Below, one piece after another: positions 1-64,000 of a DNA stretch of 64,000 nt. The position numbers and the translations under genes were made by a program. The DNA is from Fusobacterium ulcerans. Its GTDB lineage: Bacteria; Fusobacteriota; Fusobacteriia; Fusobacteriales; Fusobacteriaceae. Each line of letters opens with the position of its first letter. The stretch's first letter is position 1. The stretch lies in contig NZ_CP028105.1 in the NCBI RefSeq assembly GCF_003019675.1, positions 636,282 to 700,281 on the forward strand, given 5' to 3'. A model generated the notes under the pieces. It saw nothing but the letters and a program-made list of their open reading frames with translations, made no database searches and was not told the origin of the DNA.

Positions 1-363
1 TCCTGCTATTGCCACTAAAAATTCTCCCAATCTTCCATATTTTAATCTCCAGTAATTGATTGGAACTGGTTTTGCCCATCCAAATATAAAAGATGAACCA
101 GAAAGTATCAATAAGATAGGAAACAATGTCCCTAATGGATCTAAATGTTTCAGGGGATTCAAACTCAATCTCCCATAATTTTTTGCTGTAGGGTCTCCAC
201 ATATGTATGCCATTACTCCATGAGCCACTTCATGTATCAAAAGAGACAAAAGAAGTATAGCTATATTTAAAAATATCATTGGATTTGTAAGGATATTCCC
301 TCCAGTTCCAAAAATAAAATATAAAACAATAACTGCTAAAATAATTTTTGTCACATTAGACAT
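1..363 (-). CDS. M50-family (site-2 protease-like) zinc metallopeptidase, partial
   Basis: Only the first 121 residues are present; the gene runs off the left window edge. The zinc site HEVAH is at residues 44-48, inside a hydrophobic N-terminal half. The following segment with GRLSLNP and HLDPLGT is characteristic of the short bacterial M50B membrane peptidases, in which the protein is almost all membrane-spanning. The start ATG lies 4 bases after the stop of the comEC-like gene, so the two are probably co-transcribed and translationally coupled. The second zinc ligand motif lies outside the window. The substrate cannot be told; family members cleave membrane or membrane-anchored proteins. 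Confidence 0.85.
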   Translation of the reverse strand, partial: MSNVTKIILAVIVLYFIFGTGGNILTNPMIFLNIAILLLSLLIHEVAHGVMAYICGDPTAKNYGRLSLNPLKHLDPLGTLFPILLILSGSSFIFGWAKPVPINYWRLKYGRLGEFLVAIAG

Positions 364-367
364 TCCG

Positions 368-1723
368 CTATTTAAATATTTTAGTTCTTCCAGAAATCTC
401 TTCATCTTTTTTACCTTCCGTTTTAAATTTATTATAAAATACTATCCCAAATATTATAACATAAAAAATTAAAAATAGGGCATTATCCTTGCTCCCATTA
501 TATCTCAAAGTCAACCCTGGAATTTTAGAAAAAATCTCCACTAATTTCATAAATATTTCAAAAACTATATTGGTTATTGGAAAAACAATAAAGCCAAGTC
601 CCAAATTTTCAAGAAAAAGCCCAACAAATGCCAGCAGTATATATAAAGTCCCAACTGGCAGAATAATTAAATTACTAAAGAATGAGAGAAACTGAATAGT
701 TCCAAATTCTTTTATCAATATGGGGGTAAGGAAAAACTGGATAGTTGTAAGAAGTATCAGCTTCTCCACAAATTTAGATTTTCCTTTATATATAACTTTT
801 CTTATTAATGGATATATACATATTATAGCAAATACAGCTAAATATGATAATATAAACGATACTTCATTCATGGATATGGGGCTTATAAATATTCCCCCTA
901 TAAATGCTGCCGCCAAAGATTTTGACGCATCTATATCCTCATAAAATATTTTTCCAGCAATAAATATCCCTGCCATTATATAAGCTCTGGTTAGTGATGG
1001 TGAATGTTTTACTCCTAAATAATAAATAGTCAATGCTCCCAGCATAAAAATATATCTATTCTTTCTAGAAATAGGAAGTTTTTTAGAAATAAAACCGCAT
1101 ATTGCCAAAATTATTCCTATATGCAGTCCTGAAAGTGCCATAAGATGAGATATTCCCACATAGTTGAATTCTTTTCTCATACTTCTGCTTAACTGCTTTC
1201 CTTCACCAAGTATTACCGCTCTGTAAACTCTTTTAAATTCAGGGCTTCCATTGGCAATAAATTTTTTCACATTATTTTCAAAATAGTTTTTAAGCCAACT
1301 CTTTTCTATTTTTTCATCTGTTATTTTATTAATATAAAAATACTGCATATCATCTCTATCTTCAATCTTAGCTATCTCTGCTAAAACCATATATTTTCCA
1401 TCTGGTATCTCTGGAATAAATGTATAACTTTTTATTTTAGGATACCTGTTATCTATTTTTATTATTTTTCCCATTCCATTATTTACTTCTACTTTCATTT
1501 TTACTATATCCAGTCTTTCACAATCATTGAAATGCACACAGAAAAGTATTCTTATTACCAGTAGAATTGGAATTATATAAATAAATTTATCTTTTTTCTT
1601 AAAAAACAACCATATTCCACTTATTACCATTACAGTTAAAAATATAGAAATCCACAAGGAGAAGATATTAAAAATAGTCATAATTATAAAAACTTCTAAA
1701 GCTAGAATATAGATTAGTTCCAA
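368..1723 (-). CDS. comEC: ComEC/Rec2-type DNA uptake channel protein, short form
   Basis: 451 residues. The ComEC signature HLMALSGLHIG is at residues 193-203. It is followed by a polytopic Competence domain to about residue 430, and preceded by two or three membrane helices and a soluble segment (about 65-185) like the N-terminal OB region. ComEC moves single-stranded DNA through the inner membrane in transformation. The C-terminal metallo-beta-lactamase domain of full-length ComEC (usually 700-800 aa total) is absent. The start is TTG, chosen because a GGAGG lies 6 bases upstream and no ATG fits. It sits 26 bases behind the GPH symporter and directly ahead of the M50 gene. Confidence 0.85.
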   Translation of the reverse strand: MELIYILALEVFIIMTIFNIFSLWISIFLTVMVISGIWLFFKKKDKFIYIIPILLVIRILFCVHFNDCERLDIVKMKVEVNNGMGKIIKIDNRYPKIKSYTFIPEIPDGKYMVLAEIAKIEDRDDMQYFYINKITDEKIEKSWLKNYFENNVKKFIANGSPEFKRVYRAVILGEGKQLSRSMRKEFNYVGISHLMALSGLHIGIILAICGFISKKLPISRKNRYIFMLGALTIYYLGVKHSPSLTRAYIMAGIFIAGKIFYEDIDASKSLAAAFIGGIFISPISMNEVSFILSYLAVFAIICIYPLIRKVIYKGKSKFVEKLILLTTIQFFLTPILIKEFGTIQFLSFFSNLIILPVGTLYILLAFVGLFLENLGLGFIVFPITNIVFEIFMKLVEIFSKIPGLTLRYNGSKDNALFLIFYVIIFGIVFYNKFKTEGKKDEEISGRTKIFK

Positions 1724-1749
1724 ATTTTGCCTCCGATTTTTGAATATTT

Positions 1750-3072
1750 CTATTCCTCATACTTATAATAAAATATGAATGATATAATAAATGAAATCGT
1801 AGACACAATAGAAGTAAGGTATATACCACTCTTTTCCACTCCCTTAGGAGTACCTGTTATCGCTGATAAAATATCTCCATTTCCTGAAACTAAAATTATA
1901 GGTAAAATAAGTATTGATACTAAAAATGCCATTTTTAAGAAAAAACCTTGTATTCCAAAACATACTCCTTCTATTCTATGACCTGTTTCATCACTTATCC
2001 TGCTTCCTATCTCACTAAGCATAGCTGGTGGGAAAATAAATCCTGCCCCTGCTATTGGTATTCCAATTAGAGCAAATAATATAAATCCAAATTTTGCTGG
2101 AATTGCTTTTCCTAAGAAAAATAAAGCTATTGTAAATACTATAAGCATAGCCAGACAGCTGAGCATAACTTTTCTATATCCATATTTTCTTGAAAGAAGA
2201 TTTGTAGGATAAAAACATATTGCTGACATTCCAAATAGAAGAGCAGATGCTAAAGTTATAGCTCCCTTTCCATATCCCATTATATCTTCTACAAAATAGT
2301 TCATAACTGCTCTCAAATTATTAAATCCTATAAAGAAAAATAAAAGTCCTAAAAGATATAATACAAAAGACTTATTTTTAAATAATATTCCCATAGTATC
2401 TTTAAAACCTGCATCTGAACTTTGCCCTAAGGAATATTTTCTCTCAGGAACTAAAAACACTGTTATAAAGCCTCCAATTACAGCAATAACGCATAAAGAG
2501 ATAACCATTCCTCTTACTCCAAAAAGAACATCTCCCTTTCCAATAACTTTTATCAATACTCCAGGAATTATCATTGCCACAGCAGTGTATAAAAGTCTGA
2601 AGATAGACTGCCATGTTGATAGGTTGAGTCTTTCTTCCTGTGTTTGCCCTATCTCTGGTATAAGGGCATTATAAGGAGCCCCTACTACTGTATAAAATGA
2701 AAAGAACAGAGACCCTACTACTGCAAGATAAATAAATGCTGCTTTTTCATTTCCCATTGGTGGATAAAAAAATGCTGTTGTACATATTGCCAGTGGAATA
2801 GTCCCCACTGCTATAAAAGGTATCCTTCTTCCCCACTTTGTATTGACTTTATCTGATAAGAATCCAACTACTGGATCTGTTACCATATCCACAAGTCTTG
2901 ATATTACAAGTGCCAGTGAAATAAATAATGGTGCCATCACTGGTTTTAATCCTGAGTTTTCAGGTGGAAGATAGAAATATAATATCCATTGTGCAAAAAT
3001 CTGATCTACAATGGCATAACTTACTCCCAACCCATAAAATATCTGTATACTTAAAGGTATTCTTTTGCTCAT
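1750..3072 (-). CDS. GPH-family (MelB-like) sugar:cation symporter
   Basis: About 440 residues with 12 predicted membrane helices. The MFS/GPH loop DPVVGFLSDKVNTKWGRR follows helix 2 and is diagnostic of glycoside-pentoside-hexuronide:cation symporters. These import oligosaccharides or glycosides with Na+ or H+. The start at 3072 is preferred over an in-frame ATG 24 bases earlier, because AAGGAG lies 6 bases before it and the upstream ATG has no ribosome site. No sugar-cleaving enzyme is adjacent, so the substrate is unknown. Convergent or divergent partners are absent; comEC follows on the same strand. Confidence 0.85.
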   Translation of the reverse strand: MSKRIPLSIQIFYGLGVSYAIVDQIFAQWILYFYLPPENSGLKPVMAPLFISLALVISRLVDMVTDPVVGFLSDKVNTKWGRRIPFIAVGTIPLAICTTAFFYPPMGNEKAAFIYLAVVGSLFFSFYTVVGAPYNALIPEIGQTQEERLNLSTWQSIFRLLYTAVAMIIPGVLIKVIGKGDVLFGVRGMVISLCVIAVIGGFITVFLVPERKYSLGQSSDAGFKDTMGILFKNKSFVLYLLGLLFFFIGFNNLRAVMNYFVEDIMGYGKGAITLASALLFGMSAICFYPTNLLSRKYGYRKVMLSCLAMLIVFTIALFFLGKAIPAKFGFILFALIGIPIAGAGFIFPPAMLSEIGSRISDETGHRIEGVCFGIQGFFLKMAFLVSILILPIILVSGNGDILSAITGTPKGVEKSGIYLTSIVSTISFIISFIFYYKYEE

Positions 3073-3172
3073 CACTCTCTCCTTTTTATTTAGCATTTAT
3101 TATTATCGGTATTTAAAATTTTCAATTAATTATACCAATATTATTACATTAAATTAATATTGATATTTTTAT

Positions 3173-4351
3173 TTATTTCCCTTTTATCATCAATGGTATC
3201 TTTGAATCTTCATAAAAATTCACCATTTTATATATAAGAGAAGCTCTCTCATTAAATTCTACAAGTTCTCTCACATCATCAGAAAATTTATCTTTAATAT
3301 TTTTCATAGATGTAATAATTTTATTATTTTCTTCTTTTTTTAAATAATTAAGATATTCCCTTCCCTTGTCAGTAAATCCTAATATTTTTATATAAGGTAC
3401 CTCTTTTTTTACCCTTTGGGTAAGTTCCTGTGTTATTCCAGTCAAAATATGAATTAACACTCTTTGGGTTCTCCCATGAGTAAATCTTTTACTTACTATC
3501 TCTTCATAAAATTTTCTAAAATCATAATTTTTTACAGCCATTTCATAGAGTCGGTTCTCATATCCTTTTTCCATATCCTGAATATCAGATAATATATCTT
3601 TATTTCTTATTATTTCATATCTTAATAGTGGATAAAAATTTTCTAAATACACCAGTCTATTATTTTCATTCTCTTCTTTTAATATTTTAAAGCTTTCTCC
3701 TGGTACCAAATCTGTTATATCTTTATTCTCTTTCAAGAATTTTCTTATAGCTGTAGCACTGGCAAAACCTTCATCTATATTTTCCCCATAATATCCTATT
3801 TTTTCTCTTTTTATAAGCAAAGGCTCCATACTGCTGTTCCAATACTTTATAGCCTTTATATATTCCAGTCCTAAAATGTCATTTGAAGCAAAAGTTATAT
3901 CGTTTCCTTTCAGCTCTTTTAAAGCTCTTGAATGTGCTGTTGGATATGATTCGCCATTGGAAAGATATTCTTTTATTTTATTTTTAAATTCAGCATTCTC
4001 TTCTATCTCTGCAATTTCTTTTAAAGCATTTATATTTGAAGTTTCTGATCCAAATATTATATTATTGCATTTTAATTCATTGAGAATTCCCACTGCTCCT
4101 ATGGCAAAAATTTCTGCACTCTGACATGAATAAAATATTGGAAGCTCTGCTGCTATATCTATTCCATTTTTTAAAGCCATTTCTGCTCTTTTCCATCTGT
4201 TAACAACAGCTGGTTCACCTCTCTGGACAAAATCTCCACTCATGACAGCAATCTTTACACTTTCTTTATCTATTTCACACGCCTTTTCCAAATGAAATCT
4301 ATGTCCATTATGAAAAGGATTATACTCTACAACTAATCCAGATGCTCTCAT
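3173..4351 (-). CDS. tmcAL: tRNA(Met) cytidine acetate ligase
   Basis: About 392 residues. The N-terminus GLVVEYNPFHNGHRFHL carries the HxGH nucleotidyltransferase signature of the TmcAL (YlbM, DUF795) family. This family uses ATP and acetate to acetylate the wobble cytidine of elongator tRNA-Met. An internal ASATAIR segment is also typical. The start is placed at the second in-frame ATG because AAAGGAG lies 6 bases upstream. The gene is divergent from coaX, with about 140 bases between them. Family length is normal and I see no defects. Confidence 0.9.
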   Translation of the reverse strand: MRASGLVVEYNPFHNGHRFHLEKACEIDKESVKIAVMSGDFVQRGEPAVVNRWKRAEMALKNGIDIAAELPIFYSCQSAEIFAIGAVGILNELKCNNIIFGSETSNINALKEIAEIEENAEFKNKIKEYLSNGESYPTAHSRALKELKGNDITFASNDILGLEYIKAIKYWNSSMEPLLIKREKIGYYGENIDEGFASATAIRKFLKENKDITDLVPGESFKILKEENENNRLVYLENFYPLLRYEIIRNKDILSDIQDMEKGYENRLYEMAVKNYDFRKFYEEIVSKRFTHGRTQRVLIHILTGITQELTQRVKKEVPYIKILGFTDKGREYLNYLKKEENNKIITSMKNIKDKFSDDVRELVEFNERASLIYKMVNFYEDSKIPLMIKGK

Positions 4352-4429
4352 TCTCTGCTCCTTTCTTTTTCCTATTATAATCATATCAGTTGTTTATTAA
4401 CAAATCAATCAATATTTATTCCTTTCCTA

Positions 4430-4457
4430 TTGCTTTTTTAAAATTTTAGTTTATAAT
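4430..4457 (+). promoter_or_regulatory. Predicted sigma70 promoter of coaX
   Basis: TTGCTT at 4430-4435 and TATAAT at 4452-4457 are separated by 16 bases, about 35 bases upstream of the coaX start. Only sequence match, no other support. Confidence 0.55.
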
Positions 4458-4490
4458 TAATTATATACAAGATACTAAGGAGGAAATCAT

Positions 4491-5267
4491 ATGCTTTTAG
4501 CAATTGATATTGGAAACACTCATATAGTTACAGGACTGTTAGATGATGCAGGAAATGTCTTATTGACTTTTAGGGTCGCTTCTAATGATAAATTAACTGA
4601 AGATGAATATTTTTCATACTTAAGAAATATTTCAAAATTTAATAAAATAGATATTGAAAAAATAGATGGGATGATAGTTGCATCTGTAGTTCCCAATCTT
4701 ATTACTATATTTCATTTCCTAGGAAAAAAATATTTTAATATAGAGCCTATGATTGTTAATTCTGAGCTGAAAAAACCTTTTACTTTTGCTTCAAACCTTA
4801 ATCCAACTGGTTTTGGTGCTGACAGAATAATAGATATAGTACAATCTTTAACTGAATATCCAGATAAAAATCTTGTTATTTTTGACTTTGGAAGTGCCAC
4901 TACCTATGAAGTACTTGAAAAAAATGTCTATATAGGAGGAGGTATCCTTCCAGGAATAGAAATGTCCATCAACGCTCTATTTGCAAATACAGCAAAATTA
5001 CCAAAAGTAAAATTCAGTACTCCTGACTCTGTTCTTGGAAAAAATACTATTGAGCAGATTCAAGCTGGTATTTTCTATGGTTATGCTGGACAGATAAAAC
5101 ATATAATAAAAAAAATCAAAGAGTTAGTTGATAATCCATTTATTATTGCAACAGGAGGACTTGGTAAAATTCTCTCTGCTGAAATTGAAGAAATTGATGT
5201 CTACTCTCCTGATCTAAGTATAAAAGGTCTTCATACTCTTTATGAATATAATAAAAGTCACAACTAA
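4491..5267 (+). CDS. coaX: Type III pantothenate kinase
   Basis: 258 residues, normal for CoaX, which phosphorylates pantothenate in the first step of coenzyme A synthesis. The N-terminal phosphate-binding motif AIDIGNTHI, the GADRI segment near residue 106 and the FDFGSATTYE motif near residue 130 belong to the ASKHA-fold type III enzymes. This class needs a monovalent cation and is insensitive to CoA feedback. A strong ribosome site (AAGGAGG) lies 8 bases before ATG. The gene is a single cistron, closed by an intrinsic terminator. Confidence 0.93.
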   Translation: MLLAIDIGNTHIVTGLLDDAGNVLLTFRVASNDKLTEDEYFSYLRNISKFNKIDIEKIDGMIVASVVPNLITIFHFLGKKYFNIEPMIVNSELKKPFTFASNLNPTGFGADRIIDIVQSLTEYPDKNLVIFDFGSATTYEVLEKNVYIGGGILPGIEMSINALFANTAKLPKVKFSTPDSVLGKNTIEQIQAGIFYGYAGQIKHIIKKIKELVDNPFIIATGGLGKILSAEIEEIDVYSPDLSIKGLHTLYEYNKSHN

Positions 5268-5273
5268 ATCAAA

Positions 5274-5315
5274 AAGCCTGACTATAAGTTTTATACTTTG
5301 TCAGGCTTGATTTTT
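5274..5315. terminator. Bidirectional intrinsic terminator between coaX and the secreted-protein gene
   Basis: AAGCCTGAC at 5274-5282 pairs perfectly with GTCAGGCTT at 5300-5308, followed by a T run; an A run on the other side serves the convergent minus-strand gene. Confidence 0.85.
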
Positions 5316-5881
5316 TAATTTAATACTTTTTTATTTTTCTTTACAAAATCTATTATTTTGAAGTAATCTTCCATTGCAGCATTGATATATGCTTTTTGCC
5401 CTACATAGTTATCTGGATAAAGTTTTGCAGCTGATTCTTTAAATATTTCTACAACTTCAGCTGGAACTTTAGAAGAAGCTATCTCCTTAGCCATCTGCTC
5501 TTTAGCTGCATTATTTTTCTCTTCAGTCACTACTGCACTTTTCAATGTTTCTACTTTTACTCTTTCTACAAGTTCATTATAGTTTGCTATTTCACTTGGC
5601 AATACTTGATATTGTTTTACAAAGTTTGATCCATACATTTGTCTTAATCTTTGCTTTATTCTATCAAATTCTACTGCTGGTATTCCAGACTCTGCTCCCA
5701 TTTTTTCCATTTTTAAATATGATTCAGTCTGCCATCTTCTAAAAGATATTCTGTCGCTTCCTTCAAATGACTGAGACTCTCTGATTATAGCTTTTTCAAT
5801 ATCCTCTGGTACTTCCTGCTTTATAGCAGCGAAAACTGAAATATTCAAAGCTATCAATCCTAATATTACTGCTTTTTTCAT
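5315..5881 (-). CDS. Small secreted protein of unknown function
   Basis: 188 residues from an ATG preceded by GAGGAGG. Residues 1 to about 19 form a Sec signal peptide (Lys-Lys, hydrophobic core, cleavage after VFA). The mature part is helical and charged, with no Cys and no motif I recognise; it contains several Arg-rich and Lys-rich segments and is probably periplasmic. It lies just downstream of the IS3 element in the same orientation, so an insertion may have separated it from its native promoter. Transcription could now come from the element. Function unknown. Confidence 0.7.
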   Translation of the reverse strand: MKKAVILGLIALNISVFAAIKQEVPEDIEKAIIRESQSFEGSDRISFRRWQTESYLKMEKMGAESGIPAVEFDRIKQRLRQMYGSNFVKQYQVLPSEIANYNELVERVKVETLKSAVVTEEKNNAAKEQMAKEIASSKVPAEVVEIFKESAAKLYPDNYVGQKAYINAAMEDYFKIIDFVKKNKKVLN

Positions 5882-5922
5882 TCTTTCCTCCTCTGATTTA
5901 CAGACATATTCCATGTCATATT

Positions 5923-6774
5923 TTATATTTTTTTACTATTCATATACTTTTCTTTGTATTTTACAGGACTCATTCCATCAAGCTTCAACTGTATCCTTTC
6001 ATTATTATAAAAATGGATATACTCTTTTATCTTTTGAGCTAGATTTTCATATGTCATTCCTCTATCTAATAAGTATATCAGTTCTGCTTTAAAATGTCCA
6101 AAGAATATCTCAATAGGTACATTATCCCAACAGTTGCCCCGTCTTGACATAGATTGAATAATTCCTCTCTCTCTTAGCATATCACAATATTTTTCTCCTG
6201 TATACTGAAAACCTTGATCAGTATGTAAAATACACTTTTCTTTCAATGGAAATTCAAATATTTTATCCAAAGTTTTTACAACAAGCTCAAAGCCATCAGT
6301 GAGTCCTAAGTCATAAGCAATTATTTCATCATTAAAAATATCTTTCACAGCATTCATATACACAGTGAAATTATACATTTTTATCTCTGTAATATCCATA
6401 CATAACTTTTCCAGAGGGCTACCAGAATTAAAATCCCTGTTCAGTATATTATCAACAACTTTCCCAGCCCAACTCTTCCCTTTGTAGCTTTGATTTCTTA
6501 TTATTGATTTTACCCCCAGTTCTCTCATTATTCTATATATTCTCTTATGATTTACTTTAAATTCTGTATTGCTGTTTATATATGAACATAACCTTCTTAC
6601 TCCATATGTCCCATTGTATTTTTCATTTATTTCTATAATCAGTTCTTCTATTTTTCTATTTTCTTCTTCCCTTTGACTTGTACTGCCTTTTCTTTTCTTC
6701 CATTTATAATAAGCACTCCTAGAAATTCCTGCAACCCAGCATAAAGACGTTACCGAGTATTCATCTTCCAACAT
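5923..6774 (-). CDS. IS3-family transposase OrfB (DDE integrase)
   Basis: 283 residues counted from the internal ATG. The N-terminal HTH_21-like part contains ISRSAYYKW. The rve integrase core has D127 (LCMDITE), D186 (LHTDQG) and E222 (DNVPIEIFF), which gives the exact DD(35)E spacing of the IS3 family. The frame is open further upstream and lies in the -1 frame of OrfA. The functional transposase is therefore most likely the OrfAB fusion produced by frameshifting, with this ATG perhaps giving a separate OrfB. No disruption is seen. Confidence 0.9.
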   Translation of the reverse strand: MLEDEYSVTSLCWVAGISRSAYYKWKKRKGSTSQREEENRKIEELIIEINEKYNGTYGVRRLCSYINSNTEFKVNHKRIYRIMRELGVKSIIRNQSYKGKSWAGKVVDNILNRDFNSGSPLEKLCMDITEIKMYNFTVYMNAVKDIFNDEIIAYDLGLTDGFELVVKTLDKIFEFPLKEKCILHTDQGFQYTGEKYCDMLRERGIIQSMSRRGNCWDNVPIEIFFGHFKAELIYLLDRGMTYENLAQKIKEYIHFYNNERIQLKLDGMSPVKYKEKYMNSKKI

Positions 6775-6776
6775 CT

Positions 6777-7112
6777 CTATAGCTCTGTATTTGATTCTTC
6801 CAGTTGCAGAATATACAACTTTTTTAAGTACTCATTCTCCATTCTTAGATATTTATTTTCCTTTTTTATTGATATATTTTTTTCAGTGGAAGCTGTTTTT
6901 ATCTTTTTTAAAATCACATTTTTACTGATTTTTCTCCTGTCAAAAGCCCTCTCTCCTAATTTTTTGTATTTTTTTACCCAATCCAATATCTGTGTGTCAG
7001 ATTTAACTCCATATTCTTTTGCTAACATTTCAGCACTTACATTAGATTTTAAATATGTTTTTACAACTGATAATTTTAAATTTTTATCATATCTACTGTA
7101 CTCTTTGCACAT
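6777..7112 (-). CDS. IS3-family transposase OrfA (helix-turn-helix protein)
   Basis: 111 residues. The N-terminal helix-turn-helix (about residues 10-50, with AKEYGVKSDTQILDWVKKY) binds the element ends. The C-terminal part (about 70-105) is a Lys/Glu/Leu-rich coiled coil or leucine zipper typical of IS3 OrfA. Translation ends 2 bases before the internal ATG of orfB. The slip site is 14 codons before the OrfA stop. Confidence 0.88.
   Translation of the reverse strand: MCKEYSRYDKNLKLSVVKTYLKSNVSAEMLAKEYGVKSDTQILDWVKKYKKLGERAFDRRKISKNVILKKIKTASTEKNISIKKENKYLRMENEYLKKLYILQLEESNTEL
6819..6825 (-). other. Programmed -1 ribosomal frameshift site A-AAA-AAG
   Basis: In the OrfA frame the codons read TTA AAA AAG, giving the canonical slippery heptamer. 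A -1 shift here enters a frame open from this point through the orfB ATG, adding about 15 linker residues. This is the usual way IS3 elements make OrfAB. Confidence 0.8.
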
Positions 7113-7178
7113 AATAAAACCTCCTGAACAAATTATTTATTTGAAAGATAATATCTGAGATTTTTCAAAAAATTTTTA

Positions 7179-7201
7179 AGGATGACCTCTCAAGTCATCC
7201 T
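7179..7201. other. Perfect inverted repeat upstream of the IS3 orfA
   Basis: AGGATGAC at 7179-7186 pairs with GTCATCCT at 7194-7201 (7-base loop). On the minus strand it is followed by a short A run and T run, so it may act as a weak terminator shielding the element. The rest of 7113-7285 is AT-rich with no other recognised feature. Confidence 0.4.
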
Positions 7202-7285
7202 ATCTTTACTTAATCTCCTTATTTACCTTAAAAATACTATACTAAAACTGATACACTATTTTTTATATTATACCTTGATTTTTCT

Positions 7286-7317
7286 CAAAAAAAAAGTGCC
7301 TACCTGAGGTAAGCACT
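7286..7317 (-). terminator. Intrinsic terminator of porin gene 1
   Basis: A 10-bp stem (7295-7304 with 7308-7317, one G-T pair, 3-base loop) followed on the minus strand by a run of nine T. It is homologous in position to the terminators of porins 2 and 3 but has a different loop. Confidence 0.88.
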
Positions 7318-7348
7318 AAAAATTTTTTATTTAATTTTTTAAATTTAA

Positions 7349-8413
7349 CTAGAATGTAGATTTAAATCCTACAATTCCAAATGGTTGCCATCTCCAGTTT
7401 GATGCTCCACTTTCAGAAGTTTTCATCCAGTTTCTATATTCAGCACCAACAGTTGCATATACTTTGAAAGTTGGTGTTGCAGAATAAGTTAAAGTAACTT
7501 GTGGATCAGTTTTTAAACTATAACCTAAATGATCATCATTTTCTTTTACTTTATCTGACCAAGTATAAGAGTCGTATCCTGATTCAGCAAAGAAATCTAC
7601 TGAAATTTTTTCATTTGAGTATAAATTTGCTCCATAAGTTAAATAAACATTTACTGCTGCATCAGTATTACTATCAGATTTTTTATTACCATTATCCACT
7701 CCATGAACTTTATCTCCATATTTGTGGAAACCTAATGTATCTAATTCAACTTGGAACCCAAATCCATATGGTAACTCATTTACAAAGTTTGCATATAATC
7801 CTACTTCATTATCATAATTGTCCCCTGAACCTTCTTCACCTTCTCTATTCCATGTATATTCGTAGTAAGGAGCAACTACCATTTCTGTAGTTTTTATAAA
7901 GTCATTGTTAAACATATAATCAACAAAATCAAATCTTGCTTCATATCTCAATGCATAACTACTGTCTTTTATATATTGAACTCTTGAAGTAAAGTTAACT
8001 TTAGAATCTCCAAGATTTCCATGATTGAAGTTATATCTCAATCTTAATTGATCATCTTTATTAGAAGTAAGATCAGAATTTAAAGAATCATAAGTTCTTA
8101 ATCTGTACTCAAATGATTGTTTTTCAGTCATGTTAATTTTTCCTTGTAATTGAAGTCTTCCATAATTGTTATTTTTATTCCAATTATCTCCTCCAACTTT
8201 ATCCTGACCTTCAGTTTCTCCATATACTCTGTATTGAAGATCTACAAAACCGTTAGGTCTGAATCCTTCTTCTTTGTCTCTGTAAACGATAACTTCTTTT
8301 TCGATTACTTGAACTGGAGCTTCTTCAACTACAACTGGAGCTGGAACAACTTCTTTTGCAGATGCAGATGCTACAACAAGTAAAGAACCTAGTAAAAGTG
8401 CTAATTTTCTCAT
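7349..8413 (-). CDS. FomA-like outer-membrane porin, copy 1
   Basis: 354 residues from the ATG preceded by AAAAGGGGAG; the open frame extends 25 codons further, but that part is the structured leader. The signal peptide is residues 1-19 (cleavage after ASA). A Pro/Val/Glu-rich linker leads to RPNG, then a beta-barrel with alternating aromatic strands that ends in WRWQPFGIVGFKSTF; the terminal Phe is the outer-membrane assembly signal. This matches the major Fusobacterium porin FomA, which gives general diffusion and serves as an adhesin. The first 75 or so residues are the same as in copies 2 and 3 (one synonymous change seen), whereas the barrel loops differ. Terminator present; own promoter. 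Confidence 0.88.
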   Translation of the reverse strand: MRKLALLLGSLLVVASASAKEVVPAPVVVEEAPVQVIEKEVIVYRDKEEGFRPNGFVDLQYRVYGETEGQDKVGGDNWNKNNNYGRLQLQGKINMTEKQSFEYRLRTYDSLNSDLTSNKDDQLRLRYNFNHGNLGDSKVNFTSRVQYIKDSSYALRYEARFDFVDYMFNNDFIKTTEMVVAPYYEYTWNREGEEGSGDNYDNEVGLYANFVNELPYGFGFQVELDTLGFHKYGDKVHGVDNGNKKSDSNTDAAVNVYLTYGANLYSNEKISVDFFAESGYDSYTWSDKVKENDDHLGYSLKTDPQVTLTYSATPTFKVYATVGAEYRNWMKTSESGASNWRWQPFGIVGFKSTF

Positions 8414-8490
8414 AATTATCTCCCCTTTTAAAAAGATTTTTTTATACCTTCCCCCTTGCTTCCAAGGAGTTAGATTTCCCATTACCAATG
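8250..8490. repeat. Porin 5' identity block, copy 1 (shorter)
   Basis: About 241 bases covering the leader and signal-peptide region match the blocks at 10613-10940 and 12795-13122 with a single visible difference. Identity stops abruptly at 8490, where the promoter sequence changes. Confidence 0.85.
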
Positions 8491-8518
8491 TTATACATTA
8501 TTTTTGACGTTTTGTAAA
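8414..8518 (-). promoter_or_regulatory. Promoter and structured leader of porin 1
   Basis: TTTACA (8513-8518) and TATAAC (8490-8495), 17 bases apart, form a near-consensus promoter used only by this copy. The roughly 70-base leader contains a hairpin at 8452-8469 and a short one at 8478-8490. It has two G-rich sites: GGGGGAAG (8448-8455) and the ribosome site GGGGAGA (8419-8425). Confidence 0.65.
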
Positions 8519-8591
8519 TACTTTTTTTAAAAAAACTTCACAAAACTTTCATATTCCAATCACAAATCTCCTAAATATAATACTTTAAATC

Positions 8592-8644
8592 CCCCAATAA
8601 AAGAGGATAGAAAAAGGATAGACATACCCCCTTTTAGTAGACAA
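8592..8644 (-). promoter_or_regulatory. Conserved upstream box of the porin genes, copy 1
   Basis: 53 bases identical to 10888-10940 and 13070-13122. On the coding strand it holds two TCTATCC direct repeats whose starts are 11 bases apart, which suggests a regulator binding on one face of the helix. Here it lies 179 bases before the start codon, against 112 in the other two copies. Confidence 0.6.
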
Positions 8645-9047
8645 CTTTTTTTTGTGATTATTTGGTGAAGAAGTAAAAATAAAAAGAGGCTGAACTTTTT
8701 AGAACAGCCTCAACCTCGGGGAGAGATTTTTTATATAAAATTTTATTATTAGCGTTTCCCTCTTATTGGGAGGGCTCATAAGATTTCTGGGAAAATCTTT
8801 TATTTAATGGGGGTATTAACAATTTTACTAGATTCTTTATTATTTTTTATATCTGATATTTAGACTTCTTTTTTTTCTAAAAAGTTTAAATATTTTTTTA
8901 TTTTTTGTTTTCTCCTCTCTTTTTTATCAGAGAGGAGAACATTTCTTCTGGGGGAGAAAAAATCTTTATTATTTGTTGTTTTATTTCTATGATATTTAGA
9001 CTCTCAGTTGTTAGAAAAAGTTTAAAAGTTTTTTAATTATTTTATTT
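8645..9047. other. Gene-free interval with hairpins and a degenerate direct repeat
   Basis: No ORF is supported here. There is a terminator-like hairpin near 8685-8713 (GAGGCTG with CAGCCTC) and a perfect 10-bp hairpin at 8910-8939. Two imperfect direct repeats lie at about 8831-8902 and 8961-9038, sharing GATATTTAGACT and AAAAAGTTTAAA. It may be the decayed remains of a gene or contain a small RNA; neither can be shown. Confidence 0.45.
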
Positions 9048-9464
9048 TTATTTATTAATTTCATATTTTAATATTTCTCTTGCTAATTCTAAAGCATCTT
9101 CTAAGTGATTTTCAATAATTTTTTGTAATATATCTAAACTTATAGCTTGATAGTCATGAACTGCAATATTTCTAAATCCTCCCATTCCTTGAAGATTTTT
9201 ACTGAGTTCTTTAGAAATAATATTATTTTTTTCTAATATTTGAAATGTTTCTTTGCTGCTTTGAAAAAATCCATATTTATTTATTCTTATTACATGAGTC
9301 GCAAGATCTATCTCTGCTTCACATAATCTCTGAATATTTAAAATTATTGAATCCTGTTTTGTACAATTTTTCAAATTTAATGAATCATTTTCATATTCCT
9401 CATTTACTCTTTTTATACATTTTTTAATTGTTTCAATTTTATTAATTATAATATCATCTTTCAT
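9048..9464 (-). CDS. Solitary HepT-like HEPN ribonuclease toxin
   Basis: 138 residues from the ATG followed by Lys-Asp-Asp; the longer open frame has a hydrophobic, unlikely N-terminus without a ribosome site. The helical HEPN fold carries R98-x4-H103-D-Y105 (FRNIAVHDY), the Rx4-6H nuclease motif of the HepT (DUF86) family. HepT toxins cleave or bind RNA and are normally neutralised by a neighbouring MntA nucleotidyltransferase. No MntA gene lies on either side: there is a 120-base gap to porin 2 upstream and a gene-free stretch downstream. It may therefore be orphaned, or have its antitoxin elsewhere. Confidence 0.75.
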   Translation of the reverse strand: MKDDIIINKIETIKKCIKRVNEEYENDSLNLKNCTKQDSIILNIQRLCEAEIDLATHVIRINKYGFFQSSKETFQILEKNNIISKELSKNLQGMGGFRNIAVHDYQAISLDILQKIIENHLEDALELAREILKYEINK

Positions 9465-9527
9465 AATTCCACACCCCCAAAGAATAATTATTTTCAACAT
9501 AAATATCATAATTATTATATCACAGCT

Positions 9528-9555
9528 AAAAAAAGTGCCCACAAATGTGAGCACT
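9528..9555 (-). terminator. Intrinsic terminator of porin gene 2
   Basis: AGTGCCCACA (9534-9543) pairs with TGTGAGCACT (9546-9555), with T7 following on the minus strand. It is the same hairpin as at 11820-11841. Confidence 0.88.
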
Positions 9556-9585
9556 AAAAATTTTTATTTAATTTTTTAAACCAAA

Positions 9586-10776
9586 CTAGAATGTAGTTCT
9601 GAATCCTGCAAATACAGTTGGCTGCCATCTCCAGTTAGTCGCTGAACTTTCATTTTTTATCGCCCAGTTTCTATACTCAGCACCAGCTGCTACATATACT
9701 TTTACAGATGGTGTTGCTTGATAGTTAAGTTGAACTGTTGGTAATGCATATAGTGAATAAGATTCATTATCTGTTCCTATTCCCTTAGCTAAGACTTTTT
9801 TTCCTGTTAAAGAACTATATGAGTCATTAGCAGCATGATATTCTGCATCATATTTTCCATTACAATAAGGTGTTCCATATTTTTTATTAGATGACCATTC
9901 ATAAGTATCATATCCACCTTCAAAGTTAAAATCAACTGATACTTTTCCATCTGCACTTGTATAAAGGTTTTGAGTATTGTAAAGGAATGCCTCTACTGAT
10001 ACAGTAAAGTTTTTATCATCCATTTTGTTAGTTCCATTAAAAAACTGATCTTTACCATAGAAGTGTTGATCTGCATACACATTAAGTTCAAATGAGAATC
10101 CCCATGGGAACTCGTGCATTGTATATAAATCTACTCCCAATCTATTATCATAATCATCGTCATTTCCCTCTCCCCATACATATTTGTATTTTGGAGCTAC
10201 CATAAAGTTAGTAGTTTTCACAAAATCATTATTGAACATATATTCAGCAAAATTAAATCTTGCTTGGTATTCTACTTCTTGTGCTCCAGCTACATCCTCT
10301 CTATCTCTATAATGAAGTCTTGAAGTTAAATTAACTTTAGAATCTCCAAGATTTCCATGGTTATAGAAATATCTTAATCTTGTGTCTGTTCCATCTTCTC
10401 CATTAGCATGAGTTGAAGTACTATTATATTCTCTTATTCTGTATTCTAAAGCTTGTTTTTCAGTTAAATTAATTTTTCCTTGTAATTGGATTCTTGAATA
10501 GTTATTTGCTCCATTCCAGTTTCCATTTCCAGCAGTTGTTCCATTGGCTGATTTAAATGCATCTTCCTGACCTTCAGTTTCACCATACCATCTGTATTGT
10601 AAATCTACATATCCGTTAGGTCTGAATCCTTCTTCTTTGTCTCTGTAAACGATAACTTCTTTTTCGATTACTTGAACTGGAGCTTCTTCAACAACAACTG
10701 GAGCTGGAACAACTTCTTTTGCAGATGCAGATGCTACAACAAGTAAAGAACCTAGTAAAAGTGCTAATTTTCTCAT
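9586..10776 (-). CDS. FomA-like outer-membrane porin, copy 2
   Basis: 396 residues, the longest of the three porins. The signal peptide and linker are identical to those of copies 1 and 3 up to RPNG; the barrel then diverges, with longer loops (for example around residues 280-320). It ends in NWRWQPTVFAGFRTTF with the terminal Phe for BAM recognition. Start chosen at the ATG after GGGGAGATAATT; the 32 in-frame codons upstream are leader sequence. General-diffusion porin or adhesin role is inferred from FomA. A HEPN gene lies downstream and a zeta toxin pair upstream, all on the same strand but each with separate signals. Confidence 0.88.
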   Translation of the reverse strand: MRKLALLLGSLLVVASASAKEVVPAPVVVEEAPVQVIEKEVIVYRDKEEGFRPNGYVDLQYRWYGETEGQEDAFKSANGTTAGNGNWNGANNYSRIQLQGKINLTEKQALEYRIREYNSTSTHANGEDGTDTRLRYFYNHGNLGDSKVNLTSRLHYRDREDVAGAQEVEYQARFNFAEYMFNNDFVKTTNFMVAPKYKYVWGEGNDDDYDNRLGVDLYTMHEFPWGFSFELNVYADQHFYGKDQFFNGTNKMDDKNFTVSVEAFLYNTQNLYTSADGKVSVDFNFEGGYDTYEWSSNKKYGTPYCNGKYDAEYHAANDSYSSLTGKKVLAKGIGTDNESYSLYALPTVQLNYQATPSVKVYVAAGAEYRNWAIKNESSATNWRWQPTVFAGFRTTF

Positions 10777-10884
10777 AATTATCTCCCCTTTTAAAAAGAT
10801 TTTTTTATACCTTCCCCCTTGCTTCCAAGGAGTTAGATTTCCCATTACCAATGGGTAGGGGAGGGTTGACAAATCTTTATATCA
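10777..10884 (-). promoter_or_regulatory. Promoter and structured leader of porin 2
   Basis: An extended -10 (TGATATAAA, 10876-10884) without a clear -35 box lies about 95 bases before the ATG. The leader carries a CCCATT/AATGGG hairpin (10841-10855), a second hairpin with GAAG loop (10815-10832) and G-rich sites at 10811-10818 and 10782-10788 (ribosome site). Confidence 0.6.
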
Positions 10885-10887
10885 GAA

Positions 10888-10940
10888 CCCCAATAAAAGA
10901 GGATAGAAAAAGGATAGACATACCCCCTTTTAGTAGACAA
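10888..10940 (-). promoter_or_regulatory. Conserved upstream box of the porin genes, copy 2
   Basis: Same 53-base box as at 8592 and 13070, ending just before the extended -10. Two TCTATCC repeats 11 bases apart would sit near positions -20 to -50, where an activator could replace the missing -35 box. Confidence 0.6.
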
Positions 10941-10989
10941 AAAAATATTTCAAAAAATTAAAAAAGTTCACTGTAAAAAGCAAACTTTT

Positions 10990-11556
10990 TCAAATATATT
11001 TAATTATATTTTCCAGCCATTCAGGAATATTTTCATTCCATATGATATCACCATTTTCTACAAGAAGACACTCTCTTATATATTCGCTATTATCATATAC
11101 AGTTATTTTATCACATATCTTAAAAACTTTTTTTAGATTTTCAAATGATTCAACATATCTTTTTTCTATGTCTTTATCTGGTATTCCATGACCACCATTT
11201 CTTACTCTTATTCTTACTCTTTCTTTTGCAATTTCTACATTTTTTACTCCAATATAGTGAAGATATATTTTAAAACCTTTTTCTTTAGCTTTTAAAATTC
11301 CTTTTAAAACAGTATTCCCTGTTAAAGTAGTCTCTTGATTAAAAGAAATTCCTTTTTCTATAAATTCATTTCTCCATTGAATTCCAATTCTAGCAGCTTT
11401 TATCTGATCAGATGAGTTTTTCCATTCTCCAATCTCTTTTACTATTTCATCAGTATTGATTCTTTTTCCTAAATCATTATTCTTTATTATTTCAATATTA
11501 TATAAAGTTGATTTTCCAGCTCCATTTACTCCTGCAAAAATAGTATATACCTTCAT
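10990..11556 (-). CDS. Zeta-toxin-like P-loop kinase
   Basis: 188 residues. A P-loop (GVNGAGKST, residues 9-17) opens a single kinase-like domain. NTDEI near 40, QETTL near 75 and the NGGHGIP...RY segment near 120-130 are shared with zeta/PezT-type toxins. These phosphorylate UDP-N-acetylglucosamine or nucleotide-like substrates. It follows a 57-aa gene after one base, a typical antitoxin-toxin layout. The antitoxin is not a recognisable epsilon, so the pair is called from layout plus the P-loop protein. Confidence 0.75.
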   Translation of the reverse strand: MKVYTIFAGVNGAGKSTLYNIEIIKNNDLGKRINTDEIVKEIGEWKNSSDQIKAARIGIQWRNEFIEKGISFNQETTLTGNTVLKGILKAKEKGFKIYLHYIGVKNVEIAKERVRIRVRNGGHGIPDKDIEKRYVESFENLKKVFKICDKITVYDNSEYIRECLLVENGDIIWNENIPEWLENIIKYI

Positions 11557-11557
11557 A

Positions 11558-11731
11558 TTAATATATTCCTTCTTCTATAATCTTCTTCTGCTCTTCTTGA
11601 AGTAAAAAGTTTCTTGCATTAAAGTAAAATTCCTTTTCTTCTTTTGTTTTAGCTGATTTTATCAATTCAAAGTACTCATCTATTTTTAAAGTTTTAAAAT
11701 ATTCATATATATTTACATTTTTTATTTCCAT
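11558..11731 (-). CDS. Small protein, candidate antitoxin of the zeta-like toxin
   Basis: 57 residues from the ATG with GGAGG 8 bases upstream; two earlier in-frame ATGs lack such a site. The protein is acidic and helical, rich in Lys/Glu/Tyr, with no motif I know. Its stop is separated by one base from the start of the zeta-like gene, so translation is probably coupled. Assigned as antitoxin only from its position and size. Confidence 0.6.
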   Translation of the reverse strand: MEIKNVNIYEYFKTLKIDEYFELIKSAKTKEEKEFYFNARNFLLQEEQKKIIEEGIY

Positions 11732-11813
11732 AATTATGACCTCCATTATTATAGTCTTATTATATATGTTACCCTTTTTTTCAAATAAAATCAATTAATA
11801 TTTATCTATAAGC

Positions 11814-11841
11814 AAAAAAAGTGCCCACAAATGTGAGCACT
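11814..11841 (-). terminator. Intrinsic terminator of porin gene 3
   Basis: AGTGCCCACA (11820-11829) pairs with TGTGAGCACT (11832-11841), T run on the minus strand. Matches the terminator of porin 2 exactly in the stem. Confidence 0.88.
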
Positions 11842-11872
11842 AAAAATTTATTATTTAATTTTTTAAATTTGA

Positions 11873-12958
11873 CTAGAATGAAGTTCTGAATCCAGCACCA
11901 ACATATGGTTGCCATCTCCAGTTAGAAGCTGTGTTCTCAGTAGTGTTAGTCCAGTTTCTATATTCTCCTCCAACATATCCATAAACTTTTACAGATGGAG
12001 TTGCTTGGTAAGAAACAGTTACAGTAGTATCAATATACGCTTCATAGTTTGCATCATCGTATCTTGTAGCTTCGTCTCTAGCATCTAAAGCATATCCATA
12101 TATATCTTCACTATGCCATTCATAAGTATCGTATCCTCCAGCTGATTTCCAATCTACAGACACTTTATCATTAGCATATAGATTCATTCCATGATATAAA
12201 TAAGCTCCAACTTGTATTCTGAAATCATCATCAACAGTATCGTTTTTCTTAGTTCCAACTCTTTGATCTTGTCCATACATATTGTATTCAAGTCCATCAA
12301 TTTCTAATTGAGTACTGAATCCCCATGGTAATTGATGCTCAATATTTACATATAATCCAAATCTATTAACATATGCATCATTATTAGATGACCATTCATA
12401 AGTATATCTAGGTGCTACTGTAAAGTCAGTAGTTTTTATATAATCATTGCTGAACATATATTCAACAAAATTAAATGCCGCAAAATATTGGATTTTTTGA
12501 GTTCCAGTATATCCATCTTCATACCATACTCTTGAATTAAAATTAACTTTAGAATCTCCAAGATATCCATGATCATATGCATATCTTAATCTTGTTTGAG
12601 TTCCCATATCATTTTTTTCAGTTTCTGATGCATTCCAATCATGTCTAGTTCTTACTCTGAAATATAATGATTGATTTTCTGTCATATTAAGATTTCCAAC
12701 TAATTGAGTTTGTGAATAATCTTGTCTAGTATGCCAATCAGCATAATCATGATTTTCAGTTTTTCCCATAAATTTTAATGAAAGATCAACATACCCGTTA
12801 GGTCTGAATCCTTCTTCTTTGTCTCTGTAAACGATAACTTCTTTTTCGATTACTTGAACTGGAGCTTCTTCAACAACAACTGGAGCTGGAACAACTTCTT
12901 TTGCAGATGCAGATGCTACAACAAGTAAAGAACCTAGTAAAAGTGCTAATTTTCTCAT
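11873..12958 (-). CDS. FomA-like outer-membrane porin, copy 3
   Basis: 361 residues. Signal peptide, linker and RPNGYVDL are shared with copy 2. The barrel then diverges and ends in NWRWQPYVGAGFRTSF with a terminal Phe. The strand pattern (alternating aromatic residues, acidic loops) is that of FomA. Start and ribosome site are as in copies 1 and 2. Its 5' block is identical to that of copy 2, so the two promoters should respond alike. The adjacent trkA gene is divergent, with its own promoter. Confidence 0.88.
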   Translation of the reverse strand: MRKLALLLGSLLVVASASAKEVVPAPVVVEEAPVQVIEKEVIVYRDKEEGFRPNGYVDLSLKFMGKTENHDYADWHTRQDYSQTQLVGNLNMTENQSLYFRVRTRHDWNASETEKNDMGTQTRLRYAYDHGYLGDSKVNFNSRVWYEDGYTGTQKIQYFAAFNFVEYMFSNDYIKTTDFTVAPRYTYEWSSNNDAYVNRFGLYVNIEHQLPWGFSTQLEIDGLEYNMYGQDQRVGTKKNDTVDDDFRIQVGAYLYHGMNLYANDKVSVDWKSAGGYDTYEWHSEDIYGYALDARDEATRYDDANYEAYIDTTVTVSYQATPSVKVYGYVGGEYRNWTNTTENTASNWRWQPYVGAGFRTSF

Positions 12959-13066
12959 AATTATCTCCCCTTTTAAAAAGATTTTTTTATACCTTCCCCC
13001 TTGCTTCCAAGGAGTTAGATTTCCCATTACCAATGGGTAGGGGAGGGTTGACAAATCTTTATATCA
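12959..13066 (-). promoter_or_regulatory. Promoter and structured leader of porin 3
   Basis: Same arrangement as porin 2: extended -10 (13058-13066), hairpins at 13023-13037 and 12997-13014, G-rich sites at 12993-13000 and 12964-12970. Confidence 0.6.
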
Positions 13067-13069
13067 GAA

Positions 13070-13122
13070 CCCCAATAAAAGAGGATAGAAAAAGGATAGA
13101 CATACCCCCTTTTAGTAGACAA
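13070..13122 (-). promoter_or_regulatory. Conserved upstream box of the porin genes, copy 3
   Basis: Third copy of the 53-base box with the 11-base-spaced TCTATCC direct repeats, 112 bases before the porin 3 start. Confidence 0.6.
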
Positions 13123-13196
13123 CTTTTTTTTGCAAGTAATTTACAAAGAGGATGGCATAAAAAGAAATTTCCCCCTTTATTTTATATTTTTTAATT

Positions 13197-13225
13197 TTGG
13201 AAACATATGAATCTTGTGCTATAAT
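13197..13225 (+). promoter_or_regulatory. Predicted promoter of trkA-trkH
   Basis: TTGGAA (13197-13202) and TATAAT (13220-13225) are 17 bases apart, with an extended -10 TGC directly before TATAAT; about 50 bases upstream of trkA. Confidence 0.7.
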
Positions 13226-13275
13226 TATCTCATACTAAAAATTAATATAATTATATTTTTAAATAGGAGTATGGT

Positions 13276-14631
13276 ATGAAAATTACGATTGTTGGTGCAG
13301 GAAAAATAGGGGAACTGCTCTGCAAAGACCTTGCTATAGAAGGAAATGATATAACGCTTATTGAAGAGGATCCAAAAATATTAGACAGAATTCTTTCATC
13401 TTCTGATATTATGGGATTAGTTGGAAACGGAGCTAACTGTGAAGTATTAAGAGAAGCTTCTGTAGAGACAGCAGATATTTTTATAGCTGTTACACATTCT
13501 GATGAGATCAATATTATTTCATCAGTAATAGCAAAAAAAATGGGAGCACAATATACAATAGCCAGAGTCAGAAATCCTGAATATTCTTCTCAAATGAAAT
13601 TTATGAGTGATTCTTTAGGAATAGATATAATGCTGAATCCTGAAGCAGAAGCTGCTTATTTTATAGCTAGAAATCTAGAATTTCCTAATGCTTTAAATGT
13701 TGAAACTTTTGCTGGAAATAAAGTGAATCTTGTAGAAGTTCTTGTAGAAAAAGATACCTATTTAGATGGAATAAAGTTAGTAGAATTTAAAAATAAATAT
13801 TTTGCAAGTATTTTAGTCTGTATTGTAAAAAGAGGACAGGAAGTGTATATTCCAACAGGTAATTTTATCTTACAGGCTGGAGACAGAATCTATGTAACTG
13901 GCATTCAAAGTGAACTTTCTAAATTTTACAAGTCTCTTGGACATAAAGAAGAGCGTATAAAATCTGTTGTTATAATTGGTGGTGGGCGTATTACTTACTA
14001 CTTAACAGAGATACTTTTAGAAAGAATGATGGATGTAAAAATAATTGAAATTGACGAAGAAAAAGCTCAAGAATTGAGCGGTATATATGAAAACGCTGTT
14101 GTAGTTCATGGAGATGGAACTGACAGTGAACTTCTTGATGAAGAAAGATTTGGTGAATATGATGCCTGTGTATCTCTTACTGGGATAGATGAAGAAAATA
14201 TTATTCTCTCTATGTATGCCAATAAATTAGGAATCAAAAAAACTATTACAAAAATAAATGGTATATCTCTATTTAATGTTCTGGAGCTTGTAGGTCTCCA
14301 ATCTATTGTTACTCCTAAAAAAATAATTGCTGACTATATAGTAAGAATAGTCAGATCATTGGTAAGTTCTCAAGGAGAAAATATTGAAACACTTTACAGA
14401 CTTGTGGACAACAATGTTGAAGCTATTGAATTTAAAGTTCCTGAAAACAGTAATGTTATTAATATCCCATTGAAAGATTTGGATATAAAAGATAATCTTC
14501 TTATTGCCTATATTCTAAGAAAAGGTCAGCTGATATTCCCTGGAGGGCTTGATGTATTAAAACCTCAGGACAGAGTCATTATTGTTACTACTGAAAAATT
14601 CTTAGATGATATCAATAAAATACTAAAGTAA
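13276..14631 (+). CDS. trkA: Trk potassium uptake regulatory subunit TrkA
   Basis: 451 residues made of two RCK units. Each has a Rossmann NAD-binding TrkA_N domain (first GAGKIG at residues 7-12, second IIGGGRI near residue 238) followed by a TrkA_C domain. This is the full-length double-RCK form that assembles as a ring on the cytoplasmic side of TrkH and gates K+ flow by nucleotide binding. Ribosome site AGGAG precedes ATG. trkH follows after 13 bases, so both are one operon from the promoter at 13197. Confidence 0.93.
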   Translation: MKITIVGAGKIGELLCKDLAIEGNDITLIEEDPKILDRILSSSDIMGLVGNGANCEVLREASVETADIFIAVTHSDEINIISSVIAKKMGAQYTIARVRNPEYSSQMKFMSDSLGIDIMLNPEAEAAYFIARNLEFPNALNVETFAGNKVNLVEVLVEKDTYLDGIKLVEFKNKYFASILVCIVKRGQEVYIPTGNFILQAGDRIYVTGIQSELSKFYKSLGHKEERIKSVVIIGGGRITYYLTEILLERMMDVKIIEIDEEKAQELSGIYENAVVVHGDGTDSELLDEERFGEYDACVSLTGIDEENIILSMYANKLGIKKTITKINGISLFNVLELVGLQSIVTPKKIIADYIVRIVRSLVSSQGENIETLYRLVDNNVEAIEFKVPENSNVINIPLKDLDIKDNLLIAYILRKGQLIFPGGLDVLKPQDRVIIVTTEKFLDDINKILK

Positions 14632-14644
14632 TGGGGAATGAAAT

Positions 14645-16096
14645 ATGAATAATAAAATGGTTAGATATGTAATTGGGCATATTCTAAAAATAGAAACTGG
14701 ATTTATGCTGATTCCATTGGCATTAAGTTTTTTTTATCATGAAGATATTATAGTCAAAAAAGCTTATTTTTTCACAATAATATTACTTTTATTTTCCAGT
14801 ATCCTTATTTCTAAGAAAGTTCCTGAAAATCAAAAGATTTATGCTAAAGAAGGACTCGTTATAGTATCAGCTTCATGGATAGCCTTGTCACTCTTTGGTG
14901 CTCTTCCTTTTGTATTCAGTAAAAGAATACCTTCTTTTATAGATGCTTTTTTTGAAATAGTAAGTGGTTTTACTACAACAGGAGCCAGCATATTAACTAA
15001 TGTTGAAGCTCTGGAAAAATCTCTCCTATTTTGGAGAAGTTTTACACATCTTGTAGGAGGAATGGGTGTACTGGTTCTAGCACTAGCTATACTGCCTAAA
15101 AATAATAACCAGTCTCTTCACATAATGAAAGCTGAAGTCCCTGGTCCTACATTTGGTAAATTAGTTGCAAAAATGTCTTATAATTCAAGAATTCTTTACA
15201 TGATATATATTTTTATCACCATTGTTATTACTATATTGTTGAAGCTTGGTGGTATGCCTCTCTTTGATGCTGTGGTTCATGCTTTCGGTACAGTAGGAAC
15301 TGGAGGATTCGGAATAAAAAACAGCAGTATTGCTTATTATCACAGCTCATATATTGATTATGTTCTTGGAATAGGAATGCTTCTATGTGGTATGAATTTT
15401 AACCTTTTCTATGCTTTGCTTTTAAAAAACTATAAGCAAGTATTCAAAAATGAAGAATTAAAATATTATTGCGGTATAGTTGCAATAGCTATAATTGCTA
15501 TTTCAGTAAATATATCATCTTCATATACAAGTATCAGCCGTTTATTTAGAGATGTATTTTTCACTGTTTCATCAGTAATTACTACAACAGGATATTCTAC
15601 TGTGGATTTTGATACATGGCCTGTATTTTCTAAAACAGTTCTTCTCCTTCTTATGTTTGTAGGTGGATGTGCTGGTTCTACGGCTGGAGGATTAAAGGTT
15701 TCAAGAATAGCAATACTTTTTAAAACAGTTGTTGGAGAATTTAAAAAAATAGGTACTCCCAATAGAGTTACAAATATAAAGATGGATAATAAAGTTATTA
15801 CAAAAGAACTATCTAGTGGAATAAGTACTTATTTAATGTTGTATATCACTATATTCCTGATAGCTATTTTATTTGTAGCCTGGGATTCTCCCGATTTTCT
15901 ATCTGCTTTCAGTGCTGTTGCCGCCACATTTAACAACATAGGGCCAGGAATGGGAATAGTTGGACCAACTTCCAATTATGCATCTTTCTCTGCTATCAAT
16001 AAAGTTATATTGTCTCTGGTAATGCTTTTAGGAAGACTGGAAATTTTCCCTATATTAATACTTTTTTCACCTAGTTTATATGGAAAATCTAATTAG
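14645..16096 (+). CDS. trkH: Trk potassium uptake channel subunit TrkH
   Basis: 483 residues, all membrane-spanning, with four M1-P-M2 repeats. Their filter segments can be seen in order: FTTTGAS (about 110), GTVGTGGFG (about 220), ITTTGYS (about 315) and NNIGPGMG (about 435). Together these form the K+ pore that TrkA regulates. Length is normal for TrkH/KtrB. Ends with an intrinsic terminator. Confidence 0.93.
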   Translation: MNNKMVRYVIGHILKIETGFMLIPLALSFFYHEDIIVKKAYFFTIILLLFSSILISKKVPENQKIYAKEGLVIVSASWIALSLFGALPFVFSKRIPSFIDAFFEIVSGFTTTGASILTNVEALEKSLLFWRSFTHLVGGMGVLVLALAILPKNNNQSLHIMKAEVPGPTFGKLVAKMSYNSRILYMIYIFITIVITILLKLGGMPLFDAVVHAFGTVGTGGFGIKNSSIAYYHSSYIDYVLGIGMLLCGMNFNLFYALLLKNYKQVFKNEELKYYCGIVAIAIIAISVNISSSYTSISRLFRDVFFTVSSVITTTGYSTVDFDTWPVFSKTVLLLLMFVGGCAGSTAGGLKVSRIAILFKTVVGEFKKIGTPNRVTNIKMDNKVITKELSSGISTYLMLYITIFLIAILFVAWDSPDFLSAFSAVAATFNNIGPGMGIVGPTSNYASFSAINKVILSLVMLLGRLEIFPILILFSPSLYGKSN

Positions 16097-16109
16097 AATA
16101 AAATAACTT

Positions 16110-16148
16110 AAAGCTGGCTGGAAATTTTCTTTCTTGTCAGCTTTTTTA
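16110..16148 (+). terminator. Intrinsic terminator of trkAH
   Basis: AAAGCTGGC (16110-16118) pairs with GTCAGCTTT (16136-16144, one G-T pair) followed by T residues. Confidence 0.8.
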
Positions 16149-16159
16149 AAATAAAAAGA

Positions 16160-16194
16160 GGCTGTGTAAATTAGTTTATCACTAACTTGCAGCA
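16160..16194 (-). terminator. Possible terminator of the lipoprotein SBP gene
   Basis: Imperfect stem on the minus strand (GCTG with CAGC, TTAGT with ACTAA) followed by CTCTTTTT. Weaker than the other terminators here. Confidence 0.4.
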
Positions 16195-16211
16195 ACCCCA
16201 TTTCTCTTTTC

Positions 16212-17729
16212 TTATTTAATTTTTTTTATCTTTGTTAAAACATGATGTCCATTTGGTCTGAATATAAAGTTAGTTATATTTTTTCTCATTCCTACTAACT
16301 CGTTTTTTCTAAGAATAGGTATCAATGGAAGATCTTCTTCCAATATAGCTTGAGCTTCTCTATAGATTTCAGCTCTCTTATCCATATCAGTTTCAAGTCT
16401 GCCTTGTTCTGCTAATTTATCATATTCAGGATTGCTGTAAAAACTTCTGTTTCCAGCTGCTCCTCTTGCATCTGTGTGATAAAGTGGATATAAGACAATA
16501 TCAGAGTCATTAGTTCCTGGGAACCATCCACCTAAAATCAATTCATGTTGTCCAATAGCACTCTTTTCAAGATAAGTTCCCCATTCAACTGGCTCTATTA
16601 TCAAATCTATTCCTAACTCTTTTAAGTTAGCCTGTATAATCTGAGCAGTCTGAATGTTGGCTGGAGTAGAATCTGTCATTATTTTCATCTCTTTAGGAAT
16701 ATCTCCAACTTTGTTTAAAAGTTCTTTTGCTTTATCTAAATTCAAGCTGATATCCCCTGTTGGTTTTCCTCCTATCATGTTAGGACTTACCATAGAAGTA
16801 GCCGGCTCTCCTGCATTGTCATAAACAGCACTCAATATTCCTTCTCTGTCTAAAACATTATTTACAGCCTGTCTAAATTCTTTTTTATTAAATGGAGCTT
16901 TTTCAGTATTAAATCCTACATATTCAGTTCTCATAGAAGGTCTGTTTACTAGAGTAAGATCTTTATTTTCCTCTACAAATTTTATGTCAGATGGACTAAG
17001 ATTATATGCTATATCCACTTCTCCAGTTTCAAGAGCTATAAGTCTGTTGTTCCCTTCAGGTATAACTTTAAATACAAGCTCATCTATTTCAGGTTTTCCC
17101 ATAAAGCTATCCTCAAATGGCTCAAATCTTAATACATCTCCACTATTCCAATAAGTAAGTCTGAAAGGTCCTGTTCCATTTGGATTTACAGCTATTTCAC
17201 TTTCTCCTCTTTTCAATGTATCCTCTTTATTTATTATTCCACAAAGAGAAAGAGTCATATTATACAGCAATGGCGAAAATTCACTAGATAAAAGTACTCT
17301 CACATGAGTATCATCCACTATTTCAACACCACTTATTTTTTCTAAAAGTATACGAGTTCCAGCTTTTTCTCTCATTCTTTCCACAGAAAAAGCTACATCT
17401 TCCACTGTAAGTTCAGCACCATTATGAAATTTTATTCCTTTTTTTATAGTAAAAAGAATAGATTTTGGATTTTCAAATTCCCATTTTTCTGCTATTTCAG
17501 GAATAAGATTTCCTTCATCATCTACAGCTAAAAGAGTATTGAATACCTGTCTTGCTACAGTCATAGATGCTACCTGATTAGCAAGAGGCGGATCTAAAGT
17601 TTTAGGTTTTGCTGCCTGAGCTACAGTTACAGTTACCTTTTCATTTTTAGTCTCCTTCTTTTCCTCAGTTTTTCCTCCACATCCCAATAAAAATAGTGAT
17701 AATGTTAATGCTGCTATCTTTTTTATCAT
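16212..17729 (-). CDS. ABC transporter substrate-binding lipoprotein (family 5, peptide-type)
   Basis: 505 residues. The signal peptide ends in a lipobox (LFLLGC, Cys about residue 17), so the mature protein is lipid-anchored. The SBP_bac_5 fold follows (KFHNG, GTGPF, RVIPEGNNR, EWGTYLEK), the DppA/OppA/GsiB class binding di- or oligopeptides or glutathione-like ligands. It is related to the two proteins at 52-56 kb, but those are soluble. No permease or ATPase genes are adjacent, so it probably works with a transporter encoded elsewhere. Ribosome site TTGGAGG. Confidence 0.88.
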   Translation of the reverse strand: MIKKIAALTLSLFLLGCGGKTEEKKETKNEKVTVTVAQAAKPKTLDPPLANQVASMTVARQVFNTLLAVDDEGNLIPEIAEKWEFENPKSILFTIKKGIKFHNGAELTVEDVAFSVERMREKAGTRILLEKISGVEIVDDTHVRVLLSSEFSPLLYNMTLSLCGIINKEDTLKRGESEIAVNPNGTGPFRLTYWNSGDVLRFEPFEDSFMGKPEIDELVFKVIPEGNNRLIALETGEVDIAYNLSPSDIKFVEENKDLTLVNRPSMRTEYVGFNTEKAPFNKKEFRQAVNNVLDREGILSAVYDNAGEPATSMVSPNMIGGKPTGDISLNLDKAKELLNKVGDIPKEMKIMTDSTPANIQTAQIIQANLKELGIDLIIEPVEWGTYLEKSAIGQHELILGGWFPGTNDSDIVLYPLYHTDARGAAGNRSFYSNPEYDKLAEQGRLETDMDKRAEIYREAQAILEEDLPLIPILRKNELVGMRKNITNFIFRPNGHHVLTKIKKIK

Positions 17730-17799
17730 ATCTTTCCTCCAAGATTTTTTTTATATATCTCTTTATCTTCTACCATTTTTATTCATTTCTGTCCAGATT

Positions 17800-20700
17800 T
17801 TATTTTACATACAATAATTTTAATATCTCTTTTTTACTCAAAACACTCAACTCTTCATTTTGATCTAATATTTCTCTTATTAATTCTTCTTTTCCCTCTT
17901 TTATCGTATTTATTTTTTCCTCAATAGTTCCCTTAGCTACCATTTTAAAAACATTTACATTCTTTTTTTGTCCTAATCTATAAGCTCTGGCAGTAGCCTG
18001 ATCTTCAACTGAGCTATTCCACCATGGATCAAAATGTATTACAGTATCTGCTCCAGTAATATTGAGACCGCTTCCTCCAGCTTTTAACGAGATAATAAAC
18101 ACATCTTCATTTCCCGAATTAAAGTTTTCTACTAATTCTATTCTTTCTTTTGCTTTTGTTTTACCATCTAAATATAAATATGTCATATTTTCAGGCATAT
18201 TTTTTTTAATTATTTCCAGCATTTCAGTAAATTGAGAAAACACTAATACCCTGTGTCCTCCACTTTTACATTCTTCTAAAAGCTCCAATAGTGCTTCTAA
18301 TTTTGAACTTTTACCACTATAGTCTTCTAAAAAAAGTTGCGGATGATTGCACAACTGTCTCAATCTTGTAATGTAGAGAAATATTTTCAATGAATTTTTT
18401 TCACTAGCAATTTCTCTTTTATATTTTTTTAAATAAGCTAGATAAAGCTTTTTTTCCTCTGTTCCTAATTCAACAATAATATCAGTTTCAATCTTATCTG
18501 GCAGTTCACTGAGGACCTCTCTTTTTAGTCTTCTCAAAATAAACGGCGCTATTACTTCTTTTAAACTTTTTAAGTCATTCCTATATTGCCTTTTAAATTT
18601 TATATGTTTCCCTAAATATCCAGGAAAAACAAAATCAAAAATACTCCACAATTCCAAAGCATTATTTTCTATTGGAGTTCCTGTTAAAGCTATTCTTATA
18701 TCTGCTTTTATTTCTTTTACACAACTAGCAGTTTTAGACATATAGTTTTTTATATTCTGAGCTTCATCAATTACCAATGTGTCAATAGAAATATCCTTAT
18801 AGAAATCCATATCTTTATTTAAAAAACCATATGTACTTATGAGAATATCTCCAGGTTTAGAATTTTCTATTTTTCTTTTTCTTGCTGCTATTTCCCCTTC
18901 TATAATCTTTACAGAAAGATGTGGAGCAAATTTTTTAAACTCATTTCTCCAGTTGTACATAAGAGCCTTTGGTGCTATTACGAGTTTTAAGCCTTTTTGT
19001 TCTTCTATTGCAGAAAAATATGATATTATCTGTAAAGTTTTTCCAAGCCCCATATCATCTGCTAATATACCTCCCATTCCTAATTCCCTTAAGAATAAAA
19101 GCCACTGTAGCCCTAGTTTTTGATATTCTCTTAATATTGGAAAGTTTTTGTCTATGTCTGGATTATTATTTTTTTCCTTACACTGTATAATTTTTTTATA
19201 GACAGTTTCAAGATTTTTTGTCTTCTCCATGCTAGTCAACCTATTTAAAAATTTTGCTAAAAAGTATCCATAATTTCTTTCTCTTTTTATTTTTCCTGAA
19301 AGTATCTCATCCCTTTTTGCTTCGGTTTTTTCCAACAATTCTGAAAATTCTTCCATATTCTTATTTTCTCCTAAAAAAAGTATATCTCCATTTTTAAGAA
19401 TATAGTATTTTTTCTTTTCTTTAACAGCTTTTAATACACCTAAAATTTCTTCTTTTGCAATTCCATCTATTTCAAAGTTTATTTCAAAAAGATCAGTTAT
19501 TTTAGTTGACGCACAATAACTTACTGTTTCATATTTTCTTAATTTAAAATCTTTTGAATAAAAGATTTTATATTTCATATTTAGCTTAGGAATACCTTCT
19601 TTTACAAAAAGATAAATTTTATCATGATTATCTAAGACATATTTTTCATTGTCTTTAAAAAATCTATAATTTTCTAATATTTTAACAATGTCTTTTGTTT
19701 CTATTTCTTTATCTGATTCTTTATCTAAAATAATAAGTTTATCTATGTTTTTCTTTTCTTTTCCATCATATAATTTTTTTATAGTTAGTTCTATTCCTTT
19801 TTTTGCATTTGAATCTATAAATATTCCAATATCCATTAGCTTAGGTTTATATACTCTTTCTTTTAATCTTTTGCTTATATTTACTTTAGCGAATCTTGAT
19901 ATTTTATTCACTATATCTTTCAAGTGCTCTTCCTTTAAACTTAAATTCCAATTTTTCAATTTCATTATTCTTTCAAATTCTCTGAATTCTTCCAATTTTT
20001 CTGGAGATACCTTGTATATTTTCACATCAATAATATCTCTATACCCAATATAACTATATCCCATGCTCAGATATTTTATAGGTTCTGAAAAAGTTATATT
20101 GATTTTTTCATTATAATAATCTAAATCAACTTTTATAAGTTTTTCTAACTTTTCTTTTTTAATATTTATTTGTTCATTCTTTTCTAATATATTAAGAAGT
20201 CTTTCAGCAGATTTTTTTCTTTCAAATATTTTCTCGATAGAAAACTCTTCCCTTTGATTATTAGAAGTATAAAATTCATAAATTTCTTTTAATGAATCAA
20301 GAAATTCCTTTTCCCAACCAATGAAATATTCTCTTTGAGGATCATACGTATACAATGCTCCAAATCTCATAGAATTTTCTTCATAATTTTCTAAGAATTC
20401 TGAAATCTTCTCATTAAGTTTATATTTTCTTCCACCTATCAAGAGTGTTAAATCTATATCAACACTTGATTCAGTATCATTTTTATTAACTATCCATAAG
20501 TCAGCATCTAAACCGATTTTTTCTTTAGGTGCCTTTTCTTTTCTAAAGTATTCTATTATTTCTCTTTCTTTTTCTGTTTCTAATCCCTCTAAAAAATTAT
20601 TTCCTTCAAATGCCATAGCTACTATATGTTTACATATACTTTTATTTAAATTATAGTAAATACAATTACAATGGTAATCCATAAGTTCATCTTTAGTAAA

Positions 20701-20892
20701 GTTAATGCTGGGCTTGTATACATCTACACTTCCATTGAATTTTCCTTCCATCTCAAATATAGTTTTACCTTTTTTTTGAGTTTTTTCTATTCGGTAATCA
20801 AGGAGCTGCTTATTATCATAGCAATCTCTTCCTTTATCAATTATCTTTTCATTTTTAGTTTTTCTGAATACATTCAGTAAGAATCTTGCCAC
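17800..20892 (-). CDS. SWIM zinc-finger SNF2-family helicase-like ATPase
   Basis: 1030 residues. The N-terminal SWIM finger has C75-x-C77...C87-x-H89. A long helical middle region of unknown role (about 100-580) precedes the SNF2 ATPase: Walker A DMGLGKT near 612, DEAQ near 710, and a Helicase_C half from about 860 to 1000 with GGSGLN and the ARAYRLGQ motif VI. Such proteins are ATP-driven DNA translocases acting on chromatin-like or nucleoprotein targets; the bacterial role is unclear. The start is GTG without a clear ribosome site, and no in-frame ATG lies upstream. Another SWIM protein lies 2 kb away. Confidence 0.9.
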   Translation of the reverse strand: MARFLLNVFRKTKNEKIIDKGRDCYDNKQLLDYRIEKTQKKGKTIFEMEGKFNGSVDVYKPSINFTKDELMDYHCNCIYYNLNKSICKHIVAMAFEGNNFLEGLETEKEREIIEYFRKEKAPKEKIGLDADLWIVNKNDTESSVDIDLTLLIGGRKYKLNEKISEFLENYEENSMRFGALYTYDPQREYFIGWEKEFLDSLKEIYEFYTSNNQREEFSIEKIFERKKSAERLLNILEKNEQINIKKEKLEKLIKVDLDYYNEKINITFSEPIKYLSMGYSYIGYRDIIDVKIYKVSPEKLEEFREFERIMKLKNWNLSLKEEHLKDIVNKISRFAKVNISKRLKERVYKPKLMDIGIFIDSNAKKGIELTIKKLYDGKEKKNIDKLIILDKESDKEIETKDIVKILENYRFFKDNEKYVLDNHDKIYLFVKEGIPKLNMKYKIFYSKDFKLRKYETVSYCASTKITDLFEINFEIDGIAKEEILGVLKAVKEKKKYYILKNGDILFLGENKNMEEFSELLEKTEAKRDEILSGKIKRERNYGYFLAKFLNRLTSMEKTKNLETVYKKIIQCKEKNNNPDIDKNFPILREYQKLGLQWLLFLRELGMGGILADDMGLGKTLQIISYFSAIEEQKGLKLVIAPKALMYNWRNEFKKFAPHLSVKIIEGEIAARKRKIENSKPGDILISTYGFLNKDMDFYKDISIDTLVIDEAQNIKNYMSKTASCVKEIKADIRIALTGTPIENNALELWSIFDFVFPGYLGKHIKFKRQYRNDLKSLKEVIAPFILRRLKREVLSELPDKIETDIIVELGTEEKKLYLAYLKKYKREIASEKNSLKIFLYITRLRQLCNHPQLFLEDYSGKSSKLEALLELLEECKSGGHRVLVFSQFTEMLEIIKKNMPENMTYLYLDGKTKAKERIELVENFNSGNEDVFIISLKAGGSGLNITGADTVIHFDPWWNSSVEDQATARAYRLGQKKNVNVFKMVAKGTIEEKINTIKEGKEELIREILDQNEELSVLSKKEILKLLYVK

Positions 20893-20965
20893 TTTATATT
20901 TAGAATCTTTTTATATTAAAACAGATTCTATCCTCCTTCATATTAATTTATCTACATCTAACCAC

Positions 20966-21001
20966 AAAGAACAGAATCAAAATAATTCAATTCTGTTCTT
21001 T
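20966..21001. terminator. Perfect 12-bp hairpin between SNF2 and DUF2085 genes
   Basis: AAAGAACAGAAT (20966-20977) pairs with ATTCTGTTCTTT (20990-21001). It is placed to end the DUF2085 transcript, but the T run on the minus strand is short. Confidence 0.6.
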
Positions 21002-21014
21002 AAATTAAAATTTT

Positions 21015-21386
21015 TTATTGAATAAAAATATATTTTTTCAGAAAAATAATAGCTAATTTCACCATTGTTCTATGAAAGTATATAAAAATAAATATAGTTC
21101 CCATGCCAAACAAAATTCCTGTAATAATTCTTCTAATATTATTACTTTCTTTTATTCCTAATGATTGTATTACACCATCAGCTATTAAAGGAAGAAGGAT
21201 TGAGATAGTAATATATCCCTGTGGAACTTCTGATAAAATACCATATATTATTCCAAGCACCCATCCTAAAAGTATTCCTGTACATCTTGCACATATAGGA
21301 AATTGCTCTCCTTTGAAGTAAAAACTTCTCTCTGGTCTCGAATGACACATAAACAGTATTTTTAAAAATTTTCCTGCTTTATGCAT
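21015..21386 (-). CDS. DUF2085 membrane protein
   Basis: 123 residues. The pattern MCHSRPERSFYFKGEQFPICARCTG near residues 13-37 (Cys and His likely metal or redox ligands) is the DUF2085 signature. Three membrane helices follow. Members are small inner-membrane proteins of unknown function. The ATG overlaps the stop of the preceding 91-aa gene (TAATG), indicating translational coupling. Confidence 0.75.
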   Translation of the reverse strand: MHKAGKFLKILFMCHSRPERSFYFKGEQFPICARCTGILLGWVLGIIYGILSEVPQGYITISILLPLIADGVIQSLGIKESNNIRRIITGILFGMGTIFIFIYFHRTMVKLAIIFLKKYIFIQ

Positions 21387-21661
21387 TAGCTTGTTGTAGC
21401 AATAGTCATTCCTATAATAAAAACAAGAAATATAAAATAAATAACAACAAATACTGCTCCTATAATTGCACTGACCAAAGCTCCTATTCCTACTGCTTTT
21501 GCTGTTTTAGGTTTTTCATCTCTCCATACCAGCCATAATATTAAACCAACTATTGGAATACAAAAACCTAGACATCCCCAGGCAAATCCTCCTCTATCTT
21601 GATCTTTTCTCTGAATTTTTACTTCTTCTACTATCTCTAATTCATCTTTGTTCTCATCCAT
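21386..21661 (-). CDS. Small two-helix membrane protein
   Basis: 91 residues. A charged N-terminal tail (1-24) is followed by a Gly-rich first helix (about 26-45), a short loop with WRDEKPKTAK, and a second helix (about 55-85). This resembles TM2- or DUF4190-like two-helix proteins, but I cannot assign a family. Coupled to the DUF2085 gene. Ribosome site GGGGGA. Confidence 0.65.
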   Translation of the reverse strand: MDENKDELEIVEEVKIQRKDQDRGGFAWGCLGFCIPIVGLILWLVWRDEKPKTAKAVGIGALVSAIIGAVFVVIYFIFLVFIIGMTIATTS

Positions 21662-21856
21662 TATTATGTATCCCCCTTGGTGCTCTAATGTAGTTATATT
21701 TTAACACAGCTATTTAAGTATTTCCAGATTATTTCCTCTTTTTCTTCAAATTTACTACTTTAATATTTATATTTTTGAAAAAATTCTTTTTATAGTTGTG
21801 TTTATAAAAGAAATTGCTGTTTTATTTAATAAAATGTGAAATAAAATTATACTTTT

Positions 21857-22147
21857 TTAAGAAATCATATCTTTAGCATTTTGAATATAAAATTCTAATT
21901 TACAAAATATATCTGTAGCTATTTTCACATCATATTCGAAACTATTTCTTCTTTTATTAAGTTCATTTTTTAAATCATTTATAAGCTCTCCTGCTCTATC
22001 CATTCCCGTTTTCCTGCATAAATTTTCTATTTGTTCAAGTTTTTCAAAAGTTGCAGGCTGCACTGTATGAAAACCACTTAGAAAAATATCATTCATAATA
22101 TTTTCTGTATCATTTATTATTGTTTCTACAACATTACTATTTTTCAT
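21857..22147 (-). CDS. Small helical protein at the end of the yeh-like operon
   Basis: 96 residues, predicted all-helical with two amphipathic helices and two Cys (FCKLEF and NLCRKTG). I recognise no family. It starts 12 bases after the SWIM gene with AGGTGAAAAG as ribosome site, so it is in the same operon; E. coli yehQ has no such neighbour as far as I recall. Its size and position suggest an accessory or regulatory partner, without direct evidence. Confidence 0.65.
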   Translation of the reverse strand: MKNSNVVETIINDTENIMNDIFLSGFHTVQPATFEKLEQIENLCRKTGMDRAGELINDLKNELNKRRNSFEYDVKIATDIFCKLEFYIQNAKDMIS

Positions 22148-22159
22148 CTTTTCACCTGC

Positions 22160-23848
22160 TTAAAAAAATATATTTTTTATCTGACCACTCTGCATTCCAC
22201 TTAAAAATCTTCCATTCATTATACCGTTTTTTTCACTAATACTTCCAAGTATATATTCAAAATAAAGTCCTGTTTTATTTTTTTCAAAATATTTTATAGC
22301 ATTTTCCGACACAGAACTATATTTTATATCAAATGTTATAATATTGCCATTTGAATCACAAGAATCAAATTTAAGCTTCTGCTCTATTTTATCATATTCT
22401 ATATTTTTTATCTCTTCTGCTTTTATTAAAAATATATTTTTAGTTGCTGAATATGGTTCAAAATACTTAAATTTGTGTTTTCTTAACTCTTCTCCTATGA
22501 AAGAGTAATCAGAAACTGCTATTTCCTGTACATCCTCTTCTGAAGTTTTTCCTTTTATACTGCAAACTGTAGATTTTGCAGAAGATACTTTTCCAGTAGA
22601 TAATTTTGCATCTCTTAAAGTCATTTTTGACATGGATACTTCTTTGAAAGAAAGATCGTTTGACCATACCTGTCCCATATTGTACAAAGTCCCCAATTGT
22701 GAACTATTTTCATAAGGTCTGAGAGTGCTCATAGATAAAATAGTTTTTATATCCTTACAATAAAAATAAGCTGTTACTAAAAGATCATTTCTTTTAGTCA
22801 GTCCTCCAGAAGCTCCCAATCCCATTAATTCAATGTTATCAAGATTAAATTTCTCTTCCTGTCTCTGTCCTGCCAGCATCAGTTTCTTTCTGTTATTTTC
22901 TGTCACAAGAAGAGCTGATGTCCTATTATAGACAGAACATAATATATGCATCAATCTTTTATTAGAAAAAGATATATTTTTAGAAAAATAAAATCCCAGT
23001 TCACTTGAAAGATTTTTTAATTCATCTGCTGCTGCAAAAAATTTTATTCCATAAGTCTGTATATAGAATTTTTCTGCCTGGCTTATTTCATTTCCAGTTA
23101 ATCCAGATATTCCTCTATCAAATATAGAACTTATAAAAAGATGGAGATTTTGTATAATTTCTCTCTCCTTTTCTCCTATTTCTATTTTATCATACTCTGT
23201 GTCTTCCTCTGTTATTTTTCCTTCCTTTATCAAGTAAGATATCAGAGCATATGCTTTATGTGAACATATTCCTTTTTCTTTACAAGAACACATAGCATTT
23301 TCTATAGAGTTTTCCTTTGGAAAATATACTTTTACACTTTGACTGGCAATAGATACAGTAAGCATATCTCCATATTCAAACACTGCTTCATTTCTTATAA
23401 AAATTGAATTGATAAGAGAATTATAATTTTTCTTTCCAACTAGTTCTAATACCTTTTCTCCAGTAAGTTTTTTTAATTCCTCATAGAATACTGTTTCATC
23501 AATTTCTTCTTTTGCCTCTTCTTTTATCTCTTCAGCTCCATCTTGATTATTATCATAGAATTCCTTTAAATAAAGGAGAGCCATTACAATATGTTTACAG
23601 ATGCTGGAAGATGGACATGTACATTTACTGTTTTGAATATTTACATTTAACTCCACCACTGCATCTTCTATTTTTACTTCTATGAGCCCAGTATCTTTTA
23701 CTGCCAATGAAATATTCTCTCTGGCTTTTTCCAAATCTTTTATAGAACGTTTATATATTCCTTTATTTGAAATGCTCACTATAAATTCTTCATTAATAAA
23801 AGGAAGAAAAGATTTTATTTCATTTATAATACTATTTTTGCTATCCAT
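22160..23848 (-). CDS. SWIM zinc-finger protein (YehQ-like)
   Basis: 562 residues. There are two SWIM-type zinc motifs: C76-x-C78...C84-x-H86, and a second CSCKEKGICSH near residue 187. A third motif is not visible. The C-terminal half has no known domain. The yehQ product of E. coli, the last gene of the yehI-yehQ cluster, is also a SWIM protein. The start overlaps the VWA gene by 25 bases, so translation is coupled. SWIM fingers bind nucleic acid or protein; the role here is unknown. Confidence 0.8.
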   Translation of the reverse strand: MDSKNSIINEIKSFLPFINEEFIVSISNKGIYKRSIKDLEKARENISLAVKDTGLIEVKIEDAVVELNVNIQNSKCTCPSSSICKHIVMALLYLKEFYDNNQDGAEEIKEEAKEEIDETVFYEELKKLTGEKVLELVGKKNYNSLINSIFIRNEAVFEYGDMLTVSIASQSVKVYFPKENSIENAMCSCKEKGICSHKAYALISYLIKEGKITEEDTEYDKIEIGEKEREIIQNLHLFISSIFDRGISGLTGNEISQAEKFYIQTYGIKFFAAADELKNLSSELGFYFSKNISFSNKRLMHILCSVYNRTSALLVTENNRKKLMLAGQRQEEKFNLDNIELMGLGASGGLTKRNDLLVTAYFYCKDIKTILSMSTLRPYENSSQLGTLYNMGQVWSNDLSFKEVSMSKMTLRDAKLSTGKVSSAKSTVCSIKGKTSEEDVQEIAVSDYSFIGEELRKHKFKYFEPYSATKNIFLIKAEEIKNIEYDKIEQKLKFDSCDSNGNIITFDIKYSSVSENAIKYFEKNKTGLYFEYILGSISEKNGIMNGRFLSGMQSGQIKNIFF

Positions 23849-24933
23849 TGTGCCAACTCCTTTGGTGTGATAGCTGCCACATCAGCACCTAGATTTGCCA
23901 TTTTCTGAGCAGCATTTTTATCATAACTTCCCTGAGCACTGTAATCCAAAGCAGGAAGTACAAACATTCTCGCTCCAGTTTCTATGATATCAAATACTCT
24001 TTTGTACATCTGTCTATAATCATACCCATCATAGAGGTCACTTACTAATACAACAATAGTTTTTTGAGGCTGTGTTATTTTAGAAGCAGCATAATCAAGT
24101 GCCTTTGAAATATCTGTTCCTCCTCCTAGCTGTACACTGAGAAGAGTTTCTACTGGGTCGCTTACATAATCAGTAAGATCTACTACATTTGTATCAAAGA
24201 CTATGAGCTTTGTATCTATCATAGATAATTTAGAAAATATTCCAGCCATAACAGCACTATATATTACAGAGGAAACCATACTTCCACTCTGATCCACTAC
24301 TATTATTATATGATATTCATTCTGCTTTTTTATACGAGAAGAAAAATACAATCTTGATGGAACAAGAACTTTTCTTTCTACATCATAATTTTTTAAATTT
24401 CTTCTTACAGTTTTTTTAAAATCAAAATTTCTCATTGTACGAAGTACTCCACTTTTATATGGATTTTTCTTTCCATGAAAAGCTTCAATTATCTCTTTTC
24501 TTAATTTCTCCTCTATCTCTTTTACTACTTCTCCTATTATGTTTCTAGCAGTCTGAAGCACCTGAGGGCTCATCATTCTTTTAAAAGCCAATATATTTTT
24601 TAATAATTCCATATCTGGCTGCATCTGTTTAAGAATTTTTTCATCAGTAAGAAGTTCTGTCAATTTATATTTAGAAATTGCCTGTTTCTGCATTATTTCC
24701 ACTGTCTCTTCTGGAAAGAGCTCTCTCACTTTTCCTATCCATTCTGGAACAGTAAGGCTTGAACCGCCTCTTCCTCCCTCTTTACGTATTCCTTGTTCTT
24801 CTGAATATTCCCTTGAGTAAAGAAAGTCAAGAACAGAATCCATACTGGCATATTGAGGGTCAAGACTCATACTATCCTGAGCAAATTCTCCCAGAACAAG
24901 CCTCCACTTATTCAGTGTCTTTTTATCTTCCAT
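23824..24933 (-). CDS. VWA-domain protein (YehP/CoxE-like)
   Basis: 369 residues from the ATG after GGGGGAG; an ATG 30 bases earlier is less well supported. The N-terminal half is helical. The VWA domain begins near residue 205 with a complete MIDAS (DQSGSM; a distal Thr in LGGGTDIS; Asp in VVLVSDLYDG), so Mg-dependent partner binding should be possible. VWA proteins next to MoxR ATPases usually act as a pair, the VWA presenting a substrate to the AAA+ ring. It overlaps DUF5682 by 11 bases. Confidence 0.85.
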   Translation of the reverse strand: MEDKKTLNKWRLVLGEFAQDSMSLDPQYASMDSVLDFLYSREYSEEQGIRKEGGRGGSSLTVPEWIGKVRELFPEETVEIMQKQAISKYKLTELLTDEKILKQMQPDMELLKNILAFKRMMSPQVLQTARNIIGEVVKEIEEKLRKEIIEAFHGKKNPYKSGVLRTMRNFDFKKTVRRNLKNYDVERKVLVPSRLYFSSRIKKQNEYHIIIVVDQSGSMVSSVIYSAVMAGIFSKLSMIDTKLIVFDTNVVDLTDYVSDPVETLLSVQLGGGTDISKALDYAASKITQPQKTIVVLVSDLYDGYDYRQMYKRVFDIIETGARMFVLPALDYSAQGSYDKNAAQKMANLGADVAAITPKELAQWIAKIVL

Positions 24934-27367
24934 CTTCTCCCCCTTTTTCCAGAAGCCATTCATCTAGTTTTCCAGCACAATATTTATCTATATCCAGTGC
25001 TTTTTCCATTTCTTTTTGATCAAAAACATCTCCATAGAGCAAAGATTCTCCTGATATATCATAAAATGAAGATACCTGTTTAGCTATTTTATCTGTTTCA
25101 AAAGGAAGAAAATATGTAAATGCAAATCTTAAATCTGGAAGTATTTCTAAAAACAGATCTCCATCAGTTTCTTTTAATATGTTGTCTAAAGAGTGAAGCA
25201 TTCTGTCATCTACAAATACTATATCTTTAGCTATCTTAAAAAATCCTTTAAGAAAAGAAGCTGACATTTTTTTAGAAATATCAGAACCATTAAGATATGA
25301 ATTAAATTTATTCATAGCTTCTTCCAGAGATATTTTTCCTTTCTTAAAAAGAACTGCACTCCCAGCTCCAGATAAAGCTGTATTAGCTGAGTTATCTTCA
25401 TATATTGAAAACATACTTTGAATAAAAGATTCCTCTTCCTCTTTATTTATACTGTCTATAAAATAAGTATATAGGAATTTTATTCCATCGCAGATACTGT
25501 CTTCATCTTCTTTTTTAGAATTTATAACAGTATATATCAGTGTCAGCATACGAGTCAAACTTAACTCTATTACTTTATCCAGTATTGGAATATCTATTCC
25601 AGCAAAACTTGTATTATATGTTTTTACTTCACAAAGATTTTTAAAGCAGTCAGATACACTTAAAAAATCCATATCATTACCTATAATATCCATGAGTTTT
25701 TCAAAAATAATTCCATATATAGAATTCAATCCCATACGATTTGCTTGTAAAAGTCTCTCTGAAATCTCTCTGGCATTATTATGTTCAGATGCTATTCCTT
25801 TTATTATCAAAGACATACATGCTTCTTCTACAGTTCCACCATATGCAGAATTTGTAATAAGAGCTACCTGTACACCTGGGAAAAAACGATATTCCCAAGT
25901 CTCTCTAAGGAGTATCCTTCCTTTTCCTGTATTAGAGTCTTGCCCTTTTAAATAATTACAGAAATTTGTCTCTAAAAAATTCATCTGATGAAAAAATCTG
26001 CTCTTCTCTCTATGACTTTCGTTATTAAATACATCCAGCTTTGTTTCCTTTTTCATACTTACTGTTGTAGATATTTTAAACTTTTTACATTTAACAAAAA
26101 AATCGTTTACTAAAGGTGGAACTCCACAGTCTGGATCTATTGTCCCCATTTCCATTCCCGTAAGAAGTCTGTAGAGATTCTTTAATGCTGGCTGGTGATA
26201 TGAATTTATCTCTCCCTTTACAAAAGATGACTTCACTCCATCTATCAGTTCAAATACTCCGCATTCTTTCTTTTCCCTTAGCTCTCCCAGTCCTCTTGCC
26301 ATATAGTATGACTGCATTTCATCAGCTATTGAAAGGGGCTGTTTTTTTCTCACTGCCCCTGCTGTATTGATAATAAAACGCAGTACTGTCTCTTCAAAAG
26401 GCTTCTTTCTCTTTTTACTTATATTTTCCCAGACTTTCTGATAAAAAAATGGAAAGACCATTCCTGATTCATATCCAGAATTTCTGTCAGATTCTTCAAA
26501 AGAATATGGCATAAGATAACTTGGTGAATCCTCTTCCTTTATTTTTTCTATTTTAAATGTAGGAAGCTTCTCTGCTGTAATAAGATTTACAAGTTCTATT
26601 GTATGAATTCCTCCTGTTACAACTAAAACTTTCTTATATTTTTTCATAGCTTCACGAATATTTTCAGCCATGTAATACTCTCTGATTATATCTCCATGAT
26701 AAATCAATTCATCTTGAGAAGTATTCTCTCTGCTATAATAGCAATAATAAAAGAGACTTTTTATAAAATTTTCAGTTTCCATATGAAAACCTTCTATTTC
26801 AAAAAGCATTTCCCAAAGTTCATTGAAATTTTTGCAGCCCATTTTTTCTACAAGCATTTTGTAATAGCTGCTCTGTAGAAATATTCTGTCATCTTCATAA
26901 TTTTCTGCTGTTTTCTGTTCTGGGTCAGGAGTATTCAAAAGTTTTTCTCCATAACCAAGATCTATAAACTCACAAGGTGTTCCTCTCTTTGCTCCCTCTT
27001 TTAAAGCAGTGAGTTCAGGTGAATAATCCAAGAAGGGATAAAATGCTCTGTATTTTCCCTTCTCTTCATTTATTTTTCCCTGCTTGTCATCATAGCTTAA
27101 ATATATACAAAAAGGAGTCTTTGTTTTATCAGATACAGCATATTCTATAAGATGACCTGCATTTCTTGGCCCCTCTATCAATATAGCCTCTGGCTGATAT
27201 TCCTCTATTACTTTTTCCAAATGAAAAGAACAGACAGGACTGTGATGTCTTACAGGAAACAATACGAAATCAGAAGATAAATCATAGCTTCTTTTAAAAA
27301 GTTTATCTATTTTTTTTACTTCTTCATCTATTTCAGATTGTTTCTCGCCTCGTAATAATCTATCCAT
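24923..27367 (-). CDS. DUF5682 family protein (YehM-like)
   Basis: 814 residues. The N-terminus (FPVRHHSPVC and ILIEGPRNAGHL, residues about 36-75) carries the DUF5682 signature, followed by several TraB/ChaN-like short motifs (GGIHTIEL near 250). The remainder is helical. The biochemical role is unknown in the whole family. It overlaps the MoxR gene by 40 bases and the VWA gene by 11, so the products are made together and probably interact. Length is similar to E. coli YehM. Confidence 0.8.
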   Translation of the reverse strand: MDRLLRGEKQSEIDEEVKKIDKLFKRSYDLSSDFVLFPVRHHSPVCSFHLEKVIEEYQPEAILIEGPRNAGHLIEYAVSDKTKTPFCIYLSYDDKQGKINEEKGKYRAFYPFLDYSPELTALKEGAKRGTPCEFIDLGYGEKLLNTPDPEQKTAENYEDDRIFLQSSYYKMLVEKMGCKNFNELWEMLFEIEGFHMETENFIKSLFYYCYYSRENTSQDELIYHGDIIREYYMAENIREAMKKYKKVLVVTGGIHTIELVNLITAEKLPTFKIEKIKEEDSPSYLMPYSFEESDRNSGYESGMVFPFFYQKVWENISKKRKKPFEETVLRFIINTAGAVRKKQPLSIADEMQSYYMARGLGELREKKECGVFELIDGVKSSFVKGEINSYHQPALKNLYRLLTGMEMGTIDPDCGVPPLVNDFFVKCKKFKISTTVSMKKETKLDVFNNESHREKSRFFHQMNFLETNFCNYLKGQDSNTGKGRILLRETWEYRFFPGVQVALITNSAYGGTVEEACMSLIIKGIASEHNNAREISERLLQANRMGLNSIYGIIFEKLMDIIGNDMDFLSVSDCFKNLCEVKTYNTSFAGIDIPILDKVIELSLTRMLTLIYTVINSKKEDEDSICDGIKFLYTYFIDSINKEEEESFIQSMFSIYEDNSANTALSGAGSAVLFKKGKISLEEAMNKFNSYLNGSDISKKMSASFLKGFFKIAKDIVFVDDRMLHSLDNILKETDGDLFLEILPDLRFAFTYFLPFETDKIAKQVSSFYDISGESLLYGDVFDQKEMEKALDIDKYCAGKLDEWLLEKGGEDGR

Positions 27368-28440
27368 AATGACCCCTCTTTTTCTGCTCTTTTTTTCACT
27401 ACAGTTCCAAAATAATTTCTAAGTTTTGATAAATCATCTCTATTTTCTTTAATTACTGCTCCTTTAATATTCTGTACAAGTTTATCAGCAGTTATTTTTC
27501 CATCACTGTAATAATATGAATCAATAGCAGTCTGGAAATATACTGATACTGCCTCTGCTGTACTCATTACTGAAGATGGAACATCTACTTTTATATTTTC
27601 ATAAGTTATACCTTCTCTCAATTCTCTAAAAGTTAGAGCCAATATCTCAATAACATTATGATCTATCTTCATTTCTATGTTAGCTTCATTAAACATTTTT
27701 TCACATTCCTGCTCTATTATTTTAGCCTCTATAGTTACACTACTCACTGGAAGAACAGTTTCAAAGTTAAATCTTCTCTTTAGTGCACTACTCATCTCGT
27801 TAATCCCCTTATCTCTTGTGTTGGCAGTAGCTATCACATTGAATCCAGGTCTTGCATACAGTACAGGTTCTTCTGCAAATTCAGGTATATTAAGCATTTT
27901 ATCACTCATAACACTTATCATACTGTCCTGCATCTCTAATGGACATCTAGTTATCTCTTCAAAACGAGTTATCATTCCCTCTTTCATTCCAATATACAAA
28001 GGAGCTGGAACAAGAGCTTCTCTTACAGGTCCTTTTGCCAAAAGCATTGCATAGTTCCATGAATACTTTATCATATCCTCTGTAGTTCCTGCTGTTCCTT
28101 GAATAGTGTTTGTACTTGTTCCGCAAATAGCAGCAGATAAAAGTTCGCTCAACATAGTTTTTGCTGTTCCGGGATCTCCCACCAGCATAAGCCCTCTATT
28201 TCCTGCCAGAGTTATTATACTTCTTTCTACAAGAGAATCATCTCCATAAAATTTCTTAGTTATTTTTATTTTTTTCCCATTGTGCTCTATTGCTTTATCG
28301 CTTCCAAGGATGAATGTTCTCACTGCCTTTGGAGACATAAGCCAGTTTTCTGGCTTTTTCCCTGTATCTATACTTTTCAATGCTTCTAGCTCTTCAGCGT
28401 ACTTCATCTCCATAGTAGGTTTTAAAATTTTTACTTCCAC
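27328..28440 (-). CDS. MoxR-type AAA+ ATPase (YehL-like)
   Basis: 370 residues. Walker A GDPGTAKT is at residues 88-95; Walker B and adjacent residues lie near 158-164 (ITRFEEI), with sensor and arginine-finger regions following (ATANTRDKG near 205, SSALKRRF near 220). MoxR ATPases act as chaperones that insert cofactors or remodel complexes together with VWA proteins. The start is GTG with GGAGG 7 bases upstream. It follows the DUF4132 gene by 2 bases and overlaps DUF5682. Confidence 0.88.
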   Translation of the reverse strand: MEVKILKPTMEMKYAEELEALKSIDTGKKPENWLMSPKAVRTFILGSDKAIEHNGKKIKITKKFYGDDSLVERSIITLAGNRGLMLVGDPGTAKTMLSELLSAAICGTSTNTIQGTAGTTEDMIKYSWNYAMLLAKGPVREALVPAPLYIGMKEGMITRFEEITRCPLEMQDSMISVMSDKMLNIPEFAEEPVLYARPGFNVIATANTRDKGINEMSSALKRRFNFETVLPVSSVTIEAKIIEQECEKMFNEANIEMKIDHNVIEILALTFRELREGITYENIKVDVPSSVMSTAEAVSVYFQTAIDSYYYSDGKITADKLVQNIKGAVIKENRDDLSKLRNYFGTVVKKRAEKEGSLWIDYYEARNNLK

Positions 28441-28442
28441 AA

Positions 28443-31400
28443 CTATTCCTCCCTGTTTTCAATAGCTTTTTCTGTTATCATCTTTCCTGCAAGATATGCA
28501 AGACTTATAAGTTTTTTAGGTACTTTTCTAAGAACTACTTCACTGTTGCTTTCTCTTGAAATAAAGCTTATTTTAAGTATACTTATAATAGTACTGTAAT
28601 CTCCCGGATAGAAATTATTTGTAGATATGAACATTCTCAAATTACTTGATTCATCTAGGAAAGTACATCCACAGCATTCACCATATTCAGCAAATTCCAT
28701 ATTAAATCCAAGTTTATTTGCTGCACTTTTGAAAGTTGAAGCATATATCTTCTTAGTTTTAAATTCTGATATTTCTTTTTCTTCAAGCTCTTCATCTTTA
28801 AGAATATATACAGGAATATTCAGCTGATCTACTGGCTGTACTATTTCATAATCTTCAAGCTGTTCTGTCCATGCTGCCAATTCCTCTTCATTTATATCAG
28901 CTGGATGCAGTGGAAGTATATATGTTCCATTTTCCACTTCATACTCTTCTTCTTCTACTGTATTAAAAGTCCCGTCTTCCATATATCTGAAAGTTTTTAT
29001 AATATTTCCTTTATCATCTGTTTCTTCCCAAACTAATTTTGTTGCAAAACTGTTCATTATAGGATTTTCTATAAACAGTTCTTTCCATTTGTCTATACTC
29101 CATTTTCTTCCTACAATAACTGCTTTAGCTATTCTTAATTTTTGAGATTCTACAACAATTTTTATCTGTTTCTTTATATTTTTCAGTTCCTCTTTACATT
29201 CTGCTGCCATATCCTCATTGTCGTTATTTTTAGCAGACGCCTTTGGAAGAGATTTTATCTGTTTTCCAGTATTATCAAAAAGTGTTATTTCCATCTTATC
29301 ATCTAATACTGCTTTAAATTCTCTCTCTCCATAATTGAATATTCTTGTTCTGTCTTTTCCAAAACCTAAATCAGGAACAATTATATCATCAAGTTCATCT
29401 CTAGACATTCCCATAGCCTCTGCTGCAATATCCATGGCTTCAAGGGCTGCTCTTTTTACTCTTTTATTTTTATGTTTTCTTGACATACTATCCACAGTAA
29501 GAAGTGCCATTTTACTTCCATTCATACATAGAGATTGGATAGCAAAAGTAGCAAGTCCCGGTTTGCTGTTTTCTGCCCAAAAGTCTATCTGTTTTTTAAT
29601 CATAGGTATTTGAGCTTCTCCAGCTGTAAGAGCCAGAGGAAGCAGGATGTTTCTGTATTTTGTAGTAGAACCTTCAGCTACCCACATATCAAAAATACTT
29701 TTCATTAGAAGTCTCAAATCAAAGATATTTACTACTTCCTGTATTCTTTTACATCCCTTTATTATATACAAATCTTTTAAAACTATATATTCTGATACAA
29801 AATATTTCATTACTTTTTCTGAAATCTTCTCTTCTGAATCTTTTATTCTCACACTTCCATAATCTATCTCTTTTGCATATGGAGTATTTTTATCATTAGT
29901 TTTAGTATATAGGTTTTCTATATATTCTGTTATTTCAGCAATATTTTCTATATTTCTTAAATCTTTTTCTATTTTATCATTATCCCATATTCTTATTAAA
30001 CGCATAGCTGTATCAGCAGTTATCTTGCTCTTAGCCCCTGCCAGTTCCTCTATCTTAGAACGTACTTCCTTTTCTTTAGACTTAAGCATATCTTCTACCA
30101 TACTTGTTACACTTTTTATTTTTTTCTCAAATACATTAGTTAACTCTACATAATCAAATCCATTATTTTCTTTATAAAGAACATTGATAAATTTTTTCAA
30201 ATCTTCTATTTCAAAAGAATTGTCTTTTAATAACTCATAGATTTCTTTTTCATATTTATGAGCAAATTGCAGAAACTCTTTTTTCTCAGTTTCTTCTTCT
30301 GAAAATCTATAGTCCAAATATCCCTGACATACATCTTCAAATGAAATTCTCATTTTATCATAAAGTCTTATATAGACATTTTCAGTATTTATAGGACATA
30401 CACACTTATAATTTATTATAAAATGGAAAAGATATCTCACATATCCTTTTATTTTCAGTGATACTTCTACAGCATTTCTTGCTATTGTAGAGTATTCAAT
30501 CAATGAAAGTGCTGAAACGTTTATTTTATTTGCTGGAGTTCTATATTTATATGCATTTCCAACTTCAGATATTTTTATCCCATTTAATGCTGCATTTTCA
30601 TCTCTTAAAAATTCAAAATCCTCCATTCCTATTTCAGGAAATTCATAACTATATACATCTTGATTTGTGTACATTTCTTTGTATGATTTTATTATAAGGT
30701 TTTCAGCCTTTCTTAAATATGCTGCCCTTTCTTCTTCAGTCAGATGATTATTTTTTAGAAGAAGGCTTAAAAGTACACTTCCCATTACATCTTCTTCATC
30801 TATCTCTCTTTTCATTATAGATTTCACATATTCTGGAGAAGCCTTTATACTTTCTTCTATACTTTTATAAAAATATTTTTCATTATATCTGTAATCGCTT
30901 GAAATACGCTCCAGACAGAAGTCCAATTTATATTTATCAGAAAGTTTTAATTCTGCTATATTTTTCATTGTCTGTTCATCATTATTATGAATATAAAGGA
31001 ATGTTACAGGTTCTGCCATTGCTGCTATCCTAGCCCCTTGAAAAATAATATTTGAAGTCATTTTTATTTCCTTTATTATTCTGCTGATTAAGATAACTTC
31101 ATGCATTTCAGAGGTAAAAACCAGTTTTATCGGATCAAGTTCATTATAGTATTGATCTATTTGTGGATCTTTTATATCATTTTCAAGAATTCTTTTTATA
31201 GCTTTCTCTTTTATTCTTTTCTTTAATATGCTATAAAAAAATCTCTCTAATTTCTCTACTGTTTTTTCTTTTTTTCCAAAGAAAATATTACCTAATTTTT
31301 CTATTGGATTGCTGTTTTTTTCATTAATTAATTTTACTATAAGAAGCATTCCTGCTGCAAAAGCTGCATTTCCATTAACTTTATCATATTCATCTATATA

Positions 31401-31853
31401 TTCATCTGCAATATCCTTATAATTTTCAATAAACTTATCTACTGCATCTTTTTCTGTCTGCCACCAGTATCTTGTAGTATATAACAGAGTTTTTTGAAAA
31501 TCTTCCTTTACAAAAGCCTTACTGAGTCCCATTTTTTTATAAAGGCTGTACTTACCACTAAAAAGTTGAAATTGAGTACTTAATTTATCTGGAGCTTCTT
31601 TGTACATCAATTCTGTATATCTTTTTAATACCTCCCCATCTTCATTATCTATGAAATTTTTATTTTCATCAAAACAACTCATATTTTCAAAACCATAAGC
31701 TTGATACATTGACATTTTCTGCCTGATATCATTTCCTGATGGAGCTATATTTGTTTCCCCTAATATATAACTCTCCAGCTGCTCTCTTACTTGTGGATCC
31801 TTGTAAGAATAAACATTTCTTAAAATAATTTCTGCTACTTCTCTTTTTGCCAT
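28443..31853 (-). CDS. DUF4132 domain protein (YehI/MolR-like)
   Basis: 1136 residues. A long helical, HEAT-like region (to about 860) is followed by the DUF4132 domain (about 930-1080). The domain shows the WGR-like start RKWSIDKWKELF, a LVWEE strand and HPADI...LEDYEIVQP. WGR-like modules occur in nucleic-acid or ADP-ribose biology, but function is not known. It is the first gene of the six-gene operon. The counterpart in E. coli is YehI (MolR). The ribosome site is AGGGGGT. Confidence 0.85.
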   Translation of the reverse strand: MAKREVAEIILRNVYSYKDPQVREQLESYILGETNIAPSGNDIRQKMSMYQAYGFENMSCFDENKNFIDNEDGEVLKRYTELMYKEAPDKLSTQFQLFSGKYSLYKKMGLSKAFVKEDFQKTLLYTTRYWWQTEKDAVDKFIENYKDIADEYIDEYDKVNGNAAFAAGMLLIVKLINEKNSNPIEKLGNIFFGKKEKTVEKLERFFYSILKKRIKEKAIKRILENDIKDPQIDQYYNELDPIKLVFTSEMHEVILISRIIKEIKMTSNIIFQGARIAAMAEPVTFLYIHNNDEQTMKNIAELKLSDKYKLDFCLERISSDYRYNEKYFYKSIEESIKASPEYVKSIMKREIDEEDVMGSVLLSLLLKNNHLTEEERAAYLRKAENLIIKSYKEMYTNQDVYSYEFPEIGMEDFEFLRDENAALNGIKISEVGNAYKYRTPANKINVSALSLIEYSTIARNAVEVSLKIKGYVRYLFHFIINYKCVCPINTENVYIRLYDKMRISFEDVCQGYLDYRFSEEETEKKEFLQFAHKYEKEIYELLKDNSFEIEDLKKFINVLYKENNGFDYVELTNVFEKKIKSVTSMVEDMLKSKEKEVRSKIEELAGAKSKITADTAMRLIRIWDNDKIEKDLRNIENIAEITEYIENLYTKTNDKNTPYAKEIDYGSVRIKDSEEKISEKVMKYFVSEYIVLKDLYIIKGCKRIQEVVNIFDLRLLMKSIFDMWVAEGSTTKYRNILLPLALTAGEAQIPMIKKQIDFWAENSKPGLATFAIQSLCMNGSKMALLTVDSMSRKHKNKRVKRAALEAMDIAAEAMGMSRDELDDIIVPDLGFGKDRTRIFNYGEREFKAVLDDKMEITLFDNTGKQIKSLPKASAKNNDNEDMAAECKEELKNIKKQIKIVVESQKLRIAKAVIVGRKWSIDKWKELFIENPIMNSFATKLVWEETDDKGNIIKTFRYMEDGTFNTVEEEEYEVENGTYILPLHPADINEEELAAWTEQLEDYEIVQPVDQLNIPVYILKDEELEEKEISEFKTKKIYASTFKSAANKLGFNMEFAEYGECCGCTFLDESSNLRMFISTNNFYPGDYSTIISILKISFISRESNSEVVLRKVPKKLISLAYLAGKMITEKAIENREE

Positions 31854-31928
31854 TTTTACCCCCTATATTTTATAATAGCTTTATTTTTTTGTTTATCTGA
31901 ATAGATAAGTATTGATTGTCCTGTTTCT

Positions 31929-31957
31929 ATTATACTTCAAAATTTCAAATAATGAAA
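31929..31957 (-). promoter_or_regulatory. Predicted promoter of the DUF4132-SWIM operon
   Basis: TTTCAT (31952-31957) and TATAAT (31929-31934) are 17 bases apart, about 75 bases before the DUF4132 start. The rest of 31854-32148 is AT-rich with no other feature seen. Confidence 0.55.
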
Positions 31958-32148
31958 CAGCCTCCTATATATATTTACAGATAATTTTTTTCGCAACTAT
32001 AAGTAAACAATTATTATCCTTGCTTTCTACAATGTTTTTAAAAATTAACGCATTTGCTGGTTTCGTAGAAAAAAAGAAGCATTTTAAAAAGAAATAGCAT
32101 TTTAAAACTTCTCTATCCTTTTTATACAGCTTCTTTGAATTAAAATCT

Positions 32149-33015
32149 TTAATTTAAAATATGTAAATGCAGTGTTATTAATAAAATAACAGGTGAATTC
32201 AATATCAAACTGTCTACACGGTCTAGTATTCCTCCATGTCCTGCAAGTATTGTTCCTGAATCTTTTTTATTTGCTTTTCTTTTAAAATATGAAATTAAAA
32301 TATCTCCCAAAAATCCAAATATAGATATTATTGGCCCCATCCAGATACCTAACTTGTATCCATAGACCGTATTGAAAAAAAGTATAGTTACAGTAGTCAA
32401 AACTACTCCTCCAATTACTCCTTCTAAAGTTTTACTTGGACTTATTCTTGGAACTATCTTTCTTTTTCCAAAAATATTCCCAGTAATATACTGATAAACA
32501 TCATTTAATTCTATGAGTATAACATATCCTACAATCAATGAAATTCCAGATTTTATATTTACTAGATATGCAATAAAGCTTATCAGGTAAATGCTCAGAA
32601 AAAAGCTTACAGCTGTCTCCTTTTTTCTTTTAACAAACATACTTATAGCTATTACCATACATGGAACGAAGAAATAGAAAACATAGAGCATATTTCTATA
32701 GATAATAAGATAATTGCTTCCTATTATTAATATACTCAGTATTTTCATCTCAGAAGTTATTTCTATATCAAAAAGTTTAAAAAATTCCATTACTGATAAA
32801 TATGATATCACAGCAAAGAGAATAAGCATGGATACTCTGTTTATGCTCCCTAAATAAAATATGACAATTATTATAAGCCATGTTTTTATTCTTTCACAAA
32901 GATTTATATATCTCTCTTTACTGAATTTATTTTTTAATAAATAAACCAATATATAAGCTCCTATTGCCATAAAAAAGAAAAAAATAAGTATAGGAATTTT
33001 TTGAAATATTTCCAT
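32149..33015 (-). CDS. CdsA-like phosphatidate cytidylyltransferase (YnbB-like)
   Basis: 288 residues with about eight membrane helices. The CDP-diglyceride synthase signature is intact near residues 235-262 (SYFKRKANKKDSG, then GHGGILDRVD), as is the SPSKTLEG motif near 185. It should make CDP-diacylglycerol or a related CDP-lipid from phosphatidate. It sits next to a CDP-alcohol phosphatidyltransferase, as in the E. coli ynbAB pair. This may be a second, dedicated CDP-lipid supply, apart from the housekeeping cdsA (not in the window). It is the last gene of the operon. Confidence 0.85.
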   Translation of the reverse strand: MEIFQKIPILIFFFFMAIGAYILVYLLKNKFSKERYINLCERIKTWLIIIVIFYLGSINRVSMLILFAVISYLSVMEFFKLFDIEITSEMKILSILIIGSNYLIIYRNMLYVFYFFVPCMVIAISMFVKRKKETAVSFFLSIYLISFIAYLVNIKSGISLIVGYVILIELNDVYQYITGNIFGKRKIVPRISPSKTLEGVIGGVVLTTVTILFFNTVYGYKLGIWMGPIISIFGFLGDILISYFKRKANKKDSGTILAGHGGILDRVDSLILNSPVILLITLHLHILN

Positions 33016-33031
33016 ATAATATTTTCCTCCT

Positions 33032-33637
33032 TTATGAAATATTTTTCAAAGAATTTTTTATTCTATTATATATAGTAAGAAGGAGCAACCCTACTCCTAA
33101 AATTAGAAGATATTCTATACATCTGCTATCTAATTTAAAAAATACAAAAATTGACAGTAAACTTATAAATAATGCTCTGTCACTTTTCCCCATAGGTCCT
33201 TCATAATGTCTTTTCCCATCTACCTGTATAGCTGTGATTCCTGTATATTCTGAAAGTATCCCTAAAAAAATAAACAACATAGATAATACTACATTTATAT
33301 TTAAAACAGAAAAAAAGCAAAAGTAAAAAACTGTATCTGCAACTATATCTCCAATTTCATTAAGAAAAATTCCCAGATTTGTTTTCTTGTTAAATCTACT
33401 GGCAATCATTCCATCTAAAGCATTTAAAGCCATTCTCTTTAAGAAAAACAGAGGAACTATTAAAAATAGTATCCTATATTTAGAAAGCTTATAAAATAAC
33501 AGAGAAAATACAATGCTTCCAATCATTGTTCCAATAGTTATTTGATTGGGAGTTATTCCTAATAAATTCAGTTTTTTACATAGGGGCATCAATAAGTCCT
33601 GAAATTTTTTCTTTAAGTTATATACTGATATATTCAT
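33032..33637 (-). CDS. CDP-alcohol phosphatidyltransferase (YnbA-like)
   Basis: 201 residues with six membrane helices. The catalytic motif (near residues 72-98) reads DGMIASR...G...NEIGDIVAD. Compared with the usual DG-x2-AR-x8-G-x3-D-x3-D, the Arg is shifted by one (Ser-Arg) and the third Asp is Asn, while an extra Asp follows. As I recall, E. coli YnbA also has Asn at this place, so this looks like a subfamily trait. The alcohol substrate is unknown. The start overlaps the preceding gene (ATGA). Confidence 0.82.
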   Translation of the reverse strand: MNISVYNLKKKFQDLLMPLCKKLNLLGITPNQITIGTMIGSIVFSLLFYKLSKYRILFLIVPLFFLKRMALNALDGMIASRFNKKTNLGIFLNEIGDIVADTVFYFCFFSVLNINVVLSMLFIFLGILSEYTGITAIQVDGKRHYEGPMGKSDRALFISLLSIFVFFKLDSRCIEYLLILGVGLLLLTIYNRIKNSLKNIS

Positions 33638-35334
33638 TCCCCTCCCCCTTTCTCAGCTAAAGAAACTGTAAAAATACCAAAATTATCTATAAGCATTTTT
33701 CTTTTTCTTAATCCATTATAATTAAAAATGTTATCAAGTTCTTTTTGACTTCTTCTCCTCATTACCCAATCTTTTTCTCTATGATTATTCAGAACAAAAG
33801 CTATTTTATGAAGCTGTGGATGCCATGGCTGTCCAGTATATATAATACACCCATCTTTTTCAAGTATTTCACCTGCTCCCTTTACTGCCTCATTTAACAT
33901 TTCATTATTATTGAACAATTCAAATATTCCAGAAATTATTATTATATCAGGATTAAAATTCAACTCTTTATAAGTTTCAAACTTAAAACAGTCTAAATTA
34001 CTAAATTTTATATTTTCCCAGCCATTTTCCTCAATAACCTTTTCTCCTGCCTTTATATTTTCCTCTTTAAATTCATTTATTAAAATTTCAGTATCTGGAA
34101 ATTCTCTTTTGATATCAAAAAGATAATTCCCAACCCCTCCAGCAATATCCAGTATTTTTATACTTTTTTCAGATGATGATATTCTCTCTCTAACCAAGCT
34201 CAAAAGATTTTTCTTTCTTTCTCTTATTCCTCTCCACCCTATCTCGTTTAAATAGCATCTGTCCATAAGCTTTCCTATACCTAATTTTCCAGCAGTTTCA
34301 TTTTTATATACATAATCAAGAGAAGGCCCTGAGTCAAATCCATGTTGTAGGCCTACACTCATTCCTCTGCTCAGCCATCCTAATCTGTTCAGCATAAACT
34401 TCTGTATTCCAAAAGATATTTTTTCATGAAAGGGAATCATTTTTAATAAAATACTCTCATATTCCTTTTGGGAAAATTTTTCAGGGAGTATGTCTATAGA
34501 TTTCTTTTTTACAGCAAAGCTTTTTATAATAAAGTTATCTATTTTTTCATAAACCTCTTCTCTTCCTTCTTCAAACATTATCCCATGATAAAATTCTTTC
34601 AACTCTATAAATTCTTTTAACTCAGATTCAAGGTTCAGATAAAACCTTTTCTGTGAATCATTTTTTACTACATAATCTTTTCCAGCAGAAAAGATTAACA
34701 CAGGAATATCAATAGCAGCAGAATCATCAGCTAATCTTTTTCCAGCATCTAAAAGATCCACAAGAAGTCTGGCATTTATATCTTTAGTTATCAATCTATC
34801 TGAATCATACTTTTCCTGCTCCTTTACATCATGAGTCAATACCTTTGATTTTACATAACTTGGAACTTTAGCATTTTTATTGAGTTTTGTTAAAAGTATA
34901 ATAGATTCCTTGGCAAAAGGAACATACAACTTTATTTCAAATGCAGGAGCGAGGAGTGCCATTCCAGCAATCTCAGGAGCATAATCATGCACCCATGCAG
35001 TTAAAATAACTCCCCCTATACTGTTAGCCACCACAAATATATCTTTTTCTGATATTCCATATTCTTTTTTTATAAATTTTACAAAAGCATCTAAGTCTCT
35101 CACATAATCCATAAATATTGGAGAACTTTTTTCCTTTGTACATCCATGTCCTCTCAAATCATAAGAAAAAACATTGTACTTTTTAAATTTTTCATCAGAT
35201 GCAAAATCATTTAACCTTTCTGAATGCTCATGTCCTCTATGAATTACAACTAAAGTTTTTTTATTTTTTTCAAAATTCCAGCTTCTATAAAATATATCTG
35301 TATTATCAAAGCTTTTAAAATAATTCATTTCCAT
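33634..35334 (-). CDS. Alpha/beta hydrolase-methyltransferase fusion (YnbC-like)
   Basis: 566 residues. The N-terminal half (1 to about 285) is a monoglyceride-lipase-like hydrolase: HRGHEHS at 32-38, nucleophile Ser105 in ANSIGG, a late HGIMF that supplies His. The C-terminal half (about 330-560) is a class I SAM methyltransferase with DIAGGVGNY. This fusion of lipase and methyltransferase is the YnbC architecture. The start at 35334 is chosen because AAGGAG lies 6 bases upstream; a longer frame overlaps the preceding gene. A role in trimming and methylating a lipid head or acyl group is inferred. Confidence 0.82.
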   Translation of the reverse strand: MEMNYFKSFDNTDIFYRSWNFEKNKKTLVVIHRGHEHSERLNDFASDEKFKKYNVFSYDLRGHGCTKEKSSPIFMDYVRDLDAFVKFIKKEYGISEKDIFVVANSIGGVILTAWVHDYAPEIAGMALLAPAFEIKLYVPFAKESIILLTKLNKNAKVPSYVKSKVLTHDVKEQEKYDSDRLITKDINARLLVDLLDAGKRLADDSAAIDIPVLIFSAGKDYVVKNDSQKRFYLNLESELKEFIELKEFYHGIMFEEGREEVYEKIDNFIIKSFAVKKKSIDILPEKFSQKEYESILLKMIPFHEKISFGIQKFMLNRLGWLSRGMSVGLQHGFDSGPSLDYVYKNETAGKLGIGKLMDRCYLNEIGWRGIRERKKNLLSLVRERISSSEKSIKILDIAGGVGNYLFDIKREFPDTEILINEFKEENIKAGEKVIEENGWENIKFSNLDCFKFETYKELNFNPDIIIISGIFELFNNNEMLNEAVKGAGEILEKDGCIIYTGQPWHPQLHKIAFVLNNHREKDWVMRRRSQKELDNIFNYNGLRKRKMLIDNFGIFTVSLAEKGGGE

Positions 35335-35357
35335 AGAATTCTCCTTATTTGAATGCA

Positions 35358-36653
35358 CTAGCATTCTTTGATATTATCCAGTATATAGTCTGGAATTACA
35401 GCATTTTTTACTAATTTCTTTATTCTAAAAACAGCCTCCTTGCTTTCAATGTGATAATTCTTTCTTAAAAAAGCACTTCCTAAGGCTGCACTTCTTGAAT
35501 ATCCCATTAAACAGTGTATATATATTTTTTCATTTTCTTTTAAATCCTTATATTTCTCTACTGCTAATTCTAAAGCTGATAAGAATATATCTTCTTTTAA
35601 ATTGCAGATATCCAAAAGAGGAAAGGAATGATATTCTCTACTCCCTCTTTTTAATATATTATTCTCCTCTGATTCTGCTGCCAGATCTATTACAATGACT
35701 TTTTTATCAGAAAGAAAAATCTCTGCCTCTTCATTATTTAATTTCGAACCAATAAAGATATCAGGAGCAATCTCCCTCCAAGGTTCATTCTCATATTTTC
35801 TAAAATATCTCCATAAAATATTATAGCAAAGCAGATAAGGTAAATGTATTATTTTATTGTGAAGAGCTATTTTTCCATCTTTCTTCAAAAATTCAGAATT
35901 ATTCTCTGCATAAGCTTTTCCCACAAGAAAAAAAGATAGAGAGCTCCATAATAATATCCTAGTCCAATTAAAAAATATCAATCCTATTGTAAATAATATA
36001 AAACTAAGTAAAAAATATATAAACCCTACTTTTCTATTTCTTTTATTATCTCTTTCAGGAAAAATAAAAATGGTAAAAAGAGTAAGACCCAGAGAAAATA
36101 TTACATCTATTACATGATGCTGATAAATAAAAATAGTAGATAATCCCAGCAGAAAAAACCAAACACAGAACGGATATTTTGCTTTGCTTTTTATCTCCTT
36201 ATAAAATACTATTGTAAATATTACTGCATAGCTGATATGCAAAGAGGGGCACTGATTAAAATCTGTATCCATTCTTTCAAGAAACTGAAAAAAGAAATTG
36301 AAAAAAATATTTTTTACTTCAGGTTTTTCAAATGCAAATTTCAAAGGAAAAACAAAAAAAGAAACTGCTGACACTATTGTTATAAAATTTATTCGTTTTA
36401 CTAATGTGTACAGGCTTTCTTTTGTTTTACAGACAAAGAATACACATATAAAAAATATCCCTGAGCTTATATATGGAATTATCATCCATGAAATAAATGG
36501 AATATCTTCTTCCCATCTAAAATAAAATGATGGCACTGAGCTCAAAGCAGAACTATACTTTCCAGCCATTTCATAAAGAAATAAAAAAATTATATAACTT
36601 AAAGACATCCATAAAAAACTCTGTACTTTCAGATTTATATTTTTATTTTTCAT
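35358..36653 (-). CDS. PAP2-dual-specificity phosphatase fusion membrane protein (YnbD-like)
   Basis: 431 residues. The N-terminal half has about seven helices with PAP2 motifs: CPSLHIS near 137 and HHVID near 177, for lipid phosphate hydrolysis. The C-terminal cytoplasmic half is a dual-specificity/tyrosine phosphatase with the active-site loop HCLMGYSRS near 385 (C-x5-R intact). The same two-domain order occurs in E. coli YnbD. Two phosphatase activities in one lipid operon suggest dephosphorylation of a lipid intermediate on both faces of the membrane. It overlaps the SDR gene by 11 bases. Confidence 0.82.
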   Translation of the reverse strand: MKNKNINLKVQSFLWMSLSYIIFLFLYEMAGKYSSALSSVPSFYFRWEEDIPFISWMIIPYISSGIFFICVFFVCKTKESLYTLVKRINFITIVSAVSFFVFPLKFAFEKPEVKNIFFNFFFQFLERMDTDFNQCPSLHISYAVIFTIVFYKEIKSKAKYPFCVWFFLLGLSTIFIYQHHVIDVIFSLGLTLFTIFIFPERDNKRNRKVGFIYFLLSFILFTIGLIFFNWTRILLWSSLSFFLVGKAYAENNSEFLKKDGKIALHNKIIHLPYLLCYNILWRYFRKYENEPWREIAPDIFIGSKLNNEEAEIFLSDKKVIVIDLAAESEENNILKRGSREYHSFPLLDICNLKEDIFLSALELAVEKYKDLKENEKIYIHCLMGYSRSAALGSAFLRKNYHIESKEAVFRIKKLVKNAVIPDYILDNIKEC

Positions 36654-37386
36654 TCTTTTTCCTCAATAATATCATACTTAATATTTTTTTAGGAAACATT
36701 GAAAGAATAGATACTGCTATTTTCATTTTCTTTGGAAATATTATTTTATCTCTATTTTCTTCAATACTTTTAATTATAATATCAGCTGCATATTCCTCTG
36801 TCATTATAAAAGGTTTTTTAGATACATCATTATTATTCAATTCTCTCAATTTTAAAGTGTCTATATATCCTGGAATAACAGCAGTCACTCCTATTCCAAA
36901 ATCTGATAAAGCTTCTCTGTATGCTTCACATAAATTTATAACAACTCTCTTTGATTTGCTGTATACAGATGCTCCAGAATATTCCAGCAGAGCTGCCACT
37001 GAAGAAATTGCAGCAATATGCCCCTTTCCATTTTTCAGCATAATTTCTCTGGCTATTTCAAAAGCATTTAAAGTTCCAGATATATTCACCTTCAGCATAT
37101 TTACAGCTTCATCTTGAGTCAGTCTTCCAGTACGGCTGTTTGAATAGCTCCCTGCTGAAGCTATCATTATATCCAGTTCCCCTTTTGAAAAATCTTTTAC
37201 TGCTGCTTCAAAAGACAGTTTATTATATATATCAAGTCTGTATATTTTCAGTTTTTCATGTTTTTCTATTGCATCTATTTTTTCCTGGCTTCTCCCGCAA
37301 ACTCCTACTTCATGACCTTGTTCTAAGTATTTTCTGGCAACTGCCAGCCCTATTCCCGATGTTCCCCCTGCAATAAATATTTTCAT
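36643..37386 (-). CDS. Short-chain dehydrogenase/reductase
   Basis: 247 residues. NAD(P)-binding GGTSGIG is at residues 7-13, and the catalytic Ser-Tyr-Lys set is S131-like (ISSVA) plus YSKSK near 144-148. A hydrophobic C-terminus (about 225-247, SILSMFPKKILSMILL) suggests membrane association, as in lipid-modifying SDRs. It lies between the patatin and ynbD-like genes with overlaps on both sides, so it belongs to the operon. Such an enzyme could reduce a keto group on an acyl or head-group intermediate (inference). Confidence 0.82.
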   Translation of the reverse strand: MKIFIAGGTSGIGLAVARKYLEQGHEVGVCGRSQEKIDAIEKHEKLKIYRLDIYNKLSFEAAVKDFSKGELDIMIASAGSYSNSRTGRLTQDEAVNMLKVNISGTLNAFEIAREIMLKNGKGHIAAISSVAALLEYSGASVYSKSKRVVINLCEAYREALSDFGIGVTAVIPGYIDTLKLRELNNNDVSKKPFIMTEEYAADIIIKSIEENRDKIIFPKKMKIAVSILSMFPKKILSMILLRKKNEK

Positions 37387-38501
37387 TATACTCCTCCAGT
37401 ATTCATTTTTCTCAATGTTTCAGAGGTATTATATATATTTTTGTTTCTCATATTTTCCTTATTATTTTTTTTATTTGATAATGCTTCCACTGTACGTTCA
37501 TAACCATATTTCCATTGAAGTTCTACATCATTTTTAAATTTTTCATAGTCATCAGGAACAGATAATTCAACTTGTAATTTAAACAGATTCAGTTTAGCTG
37601 TTACATAATGTCCTTTCAATTTTTTAGGGACATCAGATGTATCTATCCAATAGTCTCCATAGGAGTCATGTATTTCTCTCAACCTCTCATTTCCACTATA
37701 TCCTAGAACTGATCTTACAGAAGAATCCTCTACTTTGTCATATTCCTGTTTTAATTCTAAAACTACTTCATCAGCCAATATTTTTGCTAATTCTATTGGT
37801 ATAAGATCTACTGCTCCCCCAGCAAAATATTCACCATTGTATAATACAGGCTTAGTATAAAACATATCTGATGCAGATATTCTTGCTGCCTTCAATAAAT
37901 CAACATCAGTCATAACTGCTGTTTTTTCCATTATTGTACTTTTCTGAAAAATCTTAGAGTTTCTATACAGCTCATCTTTTAATAACTTTTCTGTTTTCTT
38001 ATCAGTAAAAATAATTTTTTGGTAGAGCTTCCTGTTTTCACATTTTTTCCCTGTTTCATCTTTGCTAAACAATATTTTTGAACCAATAATAGCAGTTCCA
38101 GTAATAGAATTTTTCTGTCTATTTAATGAAGGAAGATATTTTTCTAAATCTTCAGGTATATCCACTAGATACTTGTCAAAAATATTTTCTATATATAGAT
38201 TTTTTCTTAATTCTCTTAATTTACAGTCGATTCCTATTCTATAGAGCATTTTCTCTTTTGTGAGTTTTAGCGATTTTATAAAATTATATAATTCCAATGA
38301 TTTCATATACTCTTTTCTCTCATTATTCGTTTCAAAAGAATTTATAATAGCAGATGCCATTGCCCCACCACAAGTTCCTATAATAAGATCAGGTATATAT
38401 CCCCTGTCTTCCATTGCAGAAAATATTCCACCATAAATAGCAAATCTGGAACCTCCTCCAGAAAAAATAACTGCTCTTTTATATTTCTGTAATTTTTCCA
38501 T
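37386..38501 (-). CDS. Patatin-like protein with replaced catalytic dyad
   Basis: 371 residues. The patatin fold is clear from the Gly-rich oxyanion loop (FSGGGSRFAIYGG, residues 13-25) and the nucleophile elbow. The elbow reads GTCGGA with Cys44 in place of Ser, and the usual DGG/DGA near residue 227 is AGGA, so the catalytic Asp is also missing. I checked both on the nucleotide sequence. It may be inactive, a binding protein, or a Cys-dependent acyl enzyme. It is the first gene of the lipid operon, with GAGGAG before ATG, and overlaps the SDR start. Confidence 0.8.
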   Translation of the reverse strand: MEKLQKYKRAVIFSGGGSRFAIYGGIFSAMEDRGYIPDLIIGTCGGAMASAIINSFETNNERKEYMKSLELYNFIKSLKLTKEKMLYRIGIDCKLRELRKNLYIENIFDKYLVDIPEDLEKYLPSLNRQKNSITGTAIIGSKILFSKDETGKKCENRKLYQKIIFTDKKTEKLLKDELYRNSKIFQKSTIMEKTAVMTDVDLLKAARISASDMFYTKPVLYNGEYFAGGAVDLIPIELAKILADEVVLELKQEYDKVEDSSVRSVLGYSGNERLREIHDSYGDYWIDTSDVPKKLKGHYVTAKLNLFKLQVELSVPDDYEKFKNDVELQWKYGYERTVEALSNKKNNKENMRNKNIYNTSETLRKMNTGGV

Positions 38502-38594
38502 ATATTATTCTCCTCAAAATTTCTGCTTTAGATACAGGATAACTCTTATTAAATTCTACCATATTAATAGTTACTGTGCTATTTATTTATTTAC

Positions 38595-38629
38595 CTAAAA
38601 AAAGCCCACTGGTTTTCCAGTGAGCTTTT
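38595..38629 (-). terminator. Intrinsic terminator of the flavodiiron protein gene
   Basis: AAGCCCACTGG (38602-38612) pairs with CCAGTGAGCTT (38617-38627), one G-T pair, four-base loop, T run on the minus strand. Confidence 0.88.
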
Positions 38630-38642
38630 CTCTACTATTAAA

Positions 38643-39854
38643 TTAATTTTTTTCTTTCATTGATTCAAGTATGCTGTTAACAAAAATATTCATTTCCTCA
38701 TCTGTGCTTTCATTCATAGAAGAAGCTAATGTAACTCTTTCATTCAGTACTGTCATTTCTCTCATACCTTCTAAGAATTCCTGCATCAATTTACCAGATT
38801 CACATGCCCATGAACCATTTTCCAGAATACCAAAAGTTCTCTTTTGTAAATTCAGAGCTTTCATATCCATCAGATAGTTATGCATCAATGGATAAATTCC
38901 AAGGTTGTATGTTACTGAAGCCAGTACCACATGGCTGTATTTAAATGTTTCAGATATTAATTGTGATACATGAGTTTTAGAAACATCATACATTACCACA
39001 TTAGTCATTCCTTTTTCTACAAGCTTAGAAGCTAGTACAGAAACAGCATTTTCTGTATTTCCATACATAGAAGCATATACAATCATTACTCCTTTTTCTT
39101 CAGGCTCATATCTGCTCCATTTATCATATTTTTCAAGGAAATATCCTAGATCACTACGCCAAACTGGACCATGCAGTGGACATATGATTTTTATATCTAT
39201 TCCAGCAGCTTTCTTTAAAAGCGACTGTACATGAGGTCCGTATTTTCCAACTATATTTGTATAATAACGTCTTGCATCATCAAGCCATTCTCTATCAAAT
39301 TTTACTTCATCATTAAATAGTTTTCCATCTAAAGATCCAAAAGATCCAAAAGCATCTGCACTGAACAATACTCCATTAGTCAGATCAAAACTTACCATAG
39401 CTTCTGGCCAGTGAACCATTGGTGCTGCAACAAACAGAATTTCATGTTTTCCAAAAGATATCTTATCTCCCTCTTTTACTTCCTGAGTTTTTGAGCTATC
39501 TATATGGAATCCAAATTGATTCATAAGATAAAAAGCTTTTTCATTGCTGATAACTTTAACTTTAGGATAACGAAGCATTACTTCTTCAATCATAGCAGCA
39601 TGGTCAGGCTCCATATGATTGATAACCATATAGTCCAAAGGTCTTCCATCTAAAACTGCTTGTATATTTTCTATAAATTGACGTCCTATTGACCAGTCTA
39701 CAGTATCAAATAAAACAGTTTTTTTATCTAATAAAAGGTATGAATTATATGAAACTCCTCTAGGAATGGGATGTATATTTTCAAATAAATGAAGGCGATG
39801 ATCATCTCCTCCTACCCAATATAAATCTTCAGTTACTTTTCTAACATTATGCAT
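38643..39854 (-). CDS. fprA: Flavodiiron protein (A-type flavoprotein)
   Basis: 403 residues. A metallo-beta-lactamase-like domain carries the di-iron ligands H80-x-E82-x-D84-H85 (NHMEPDHA), with later His and Asp in WPEA and SADAF segments. It is followed by a C-terminal flavodoxin domain (MIVYASMYGNTENAV near 258). Such proteins reduce O2 to water or NO to N2O, usually taking electrons from rubredoxin. It is the second gene after an enzyme carrying its own rubredoxin domain, with 50 bases between. Confidence 0.9.
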   Translation of the reverse strand: MHNVRKVTEDLYWVGGDDHRLHLFENIHPIPRGVSYNSYLLLDKKTVLFDTVDWSIGRQFIENIQAVLDGRPLDYMVINHMEPDHAAMIEEVMLRYPKVKVISNEKAFYLMNQFGFHIDSSKTQEVKEGDKISFGKHEILFVAAPMVHWPEAMVSFDLTNGVLFSADAFGSFGSLDGKLFNDEVKFDREWLDDARRYYTNIVGKYGPHVQSLLKKAAGIDIKIICPLHGPVWRSDLGYFLEKYDKWSRYEPEEKGVMIVYASMYGNTENAVSVLASKLVEKGMTNVVMYDVSKTHVSQLISETFKYSHVVLASVTYNLGIYPLMHNYLMDMKALNLQKRTFGILENGSWACESGKLMQEFLEGMREMTVLNERVTLASSMNESTDEEMNIFVNSILESMKEKN

Positions 39855-39904
39855 GAATTACTCCTCCTTTATGCTTAAAACAGCTTAAATTTTTTACTCA
39901 TATC

Positions 39905-41815
39905 TTAAACTTCAATAAACATATCCTTACTTTCTCCACATATTGGACAGATCCACTCTTCAGGAAGAGCTTCAAAAAGTGTTCCTGGTTTAATATCATT
40001 CTCTTCGTCTCCTACAGCTGGATCATATTCATATCCGCATCCATTACAAACGTGACGTTTCCAAGTAGGAATTTCTTTTTTAGGAATTGCTCTCTTCATT
40101 TTTTTCATTGGAGGAGCTTCTTTTTTAGGTTCTCCATCATCTAACGCAGCAGTAAGTAAAGGAAGTATTTCTTCTACATTTCCTATTATTCCATAGTCAG
40201 CATTTTTAAATATTGGTGCATTTGGATTATTATTAATAGCTACTATTGTTGTAGCATCTTTTATTCCTTTCAGATGCTGTCCTGCTCCTGAAATTCCACA
40301 AGCTATATACAAGTTACCATTAAACTTTTGTCCTGACATTCCAACATAACGATTTAATGGAAGATATTTTAAAGTTTCAGCCACTGGTCTAGATGATCCT
40401 ATTGCAGCTCCAGCTTGTATAGCCAGATTTTTAATAAGCTCCATATTCTCTTTTGGTCCAATTCCTTTTCCAGCACTTACTACACGATCAGCCTGTGATA
40501 TAGGTGTATCTAAATCTATTCCTACAGTAAAGTCATAACCATCAGCTTTTAACGCTTCTACTAATGCCTCTACTCTCTCTTTCGCACTACCTTCTTTTAA
40601 TATCATATTTTTACGAATACCTGTTGCATGACCTTTTGATGATGGTTTCTTAGATCCCCCATCGCTCTTAGGCATTTTTCCAATCAAATGAGAAGCTATA
40701 ACTACTCTTTGTATTTCATTTGTTCCCTCATATATAGTACAGATTTTTGCATCACGATAAGCACGTTCCACTTCCATACCTTTAAGATATCCAGTTCCTC
40801 CAAAAATTTGAAGTGCTTCATTTACTATTTCCAGACATACATCTGAAGCATATTGTTTTGCCATAGCAGATTCCATAGCATAATCTTCGTGATTTTCTTT
40901 TAATTCAGCAGCACTGTATACTAAGAATCTTGCTGCTCTTAATTTTGTTGCCATATCAGCTAATTTAAAAGAAATTACCTGTTGGAAAGCGATAGGTTTT
41001 CCAAACTGTTCTCTTTCTTTTGCATAAGCAAGAGCATTTTCAAAAGCACCCTGAGCGATTCCCAAAGCTTGAGAAGCTATTCCTATTCTTCCACCATCCA
41101 GTGTAAACATAGCAATTTTAAATCCTTCTCCCTCTTTCCCTAAAAGGTTTTCTTTCGGCACTTTTACATTATTAAATATCAATTCAGCAGTTGATGATGA
41201 ACGGATACCCATTTTGTCATAGTGATCTCCAAATGTAAATCCTTCCCATCCTTTTTCAACTATGAAAGCACTTATTCCTCTTGTTCCTATATCAGGAGTT
41301 GTAACTGCAAAAACTATATATGTTTCAGCTTTATCAGCATTTGTTATAAATATTTTTCCACCATTAAGAATGTAGTAATCTCCTTCTAATACTGCTGTTG
41401 TTTCAGTTCCACCAGCATCACTTCCAGCATTTGGTTCTGTAAGTCCAAAAGCTCCCAATTTTTCACCTTTTGCTAATGGTACCAAGTATTTTTGTTTCTG
41501 TTCCTCAGTTCCATAAGCAAAAATAGGATAAGATCCTAAAGAAACATGGGCTGATAAAATTACTCCTGTTCCTCCATCTACTCTTGATAACTCTTCAACA
41601 GCGATTGCATAACTGATCATATCCAATCCTGCTCCACCATACTCTTTTGGAAATGGTATTCCAAGCACTCCCATTTCTCCAAGTTTTTTTACAGCTTCTG
41701 TTGGAAATTCATTCTCCTTATCTAACATAAAAGCTATCGGCTTTACCTCTGTTTCGGCAAATTCCCTTATCTTCATACGCAAATTTTCATGATCTTCTGT
41801 TGTTTTAAAAAACAT
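39905..41815 (-). CDS. Acyl-CoA dehydrogenase / EtfA C-terminal / rubredoxin triple fusion
   Basis: 636 residues. Residues 1 to about 380 form a complete short-chain acyl-CoA dehydrogenase ([10 protein letters not shown] near 125, RVDGGTG, catalytic Glu in [10 protein letters not shown] near 368). Residues about 400-560 match the FAD-binding C-terminal domain of electron-transfer flavoprotein alpha ([22 protein letters not shown]). Residues about 585-636 are a rubredoxin with two Cys pairs (CNGCGY and CPICGE). This places dehydrogenase, flavin and iron relay on one chain. No etfB is adjacent. Downstream flavodiiron protein suggests an electron path to O2. Confidence 0.9.
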
Positions 41816-41910
41816 ATACTGCCTCCTTCTGTTTTAATGTTCAAAATAACTCTTAAAACTTTTTTATAATGGATACAAAATTAAATTTAATGTTTTTTTA
41901 CTATATATTC

Positions 41911-41939
41911 ATAATACCATCGTGGACCTTTAATGTCAA
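41911..41939 (-). promoter_or_regulatory. Strong predicted promoter of the ACAD fusion and fprA
   Basis: TTGACA (41934-41939) and TATTAT (41911-41916) with a 17-base spacer, about 95 bases before the start. 41940-42178 is AT-rich, with nothing else recognised. Confidence 0.8.
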
Positions 41940-42177
41940 CTATATTTTTGTTTTTTAAACGGGAATTTTTATTTTAAATAGAACAGTTTATAATGAATTT
42001 TTATTATTTTTATTAAAAATATCCAAAAACTTTTAATAAAAATTTATCTGAACAGATTTATGGTATTCATGAATTATAGTTTGAATAATATTTTGGCTTT
42101 ATATTATATCTTTACAACATTATACGGTCAGTCCTCTTCATTTCATTTTTTTATTTATAATTTTTTTTAATTATAAT

Positions 42178-42215
42178 AAAAAAACAGCCCTGAAAGACTC
42201 AAAGCTGTTTAAAAT
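42178..42215 (-). terminator. Intrinsic terminator of the NhaC-type gene
   Basis: An 11-bp stem with two G-T pairs (arms AACAGCTTTGA and TCAGGGCTGTT on the minus strand), five-base loop, T7 following. Confidence 0.8.
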
Positions 42216-42228
42216 CATTTATTTTCTT

Positions 42229-43668
42229 TTATCTGCTGAAAATATTAAATATAATACTTCCTTTTTTAACCTTTCTTTCTTCTTTATCCTCATTATCTAA
42301 TTTACTTGTTCCTATTTCTGTTATATTAAAAAATAAATTTACTACTAATAAAGCTATTGGAAAGAACAGGTAAGGAATTACTTTAGCCATGTCTACCCCT
42401 AAAGTTCCTGCTATAAATATTCCCGGAACACTCCATGGAACAAGAGTTATTCCAACAGTTCCAGTTGCTTCTACTATTCTTGTTATATTTTTATTTTTTA
42501 AATTAAATTTCTCAAAAAGTGGAAGAAATATAGATATTGGCAGAATAATTGCTAGAAGCTGTGCCCCTGTTACAAATCCTACTCCAAGAGAAACTAAAAA
42601 TACTGTTACAGTAAGTTGTCTTGAACTTTTTATTCCCTGCTGTATCTTATTTAAAAGATTATCAAAAGAATGACATTCATTTATTATTCCAACAAGACAT
42701 CCTATAAATATTATGATTATCACAGTTCCACTTACTTCATTCATTCCCCCTCTGGCAAATAATTTTGTTACTGAAGGATCATTAAATTTCTGATTTACTC
42801 CCAATATAGTACTTCTCATTATATCTACTGTTTTAAAATTCTGAAATACAAAACTGCTTAATACTCCCATTATCACTGAGGAGAAAAGAACTATATTTGA
42901 TGGTATTTTTTTTATCCCTAAAATTATAACAGCAAGTGGAATTAAAAGAAGCGCTGGAGTTACATTAAAAACTGTTTCCATCTCTGTTAAAAATCCATTT
43001 ATATTATCCATATTTATATTTTCTACTGCTATATTATTTCCAACTATTGTAAATCCTATCATAGCTATAATAAAAGCTGGAATTGTGTCCATAAGCATAT
43101 ATTGTATATGTTCAAAAAGATCAGTTTTTCCAAGAGCAGCAGATATATTTGTTGTATCAGATAAAGGAGACATTTTATCTCCAAGAAAAGCTCCTGATAC
43201 TATTGCCCCTGCTGTTATTTCAAGAGGAATTCCTACTTGTTTGGCTATTATGATGAATGATACTCCAATAGTTCCAATAGATGTAAAAGATGTTCCTGTT
43301 ATAATTGCCACAGCACCAGTCATAGCCATAACAATAGGAACAAAAAATCTAAAATCTATCACTTTAAATCCCCAGTAAACCATAGATGGAATTATTCCTC
43401 CGATTATCCAGCTGCTGACAATAAGCCCAACCAGAATAACTGTAAGAAGTGCTGGAAATACTCTTTTTACTCCGCTTCCCATTGCATCTTCAATATTTCT
43501 AAGAGTTTCTCCTCTCATAAATGCTATTGTTCCAGACACTACTACTCCTGCTAATATAGGAGGAACTACCCCTGTTCTCCATTGAAGTATTGATATTTCT
43601 CCAAATACAATAATAAAAATTATTGGAAGAATATCCAAAACCAAGCTGTTCTTAAATTTTTCTCTCAT
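42229..43668 (-). CDS. NhaC-family Na+/H+ antiporter-type transporter
   Basis: About 479 residues with 11-12 helices. GAFLGDKMSPLSDTTN near residue 165 is the NhaC hallmark. Family members exchange Na+ for H+, or malate and lactate; some in Firmicutes are predicted amino-acid (tyrosine) transporters. The start at 43668 is chosen as GGAG lies 8 bases upstream; an ATG 6 bases earlier overlaps the stop of a small upstream ORF. Expression may be attenuated by the leader at 43671-43900. NhaC antiport is the default call. Confidence 0.85.
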   Translation of the reverse strand: MREKFKNSLVLDILPIIFIIVFGEISILQWRTGVVPPILAGVVVSGTIAFMRGETLRNIEDAMGSGVKRVFPALLTVILVGLIVSSWIIGGIIPSMVYWGFKVIDFRFFVPIVMAMTGAVAIITGTSFTSIGTIGVSFIIIAKQVGIPLEITAGAIVSGAFLGDKMSPLSDTTNISAALGKTDLFEHIQYMLMDTIPAFIIAMIGFTIVGNNIAVENINMDNINGFLTEMETVFNVTPALLLIPLAVIILGIKKIPSNIVLFSSVIMGVLSSFVFQNFKTVDIMRSTILGVNQKFNDPSVTKLFARGGMNEVSGTVIIIIFIGCLVGIINECHSFDNLLNKIQQGIKSSRQLTVTVFLVSLGVGFVTGAQLLAIILPISIFLPLFEKFNLKNKNITRIVEATGTVGITLVPWSVPGIFIAGTLGVDMAKVIPYLFFPIALLVVNLFFNITEIGTSKLDNEDKEERKVKKGSIIFNIFSR

Positions 43669-43670
43669 TT

Positions 43671-43778
43671 TCATCTCTCCTCTTTTTTGCATAAAAAAAG
43701 CCTTCCTACATAAAATTGTAAAAAGGCAAAATAATACAAAAAGATATTTCCTGAAAAGGAGATACTTTGATATATCAT
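43671..43778 (-). CDS. Putative leader peptide ORF ahead of the NhaC-type gene
   Basis: 35 codons. The central part is rich in Phe and Tyr (FLYYFAFLQFY at 13-23) and the stop overlaps an nhaC ATG (ATGA). It spans two leader hairpins, including a terminator. The ribosome site is weak, and T-rich sequence alone would give many Phe/Leu/Tyr codons, so translation is uncertain. Confidence 0.35.
   Translation of the reverse strand: MIYQSISFSGNIFLYYFAFLQFYVGRLFLCKKEER
43693..43727 (-). terminator. Intrinsic terminator within the nhaC leader
   Basis: An 11-bp stem (43700-43710 with 43717-43727, two G-T pairs, six-base loop) followed by T7 on the minus strand. It ends only about 12 bases before the nhaC ribosome site and downstream of a strong promoter, so it must be read through for nhaC to be expressed. 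Confidence 0.75.
43740..43768 (-). promoter_or_regulatory. Leader hairpin upstream of the nhaC terminator
   Basis: AAAGTATCTCC pairs with GGAAATATCTTT (one bulge) on the minus strand, 12 bases ahead of the terminator stem; a candidate pause or competing structure. Confidence 0.5.
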
Positions 43779-43871
43779 TAAATTAATTATTTTCCTATCC
43801 TACAATCCTACTATTCTACATAATCTTACTTTTTTACTGCTTCTACTATTCTACTATATTACTTGTATATG

Positions 43872-43900
43872 ATTATAAATAATTTAATTCATTTTGTCAA
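43872..43900 (-). promoter_or_regulatory. Consensus promoter of the NhaC-type gene
   Basis: TTGACA (43895-43900) and TATAAT (43872-43877) with a 17-base spacer: a perfect sigma70 match. The predicted leader is about 195 bases long. Confidence 0.85.
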
Positions 43901-43903
43901 GTC

Positions 43904-45217
43904 CTATCCTATACCACCATAGATAAGACCCAGAATTATTATTATAACTGTTCCCGGAATAAATATATATCTTCCAAACCATACTATTATACTTCCAGTT
44001 TTAAAATTGCTTCCTTTATTAATTTCAGCAATTACTTTATTTTTATCTATGCAGTAAAAATATATTCCTAGAGATATAACTGCCCCTAATGGAATAAGAA
44101 TAACTGATACAAAATCAGCAAATTTACCAAAGTAATTCATATTTAAATCTAAAACTAATCCTATAGCAAGGGCTACTACCCCTACCACCACAGCAGATTT
44201 TTTTCTTGAAAATCCAAATCTGTCCATAACTGATTCTACTGGTACTTCCAGCTGATTGATAGCAGATGAAAGAGCTGCAAATATAACACTTAGGAAAAAT
44301 ATTCCTCCAAGGAATGTTCCCCCTGGAATATGTGAAAATATTGCTGGTATAGTTATAAATAGAAGTGAAGGACCTGCTCCAGCATCTAATCCAAAAGCAA
44401 AAGCTGCTGGTATTATTATGAATCCAGCCATAAGAGCTGCCATTGTATCAAGAAAACAAGTCTGTACTACACTTTCAAATATATTTACATCATCACCAAG
44501 ATAACTTCCATACACCAGAAGTGCTGATCCACTAAGTCCCACTGTGAAAAATGCCTGTCCCAGTGCCATTATCCATGTCATTGGATCTTTAAGCATACTC
44601 CAGTCAGGCTGAAGAAGAAAATGAACTCCAGTTATTGCATTTGGCAAAGTAAGAGATCTTACCATAAGCCCTAAAAATATTACAAACATCAAAGGCATTA
44701 TTATTTTATTTATCTTTTCTATTCCTTTTACAACTCCCAGTGATATAACCACTACACTGAAAACTATCCCTATTACATGCCATGGTATAGATGCTGTCTG
44801 CCCTGCAAGCTGTCCAAAATATTCTCCATACTCAACATGATTTATAGCTCCAGTAAGATATGAAAAGAAATATCTTATTACCCATCCAAAAACTATAACA
44901 TAGAATATAAATACTCCTGTTACTGATATTATAGGAATTACTGGAAGACACTTTTTGAAAGGTATCTTTGTATTTTTTATTATTTCAGGCAATCCAAATA
45001 TTCCTTTTTTCATCATTCTTCCAAATGATATTTCCCCTACAAGACCAACTACTGCAAATAATGCAATAAATATAAAATATGGTATAAGGAAGGCTGCTCC
45101 TCCATATTTTCCTAATTTCCAAGAAAATAACCATATATTTCCAAGTCCAATAGCTGCTCCTACACATGAAAGCATAAACCCTATTTTTCCTGTAAAACTC
45201 TCTCTCTTCTCACTCAT
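43904..45217 (-). CDS. Neurotransmitter:sodium symporter family (NSS) amino-acid transporter
   Basis: 437 residues with 11-12 helices, the short bacterial NSS form. The helix-1 Na+/substrate motif GAAIGLGNIWLFSWKLGKYGG is at about residues 19-39, and GxxGSALLVYGSYL occurs near 230. Bacterial homologues (LeuT, TnaT, Tyt1, MhsT) carry Na+-coupled hydrophobic or aromatic amino acids. Ribosome site GGGGGAA. Its stop is only 4 bases from the -35 box of the NhaC-type gene, so it could also feed that transcript. Confidence 0.88.
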   Translation of the reverse strand: MSEKRESFTGKIGFMLSCVGAAIGLGNIWLFSWKLGKYGGAAFLIPYFIFIALFAVVGLVGEISFGRMMKKGIFGLPEIIKNTKIPFKKCLPVIPIISVTGVFIFYVIVFGWVIRYFFSYLTGAINHVEYGEYFGQLAGQTASIPWHVIGIVFSVVVISLGVVKGIEKINKIIMPLMFVIFLGLMVRSLTLPNAITGVHFLLQPDWSMLKDPMTWIMALGQAFFTVGLSGSALLVYGSYLGDDVNIFESVVQTCFLDTMAALMAGFIIIPAAFAFGLDAGAGPSLLFITIPAIFSHIPGGTFLGGIFFLSVIFAALSSAINQLEVPVESVMDRFGFSRKKSAVVVGVVALAIGLVLDLNMNYFGKFADFVSVILIPLGAVISLGIYFYCIDKNKVIAEINKGSNFKTGSIIVWFGRYIFIPGTVIIIILGLIYGGIG

Positions 45218-45243
45218 AGTGTTCCCCCATTTAAAATAAATAG

Positions 45244-45277
45244 AAAAAGAGGCAGGTCGAAAAATCCATCTGCCTCT
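45244..45277 (-). terminator. Intrinsic terminator of proS
   Basis: AGAGGCAG (45248-45255) pairs with CTGCCTCT (45270-45277); T run on the minus strand. Confidence 0.85.
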
Positions 45278-45292
45278 TCAACTTCACTTCAA

Positions 45293-47002
45293 TTAATATT
45301 TTTTCATCAGTTCTCTTACTGTTGAAACTACATCATCTTTAGATATTTCAAGAGTTTCTCCAGTTCTTCTGATTTTAAGTTCTACTATTCCTTCTCCAGC
45401 TCTTTTTCCAGAAACAACTTTGAATGGGAATCCAATAAGATCTGCATCTTTAAATTTGAATCCAGGTCTCTCATCTCTGTCATCTATCATAGAATCTATT
45501 CCATCATTTAAAAGAGCTTCATATATTTCTTCTGCTACTTTTACTTGCTCTTCATTTTTTACATTAGCTGGAATTACATCAACAATGTAAGGAGCTAAAG
45601 CTGTAGGCCAGATAATTCCAAATTCATCATTATTTTGTTCTATTGCAGAAGCAAGAGTTCTTGATACTCCTATTCCGTAACATCCCATCAACATTACTTT
45701 ACTTTCTCCCTTATCATCAAGGAAAGTAGCATTCAAAGCTTTAGAATATTTATCTCCAAGTTTGAAGATATGTCCTACTTCTATTCCTCTTGCACTATGA
45801 AGTTTTCCTCCACATCTTTCACAAGTTTCTCCAACTTTTACAGTTTTAATATCTGCTACTATGTCAGCTTTGTAATCTCTTCCATAATTTACATTTATGT
45901 AGTGAGTATCCATCTTGTTTCCACCAGCTGTATGGTTGTTTATTTCAGTTACAGCAGTGTCTGCTATTACTTTTATATCTCCTAATTCTATTCCATATGG
46001 TCCAATAAATCCTTTTATCAATCCATGTTTTTCAAGTTCTTCATCTGTAAGAAGAGCAACTTCTACAGCATTTACTATATTTTTAAGTTTTGTTTCGTTT
46101 ACTTCATAATCTCCTCTCATTAAAACCATGTATACCTGATCATTTCCCATATCTCTATACATCATAGCTTTTACAGTTTTGCTGTAAGGAATATTAAGGA
46201 ATTGTACGATATCATCTATTTTAGAAACATTTGGAGTATCTATTAATTCTGCATTTTTAAGTTCTTCCACTGGAGACGCTTCCACTCTGCTCACAGCAGT
46301 TTCCACATTTGCAGCATATGAACAAGAATCACAATAGATAATTTCATCTTCTCCAGAATCAGCTAGTACATGAAATTCTTGAGATCCGCTTCCTCCGATT
46401 GCTCCTGAATCTGCTTCTACTGGTCTGAATTTAAGTCCGCATCTTGAGAATATTCTTGAATAAGTATCTCTCATATTTAAAAATTCTTCATCTAAAGATT
46501 CAGCAGTTGCATGGAAAGAATAAGCATCTTTCATAACAAACTCTCTTCCTCTCATAAGTCCAAATCTTGGTCTTATCTCATCTCTGAATTTAGTTTGAAT
46601 TTGATAAAGACTCAATGGAAGAGCTTTATATGATGAGATATCATTTCTTATTAAGTCAGTAACAACTTCCTCATGAGTTGGTCCTAATACGAAATCTCTT
46701 TTATTTCTATCTTGAAGCTTCATCATTAGAGGCCCCATTACGTCCCATCTTCCGCTTTCTTTCCATAATTCAGCTGGCTGAAGAACTGGCATCAATATTT
46801 CCTGTGAACCTGCTCTGTCCATTTCTTCTCTTACTATATTTTCTACTTTTTTCAAAGCTTTATACCCTAGTGGTAAGTATGTATAAACTCCACTTGTAAG
46901 TTTTTTTATCATGCTTGCTCTCAATAGAAGTTTATGACTTGCTGTTTCCGCTTCTTTTGGAGTTTCTTTAAGTGTTTTTATATAACTCTTGCTAAATCTC
47001 AT
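45293..47002 (-). CDS. proS: Prolyl-tRNA synthetase (bacterial, with INS editing domain)
   Basis: 569 residues, the usual bacterial length. Class II motif 1 (SGVYTYLPLGYK...), motif 2 (TKFRDEIRPRFGLMRGREFVMKD region) and motif 3 (YGIGVSRTLAS) are in order. The INS editing insertion lies between about 230 and 395 (YCDSCSYAANVE at its edge), and the anticodon domain is C-terminal. It charges tRNA-Pro and clears Ala-tRNA-Pro. Ribosome site GGAGGG. Last gene of the housekeeping run starting at the metallo-beta-lactamase gene, 59 bases after recG. Confidence 0.95.
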   Translation of the reverse strand: MRFSKSYIKTLKETPKEAETASHKLLLRASMIKKLTSGVYTYLPLGYKALKKVENIVREEMDRAGSQEILMPVLQPAELWKESGRWDVMGPLMMKLQDRNKRDFVLGPTHEEVVTDLIRNDISSYKALPLSLYQIQTKFRDEIRPRFGLMRGREFVMKDAYSFHATAESLDEEFLNMRDTYSRIFSRCGLKFRPVEADSGAIGGSGSQEFHVLADSGEDEIIYCDSCSYAANVETAVSRVEASPVEELKNAELIDTPNVSKIDDIVQFLNIPYSKTVKAMMYRDMGNDQVYMVLMRGDYEVNETKLKNIVNAVEVALLTDEELEKHGLIKGFIGPYGIELGDIKVIADTAVTEINNHTAGGNKMDTHYINVNYGRDYKADIVADIKTVKVGETCERCGGKLHSARGIEVGHIFKLGDKYSKALNATFLDDKGESKVMLMGCYGIGVSRTLASAIEQNNDEFGIIWPTALAPYIVDVIPANVKNEEQVKVAEEIYEALLNDGIDSMIDDRDERPGFKFKDADLIGFPFKVVSGKRAGEGIVELKIRRTGETLEISKDDVVSTVRELMKKY

Positions 47003-47061
47003 TTTACCCTCCGAATTTTCTATAATTTACTCTATATTTTATCACATTTTAATTTTTTTTT

Positions 47062-49122
47062 CTAATTTTCTTTAAATTTTTCTTCAATATCATATTTCAG
47101 ATATCTATTTTTTATTATCCCTTTATTTTCTTTAAGATAATCTGTACAGATATCCTTTACAAGTTTGATAGTTTTCACATCATGAACTATATCTGTAAAT
47201 TTAAGATCACTGAATCCACTTTGTTTTGTTCCAAATATCTCTCCTGATTTTCTAAGCTTCAAATCTTCCTCTGCTATTTTAAATCCATCCTGTGTTTCTT
47301 CCATTACCTGAAGTCTTGATTTAGAAACGGCATTATCTGTCCTAGACACTAAAAAACAGTATGACTGATATTCTCCTCTTCCTACTCTTCCTCTCAACTG
47401 GTGGAGAGCAGAAAGTCCAAATCTTTCAGCATTATTTATTACCATAACTGTAGCATTAGGCACATCTACTCCTACTTCAATAACAGTAGTTGAAACCATT
47501 ATGTCCAGTTCCTTATTTTTAAATCTGCTCATTACTTCATCTTTTTCAGCATTCTTCATTCTTCCATGAAGTACTCCTATTCTATAATCAGGAAGATATT
47601 TGCTCACTTCCTCAAGTAGTTCTTCAGTAGATTTAGCTGCCAGCTTTTCACTTTCTTCTATAAGGGGAGCAACAAAATATGCCTGTCTTCCTTGAGAAAG
47701 TTTCTTCCCAATAAATTCATACATAGTTTTTGTTTCATCTATTGTTGCTATCCATTTAGTTTTAATAGGTTTTCTTCCTGGAGGAAGTTCATCTATTACT
47801 GATACATCTAAATCTCCGTATATACTTAATGCAAGAGATCTTGGAATAGGTGTTGCACTCATTACCACAAGATTGGCAAGAACTCCCTTATCTCTCAGTA
47901 ATTTTCTCTGTACTACTCCAAACCTATGTTGCTCATCTATTATTATCAGGCCAAGTCTTTCAAATTCTACGTTCTCTTCTATAAGAGCATGAGTTCCTAT
48001 AACTATATCCACTTCTCCCTCTTTTATTGAGTCCAGAAGCTTCTGTTTAGCTTTCCCTTTAAAACTTCCTGTAAGAAGTTCCACTCTTACTCCAAGTTTT
48101 TCAAATTTATCCTTTACAGAAAGATAGTGCTGTACTGCAAGTATTTCTGTTGGTGCCATCAATACCCCTTGGTATGAATTTTCTACCATGTAAAGCAGAA
48201 GTACCATGGACACTATTGTCTTTCCACTTCCAACATCCCCCTGTATAAGTCTATTGATTATTCTTCCATTTGAAAGGTCTCTGTATATTTCTGTTATGAC
48301 TTTTTTTTGTGCTTTAGTAAGAGAAAATGTCAAATTTTCAAGATACTGTTTTACTAAAGTTTTCTTATCTTCCAGCTCATACTTGCTTGTATTCTGGCTG
48401 TCCATTTCAAATCTTTTTTGAAGTATTCCCATTTCCAGTACCAGCAGCTCCTCTATAGCAAATCTTCTCTTTGCTTCTTCAAGATTTTTGCTGTTGCTTG
48501 GAAAATGTATCTCTTTCATAGCACGTTCTCTGTCCATTACTTTATATTTTTTCAATATCTCTTCTGGAATATTCTCCTGAAAAATATACAATTTACTTTT
48601 CATAGCTTCTTTCATAAGCTTACGAAGAGTATTCTGGGGGATCTCTTTGCTTGTACTGTATATAGGAAGTATTTCTCCAGCCTCAAGTTTTTGTTGATTG
48701 CTGCTCAATTTGAATTCTGGATTTACCAGTTGATATACATAACCTCTTTTTATCTGACCAATGAATATATACTCCTCTCCTATCTTCAGAGTTTTTCTGA
48801 GATAGGGCATTTGAAACCATACCAGTTCTAATATCCCTGTGTTGTCGGTAGCTGTCGCCTTGACCATCTTCAGCCCCGACCTAGTGGGGGGTGCACTCAC
48901 TGTAAGAAGTGTTGCTTTAAGAACTACATATTCATCTCCACGAAGGTCTCCTATCTTCATGATATTAGTTCTGTCATCATATGCTCTTGGGAAATAATAG
49001 AATAGATCATACAAAGATTTTATTCCCAGTCTTTTCAGCTTATTTGTATTTTTTTCATCGAAATACTTTATTTCAGCATCTTCTATAGGCTGATACATAT
49101 CTCTGTATTCTTCTTTCCTCAT
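47062..49122 (-). CDS. recG: ATP-dependent DNA helicase RecG
   Basis: 686 residues, the full RecG length. The N-terminal wedge (OB) domain occupies about 60-170. The helicase core has Walker A GDVGSGKT (near 290), DEQH (near 395), SATPIPR (near 425) and the QLRGRVGRG motif VI (near 570); a C-terminal TRG region follows. It reverses stalled replication forks and branch-migrates junctions. Ribosome site AAGGAGGG. Follows yebC after a terminator-like hairpin. Confidence 0.95.
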   Translation of the reverse strand: MRKEEYRDMYQPIEDAEIKYFDEKNTNKLKRLGIKSLYDLFYYFPRAYDDRTNIMKIGDLRGDEYVVLKATLLTVSAPPTRSGLKMVKATATDNTGILELVWFQMPYLRKTLKIGEEYIFIGQIKRGYVYQLVNPEFKLSSNQQKLEAGEILPIYSTSKEIPQNTLRKLMKEAMKSKLYIFQENIPEEILKKYKVMDRERAMKEIHFPSNSKNLEEAKRRFAIEELLVLEMGILQKRFEMDSQNTSKYELEDKKTLVKQYLENLTFSLTKAQKKVITEIYRDLSNGRIINRLIQGDVGSGKTIVSMVLLLYMVENSYQGVLMAPTEILAVQHYLSVKDKFEKLGVRVELLTGSFKGKAKQKLLDSIKEGEVDIVIGTHALIEENVEFERLGLIIIDEQHRFGVVQRKLLRDKGVLANLVVMSATPIPRSLALSIYGDLDVSVIDELPPGRKPIKTKWIATIDETKTMYEFIGKKLSQGRQAYFVAPLIEESEKLAAKSTEELLEEVSKYLPDYRIGVLHGRMKNAEKDEVMSRFKNKELDIMVSTTVIEVGVDVPNATVMVINNAERFGLSALHQLRGRVGRGEYQSYCFLVSRTDNAVSKSRLQVMEETQDGFKIAEEDLKLRKSGEIFGTKQSGFSDLKFTDIVHDVKTIKLVKDICTDYLKENKGIIKNRYLKYDIEEKFKEN

Positions 49123-49144
49123 TAAAATTTCCCTCCTTCTATAT

Positions 49145-49190
49145 AAAAATTATGAGGCAGCTCAAAACTAAAATAATCTTGAGCCCCCTC
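49145..49190 (-). terminator. Probable terminator of yebC
   Basis: GAGG..GCTCAA (49179-49190) and TTGAGC..CCTC (49154-49165) pair with a 2-base internal mismatch, T-rich tail on the minus strand. Transcription may partly continue into recG. Confidence 0.6.
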
Positions 49191-49202
49191 ACTATATTTT
49201 TT

Positions 49203-49952
49203 CTAATCTAATTGATCTAATAGTTCATCTGCAATATCAAAGTTAGCATAAACATCTTGAACATCATCAAGATCATCTAGTGCATCATAAAGAACCATTA
49301 CTTTTTTAGCAGTTTCAAGATCAGTGATCTCAACTTTATTTTCTGGGTTCATTGAAATTTCAGCTTCCTCATAAGCATATCCAGCTGTTTTTAGATTTTC
49401 AAGAACAGTTTGGAATTCAGTATAGTCAGTGATAACTTCAAATACTCCATCCTCTTCAGATACATCCTCTGCTCCTGCTTCTAAAGCTGCCATCATAAAT
49501 TCATCAGGATCTATTCCTTCTGACTTTACAGTGATAACTCCCTGTTTCTTAAACATCCATGCAACAGCACCATCAGTTCCAAGATTTCCACCTTTTCTAG
49601 TGAAAGTCATTCTCACTTCTGAAGCTGATCTATTTTTATTGTCTGTAACTACATCAACTATAAAAGCTGTTCCTGCTGGACCATATCCTTCATATCTGAT
49701 TTCAGAGAATTCTACACCTTCCAATTCTCCAGTTCCTTTTTTAATAGCTCTGTCTAATATATCTTTAGGCATATTTCCAGCTTTTGCTTTCTCTATTGCA
49801 AGTCTAAGTCTAGGGTTAAAAGATGGATCTCCTCCACCCTCTTTAGCTGCTATTGTTAATTCTCTTCCAAATTTAGTGAATAATTTTGCTCTTTTTTTAT
49901 CTTGAGCACCTTTTCTATGTTGGATGTTATTCCATTTACTATGTCCTGACAC
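49203..49952 (-). CDS. yebC: YebC/PmpR-family translation or transcription factor
   Basis: 249 residues. Starts with MSGHSKWNNIQHRKGAQD, the signature of the YebC/TACO1 family, and has the AGNMPKDILDRAIKKG segment near 52. The family has been described as a DNA-binding regulator and as a ribosome-associated factor helping translation of proline stretches. Domain arrangement and length are normal. Ribosome site AGGAGG lies upstream. Confidence 0.92.
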   Translation of the reverse strand: MSGHSKWNNIQHRKGAQDKKRAKLFTKFGRELTIAAKEGGGDPSFNPRLRLAIEKAKAGNMPKDILDRAIKKGTGELEGVEFSEIRYEGYGPAGTAFIVDVVTDNKNRSASEVRMTFTRKGGNLGTDGAVAWMFKKQGVITVKSEGIDPDEFMMAALEAGAEDVSEEDGVFEVITDYTEFQTVLENLKTAGYAYEEAEISMNPENKVEITDLETAKKVMVLYDALDDLDDVQDVYANFDIADELLDQLD

Positions 49953-50011
49953 AAGAAACCTCCTAATTTTTTCTTAATAATATAAAATTTTATCACATTA
50001 GCTCAGATTTT

Positions 50012-50563
50012 TCAATATTTCTTAGCTTCAATCAAATTATTTTTTAAAAAAATGATGTCCACTTTCTTATCATGTTTCTCAGCTTCTATTTTTTCTACTA
50101 ATTGAAAATCATAAGCTATGGATATTTTCACAGAATCTGAATAATTTTCTAAAAACCTGTCATAATATCCTCTTCCAAATCCTATTCTGTTTCCTTCTTT
50201 ATCAAAAGCTACCCCTGGAACTATTATCAAATCTATTTTCCCAGTATATTCTTCTCCAATAGGTTCTTCTATTCCCATAGCTCCTCTTTTAAGACCTTTT
50301 CCATATTCTACAGCTTCCATTTTTTCTTTTCCTACTGTTCTTGGAAGTATAAGTTTTTTTCCTGAACTCAATACAGCATTATTTATTTCATGAGTATCTA
50401 TTTCATTTTTAAAGCTCATGTAGCTCATTACTGTTTCAGCTTCCTCAAAATAACTGCTCTTCAATAATGCTTCTGTTATTTTTTCACTTGTTTCTTCCAC
50501 TTCTGAATATGAAAGGGATTCTCTTTTTTCTCTTATATAATTTCTAATACTCTTCTTCTCCAT
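50012..50563 (-). CDS. 5-formyltetrahydrofolate cyclo-ligase
   Basis: 183 residues. MSYMSFKNEIDT near 46-57 and GFGRGYYDRFLENY near 127-140 are the substrate- and ATP-binding signatures of 5,10-methenyl-THF synthetase, which salvages 5-formyl-THF with ATP. The N-terminus has the family pattern KxxIRxxIREKRESL. Start overlaps the preceding UDG-like gene by 20 bases, so translation is coupled. Confidence 0.92.
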   Translation of the reverse strand: MEKKSIRNYIREKRESLSYSEVEETSEKITEALLKSSYFEEAETVMSYMSFKNEIDTHEINNAVLSSGKKLILPRTVGKEKMEAVEYGKGLKRGAMGIEEPIGEEYTGKIDLIIVPGVAFDKEGNRIGFGRGYYDRFLENYSDSVKISIAYDFQLVEKIEAEKHDKKVDIIFLKNNLIEAKKY

Positions 50564-51155
50564 ACCCTTTCGACATCTCCTCTTTCAAAAGTTTAAGATC
50601 AGCCCAGAATTCTATAGCTACTTTTGATTTTTTACCACTGTCATTTCTGGATTTTTTTACAAAATTCACATCATAAGTAAGTAAAAGTTTTATTCCTCCA
50701 GTCCATTGTATAAACTTTCCTCTTTCCTCTCCTATCTTTACTTCTCTTTTAAGGAGAGCTCTTGCTGCTTCTGGCCCTAAAGCCACAACTATTTCAGGAT
50801 TTATAAGAGCTATCTGCATATCCAGCATTTCCATCAATTCATTTTGATCATCTTCCATATAGTCTCTGAACTTACAGTCTTTTTTAGCAAGTGTAGTTAT
50901 GTAATATTCATCTGGAAGTATTCCTTCTATGTCACATAGCTTTATAAGAAATTCTCCACTAGAACCAGAAGCAACTTTCAAATCTTCATTTTGATAAAGA
51001 TCTGGGTCATCTCCTATGAAAAGAACAGAAGCGTCTTTGTTTCCACTTCCTATAAGAAGTTTTCTGTCAGCTCCCTCTCCATAATTGCTTCCAAGACCTC
51101 CAACTTCAAACTTTATCGTCTCCCAAAGTTCTTCTACTTCTTCATTTATCATCAT
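50544..51155 (-). CDS. Uracil-DNA glycosylase superfamily protein, degenerate family 4-like
   Basis: 203 residues. A UDG fold is suggested by VLFIGDDPDLYQNEDL near 44-60 (motif 1 position of family 4/5, usually GEAPG-x2-ED), LIKLCDIEGI, YYITTLAKKDCK, and LINPEIVVALGPEAARALL near 130. The four Cys of the family 4 iron-sulfur cluster are absent. The motif 3 HPS/HPA region (LLTYDVNF) lacks His. It may be inactive for uracil or use other substrates. Ribosome site GGAGG. In operon with the cyclo-ligase. Confidence 0.65.
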   Translation of the reverse strand: MMINEEVEELWETIKFEVGGLGSNYGEGADRKLLIGSGNKDASVLFIGDDPDLYQNEDLKVASGSSGEFLIKLCDIEGILPDEYYITTLAKKDCKFRDYMEDDQNELMEMLDMQIALINPEIVVALGPEAARALLKREVKIGEERGKFIQWTGGIKLLLTYDVNFVKKSRNDSGKKSKVAIEFWADLKLLKEEMSKGYGEEEY

Positions 51156-51165
51156 CTACACCTCC

Positions 51166-51942
51166 TTACAACTCAAAGACATCTGTTACTTTGTCCTGCA
51201 TAGCTATTTCAAAATCAAGTTTTATGTTATTAGTTAAAAGTTCATCTCTTACAGTATTTTTTACTATGTCGTAATTATTACTGTCTTTACTGATATGAGC
51301 AAGATATACTTTTCTCAATCTTTCAGTATACATATCTTTTATAAATTTAGCTGCATCATTATTAGAAAGATGTCCGTTTCTTCCCTTTACCCTTGCTTTC
51401 AGATCCCATGGATAACTGCATTTCATCAGCATATTATAGTCATAATTACATTCAATAACCATTATATCCACTTCTTTAAAATATTCTCTCACTGTATTGC
51501 TCACATACCCTATATCTGTTGATATAGCCATTCTTTTACCACATTCAGTTTCCAATCTATATCCTATAGTTCTTTCTGCGTCATGCATCACATCAAAAGG
51601 ACGTACTTTTATCCCATCTTTCAGAAAAAAGTCCTTTGTTATAAGCTTTAGATTTTTATCAGAAATTTTCCCAAGCTTAGTCTCCCCAGCAGCATAACTT
51701 TCTGGTGTTATATATATTGGAATGTCATATTTCCTTGATATTATTCCTGCTCCCTGTATATGATCTGTATGTTCATGCGTTATCAACAGAGCATCTATTT
51801 CATTTATATTTCTATCTATACATTTTAATTTTTCCTCTATTTTTTTACAGCTGAAACCTGCATCAACCAAAAGTTTGATACCATCATTCTCTACAAAAAT
51901 AGAGTTTCCACTGCTTCCACTTCCTAAAATTGAAACTTTCAT
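51166..51942 (-). CDS. Metallo-beta-lactamase fold hydrolase, YycJ/WalJ type
   Basis: 258 residues. The N-terminus MKVSILGSGSSGNSIFVE and the zinc motif HEHTDHI (about 57-63) match YycJ/WalJ, with later His in DVMHD, NGHLSN and LAHIS. In Firmicutes WalJ is a 5'-3' DNA exonuclease-like enzyme that helps coordinate cell division; its role outside a walKR context is unclear. It is the first gene of the run down to proS, 10 bases before the UDG-like gene. Confidence 0.88.
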   Translation of the reverse strand: MKVSILGSGSSGNSIFVENDGIKLLVDAGFSCKKIEEKLKCIDRNINEIDALLITHEHTDHIQGAGIISRKYDIPIYITPESYAAGETKLGKISDKNLKLITKDFFLKDGIKVRPFDVMHDAERTIGYRLETECGKRMAISTDIGYVSNTVREYFKEVDIMVIECNYDYNMLMKCSYPWDLKARVKGRNGHLSNNDAAKFIKDMYTERLRKVYLAHISKDSNNYDIVKNTVRDELLTNNIKLDFEIAMQDKVTDVFEL

Positions 51943-52076
51943 TCGCTATTTCCCTTCTAAAATAAAAAATTATTAACACTTAAATTATATCGTAAATTAC
52001 TTTTTTATACAACTGTTATTCTTATTGTGAAAATTCTCAGTTAATTTTCCCAATTTTGAAATTTTATTTTTCTCTT

Positions 52077-52110
52077 TGTAACATTTCTGACACAATTACT
52101 TGGTATATTA
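52077..52110 (+). promoter_or_regulatory. ECF-like promoter of sRNA unit R1
   Basis: TGTAAC at 52077-52082 and conserved CTTGGTATA about 17 bases on. Sequence is conserved in R2 and R3 with the same 46-base distance from TGTAAC to the C-rich start; TGTAAC resembles -35 elements of ECF sigma factors. No sigma70 pair fits. Confidence 0.45.
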
Positions 52111-52111
52111 A

Positions 52112-52200
52112 ATATATAAAATCTTTCCCCAAGATGTTTTATATATAGATGGAAATAGCAGAACAAACTTCCCCAGTTTGCTCTGCTATTTTCATTTTCT
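52112..52200 (+). ncRNA. Candidate small RNA R1
   Basis: About 85-90 nt. C-rich 5' segment CTTTCCCCAAGATG (52123-52136), an AU-rich linker, then a 16-bp hairpin (52153-52191, one mismatch) with CCCC in its loop and a T-rich tail. It shares its whole layout with R2 and R3. No protein-coding gene converges on this copy, which supports an independent RNA gene rather than a gene terminator only. Confidence 0.6.
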
Positions 52201-52337
52201 CTATTTTTTCTATTTCTCAGATAAATTATATTTATTTTTTATTTCTTTTGATTTATAAAAAAACCTGTCTGTATTTTTAAATAGTTCTTCATAGATTTTT
52301 TAATATTTTTCACTAAAGGAAAAAATATTTTTTTCTT

Positions 52338-52371
52338 TGTAACATTCCTGACACAATTACTTGATATATTA
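52338..52371 (+). promoter_or_regulatory. ECF-like promoter of sRNA unit R2
   Basis: TGTAAC at 52338-52343 followed by the conserved CACAATTACTTG stretch, as in R1. Confidence 0.45.
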
Positions 52372-52372
52372 A

Positions 52373-52460
52373 ACATATAAAATCTTTCCCCAAGATGTTT
52401 TATATATAGATGAAAATAGCAGAGCAAACTTCCCCGTTTGTTCTGCTATTTTTATTTTAC
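52373..52460 (+). ncRNA. Candidate small RNA R2
   Basis: CTTTCCCC at 52384-52391 opens the conserved 5' segment. The hairpin at 52413-52452 has a 17-bp stem with one G-T pair and the loop TTCCCC, then a T run. Its arm difference from R1 leaves the stem intact (A-C in R1, G-T in R2). The hairpin also lies just past the stop of the convergent SBP gene and can end that transcript. Confidence 0.62.
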
Positions 52461-52466
52461 AATTAA

Positions 52467-53960
52467 TTATTTGCTTACATATATTAAACGATGCTCACTT
52501 TCAGCATCCAGTATAAATCCTTTTATTGTTTTTTGTAATCCAACATTATCATATGGATATACAAGAACAAGCATAGGAACTTCTTCCTGAACTATATCTT
52601 GTGCTTCTTTATAATAGTTGATTCTATCTTCTGGAACTGTACTTTCTCTTCCCATATCCAGAAGCTGATCCATTCTTTGGTTAGTGAAATATGTTCTATT
52701 TCCTGAGCTTCCATGATTTTTAGAATGGAATAAAGCATATAGAGCTGAGTCAGCATCTGGACTTGAAGTCCATCCCAGCAAGAACATATCATGTTCCCCT
52801 CTTGCTAATCTGTCAAGATATGAACCCCACTCTAATATTTCTATTTGAAGATCTATTCCTACTTGTTTTAATTGATCTTGAAGTATAACAGCTATATCTC
52901 TTCTTACTGTATTGTCATTTAACCATATTTTTGTTTTAAATCCATTCGGATATCCAGCCTGTGCCAAAAGTTCCTTAGCCTTAGCCACATTAAAAGAATA
53001 TTTTTTTGCATCTTTGCTATATCCAAATACGCTAGGAGATACTGGTGAGTTAGCCTCATTAGCTGCTCCTAAATATACTGCATCTATAATACTTTGTCTG
53101 TCTACAGCATATGCTATTGCCTGTCTTACAAGTTTATTATCAAAAGGAGCTTTTTTAGTATTAAATCCAAGATAATTAATATTCATTGCTGGTTCTTGAA
53201 TAAGGTTTAATCCTGAATGTTCTTTCACCATTCTTAAATCCACCGGATCTATATCATAAGCTATATCTGCTTCTTTTGTCTCCAGAGATATTGTTCTATT
53301 TACCCCTTCTGGGATAACTCTAAATACTAATGTATCTATCGCTGGTTTTCCCTTGAAATAATTAGGGTTTGCTTTTAAAGTAACTCTGTCTCCTGATCTC
53401 CAAGAATCAAATACAAATGGCCCTGTTCCTACTGGATGTTGTCCATAATCATTTCCGGCTGCTTTTACTGCTTTTTCATTTAAAATAGCAGCACCTTTAT
53501 GAGCTAAGTAATTTGTTAATGGCCCAAAAGGTTTTTTAGTTGTTATTTTAACTGTATTATCATCTACAGCTTCCACTTTATCTACATCATAAAAGAAACT
53601 CATCAGACTTGGAGATTCTTTAGCTCTTGTCAAACTAAATACAACGTCTGATGCCTTTAATGGATCTCCATTATGAAATTTAACATCTTTTCTCAAATGC
53701 AGTACTAGAGTCAATGGATCAATTTGCTCCCAACTTTCTGCCAATGCTGGAACCAGTTTCATACTTGGATCTCTTTCAATCAAAGTATCATAAATATTAA
53801 GATATACTCTGTGAGATGGAACATCATTTGATGCTGTTGGATCCATACTTTTAGCATCTGCATTTTGTGCCACTACAACAGTTGTCTCAGCATATATAGT
53901 GTTGAAACTAAATAAAGCAATCATCATAAACATTAAGATTGTAAATATTTTTTTCTTCAT
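52467..53960 (-). CDS. Periplasmic peptide-type substrate-binding protein, copy A
   Basis: 497 residues from the ATG after AGGAGGAG. Sec signal peptide with cleavage after IYA and no lipobox Cys, so soluble periplasmic. SBP_bac_5 fold (KFHNGDP, GTGPF, RVIPEGVNR, EWGSYLDRL), DppA/OppA/GsiB class. It is closely similar to copy B at 54184 throughout, showing tandem duplication. No permease or ATPase genes are adjacent. A promoter and a downstream sRNA-like unit flank it. Confidence 0.9.
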   Translation of the reverse strand: MKKKIFTILMFMMIALFSFNTIYAETTVVVAQNADAKSMDPTASNDVPSHRVYLNIYDTLIERDPSMKLVPALAESWEQIDPLTLVLHLRKDVKFHNGDPLKASDVVFSLTRAKESPSLMSFFYDVDKVEAVDDNTVKITTKKPFGPLTNYLAHKGAAILNEKAVKAAGNDYGQHPVGTGPFVFDSWRSGDRVTLKANPNYFKGKPAIDTLVFRVIPEGVNRTISLETKEADIAYDIDPVDLRMVKEHSGLNLIQEPAMNINYLGFNTKKAPFDNKLVRQAIAYAVDRQSIIDAVYLGAANEANSPVSPSVFGYSKDAKKYSFNVAKAKELLAQAGYPNGFKTKIWLNDNTVRRDIAVILQDQLKQVGIDLQIEILEWGSYLDRLARGEHDMFLLGWTSSPDADSALYALFHSKNHGSSGNRTYFTNQRMDQLLDMGRESTVPEDRINYYKEAQDIVQEEVPMLVLVYPYDNVGLQKTIKGFILDAESEHRLIYVSK

Positions 53961-54000
53961 AAAACACTCTCCTCCTGATATTTTAATCTCTAACATTATA

Positions 54001-54028
54001 AGTATACCCCATTAATTCCTAAAATCAA
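54001..54028 (-). promoter_or_regulatory. Predicted promoter of substrate-binding protein copy A
   Basis: TTGATT (54023-54028) and TATACT (54001-54006) with a 16-base spacer, about 40 bases before the start. Confidence 0.55.
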
Positions 54029-54057
54029 GATTTTTTTTGAAATTTTATTTTTTTCTT

Positions 54058-54091
54058 TGTAACATTTTTGTCACAATTACTTGGTATATTA
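54058..54091 (+). promoter_or_regulatory. ECF-like promoter of sRNA unit R3
   Basis: TGTAAC at 54058-54063, same spacing and surrounding sequence as R1 and R2. Confidence 0.45.
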
Positions 54092-54092
54092 A

Positions 54093-54180
54093 ACATATAA
54101 AATCTTTCCCCAAGATGTTTTAATATATAATATATAAAAATAGCAGGTAGCTTATACAGCCATCCTGCTATTTTTATATT
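54093..54180 (+). ncRNA. Candidate small RNA R3
   Basis: CTTTCCCCAAGATG at 54104-54117, identical to R1 and R2. The hairpin (54136-54147 with 54164-54175, 12-bp perfect stem) has a different, longer loop without CCCC. So the 5' segment is kept while the terminator differs. The hairpin is also placed to end the convergent SBP copy B transcript. Confidence 0.58.
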
Positions 54181-54183
54181 CTC

Positions 54184-55671
54184 CTATTTACTTACTGGAT
54201 AAAGATTATGTTGATTTTCAGGATCAAGTTCAAATCCTTTTATAGTTTTCTGCATTCCAACATTGTTATCTGGATAAACTAATGGAATTAATGGAACCTC
54301 ATCCATAATTATATCTTGTGCTTCTTTATAACTTTCTATTCTGTCTGCTTCTACAGTAGTCTCTCTTCCTTTATCAAGAAGCTCGTCTACTCTTGCATTT
54401 GTATAATAAGTTCTGTTTCCAGCACTTCCATGATTTTTAGAATGAAAAACTGCGTATAGAGCTGAGTCAGCATCTGGACTTGGTGTCCATCCTAATAAAA
54501 ACATATCATGTTCTTTTCTTATTAATCTGTCTAAGTAAGAACCCCATTCCAAAATTTCTATTGTAGCATCTATTCCTATTTGTTTTAATTGGTCTTGTAA
54601 AATAACTGCGGTATCTCTTCTGATTCCATTATCATTAGTCCATATTTTTGCTTTAAATCCATTTGGATATCCAGCCTGTGCCAAAAGTTCTTTAGCTTTA
54701 GCTACATTATAATCATATCCTTTAGTATCTTTATTGTATCCGAATACTTCAGGTGATACTGGAGAATTTGCTTTAGAAGCTGCTCCTAAATATACTGCTG
54801 CAATCATGCTGTCCATATCTATTGCATAAGCTATTGCCTGTCTTACCTCTTTTTTGTTAAAAGGAGCTTTTTCAGTATTAAATCCTAAATAGTTCATTGT
54901 TAAAGCTGATTTTTGAAGAAGAGTAAGATTTGAATGGTGTTTTACCATATCATGATCAATAGGATCTATATCATAAGCAATATCTGCTTCTTTTGTTTCC
55001 AGAGCTATTGTTCTATTTACTCCTTCAGGTATAACTCTGAATACTAATGTATCTATTGCAGGCTTTCCTTTGTAATAATCTGGATTTGCTTTTAAAACTA
55101 TTCTGTCTGCTGATACCCAAGAATCAAACATGAATGGTCCTGTTCCAATTGGATGCTGTCCATAGTTGTCTCCAGCAGCTTTTACTGCTTTTTCACTCAT
55201 TATTCCTGCACCTTTATGAGCAAGATAATTTACAAGCGGTCCAAAAGGTTTTTTTGTTGTTATTCTTACTGTTTCATCATCAATAGCTTCTATTTTATCT
55301 ATATCAGAATAAAAACTCATCATGCTTGGAGCATCTTTAGCTTTTTGAAGACTGAATACAACATCTCCAACAGTCATTGGATCTCCATTGTGGAATTTTA
55401 TATTCTTTCTTATTTTTACATCTAAAGTTAAAGGATCTACCTGTGTCCAGCTCTCTGCCAACCCTGGAACAAGTTTTCCATGATCTCTGTCTACCAGATT
55501 ATCATATATTTGAAGAGTTACTCTGTGAGAAGGTACATCATTAGATGCTGTAGGATCTAATGTTTTTGCATCTGCATTTTGAGCAACTGTCACAGTTGTT
55601 TCAGCATAAATATTTACTGATAATAAAGCCATTACTAATAAAAGAAAAATCATTGATAACTTCTTTTTCAT
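54184..55671 (-). CDS. Periplasmic peptide-type substrate-binding protein, copy B
   Basis: 495 residues. Signal peptide MKKKLSMIFLLLVMALL...IYA, soluble periplasmic form. Same SBP_bac_5 motifs as copy A (QNADAKTLDPTASNDVPSHR near 30-50; GTGPFMFDSW near 170). The two proteins differ mainly by conservative changes, so ligands are probably related, perhaps with altered specificity. Ribosome site GGGGG is 9-10 bases from ATG. First gene of the tandem pair. Confidence 0.9.
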   Translation of the reverse strand: MKKKLSMIFLLLVMALLSVNIYAETTVTVAQNADAKTLDPTASNDVPSHRVTLQIYDNLVDRDHGKLVPGLAESWTQVDPLTLDVKIRKNIKFHNGDPMTVGDVVFSLQKAKDAPSMMSFYSDIDKIEAIDDETVRITTKKPFGPLVNYLAHKGAGIMSEKAVKAAGDNYGQHPIGTGPFMFDSWVSADRIVLKANPDYYKGKPAIDTLVFRVIPEGVNRTIALETKEADIAYDIDPIDHDMVKHHSNLTLLQKSALTMNYLGFNTEKAPFNKKEVRQAIAYAIDMDSMIAAVYLGAASKANSPVSPEVFGYNKDTKGYDYNVAKAKELLAQAGYPNGFKAKIWTNDNGIRRDTAVILQDQLKQIGIDATIEILEWGSYLDRLIRKEHDMFLLGWTPSPDADSALYAVFHSKNHGSAGNRTYYTNARVDELLDKGRETTVEADRIESYKEAQDIIMDEVPLIPLVYPDNNVGMQKTIKGFELDPENQHNLYPVSK

Positions 55672-55803
55672 ATTTTTTTAACCCCCTGTTTAGTTATGAG
55701 CATATTATACTACAAAACTTTCTAAAATTAAAGATTAATTACGAAAATAATACATTTTCATTTAATCGTAAAATGAAAAATATTTTTCGATTTAGTTCCC
55801 AAA

Positions 55804-55848
55804 AATAAAAGACAGCTCAAAATCATATTAAGATTTTAAAAGCTGTCT
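55804..55848 (-). terminator. Intrinsic terminator of the S66 peptidase gene
   Basis: AGACAGCT (55810-55817) pairs with AGCTGTCT (55841-55848), with further pairing inside, T-rich tail on the minus strand. Confidence 0.8.
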
Positions 55849-55873
55849 ATAATTTTTATATTCTAAGGCTTCA

Positions 55874-56908
55874 TTAAATTGTTGGGCTTTCTAAAAAAGT
55901 TATTGTTTTTCTTTCACAATTTAATTCTGTTGTAATTCCATATGGAATTATTCCAATTGGCTTAGCATGTCCAAAATTTACATTGTAAAAAATTGGGAGA
56001 TTAAATAATTTTTCCTCATTTACTATAACATGTTTAATTACTTTTTTATATTCTTCATAGAATACTTCACCTTGTGGTTTTCCTACAATAATACCTTTTA
56101 GCTCTTTCAATATTCCTTGTGCAGCAAGATTTCTAAAAGTCCATTTGATAAATTCTGGTGATGGTTTATCTTCACTTGTTTCAATAAATAATACTGCGTT
56201 TTTCCACTCTTCTAAAGATGGCCAGATTTTTGTAGAATTAGCCATCATAAATACATCAATACATCCACCTAAAAGATGGCCTTTTACAATTCCAGAGCCG
56301 TTTATAATTTCATAACCATGCTTATCTTTTTTCATTATATGCGGCGTATCTATATTTTTCTCTTCCCACAAGATATAATCATCTGTCCATTCAGGACTTG
56401 GAAGAAGAGAATATTGATTCCATTCACTAAATAATATGTCCTTAACAGCCTTCTCAGTGTAATCAAATATTTTTACATATTCTCCAAACTCACACATTAC
56501 AGATGGCCCATAAAATGATACAAGCCCTGCCTTATACATCATAAAATGGTTTATTGTGGTGTCAGAATATCCCATAAATATTTTAGGATTATTTTTTATT
56601 ACTTCTAAATCAATATATGGAAGCGTACGTACTGTATCATCTCCTCCAATAGCACAAAATACAGCTGAAATTGATTTTTCTAGAAATGCACACATCAAAT
56701 CCTCAGCTCTCAATTCAGGATGGGTTGCTATAAATTCACTTCCTTTTAAAGTATGTGGCATACAAATAACTTCTAGTCCAAAATTCTTTTCTAATCTATT
56801 TTTGGCAATATGAAATTTGTGAATGAAATTATCATCCCCTAAGCCACCCCATGAAAGACTGACAATAGCAACTTTATCTCCTTTTTTTAATCGCCTTGGC
56901 TTTATCAT
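55874..56908 (-). CDS. S66-family peptidase (LD-carboxypeptidase / MccF-like)
   Basis: 344 residues. The N-terminal strand GDKVAIVSLSWGG and the nucleophile Ser115 in FMGYSDTT are typical. Glu in FIETSED (near 242) and His in NFGHAKPIG (near 313) complete the Ser-Glu-His triad. S66 enzymes cut LD-peptide bonds in peptidoglycan recycling, while MccF cuts acyl-adenylate antibiotics such as microcin C; the length and GHxxPI end favour the MccF branch. No signal peptide, so cytoplasmic. 38 bases after the threonine aldolase gene. Confidence 0.85.
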   Translation of the reverse strand: MIKPRRLKKGDKVAIVSLSWGGLGDDNFIHKFHIAKNRLEKNFGLEVICMPHTLKGSEFIATHPELRAEDLMCAFLEKSISAVFCAIGGDDTVRTLPYIDLEVIKNNPKIFMGYSDTTINHFMMYKAGLVSFYGPSVMCEFGEYVKIFDYTEKAVKDILFSEWNQYSLLPSPEWTDDYILWEEKNIDTPHIMKKDKHGYEIINGSGIVKGHLLGGCIDVFMMANSTKIWPSLEEWKNAVLFIETSEDKPSPEFIKWTFRNLAAQGILKELKGIIVGKPQGEVFYEEYKKVIKHVIVNEEKLFNLPIFYNVNFGHAKPIGIIPYGITTELNCERKTITFLESPTI

Positions 56909-56945
56909 TTTAGTGTCCTTTCTTTAAAATAAGATAATCAATATA

Positions 56946-57989
56946 TTATTTATATTTCTTACATAATTCTTCAAAATCTTTTAGAAATTCATCCACATGT
57001 TCTTTCTTAGTTGCCCAAGATGTTACAAAACGTATAGCAGAATGTTTTTCATCTACTTTTTCCCAGAATTCATATCTGTATTTTTTTCCTATTTCCTCTA
57101 TCATTTCTACTGGGAATATTGGAAACTGTTGATTTGTATATGAATCTGTTTTTAATTCAAACCCTTTATCTAAAAATGCTTTTTTTAATGTCATAGCCAT
57201 TTCATTAGAGTGTTTTCCTACTTGATAGTAGTTATCTCCTTTGAATAATTCAGCAAACTGTACTCCTAAAAGTCTTCCTTTTGCTAAAGTAGCCCCTTTT
57301 TGTTTTGTGATACGTATAAACTGACTTTTTCTCAATTCTTTATTCACTATAACCAAAGCTTCTCCAAATAAAAGTCCACATTTTGTTCCTCCAATATAGA
57401 AAACATCTGAATATTTTGGATAGTCTTCAAGCTGAAGATCATTTTTTTCAGAAGCCAGAGCTGAAGCTAATCTCGCTCCATCAATGTATAAATAAAGATC
57501 CCTAGATTTGCAGTATTCATAAAGATCAATAAGTTCCTGTTTACTGTAAAGAGTTCCTATTTCTGTAGGATTTGATATGTACACCATTTTAGGTTGAACC
57601 ATATGAGTATCTTCATGAAGATCCACTGATTTTCTTACAATCTCCACATTTAATTTTCCGTCTCCAGAAGTTTTTAATTCAATTACTTTATGACCAGTAG
57701 CTTCTATTGCTCCACCTTCATGCACACTTATATGTCCTGTATCAGCAGCTATTACCGCCTCATGAGGACGTAAAGAATGAGCTATTGTAAGCAGATTTGT
57801 TTGAGTCCCTCCTACTAAAAGACGTACATAACAATCGTCACATTTGATGCTTTTCTTTATTGCTTCTACAGCCTGAGCTGTATACTCATCTTCACCATAT
57901 CCAACTGTCTGTTCCATATTTGTTTTTAATAAAGCTTCCATTATATATGGCAATGCCCCTTCACTGTAGTCATTCTTAAAACTTATCAT
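56946..57989 (-). CDS. Low-specificity L-threonine aldolase family enzyme
   Basis: 347 residues, PLP-dependent fold type I. GGTQTNL near 60, HISVHEGGAIE near 86-96, LYIDGARL near 167 and the PLP lysine K203 in GGTKCG are all in place. The family splits L-threonine or allo-threonine to glycine and acetaldehyde. Ribosome site AAGGAGGAAT. Possibly co-transcribed with the S66 peptidase. Confidence 0.9.
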   Translation of the reverse strand: MISFKNDYSEGALPYIMEALLKTNMEQTVGYGEDEYTAQAVEAIKKSIKCDDCYVRLLVGGTQTNLLTIAHSLRPHEAVIAADTGHISVHEGGAIEATGHKVIELKTSGDGKLNVEIVRKSVDLHEDTHMVQPKMVYISNPTEIGTLYSKQELIDLYEYCKSRDLYLYIDGARLASALASEKNDLQLEDYPKYSDVFYIGGTKCGLLFGEALVIVNKELRKSQFIRITKQKGATLAKGRLLGVQFAELFKGDNYYQVGKHSNEMAMTLKKAFLDKGFELKTDSYTNQQFPIFPVEMIEEIGKKYRYEFWEKVDEKHSAIRFVTSWATKKEHVDEFLKDFEELCKKYK

Positions 57990-58419
57990 TTTATTCCTCC
58001 TTATGCAGCCTTTTTATTTTCATAAAAATTCATACCCTACTAAGAAAATTATAGTAAGTTTATTTCCATTTGTAAAGATTTCTTTTCTATATATTTGTTT
58101 GTATATTTTGAAATATTTTCTATTATTTTCCATATTAATTAAATTTTTCTAAATTATTTTCAGACATATTTTTCGAAATAATTTATTTTTCTTCACCTCT
58201 ATCTTATCCTTAAATTCTTTTATTAACAAAAGTATTTTTTAATCATCACTTTCACTAATGCTAATTATTTAAACAATTGTCTTGAATTTTTAGTCAAAAT
58301 ATGGTATTTTTCTTTATAATAAGTAAAGTTTTCTTTGTTCTTTATTTTTTCCTAAAAAACTAAAAACAACAGGAAATTTTTCAAAATCTTTTAATTAAGA
58401 TTATAAAGGGGGAATTTGT
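57990..58419. promoter_or_regulatory. Divergent intergenic region with promoter of the permease-M20 operon
   Basis: 430 AT-rich bases without a gene. A sigma70-like element for the plus strand lies near 58282-58320: TTGAAT and TATTTT with 17 bases between, or a separate TATAAT at 58315-58320. AAAGGGGGAA precedes the permease ATG. Nothing else recognised. Confidence 0.45.
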
Positions 58420-59628
58420 ATGGCAATGAACAGTTTACAAGCTTTTATTGTACTGGCTATAGTATATTATGCTGGTGAATTTATTGGAACAAGAACGAAA
58501 GCGTGGATACCATCAGTTTTCGTCACTGCATGTTTATTTTTATTTGGATATTGGACATTTTTTCCAAAAAATATAGTTGATATCGCTGGTTTAGGGGCTC
58601 CACTTGGAGGATTATTAGCAATCATGCTTTGTATCACTCATATGGGTACTATTATCAGTATTGAGCAGTTGAAATCTCAATGGAAGATTATCTGCGTCAC
58701 ACTTGCTGGACTTTTAGGAATGGTAGTTTTCTGTTGGTTCATCTGCATACCTCTAGTAGGTCGTGCTTTTGTTATTGCTGGTCTTCCATCTCTTACTGGT
58801 GGAATCGTGGCTGCTACAATGATGAATCAGGCTGCTGCTGCTAAAGGGTTAAATGTCGCTGCTGTTCTTGCTATTGCAATGTATGCTATTCAAGGATTTG
58901 TTGGATATCCATTGACAGCTATTGTATTGAAAAAAGAAGGAAAAATGCTTCTTGAAAGATATCACAAAGGTGAAAGAGGAGTTCTTGGAAACGAAGGTGT
59001 AGATGCTGGTACAGGAAATATGGCTGTAAAAGAAGAGACTAAGAAAACACTTATTCCTCCTATGCCTGAAAAATATTCAACTACTGCATTTATCTTATTA
59101 AAACTTATGCTTGTTTCTTACCTTTCTACACTTATTTCTGGATGGACTGGTGGAAAGCTTAATGCAGCAGTTATTACTCTTGTTCTAGGTATAGTTTTCA
59201 CTGAACTTGGATTCTTAGATAAAAACTCGCTTCAAAAATCTGGTTCTTATGGATTCTTGATGTATGTTCTTATGATATTCGTTTTCTCTGGTCTTAAAGA
59301 TGCTACTCCTGAAATGCTTCTAGAGTGTATTGGACCAATGTTTGTAATAATTGTTGTTGGAGTTATTGGAATGGGTATTCTTTCAATAGCAGTTGGAAAA
59401 TTCCTTAATGTAAGCTGGAGAATGGCTCTTGCTACTTCACTTACAGCTCTTTATGGATTCCCACCTAACTATATTCTTACTGAAGAAGCTGCAAAAGCTT
59501 TGGCACAAACACCAGAAGAAAAACAATTCCTTATGGATAACACTCTTCCTCAAATGATCGTTGGAGGATTTGTAACAGTAACTATTACTTCTGTTATTAT
59601 AGCTGGAATATTTGTAAACTTAATTTAA
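58420..59628 (+). CDS. Putative permease of unrecognised family
   Basis: 402 residues with about 10 membrane helices in two halves, separated by a charged loop (about 175-220). Gly-rich segments (GLGAPLGGLLA near 57, GLPSLTGGIVAATMMNQAAA near 126) resemble the re-entrant loops of GltS/ESS-like secondary transporters, but I cannot assign the family with confidence. It is followed after 38 bases by two M20 amidohydrolases, so it most likely imports their substrate (an N-acyl amino acid or small peptide), or exports a product. Confidence 0.65.
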   Translation: MAMNSLQAFIVLAIVYYAGEFIGTRTKAWIPSVFVTACLFLFGYWTFFPKNIVDIAGLGAPLGGLLAIMLCITHMGTIISIEQLKSQWKIICVTLAGLLGMVVFCWFICIPLVGRAFVIAGLPSLTGGIVAATMMNQAAAAKGLNVAAVLAIAMYAIQGFVGYPLTAIVLKKEGKMLLERYHKGERGVLGNEGVDAGTGNMAVKEETKKTLIPPMPEKYSTTAFILLKLMLVSYLSTLISGWTGGKLNAAVITLVLGIVFTELGFLDKNSLQKSGSYGFLMYVLMIFVFSGLKDATPEMLLECIGPMFVIIVVGVIGMGILSIAVGKFLNVSWRMALATSLTALYGFPPNYILTEEAAKALAQTPEEKQFLMDNTLPQMIVGGFVTVTITSVIIAGIFVNLI

Positions 59629-59666
59629 ACAATTCACATCAATTTTAATAAAAAGGAGATTTTTTC

Positions 59667-60863
59667 ATGGATATAAAAAAACTTGCTGAAAAATATGATG
59701 ATTATATCATTGAACAAAGAAGATATTTTCATCAACGCCCAGAACTTTCTTTTGAAGAAAAAGAAACTACTCAAGCCTTGAAAAAACAGCTTGAAGATAT
59801 GGGAATAGAAGTTACTACTTTTGATGATTACTACGGTCTTGTAGGTATGATCCGTGGTGGAAAAAAATCAGGAAAGACTGTAATGCTCAGAGCTGATATA
59901 GATGCTCTTCCTATTGAAGAACATGCTGATGTTCCTTTTGCTTCTACAAATGGTAAAATGCACGCCTGCGGACATGACTGCCATATGGCTATGCTGTTAG
60001 GAGCTGTTAAAATATTAAATGAAATAAAAGATGAACTTGATGGAGATGTAAAAATATTATTCCAATCAGCAGAAGAATCTTGCTATGGAGCTAAATACTA
60101 TGTAGAAAAAGGAATTCTTGATGATGTAGATGCTGTATTTGGTATGCACATCTGGGGAACTTTAGATGCTCCATATTTCAATCTGGAAGCTGGTGGAAGA
60201 ATGGCTTCTTGTGATAACTTTAAAATAACTGTAAAAGGTACAAGTGCTCATGGCTCTGCTCCTCATCTAGGACATGATGCTATTGTAGCTGCTGCTTCAA
60301 TGATTATGAATCTTCAAACTTTTGTAAGCAGAATGAATGATCCTCTAAATACTCTGGTACTTTCTATTGGTACTTTTAAAGGTGGTCAAAGATTCAATAT
60401 AATTCCTAACTATGTAGAAATGGAAGGAACTATACGTACTTATTCAAGAGAATTAAGAAAGAAAATGGAAGCAAATATAAAAGCAATTATTGAAAATGTA
60501 GCCAATATTTTTGGCTGCCAAGTAGAATTGGAATATGATGCCTTCCCTAACCCTGTTATCAATGAGCACAAAGATTTAAACAGACTTGCTCATGATGCTG
60601 CTGTAAAATTATATGGTGAAGAATCTCTTACTACTATGTCTAAACTTACAGGATCAGAAGACTTTGCATATTTTATGGATAAAGTCCCTGGATTTTTTGG
60701 ATTCTTAGGATGTGCAAATGAAGAGATAGGAGCTTGTTACTCTAACCACAATGACAAATTTAAAGTGGATGAGACTGTACTGCACAGAGGTTCTGCCCTA
60801 TATGCTCAATTTGCAGTTGATTTCCTTGCTGAAAAATCTAAAAATGAGGGAGGGAATAAATAA
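59667..60863 (+). CDS. M20 family amidohydrolase, copy 1
   Basis: 398 residues of the M20D (IAA-amino acid hydrolase/hippurate hydrolase) type. Metal-binding segments are KMHACGHDCHMAML near 95-110, LFQSAEESCYGAK near 133 and GMHIWGT near 162; SEDFAYF near 340 is also present. The second segment has Ser where most members have Pro (QPAEE). It removes N-acyl groups from amino acids or cuts dipeptide-like amides. The stop overlaps the start of the second M20 gene (TAATG). Confidence 0.88.
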   Translation: MDIKKLAEKYDDYIIEQRRYFHQRPELSFEEKETTQALKKQLEDMGIEVTTFDDYYGLVGMIRGGKKSGKTVMLRADIDALPIEEHADVPFASTNGKMHACGHDCHMAMLLGAVKILNEIKDELDGDVKILFQSAEESCYGAKYYVEKGILDDVDAVFGMHIWGTLDAPYFNLEAGGRMASCDNFKITVKGTSAHGSAPHLGHDAIVAAASMIMNLQTFVSRMNDPLNTLVLSIGTFKGGQRFNIIPNYVEMEGTIRTYSRELRKKMEANIKAIIENVANIFGCQVELEYDAFPNPVINEHKDLNRLAHDAAVKLYGEESLTTMSKLTGSEDFAYFMDKVPGFFGFLGCANEEIGACYSNHNDKFKVDETVLHRGSALYAQFAVDFLAEKSKNEGGNK

Positions 60864-62041
60864 TGTTAATCAAAGAACTTTCTGAAAAATATAATGACTA
60901 TATTATAGATCGTAGAAGATATTACCATCAATATCCTGAACTTACTCTTCAAGAAATTGAAACTACAAAGTCTATAATCAAGGACTTAAAAGAAATAGGA
61001 ATAGAAGATATTAAAACATTTAAAGATTTTCATGGATGTGTAGGAATATTGAAAGGTGGAAAGCCAGGTAAAACTGTTCTTTTACGTGCAGATATTGATG
61101 CTCTTCCTGTACTTGAAAAAACTGAGCTTCCTTTTGCTTCAAAAATTGAAGGAAAAATGCATGCTTGTGGTCATGATAATCACATAGCTATGCTGTTGGG
61201 AGCTGCTAAAATATTATTTGATATGAAAGATGAAGTAGCTGGAACTGTTAAATTCTTATTCCAGCCAGCAGAAGAACTTGCTGTAGGAGCAAAGGCTGTA
61301 GTTGAACAAGGTGTCATGGACGATGTTGATGCCTGCTATGGTATTCATATCTGGTCTATGGTAGATTCTCCAAAAATCAATATGGAAATTGGAGAGAGAA
61401 TGGCTTCTTGTGACAATTTCAAAGTTACTATTAAAGGATTTGGATCTCACGGATCTGCTCCACATTTAGGACATGACGCTATTGTTGCTGCCAGTGCTGT
61501 TATAATGGGACTTCAAACTATTGTCAGCCGTATCAATAATCCATTGAACGCTGCTGTTGTTACTATTGGAGTAGTTGATGCTGGACAAAGATTTAATATA
61601 ATTGCTGACAAAGCTGTATTAGAAGGAACTGTACGTACTTTCAATAAGAAATTCAGAATGGAAATTGAAGGACTTATCAGACAGATATCTGAAGATATAG
61701 CTGCTGGATATCAATGTACTGCTGAAACTGAGTACTCATATCTGACTGGTGCTGTTATCAATGAGGATCAGCATCTAGTTGATTTAGCTCAAAATGCAGT
61801 TAAAAAACTATATGGTGAAGATGGATTAGCTGAACTTGAAAAAATGACAGGTTCTGAAGATTTCGCCTACCTTATGGAAAAAGCTCCGGGAGTATATGGT
61901 TTCATTGGTGCTAGAAGTGCTGCTATCCCTGGTTCTGAAAAAAGTAACCATCACGAATGTTTCACAGTTGATGAAGCTGCTTTACAAAGAGGAGCAGCTG
62001 TTGCTGCACAATTTGCCTTTGACTTCTTAGGTGGAAAATAA
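60863..62041 (+). CDS. M20 family amidohydrolase, copy 2
   Basis: 392 residues, clear paralogue of copy 1: MHACGHDNHIAMLLGA near 97, LFQPAEELAVGAK near 133, GIHIWSM near 162 and GSEDFAYL near 337. The two proteins share the same layout, with residue changes around the active site that may alter specificity. Coupled translation (TAATG). The operon ends with the terminator at 62060. Confidence 0.88.
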   Translation: MLIKELSEKYNDYIIDRRRYYHQYPELTLQEIETTKSIIKDLKEIGIEDIKTFKDFHGCVGILKGGKPGKTVLLRADIDALPVLEKTELPFASKIEGKMHACGHDNHIAMLLGAAKILFDMKDEVAGTVKFLFQPAEELAVGAKAVVEQGVMDDVDACYGIHIWSMVDSPKINMEIGERMASCDNFKVTIKGFGSHGSAPHLGHDAIVAASAVIMGLQTIVSRINNPLNAAVVTIGVVDAGQRFNIIADKAVLEGTVRTFNKKFRMEIEGLIRQISEDIAAGYQCTAETEYSYLTGAVINEDQHLVDLAQNAVKKLYGEDGLAELEKMTGSEDFAYLMEKAPGVYGFIGARSAAIPGSEKSNHHECFTVDEAALQRGAAVAAQFAFDFLGGK

Positions 62042-62059
62042 TAGAGAATAATTTAATAG

Positions 62060-62092
62060 GGCAGCTGAAATTTTCAGCTGCCTTGTTTTTTT
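62060..62092. terminator. Bidirectional intrinsic terminator
   Basis: GGCAGCTGAAA (62060-62070) pairs perfectly with TTTCAGCTGCC (62072-62082), followed by T runs; it separates the M20 operon from the convergent methyltransferase gene. Confidence 0.88.
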
Positions 62093-62825
62093 ACTTTTTC
62101 TTTGCTGATACTAAAAGCATCATAGGACGACGAAGTTCATCTTTCATTTCAGGAATTATTTTCAGCATCTCTTCTGATGGCTGTGCTTCTACAATCCCTG
62201 TTATTTCAAATCCTGTTTTTAAAAGTGTATTGAGATAAGTAGTCAATGTCTTATGATATTTTACTACCTTTTCTCCTAAAAAAATCGACTCTCTTTTTCC
62301 CTCTAAATAATAGCTGTCTACAGGCCAATGAAGTATATTCCCACTTTCATCACAATACCAGTCTTCCCTACCTTGAGCAGTAAAAACTGGATGTTCAGCA
62401 GAAAATATAAATTCCCCACCCTTTACTAGACAGTTATTTACTTTTTTACATATATTTTCAAAAGATTCTACATAATGAAAAGCTAAAGAACTTATCACGA
62501 CATCAAAAGAATCAGCTTCAAAATTAATATCCTCTATTGGCATTTGTATGTATTCTACATTAGAAAATTTAGTTTTCTTTTTTGCTTCTTCCAACATTTT
62601 TGAAGAGATATCTATTCCAACAGCTGAATCTGCCCCCTGCTCCATAGCATATATACAATGCCAGCCAAATCCACATCCTAAATCAAGTACTTTTTTCCCT
62701 TTAAAATCAGGAAGCATTTTTTTCAATTCATGCCATTCTCCTGCTCCTGCCAATCCCTTTTTTGATCTATCCATCTGACTGTATTTTTCAAAAAATATTT
62801 CATCATCATATTTATTTTCTTTCAT
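62091..62825 (-). CDS. Class I SAM-dependent methyltransferase
   Basis: 244 residues from the ATG with GGAGG four bases upstream. A longer frame of 40 codons exists, but it includes the terminator of the rubrerythrin gene. Motif I DLGCGFGWH is near 58-66, and motif post-I GIDIS near 80. LAFHYVESF near 125 resembles the UbiE/Tam-like small-molecule methyltransferases. Substrate unknown; no metabolic neighbours. Confidence 0.82.
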   Translation of the reverse strand: MKENKYDDEIFFEKYSQMDRSKKGLAGAGEWHELKKMLPDFKGKKVLDLGCGFGWHCIYAMEQGADSAVGIDISSKMLEEAKKKTKFSNVEYIQMPIEDINFEADSFDVVISSLAFHYVESFENICKKVNNCLVKGGEFIFSAEHPVFTAQGREDWYCDESGNILHWPVDSYYLEGKRESIFLGEKVVKYHKTLTTYLNTLLKTGFEITGIVEAQPSEEMLKIIPEMKDELRRPMMLLVSAKKK

Positions 62826-62921
62826 TTTTCCTCCAACCATATACTTTTTTCTATTATACTTTACTTCTTCACTGGTTACAAGATAAAAGACTTTTCCATC
62901 ATAATTTTTATACAGCAATAC

Positions 62922-62949
62922 AAAAAGAGGATGATTATAAATCATCCTC
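62922..62949 (-). terminator. Intrinsic terminator of the rubrerythrin gene
   Basis: GAGGATGAT (62927-62935) pairs with ATCATCCTC (62941-62949), five-base loop, T5 on the minus strand. Confidence 0.85.
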
Positions 62950-62975
62950 CAAATTTAACCTACTAAAGTTAAAAA

Positions 62976-63527
62976 TTATTTACCAAAGTATCTGTTTAAT
63001 AACCCAACAAATGCTTTTCCATGTCTAGCTTCATCTTTAGCCATTTCATGAACTGTATCGTGGATAGCATCAAATCCTAACATTTTAGCTCTTTTAGCAA
63101 GATCGAATTTTCCTGATGTAGCTCCATATTCAGCTTCAACTCTCTTAGTTAAGTTTTCTTCTGAAGATGCACTTACACATTCTCCTAATAACTCAGCGAA
63201 TTTAGCAGCATGCTCAGCTTCTTCGAAAGCTATTCTTTTGTAAGCTTCAGCAATTTCTGGATATCCTTCTCTGTCAGCAGCTCTAGACATAGCTAAGTAC
63301 ATTCCAACCTCTGTACATTCTCCTTCAAAGTTAGCTCTTAGACCCATTATGATTTCTTCATCTCCACAAGCTAATCCTTCTCCGATTATATGCTCAGTAG
63401 CCCAAACTTTTTCAGTTCCCTCTACTACTAATTCCCATTTGTCTTTTCCTGCTTTACATACTGGACATTTGTCAATACTCTCATCAGTTATAATTTCTCC
63501 ACATACTTTACATCTGTATTTTGCCAT
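62976..63527 (-). CDS. Reverse rubrerythrin (rubredoxin domain first)
   Basis: 183 residues. The N-terminal rubredoxin-like domain (CKVCGE at 5-10 and CPVCKAG at 21-27) precedes a four-helix di-iron ferritin-like domain with [10 protein letters not shown] near 70, EEAEHAAKF near 106 and DEARHGKAF near 165. In ordinary rubrerythrins the order is opposite; the reversed form is known from clostridia, where it acts as an NADH-fed peroxidase and O2 reductase. Ribosome site AGGGAGG. Strong promoter upstream. Confidence 0.9.
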
Positions 63528-63612
63528 TTTTCATTTCCTCCCTTGATATTACATTATTTAATTTCTACATTTCATTTCTTTTTTGTAACCATTACATTTT
63601 TATTACACTATT

Positions 63613-63641
63613 AATATACTATACTTTACATTTTATGTCAA
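63613..63641 (-). promoter_or_regulatory. Strong predicted promoter of reverse rubrerythrin
   Basis: TTGACA (63636-63641) and TATATT (63613-63618) with a 17-base spacer, about 85 bases before the start. Confidence 0.8.
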
Positions 63642-63649
63642 TAGCTTTT

Positions 63650-64000
63650 TTATTTTTTTTTATTAATTAAATGCCTTTGCGGCTGAAGAGTTATATCTGT
63701 CACTACAGTTCCCTCTCTTTGAGATAAAACCATCTCTACAGCTCCTGCTACACATTCAGGAGTAATATAGCTATTTTCATCATCTCCCTGACAAAAATCT
63801 AAGTGATTATAGAATGAAGTTTTTGTAATATCTGGATGAATGGTTATAACTTTTACTCCAGTTTTTCTCACTTCATCAAAAAGCCCTTTTGAAAAATGAG
63901 ATAATCCCGCTTTTGTTGCTGAATAAGCACACCCATAAGTACTTGATTTTTTAGCTGTAATAGATGATATATTTATGATAGTTCCTCTTTTCTTCTTCAA
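63650..64000 (-). CDS. Short-chain dehydrogenase/reductase, C-terminal part
   Basis: 117 codons run from the window edge to the stop; the edge codon is TTG, probably an internal Leu. The catalytic Ser (NISSITA) and YSATK are visible, with the HPDITKTSFYNH segment typical of SDR C-termini (PG replaced by PD). The NAD(P)-binding N-terminal half lies outside the window. Substrate unknown. Confidence 0.85.
   Translation of the reverse strand: MKKKRGTIINISSITAKKSSTYGCAYSATKAGLSHFSKGLFDEVRKTGVKVITIHPDITKTSFYNHLDFCQGDDENSYITPECVAGAVEMVLSQREGTVVTDITLQPQRHLINKKK

What the first reader, a model, noticed from the sequence alone, without database searches (positions are those of the whole stretch)
52077..54180. 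Three copies of a previously unnoticed small-RNA-like unit
R1 (52077-52200), R2 (52338-52460) and R3 (54058-54180) each carry TGTAAC, a strictly conserved 46-base distance to CTTTCCCCAAGATG, an AU-rich linker and a terminator hairpin with T run. The spacing and the C-rich 5' segment are invariant, while the hairpin loops vary. R1 has no convergent gene. TGTAAC resembles ECF sigma -35 elements. The pattern fits sibling sRNAs from one stress sigma factor, placed around duplicated peptide-binding genes.
Basis: partly seen in the sequence, partly recalled or inferred. Interest (0 to 1): 0.75.

Follow-up and report, generated by a model that had tools for sequence, protein, structure and literature searches.

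The report
Multicopy Fusobacterium envelope-stress sRNA family
The three repeats are members of a previously undescribed family of short regulatory RNAs, present in about a dozen copies in this Fusobacterium, that look set to be switched on by a cell-envelope stress regulator and to block translation of giant surface adhesins, and that prophages appear to have captured and put under always-on promoters.

Summary
R1, R2 and R3 each have TGTAAC exactly 46 nt before CTTTCCCCAAGATG, followed by a strong terminator hairpin. They are 3 of 11 exact copies in this genome, and copies occur in all 12 genomes of the genus searched (98 distinct copies seen). Most are far from peptide-binding genes and carry unrelated terminators, so SBP gene duplication does not explain them.

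TGTAAC is half of an 11-bp-period direct repeat (TGT[AC]ACA-N4-TG[TA]CACA), typical of OmpR/PhoB-type response regulators, with a sigma70-like -10 placed exactly 8 nt behind it (79 of 85 copies). The same box, at the same spacing, precedes a Spy/CpxP/ZraP-like envelope gene in 12/12 genomes. So the sRNAs are most likely siblings under an envelope-stress two-component system.

The RNA's 5' end, AUAUAAAAUCUUUCCCC, pairs over 10-15 contiguous Watson-Crick bases with the ribosome-binding site of about half of the RadD-type autotransporter adhesins (other sampled genes: at most 10-11). Predicted role: repressing surface proteins, as Listeria LhrC does.

Prophages carry one to four copies right behind the holin gene, with sigma70 promoters instead of the box. 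Rfam has no match. Transcription, regulator and targets are predictions.

The parts
52077..52095 (+). R1 regulator box TGTAACATTTCTGACACAA (11-bp-period direct repeat)
   Evidence: PWM score 23.7; box defined from 81 variants
52104..52109 (+). R1 -10 element TATATT (TGG before it), 8 nt after the box
   Evidence: fixed spacing in 79/85 copies
52113..52200 (+). R1 sRNA (predicted): 5' seed/hairpin 52113-52145 with CUUUCCCCAAGAUG at 52123-52136, terminator 52147-52197 with a second UUCCCC in its loop
   Evidence: fold z -7.8; family conservation
52338..52356 (+). R2 regulator box TGTAACATTCCTGACACAA
   Evidence: PWM score 20.6
52365..52370 (+). R2 -10 element TATATT
52374..52460 (+). R2 sRNA (predicted): hairpin 52375-52405, core 52384-52397, terminator 52408-52457
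   Evidence: fold z -10.0
54058..54076 (+). R3 regulator box TGTAACATTTTTGTCACAA
   Evidence: PWM score 24.8
54085..54090 (+). R3 -10 element TATATT
54094..54182 (+). R3 sRNA (predicted): core 54104-54117, terminator 54132-54179
   Evidence: fold z -6.3
52467..53960 (-). SBP1, family-5 extracellular solute-binding protein, convergent with R2; RBS pairs with the sRNA at -21.3 kcal/mol (rank 9 of 341)
   Evidence: Pfam PF00496 E 2.7e-109; duplex energy
54184..55671 (-). SBP2, family-5 solute-binding protein, convergent with R3; no good predicted pairing
   Evidence: Pfam PF00496; rank 174 of 341
17730..17745 (-). Candidate target site AUCUUGGAGGAAAGAU at the RBS of the OppA-like lipoprotein gene 16212-17729
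   Evidence: strongest duplex of 341 sampled genes, -27.7 kcal/mol; weaker in orthologues

Best explanation
R1-R3 are three of eleven sibling trans-acting sRNA genes (each RNA about 85 nt). An OmpR-family response regulator of an envelope-stress two-component system binds the TGTCACA-type direct repeat and recruits sigma70 RNA polymerase to a -10 with no proper -35. The RNA begins with AUAUAAAAUCUUUCCCC, usually followed by a small C-loop hairpin, and ends in a copy-specific terminator. This 5' seed pairs with the Shine-Dalgarno/start-codon region (GGGGGAA(A)GAU(U/A)UUAUG) of mRNAs for surface proteins, above all the giant RadD-type autotransporters, and probably some peptide-binding lipoproteins, blocking ribosome binding so that the stressed envelope receives fewer bulky exported proteins. 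Shown by computation: the family, its anatomy, the shared box with an envelope gene, and the complementarity. Inferred: transcription, the identity of the regulator, repression and the physiological role. Prophages carry copies uncoupled from the regulator.
For: 11 exact copies in the genome, 0 for the reversed control. A covariance model finds 3-14 copies in 12/12 genus genomes. 98 unique copies seen: 85 with the box, 79 of those with TANNNT exactly 8 nt behind it, and 91 of 98 with a T-run after the core. A box at the same place lies upstream of a Spy/CpxP/ZraP-like gene in 12/12 genomes; its profile's best PDB hit is ZraP, 3lay, E 0.0021. Autotransporter RBSs pair with R2 at a median of about -22 kcal/mol, against -12.4 +/- 4.0 for 341 sampled genes. 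The autotransporter-minus-background gap is -9.9, against -2.8 +/- 2.0 (minimum -6.9) for 60 sRNAs with shuffled flanks. Longest Watson-Crick run is 15 in autotransporters, 10-11 at most in 331 other genes; 0 of 1000 shuffled sRNAs match the median run including G-U. The GGGGGAAAGATTTATG-type RBS recurs in four species.
Against: None of the 10 OmpR-type regulator genes carries the box within its 3-kb locus, so the regulator is unassigned. Autotransporter RBSs are paralogous, so they are not independent observations, and 2-4 of the 10 own genes pair poorly. A few other sampled genes reach G-U-including runs as long as the autotransporters (up to 18). Five small-genome species that keep the sRNA lack NF033175 autotransporters, so they must use other targets. 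The 5' hairpin is not universal: the AAAAUA variants do not fold.
Confidence: 0.72

Rival explanations
1. Sibling sRNAs from one ECF (sigmaE-type) stress sigma factor, i.e. relatives of F. nucleatum FoxI/FoxJ.
For: FoxI and FoxJ are sigmaE-dependent sRNAs with C-stretches that repress envelope proteins in F. nucleatum (PMC11005410). TGTAAC resembles an ECF -35.
Against: TGTAAC varies to TTCACA/CGTCAC/CGCCAC while an 11-bp repeat pattern persists. Nothing ECF-like is conserved 16-17 nt downstream. A -10 TANNNT is fixed at +8 from the box. The same box marks a Spy/CpxP-like gene.
Confidence: 0.08
2. A dispersed mobile or passive repeat (MITE/REP-like) whose copies spread with promoter-like sequence, without an RNA function.
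For: High copy number, intergenic, restricted to one genus plus traces in two other genera.
Against: Invariance is confined to box, -10 and 5' RNA segment, while terminators and flanks differ; no terminal inverted repeats seen; every part needed for a transcript is present; the seed matches adhesin RBSs.
Confidence: 0.04
3. A cis-acting leader or attenuator (riboswitch-like) rather than a trans-acting sRNA.
For: Conserved segment plus terminator; a few copies precede a same-strand gene, e.g. L009 and L010.
Against: R2 and R3 converge on the neighbouring genes; L001 and L002 face away from their neighbours. No Rfam cis-regulatory family matches.
Confidence: 0.05
4. The right kind of sRNA and regulator, but the main targets are not the autotransporters; they are many mRNAs with G-rich Shine-Dalgarno sequences (solute-binding proteins, FomA-like porins, transporters).
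For: The strongest single duplex is the OppA-like lipoprotein in the window (-27.7). Exported proteins pair slightly better than others (p 0.026). Species without NF033175 autotransporters keep the family.
Against: The lipoprotein site weakens in orthologues (-21.4 to -14.5), and most porin sites rank only in the top 3-20%. Long continuous Watson-Crick complementarity is specific to the autotransporters.
Confidence: 0.25

Closest known systems
LhrC1-5 multicopy sRNAs of Listeria monocytogenes (LisRK-dependent)
   Same: Several sibling copies; two-component control by LisR; induced by envelope stress; C-rich UCCC sites in loops that bind mRNA start regions; targets include an adhesin (lapB) and oligopeptide-binding oppA (PMC4132741, PMC5880928).
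   Different: No Rfam match to the window copies, so no detectable homology; here up to 14 copies, a 5'-terminal seed that also covers the start codon, a Gram-negative host, phage-borne copies; the regulator is not identified.
csRNAs of streptococci (CiaRH-dependent)
   Same: Five highly similar sRNAs controlled by one response regulator (PMC4507080).
   Different: Different promoter repeat (from memory), different targets (competence gene comC); no sequence relation found.
FoxI and FoxJ of Fusobacterium nucleatum
   Same: Fusobacterial sRNAs with a C-stretch seed, part of an envelope-stress response, repressing outer-membrane proteins (PMC11005410).
   Different: Driven by sigmaE; single-copy as described; FoxJ is ~156 nt and lies upstream of ylmH. 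Our family uses a repeat-box promoter, is ~85 nt and multicopy, and outside its own genus was found only weakly, in two other Fusobacteriaceae genera.
svsR, prophage-encoded sRNA of E. coli NC101
   Same: A prophage sRNA that lowers expression of an outer-membrane protein (LamB) and limits other phages (PMC12803456).
   Different: svsR is not described in its abstract as a copy of a host stress sRNA; ours keeps the core of the host family with the promoter exchanged.

Membership tests
Sibling (multicopy) trans-acting sRNAs under a two-component system | several near-identical independent sRNA genes | tested here: met
   11 own copies, 3-14 per genome, each with its own promoter and terminator
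Sibling (multicopy) trans-acting sRNAs under a two-component system | shared response-regulator site in the promoters | tested here: inconclusive
   11-bp direct-repeat box in 85 of 98 copies at fixed spacing to the -10, shared with a Spy/CpxP-like gene; the regulator is unidentified and binding cannot be tested here
Sibling (multicopy) trans-acting sRNAs under a two-component system | base pairing with target mRNAs | tested here: inconclusive
   15-nt complementarity to autotransporter RBSs far above background; no experiment
LhrC family | homologous sequence (Rfam covariance models) | tested here: not met
   no Rfam match at gathering threshold, nor LhrC among weak hits
LhrC family | redundant UCCC sites in loop, linker and terminator loop | tested here: inconclusive
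   UCCCC in the 5' segment of all; a second UUCCCC in the terminator loop of R1 and R2; none in the linker and none in R3's terminator
FoxI/FoxJ (sigmaE-dependent) | ECF sigmaE promoter | tested here: not met
   TGTAAC not invariant, no conserved ECF -10, repeat box plus TANNNT at +8 instead
FoxI/FoxJ (sigmaE-dependent) | sequence homology to FoxI | not testable with these tools
   FoxI sequence not available in the papers held; F. nucleatum genomes not named in the search
PhoB regulon | the same box upstream of pstS | tested here: not met
   best PWM score 1.6 in the region upstream of pstS (L216)
CarR regulon | 17-bp AT-only CarR box | tested here: not met
   published CarR boxes contain almost only A and T (PMC12186487 Table 1); ours is TGTCACA-type

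The most novel reading that the evidence does not exclude
Temperate phages of Fusobacterium have captured a host envelope-stress sRNA and re-wired it: one to four copies sit directly behind the holin gene with sigma70 promoters (such as TTGACA-N17-TATAAT or TATTAT) in place of the stress-regulator box, keeping the AAAUCUUUCCCC seed that pairs with adhesin autotransporter RBSs. The lysogen would thus keep giant surface proteins low all the time, changing its surface and possibly excluding other phages.
Probability: 0.35. Interest if true: 0.82.

Novelty: new member of a known kind. Interest (0 to 1): 0.66.

Why it matters
It would add a two-component, noncoding arm beside sigmaE to envelope control in Fusobacteriota, a deep-branching phylum in which F. 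nucleatum lacks Hfq and ProQ, built as a dozen redundant sRNA genes. It would link envelope stress directly to the RadD-type adhesins that shape fusobacterial surfaces and coaggregation. It would also be a clean case of the same regulatory logic as Listeria LhrC (two-component system, C-rich multicopy sRNA, adhesin and OppA targets) without detectable homology, and a testable example of phages borrowing a host stress sRNA.

Tried and rejected
ECF sigma control: rejected on motif variation, spacing and the Spy-like gene's shared box. PhoB control (the box resembles a Pho box): no box upstream of pstS. CarR: published boxes are AT-only. Cognate regulator by autoregulation: none of 10 OmpR-type regulator loci has the box. 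SBP2 as target: no pairing. Porins (FomA-like) as conserved targets: only moderate energies. The OppA-like lipoprotein: best site in this species but not conserved. Rfam: nothing even at permissive thresholds. INPHARED phages: one weak microvirus hit (47 nt, 83%) of no clear meaning; plasmids: none. A degenerate viral scan added only unrelated matches. RNAalifold on the 5' hairpin of all copies gave no consensus fold, so the hairpin rests on single-sequence folds and is not supported by covariation. The whole genome was not available as a file, so target ranking used a 400-kb sample plus the window. A structure prediction of the Spy-like protein was not attempted because its loci come from a source the tool does not list.

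Full report
OBSERVATION. The three units are real and as described: TGTAAC at 52077, 52338 and 54058, and CTTTCCCCAAGATG 46 nt downstream in each. R1 and R2 are 92% identical over 117 nt, R3 73%. Each ends in a strong hairpin with a T-rich tail; whole units fold with z -6.3 to -10.0. There is no conserved reading frame: the ATG in the core reads M-F-Y-I-stop in some copies, a stop after two codons in others, and is ATA in small-genome species (sequence).

THE FAMILY. The exact 14-mer occurs 11 times in the 3.54-Mb genome against 0 for its reversed control. All 11 sites have the same upstream organisation but many different terminators. They lie beside unrelated genes: SMC-like ATPase, HD phosphohydrolase, a HAD-type phosphatase, a nucleoside phosphorylase with cytidine deaminase, and others (names by eye from the translations). 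Only three are at the SBP locus, so SBP duplication does not explain the conservation. The exact 14-mer is present in 11 of the 12 genomes of the genus and in none of 49 genomes of other genera. A covariance model finds 3-14 copies in 12/12 genus genomes, one weak copy in each of three genomes of another genus, and a diverged triplet in one genome of a third genus (L119, E 0.044). Named hits are Fusobacterium mortiferum and a Fusobacterium MAG. Rfam 15 has no match.

PROMOTER. Across the copies TGTAAC is one half of TGT[AC]ACA-N4-TG[TA]CACA, a direct repeat with an 11-bp period. Other copies read TTCACA-N5-TTCACA, CGTCAC.., CGCCAC... This is the layout of OmpR/PhoB-family sites (established knowledge), not of ECF -35 elements. 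Of 98 unique copies, 85 have the box, and in 79 of those a -10 hexamer TANNNT (TATATT, TATTAT, TACTAT...) begins exactly 8 nt after the 19-bp box, usually preceded by G or TG. No sigma70 promoter with both hexamers is recognised at R1-R3 by the simple scan. This fits an activator-dependent sigma70 promoter with a start about 6-8 nt downstream of the -10, so the RNA begins at about AUAUAAAAUCUUUCCCC.

WHAT ELSE CARRIES THE BOX. With one mismatch allowed, the box pattern occurs 11 times in the genome, 8 of them the sRNAs (reversed control 3). The best other hit (score 22.8) lies upstream of a 125-aa exported helical protein. Its orthologues exist in 12/12 genomes, and in all 12 the best-scoring box lies at the same place, with a TATAAT about 8 nt behind it (scores 22.8 in six close species, 9.7-17.8 in six distant ones). 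The protein has an LT..Q-type motif; its profile's best PDB match is ZraP (3lay, E 0.0021), and Pfam Metal_resist is sub-threshold (E 0.087). It is best called Spy/CpxP/ZraP-like. In E. coli this protein class is a typical output of CpxR, BaeR and ZraR (established knowledge). Hence an envelope-stress response regulator is the most economical common controller. Which of the ten OmpR-type regulators it is remains open; pstS has no box, and published CarR boxes are AT-only.

TARGETS. A search for GGGGAAAG close to ATG gave several genes whose whole start region complements the sRNA 5' end. Prominent are NF033175 'fuso_auto_Nterm' proteins related to the adhesin RadD: 10 in this genome, 8-19 in its close relatives, none in five of the small-genome species. 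Their RBS is GGGGGAA(A)GAT(T/A)TTATG or a close variant in species after species. Against 341 sampled own genes the autotransporters stand out in duplex energy (median about -22 versus -12.4 +/- 4.0 kcal/mol). The gap of -9.9 exceeds all 60 control sRNAs that keep CCCC but have shuffled flanks (mean -2.8, sd 2.0). The longest Watson-Crick run reaches 15, with at most 10-11 in 331 other genes; no shuffled sRNA of 1000 reaches the autotransporter median including G-U. The strongest single duplex is in this window, at the OppA-like lipoprotein gene 16212-17729 (leader AUCUUGGAGGAAAGAU, -27.7), but it weakens in orthologues. SBP1 ranks 9th and SBP2 174th of 341. Exported proteins as a class pair slightly better (p 0.026).

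PHAGE COPIES. Two related IMG/VR viral contigs (L073, L074) carry three copies of the core with seed intact plus, in L073, a fourth degenerate one; a third contig (L075) carries one. Species G001 holds the matching prophage with the same four copies (L089), plus a second phage-type copy behind an integrase-lysis-holin remnant (L091). G002 has one (L092). In L073, L089, L091 and L075 the sRNA or sRNA cluster follows a phage holin gene (PF05105, E about 1e-35). These copies lack the box and instead have sigma70 promoters such as TTGACA-N17-TATAAT (L075) and TTGACA-N17-TATTAT (L089) (sequence). Three of the four L089 copies and the L075 copy keep a seed giving 12-14 Watson-Crick pairs and about -19 to -23.5 kcal/mol with G001 autotransporter RBSs. 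One phage copy (L089:10851) differs from the host sequence on both sides of the outer stem but still pairs there (UAACAAA/UUUGUUA against host AUAUAAA/UUUAUAU), the only hint of structural conservation. A prophage sRNA that lowers an outer-membrane protein's expression and limits other phages has been reported in E. coli (svsR, PMC12803456).

MECHANISM AND STATUS. Best reading: envelope stress activates a response regulator, a dozen promoters fire, and the pooled sRNAs block translation of the largest surface proteins. Computed here: family, anatomy, shared box, complementarity. Inferred: transcription, regulator identity, repression, role of the prophage copies. It works like Listeria LhrC (LisR-dependent, five copies, UCCC sites, adhesin LapB and OppA as targets; PMC4132741, PMC5880928) and like streptococcal csRNAs, but shows no detectable homology to any Rfam family. 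Known kind, new family; the phage-captured copies are its most novel side.

Noticed in passing
L119 1338-1719 (genome G076, another Fusobacteriaceae genus): Three tandem diverged copies with a TGACACA-type box, UAAUAUUUUCCCC core and a C-rich terminator loop; they may be the counterpart of this family in a related genus.
   Followed up: partly
L080 9906-9965, L093 9916-9986, L087 644-727: A box-less copy conserved in three species (beside a glucose-6-phosphate isomerase-like gene where resolved, L080 and L093), with TATAAT directly at the core and a terminator loop containing CUUCCCCAG.
   Followed up: no
window 7349-13054, minus strand: Three FomA-like porin genes with identical leader and signal peptide but diverged barrels, interspersed with small genes: possible antigenic or phase diversity cluster.
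   Followed up: no
L124 and L127 (own genome about 2.30 Mb and 2.20 Mb): FomA-like porin genes directly followed by an OmpR-type regulator and histidine kinase.
   Followed up: no
L223/L244/L252: A conserved ~70-aa basic protein with no Pfam or NCBIfam match whose RBS GGGGAAAGATTTATG is perfectly complementary to the sRNA seed in three species.
   Followed up: partly
L089 5249-8452: A 1067-aa autotransporter gene lies about 1.9 kb beyond the last sRNA of the prophage; its own RBS (GAGGAGG) does not match the seed.
   Followed up: partly
L015 1483-1519: A copy of the RNA core and terminator without a recognisable promoter: possibly a decayed sibling.
   Followed up: no
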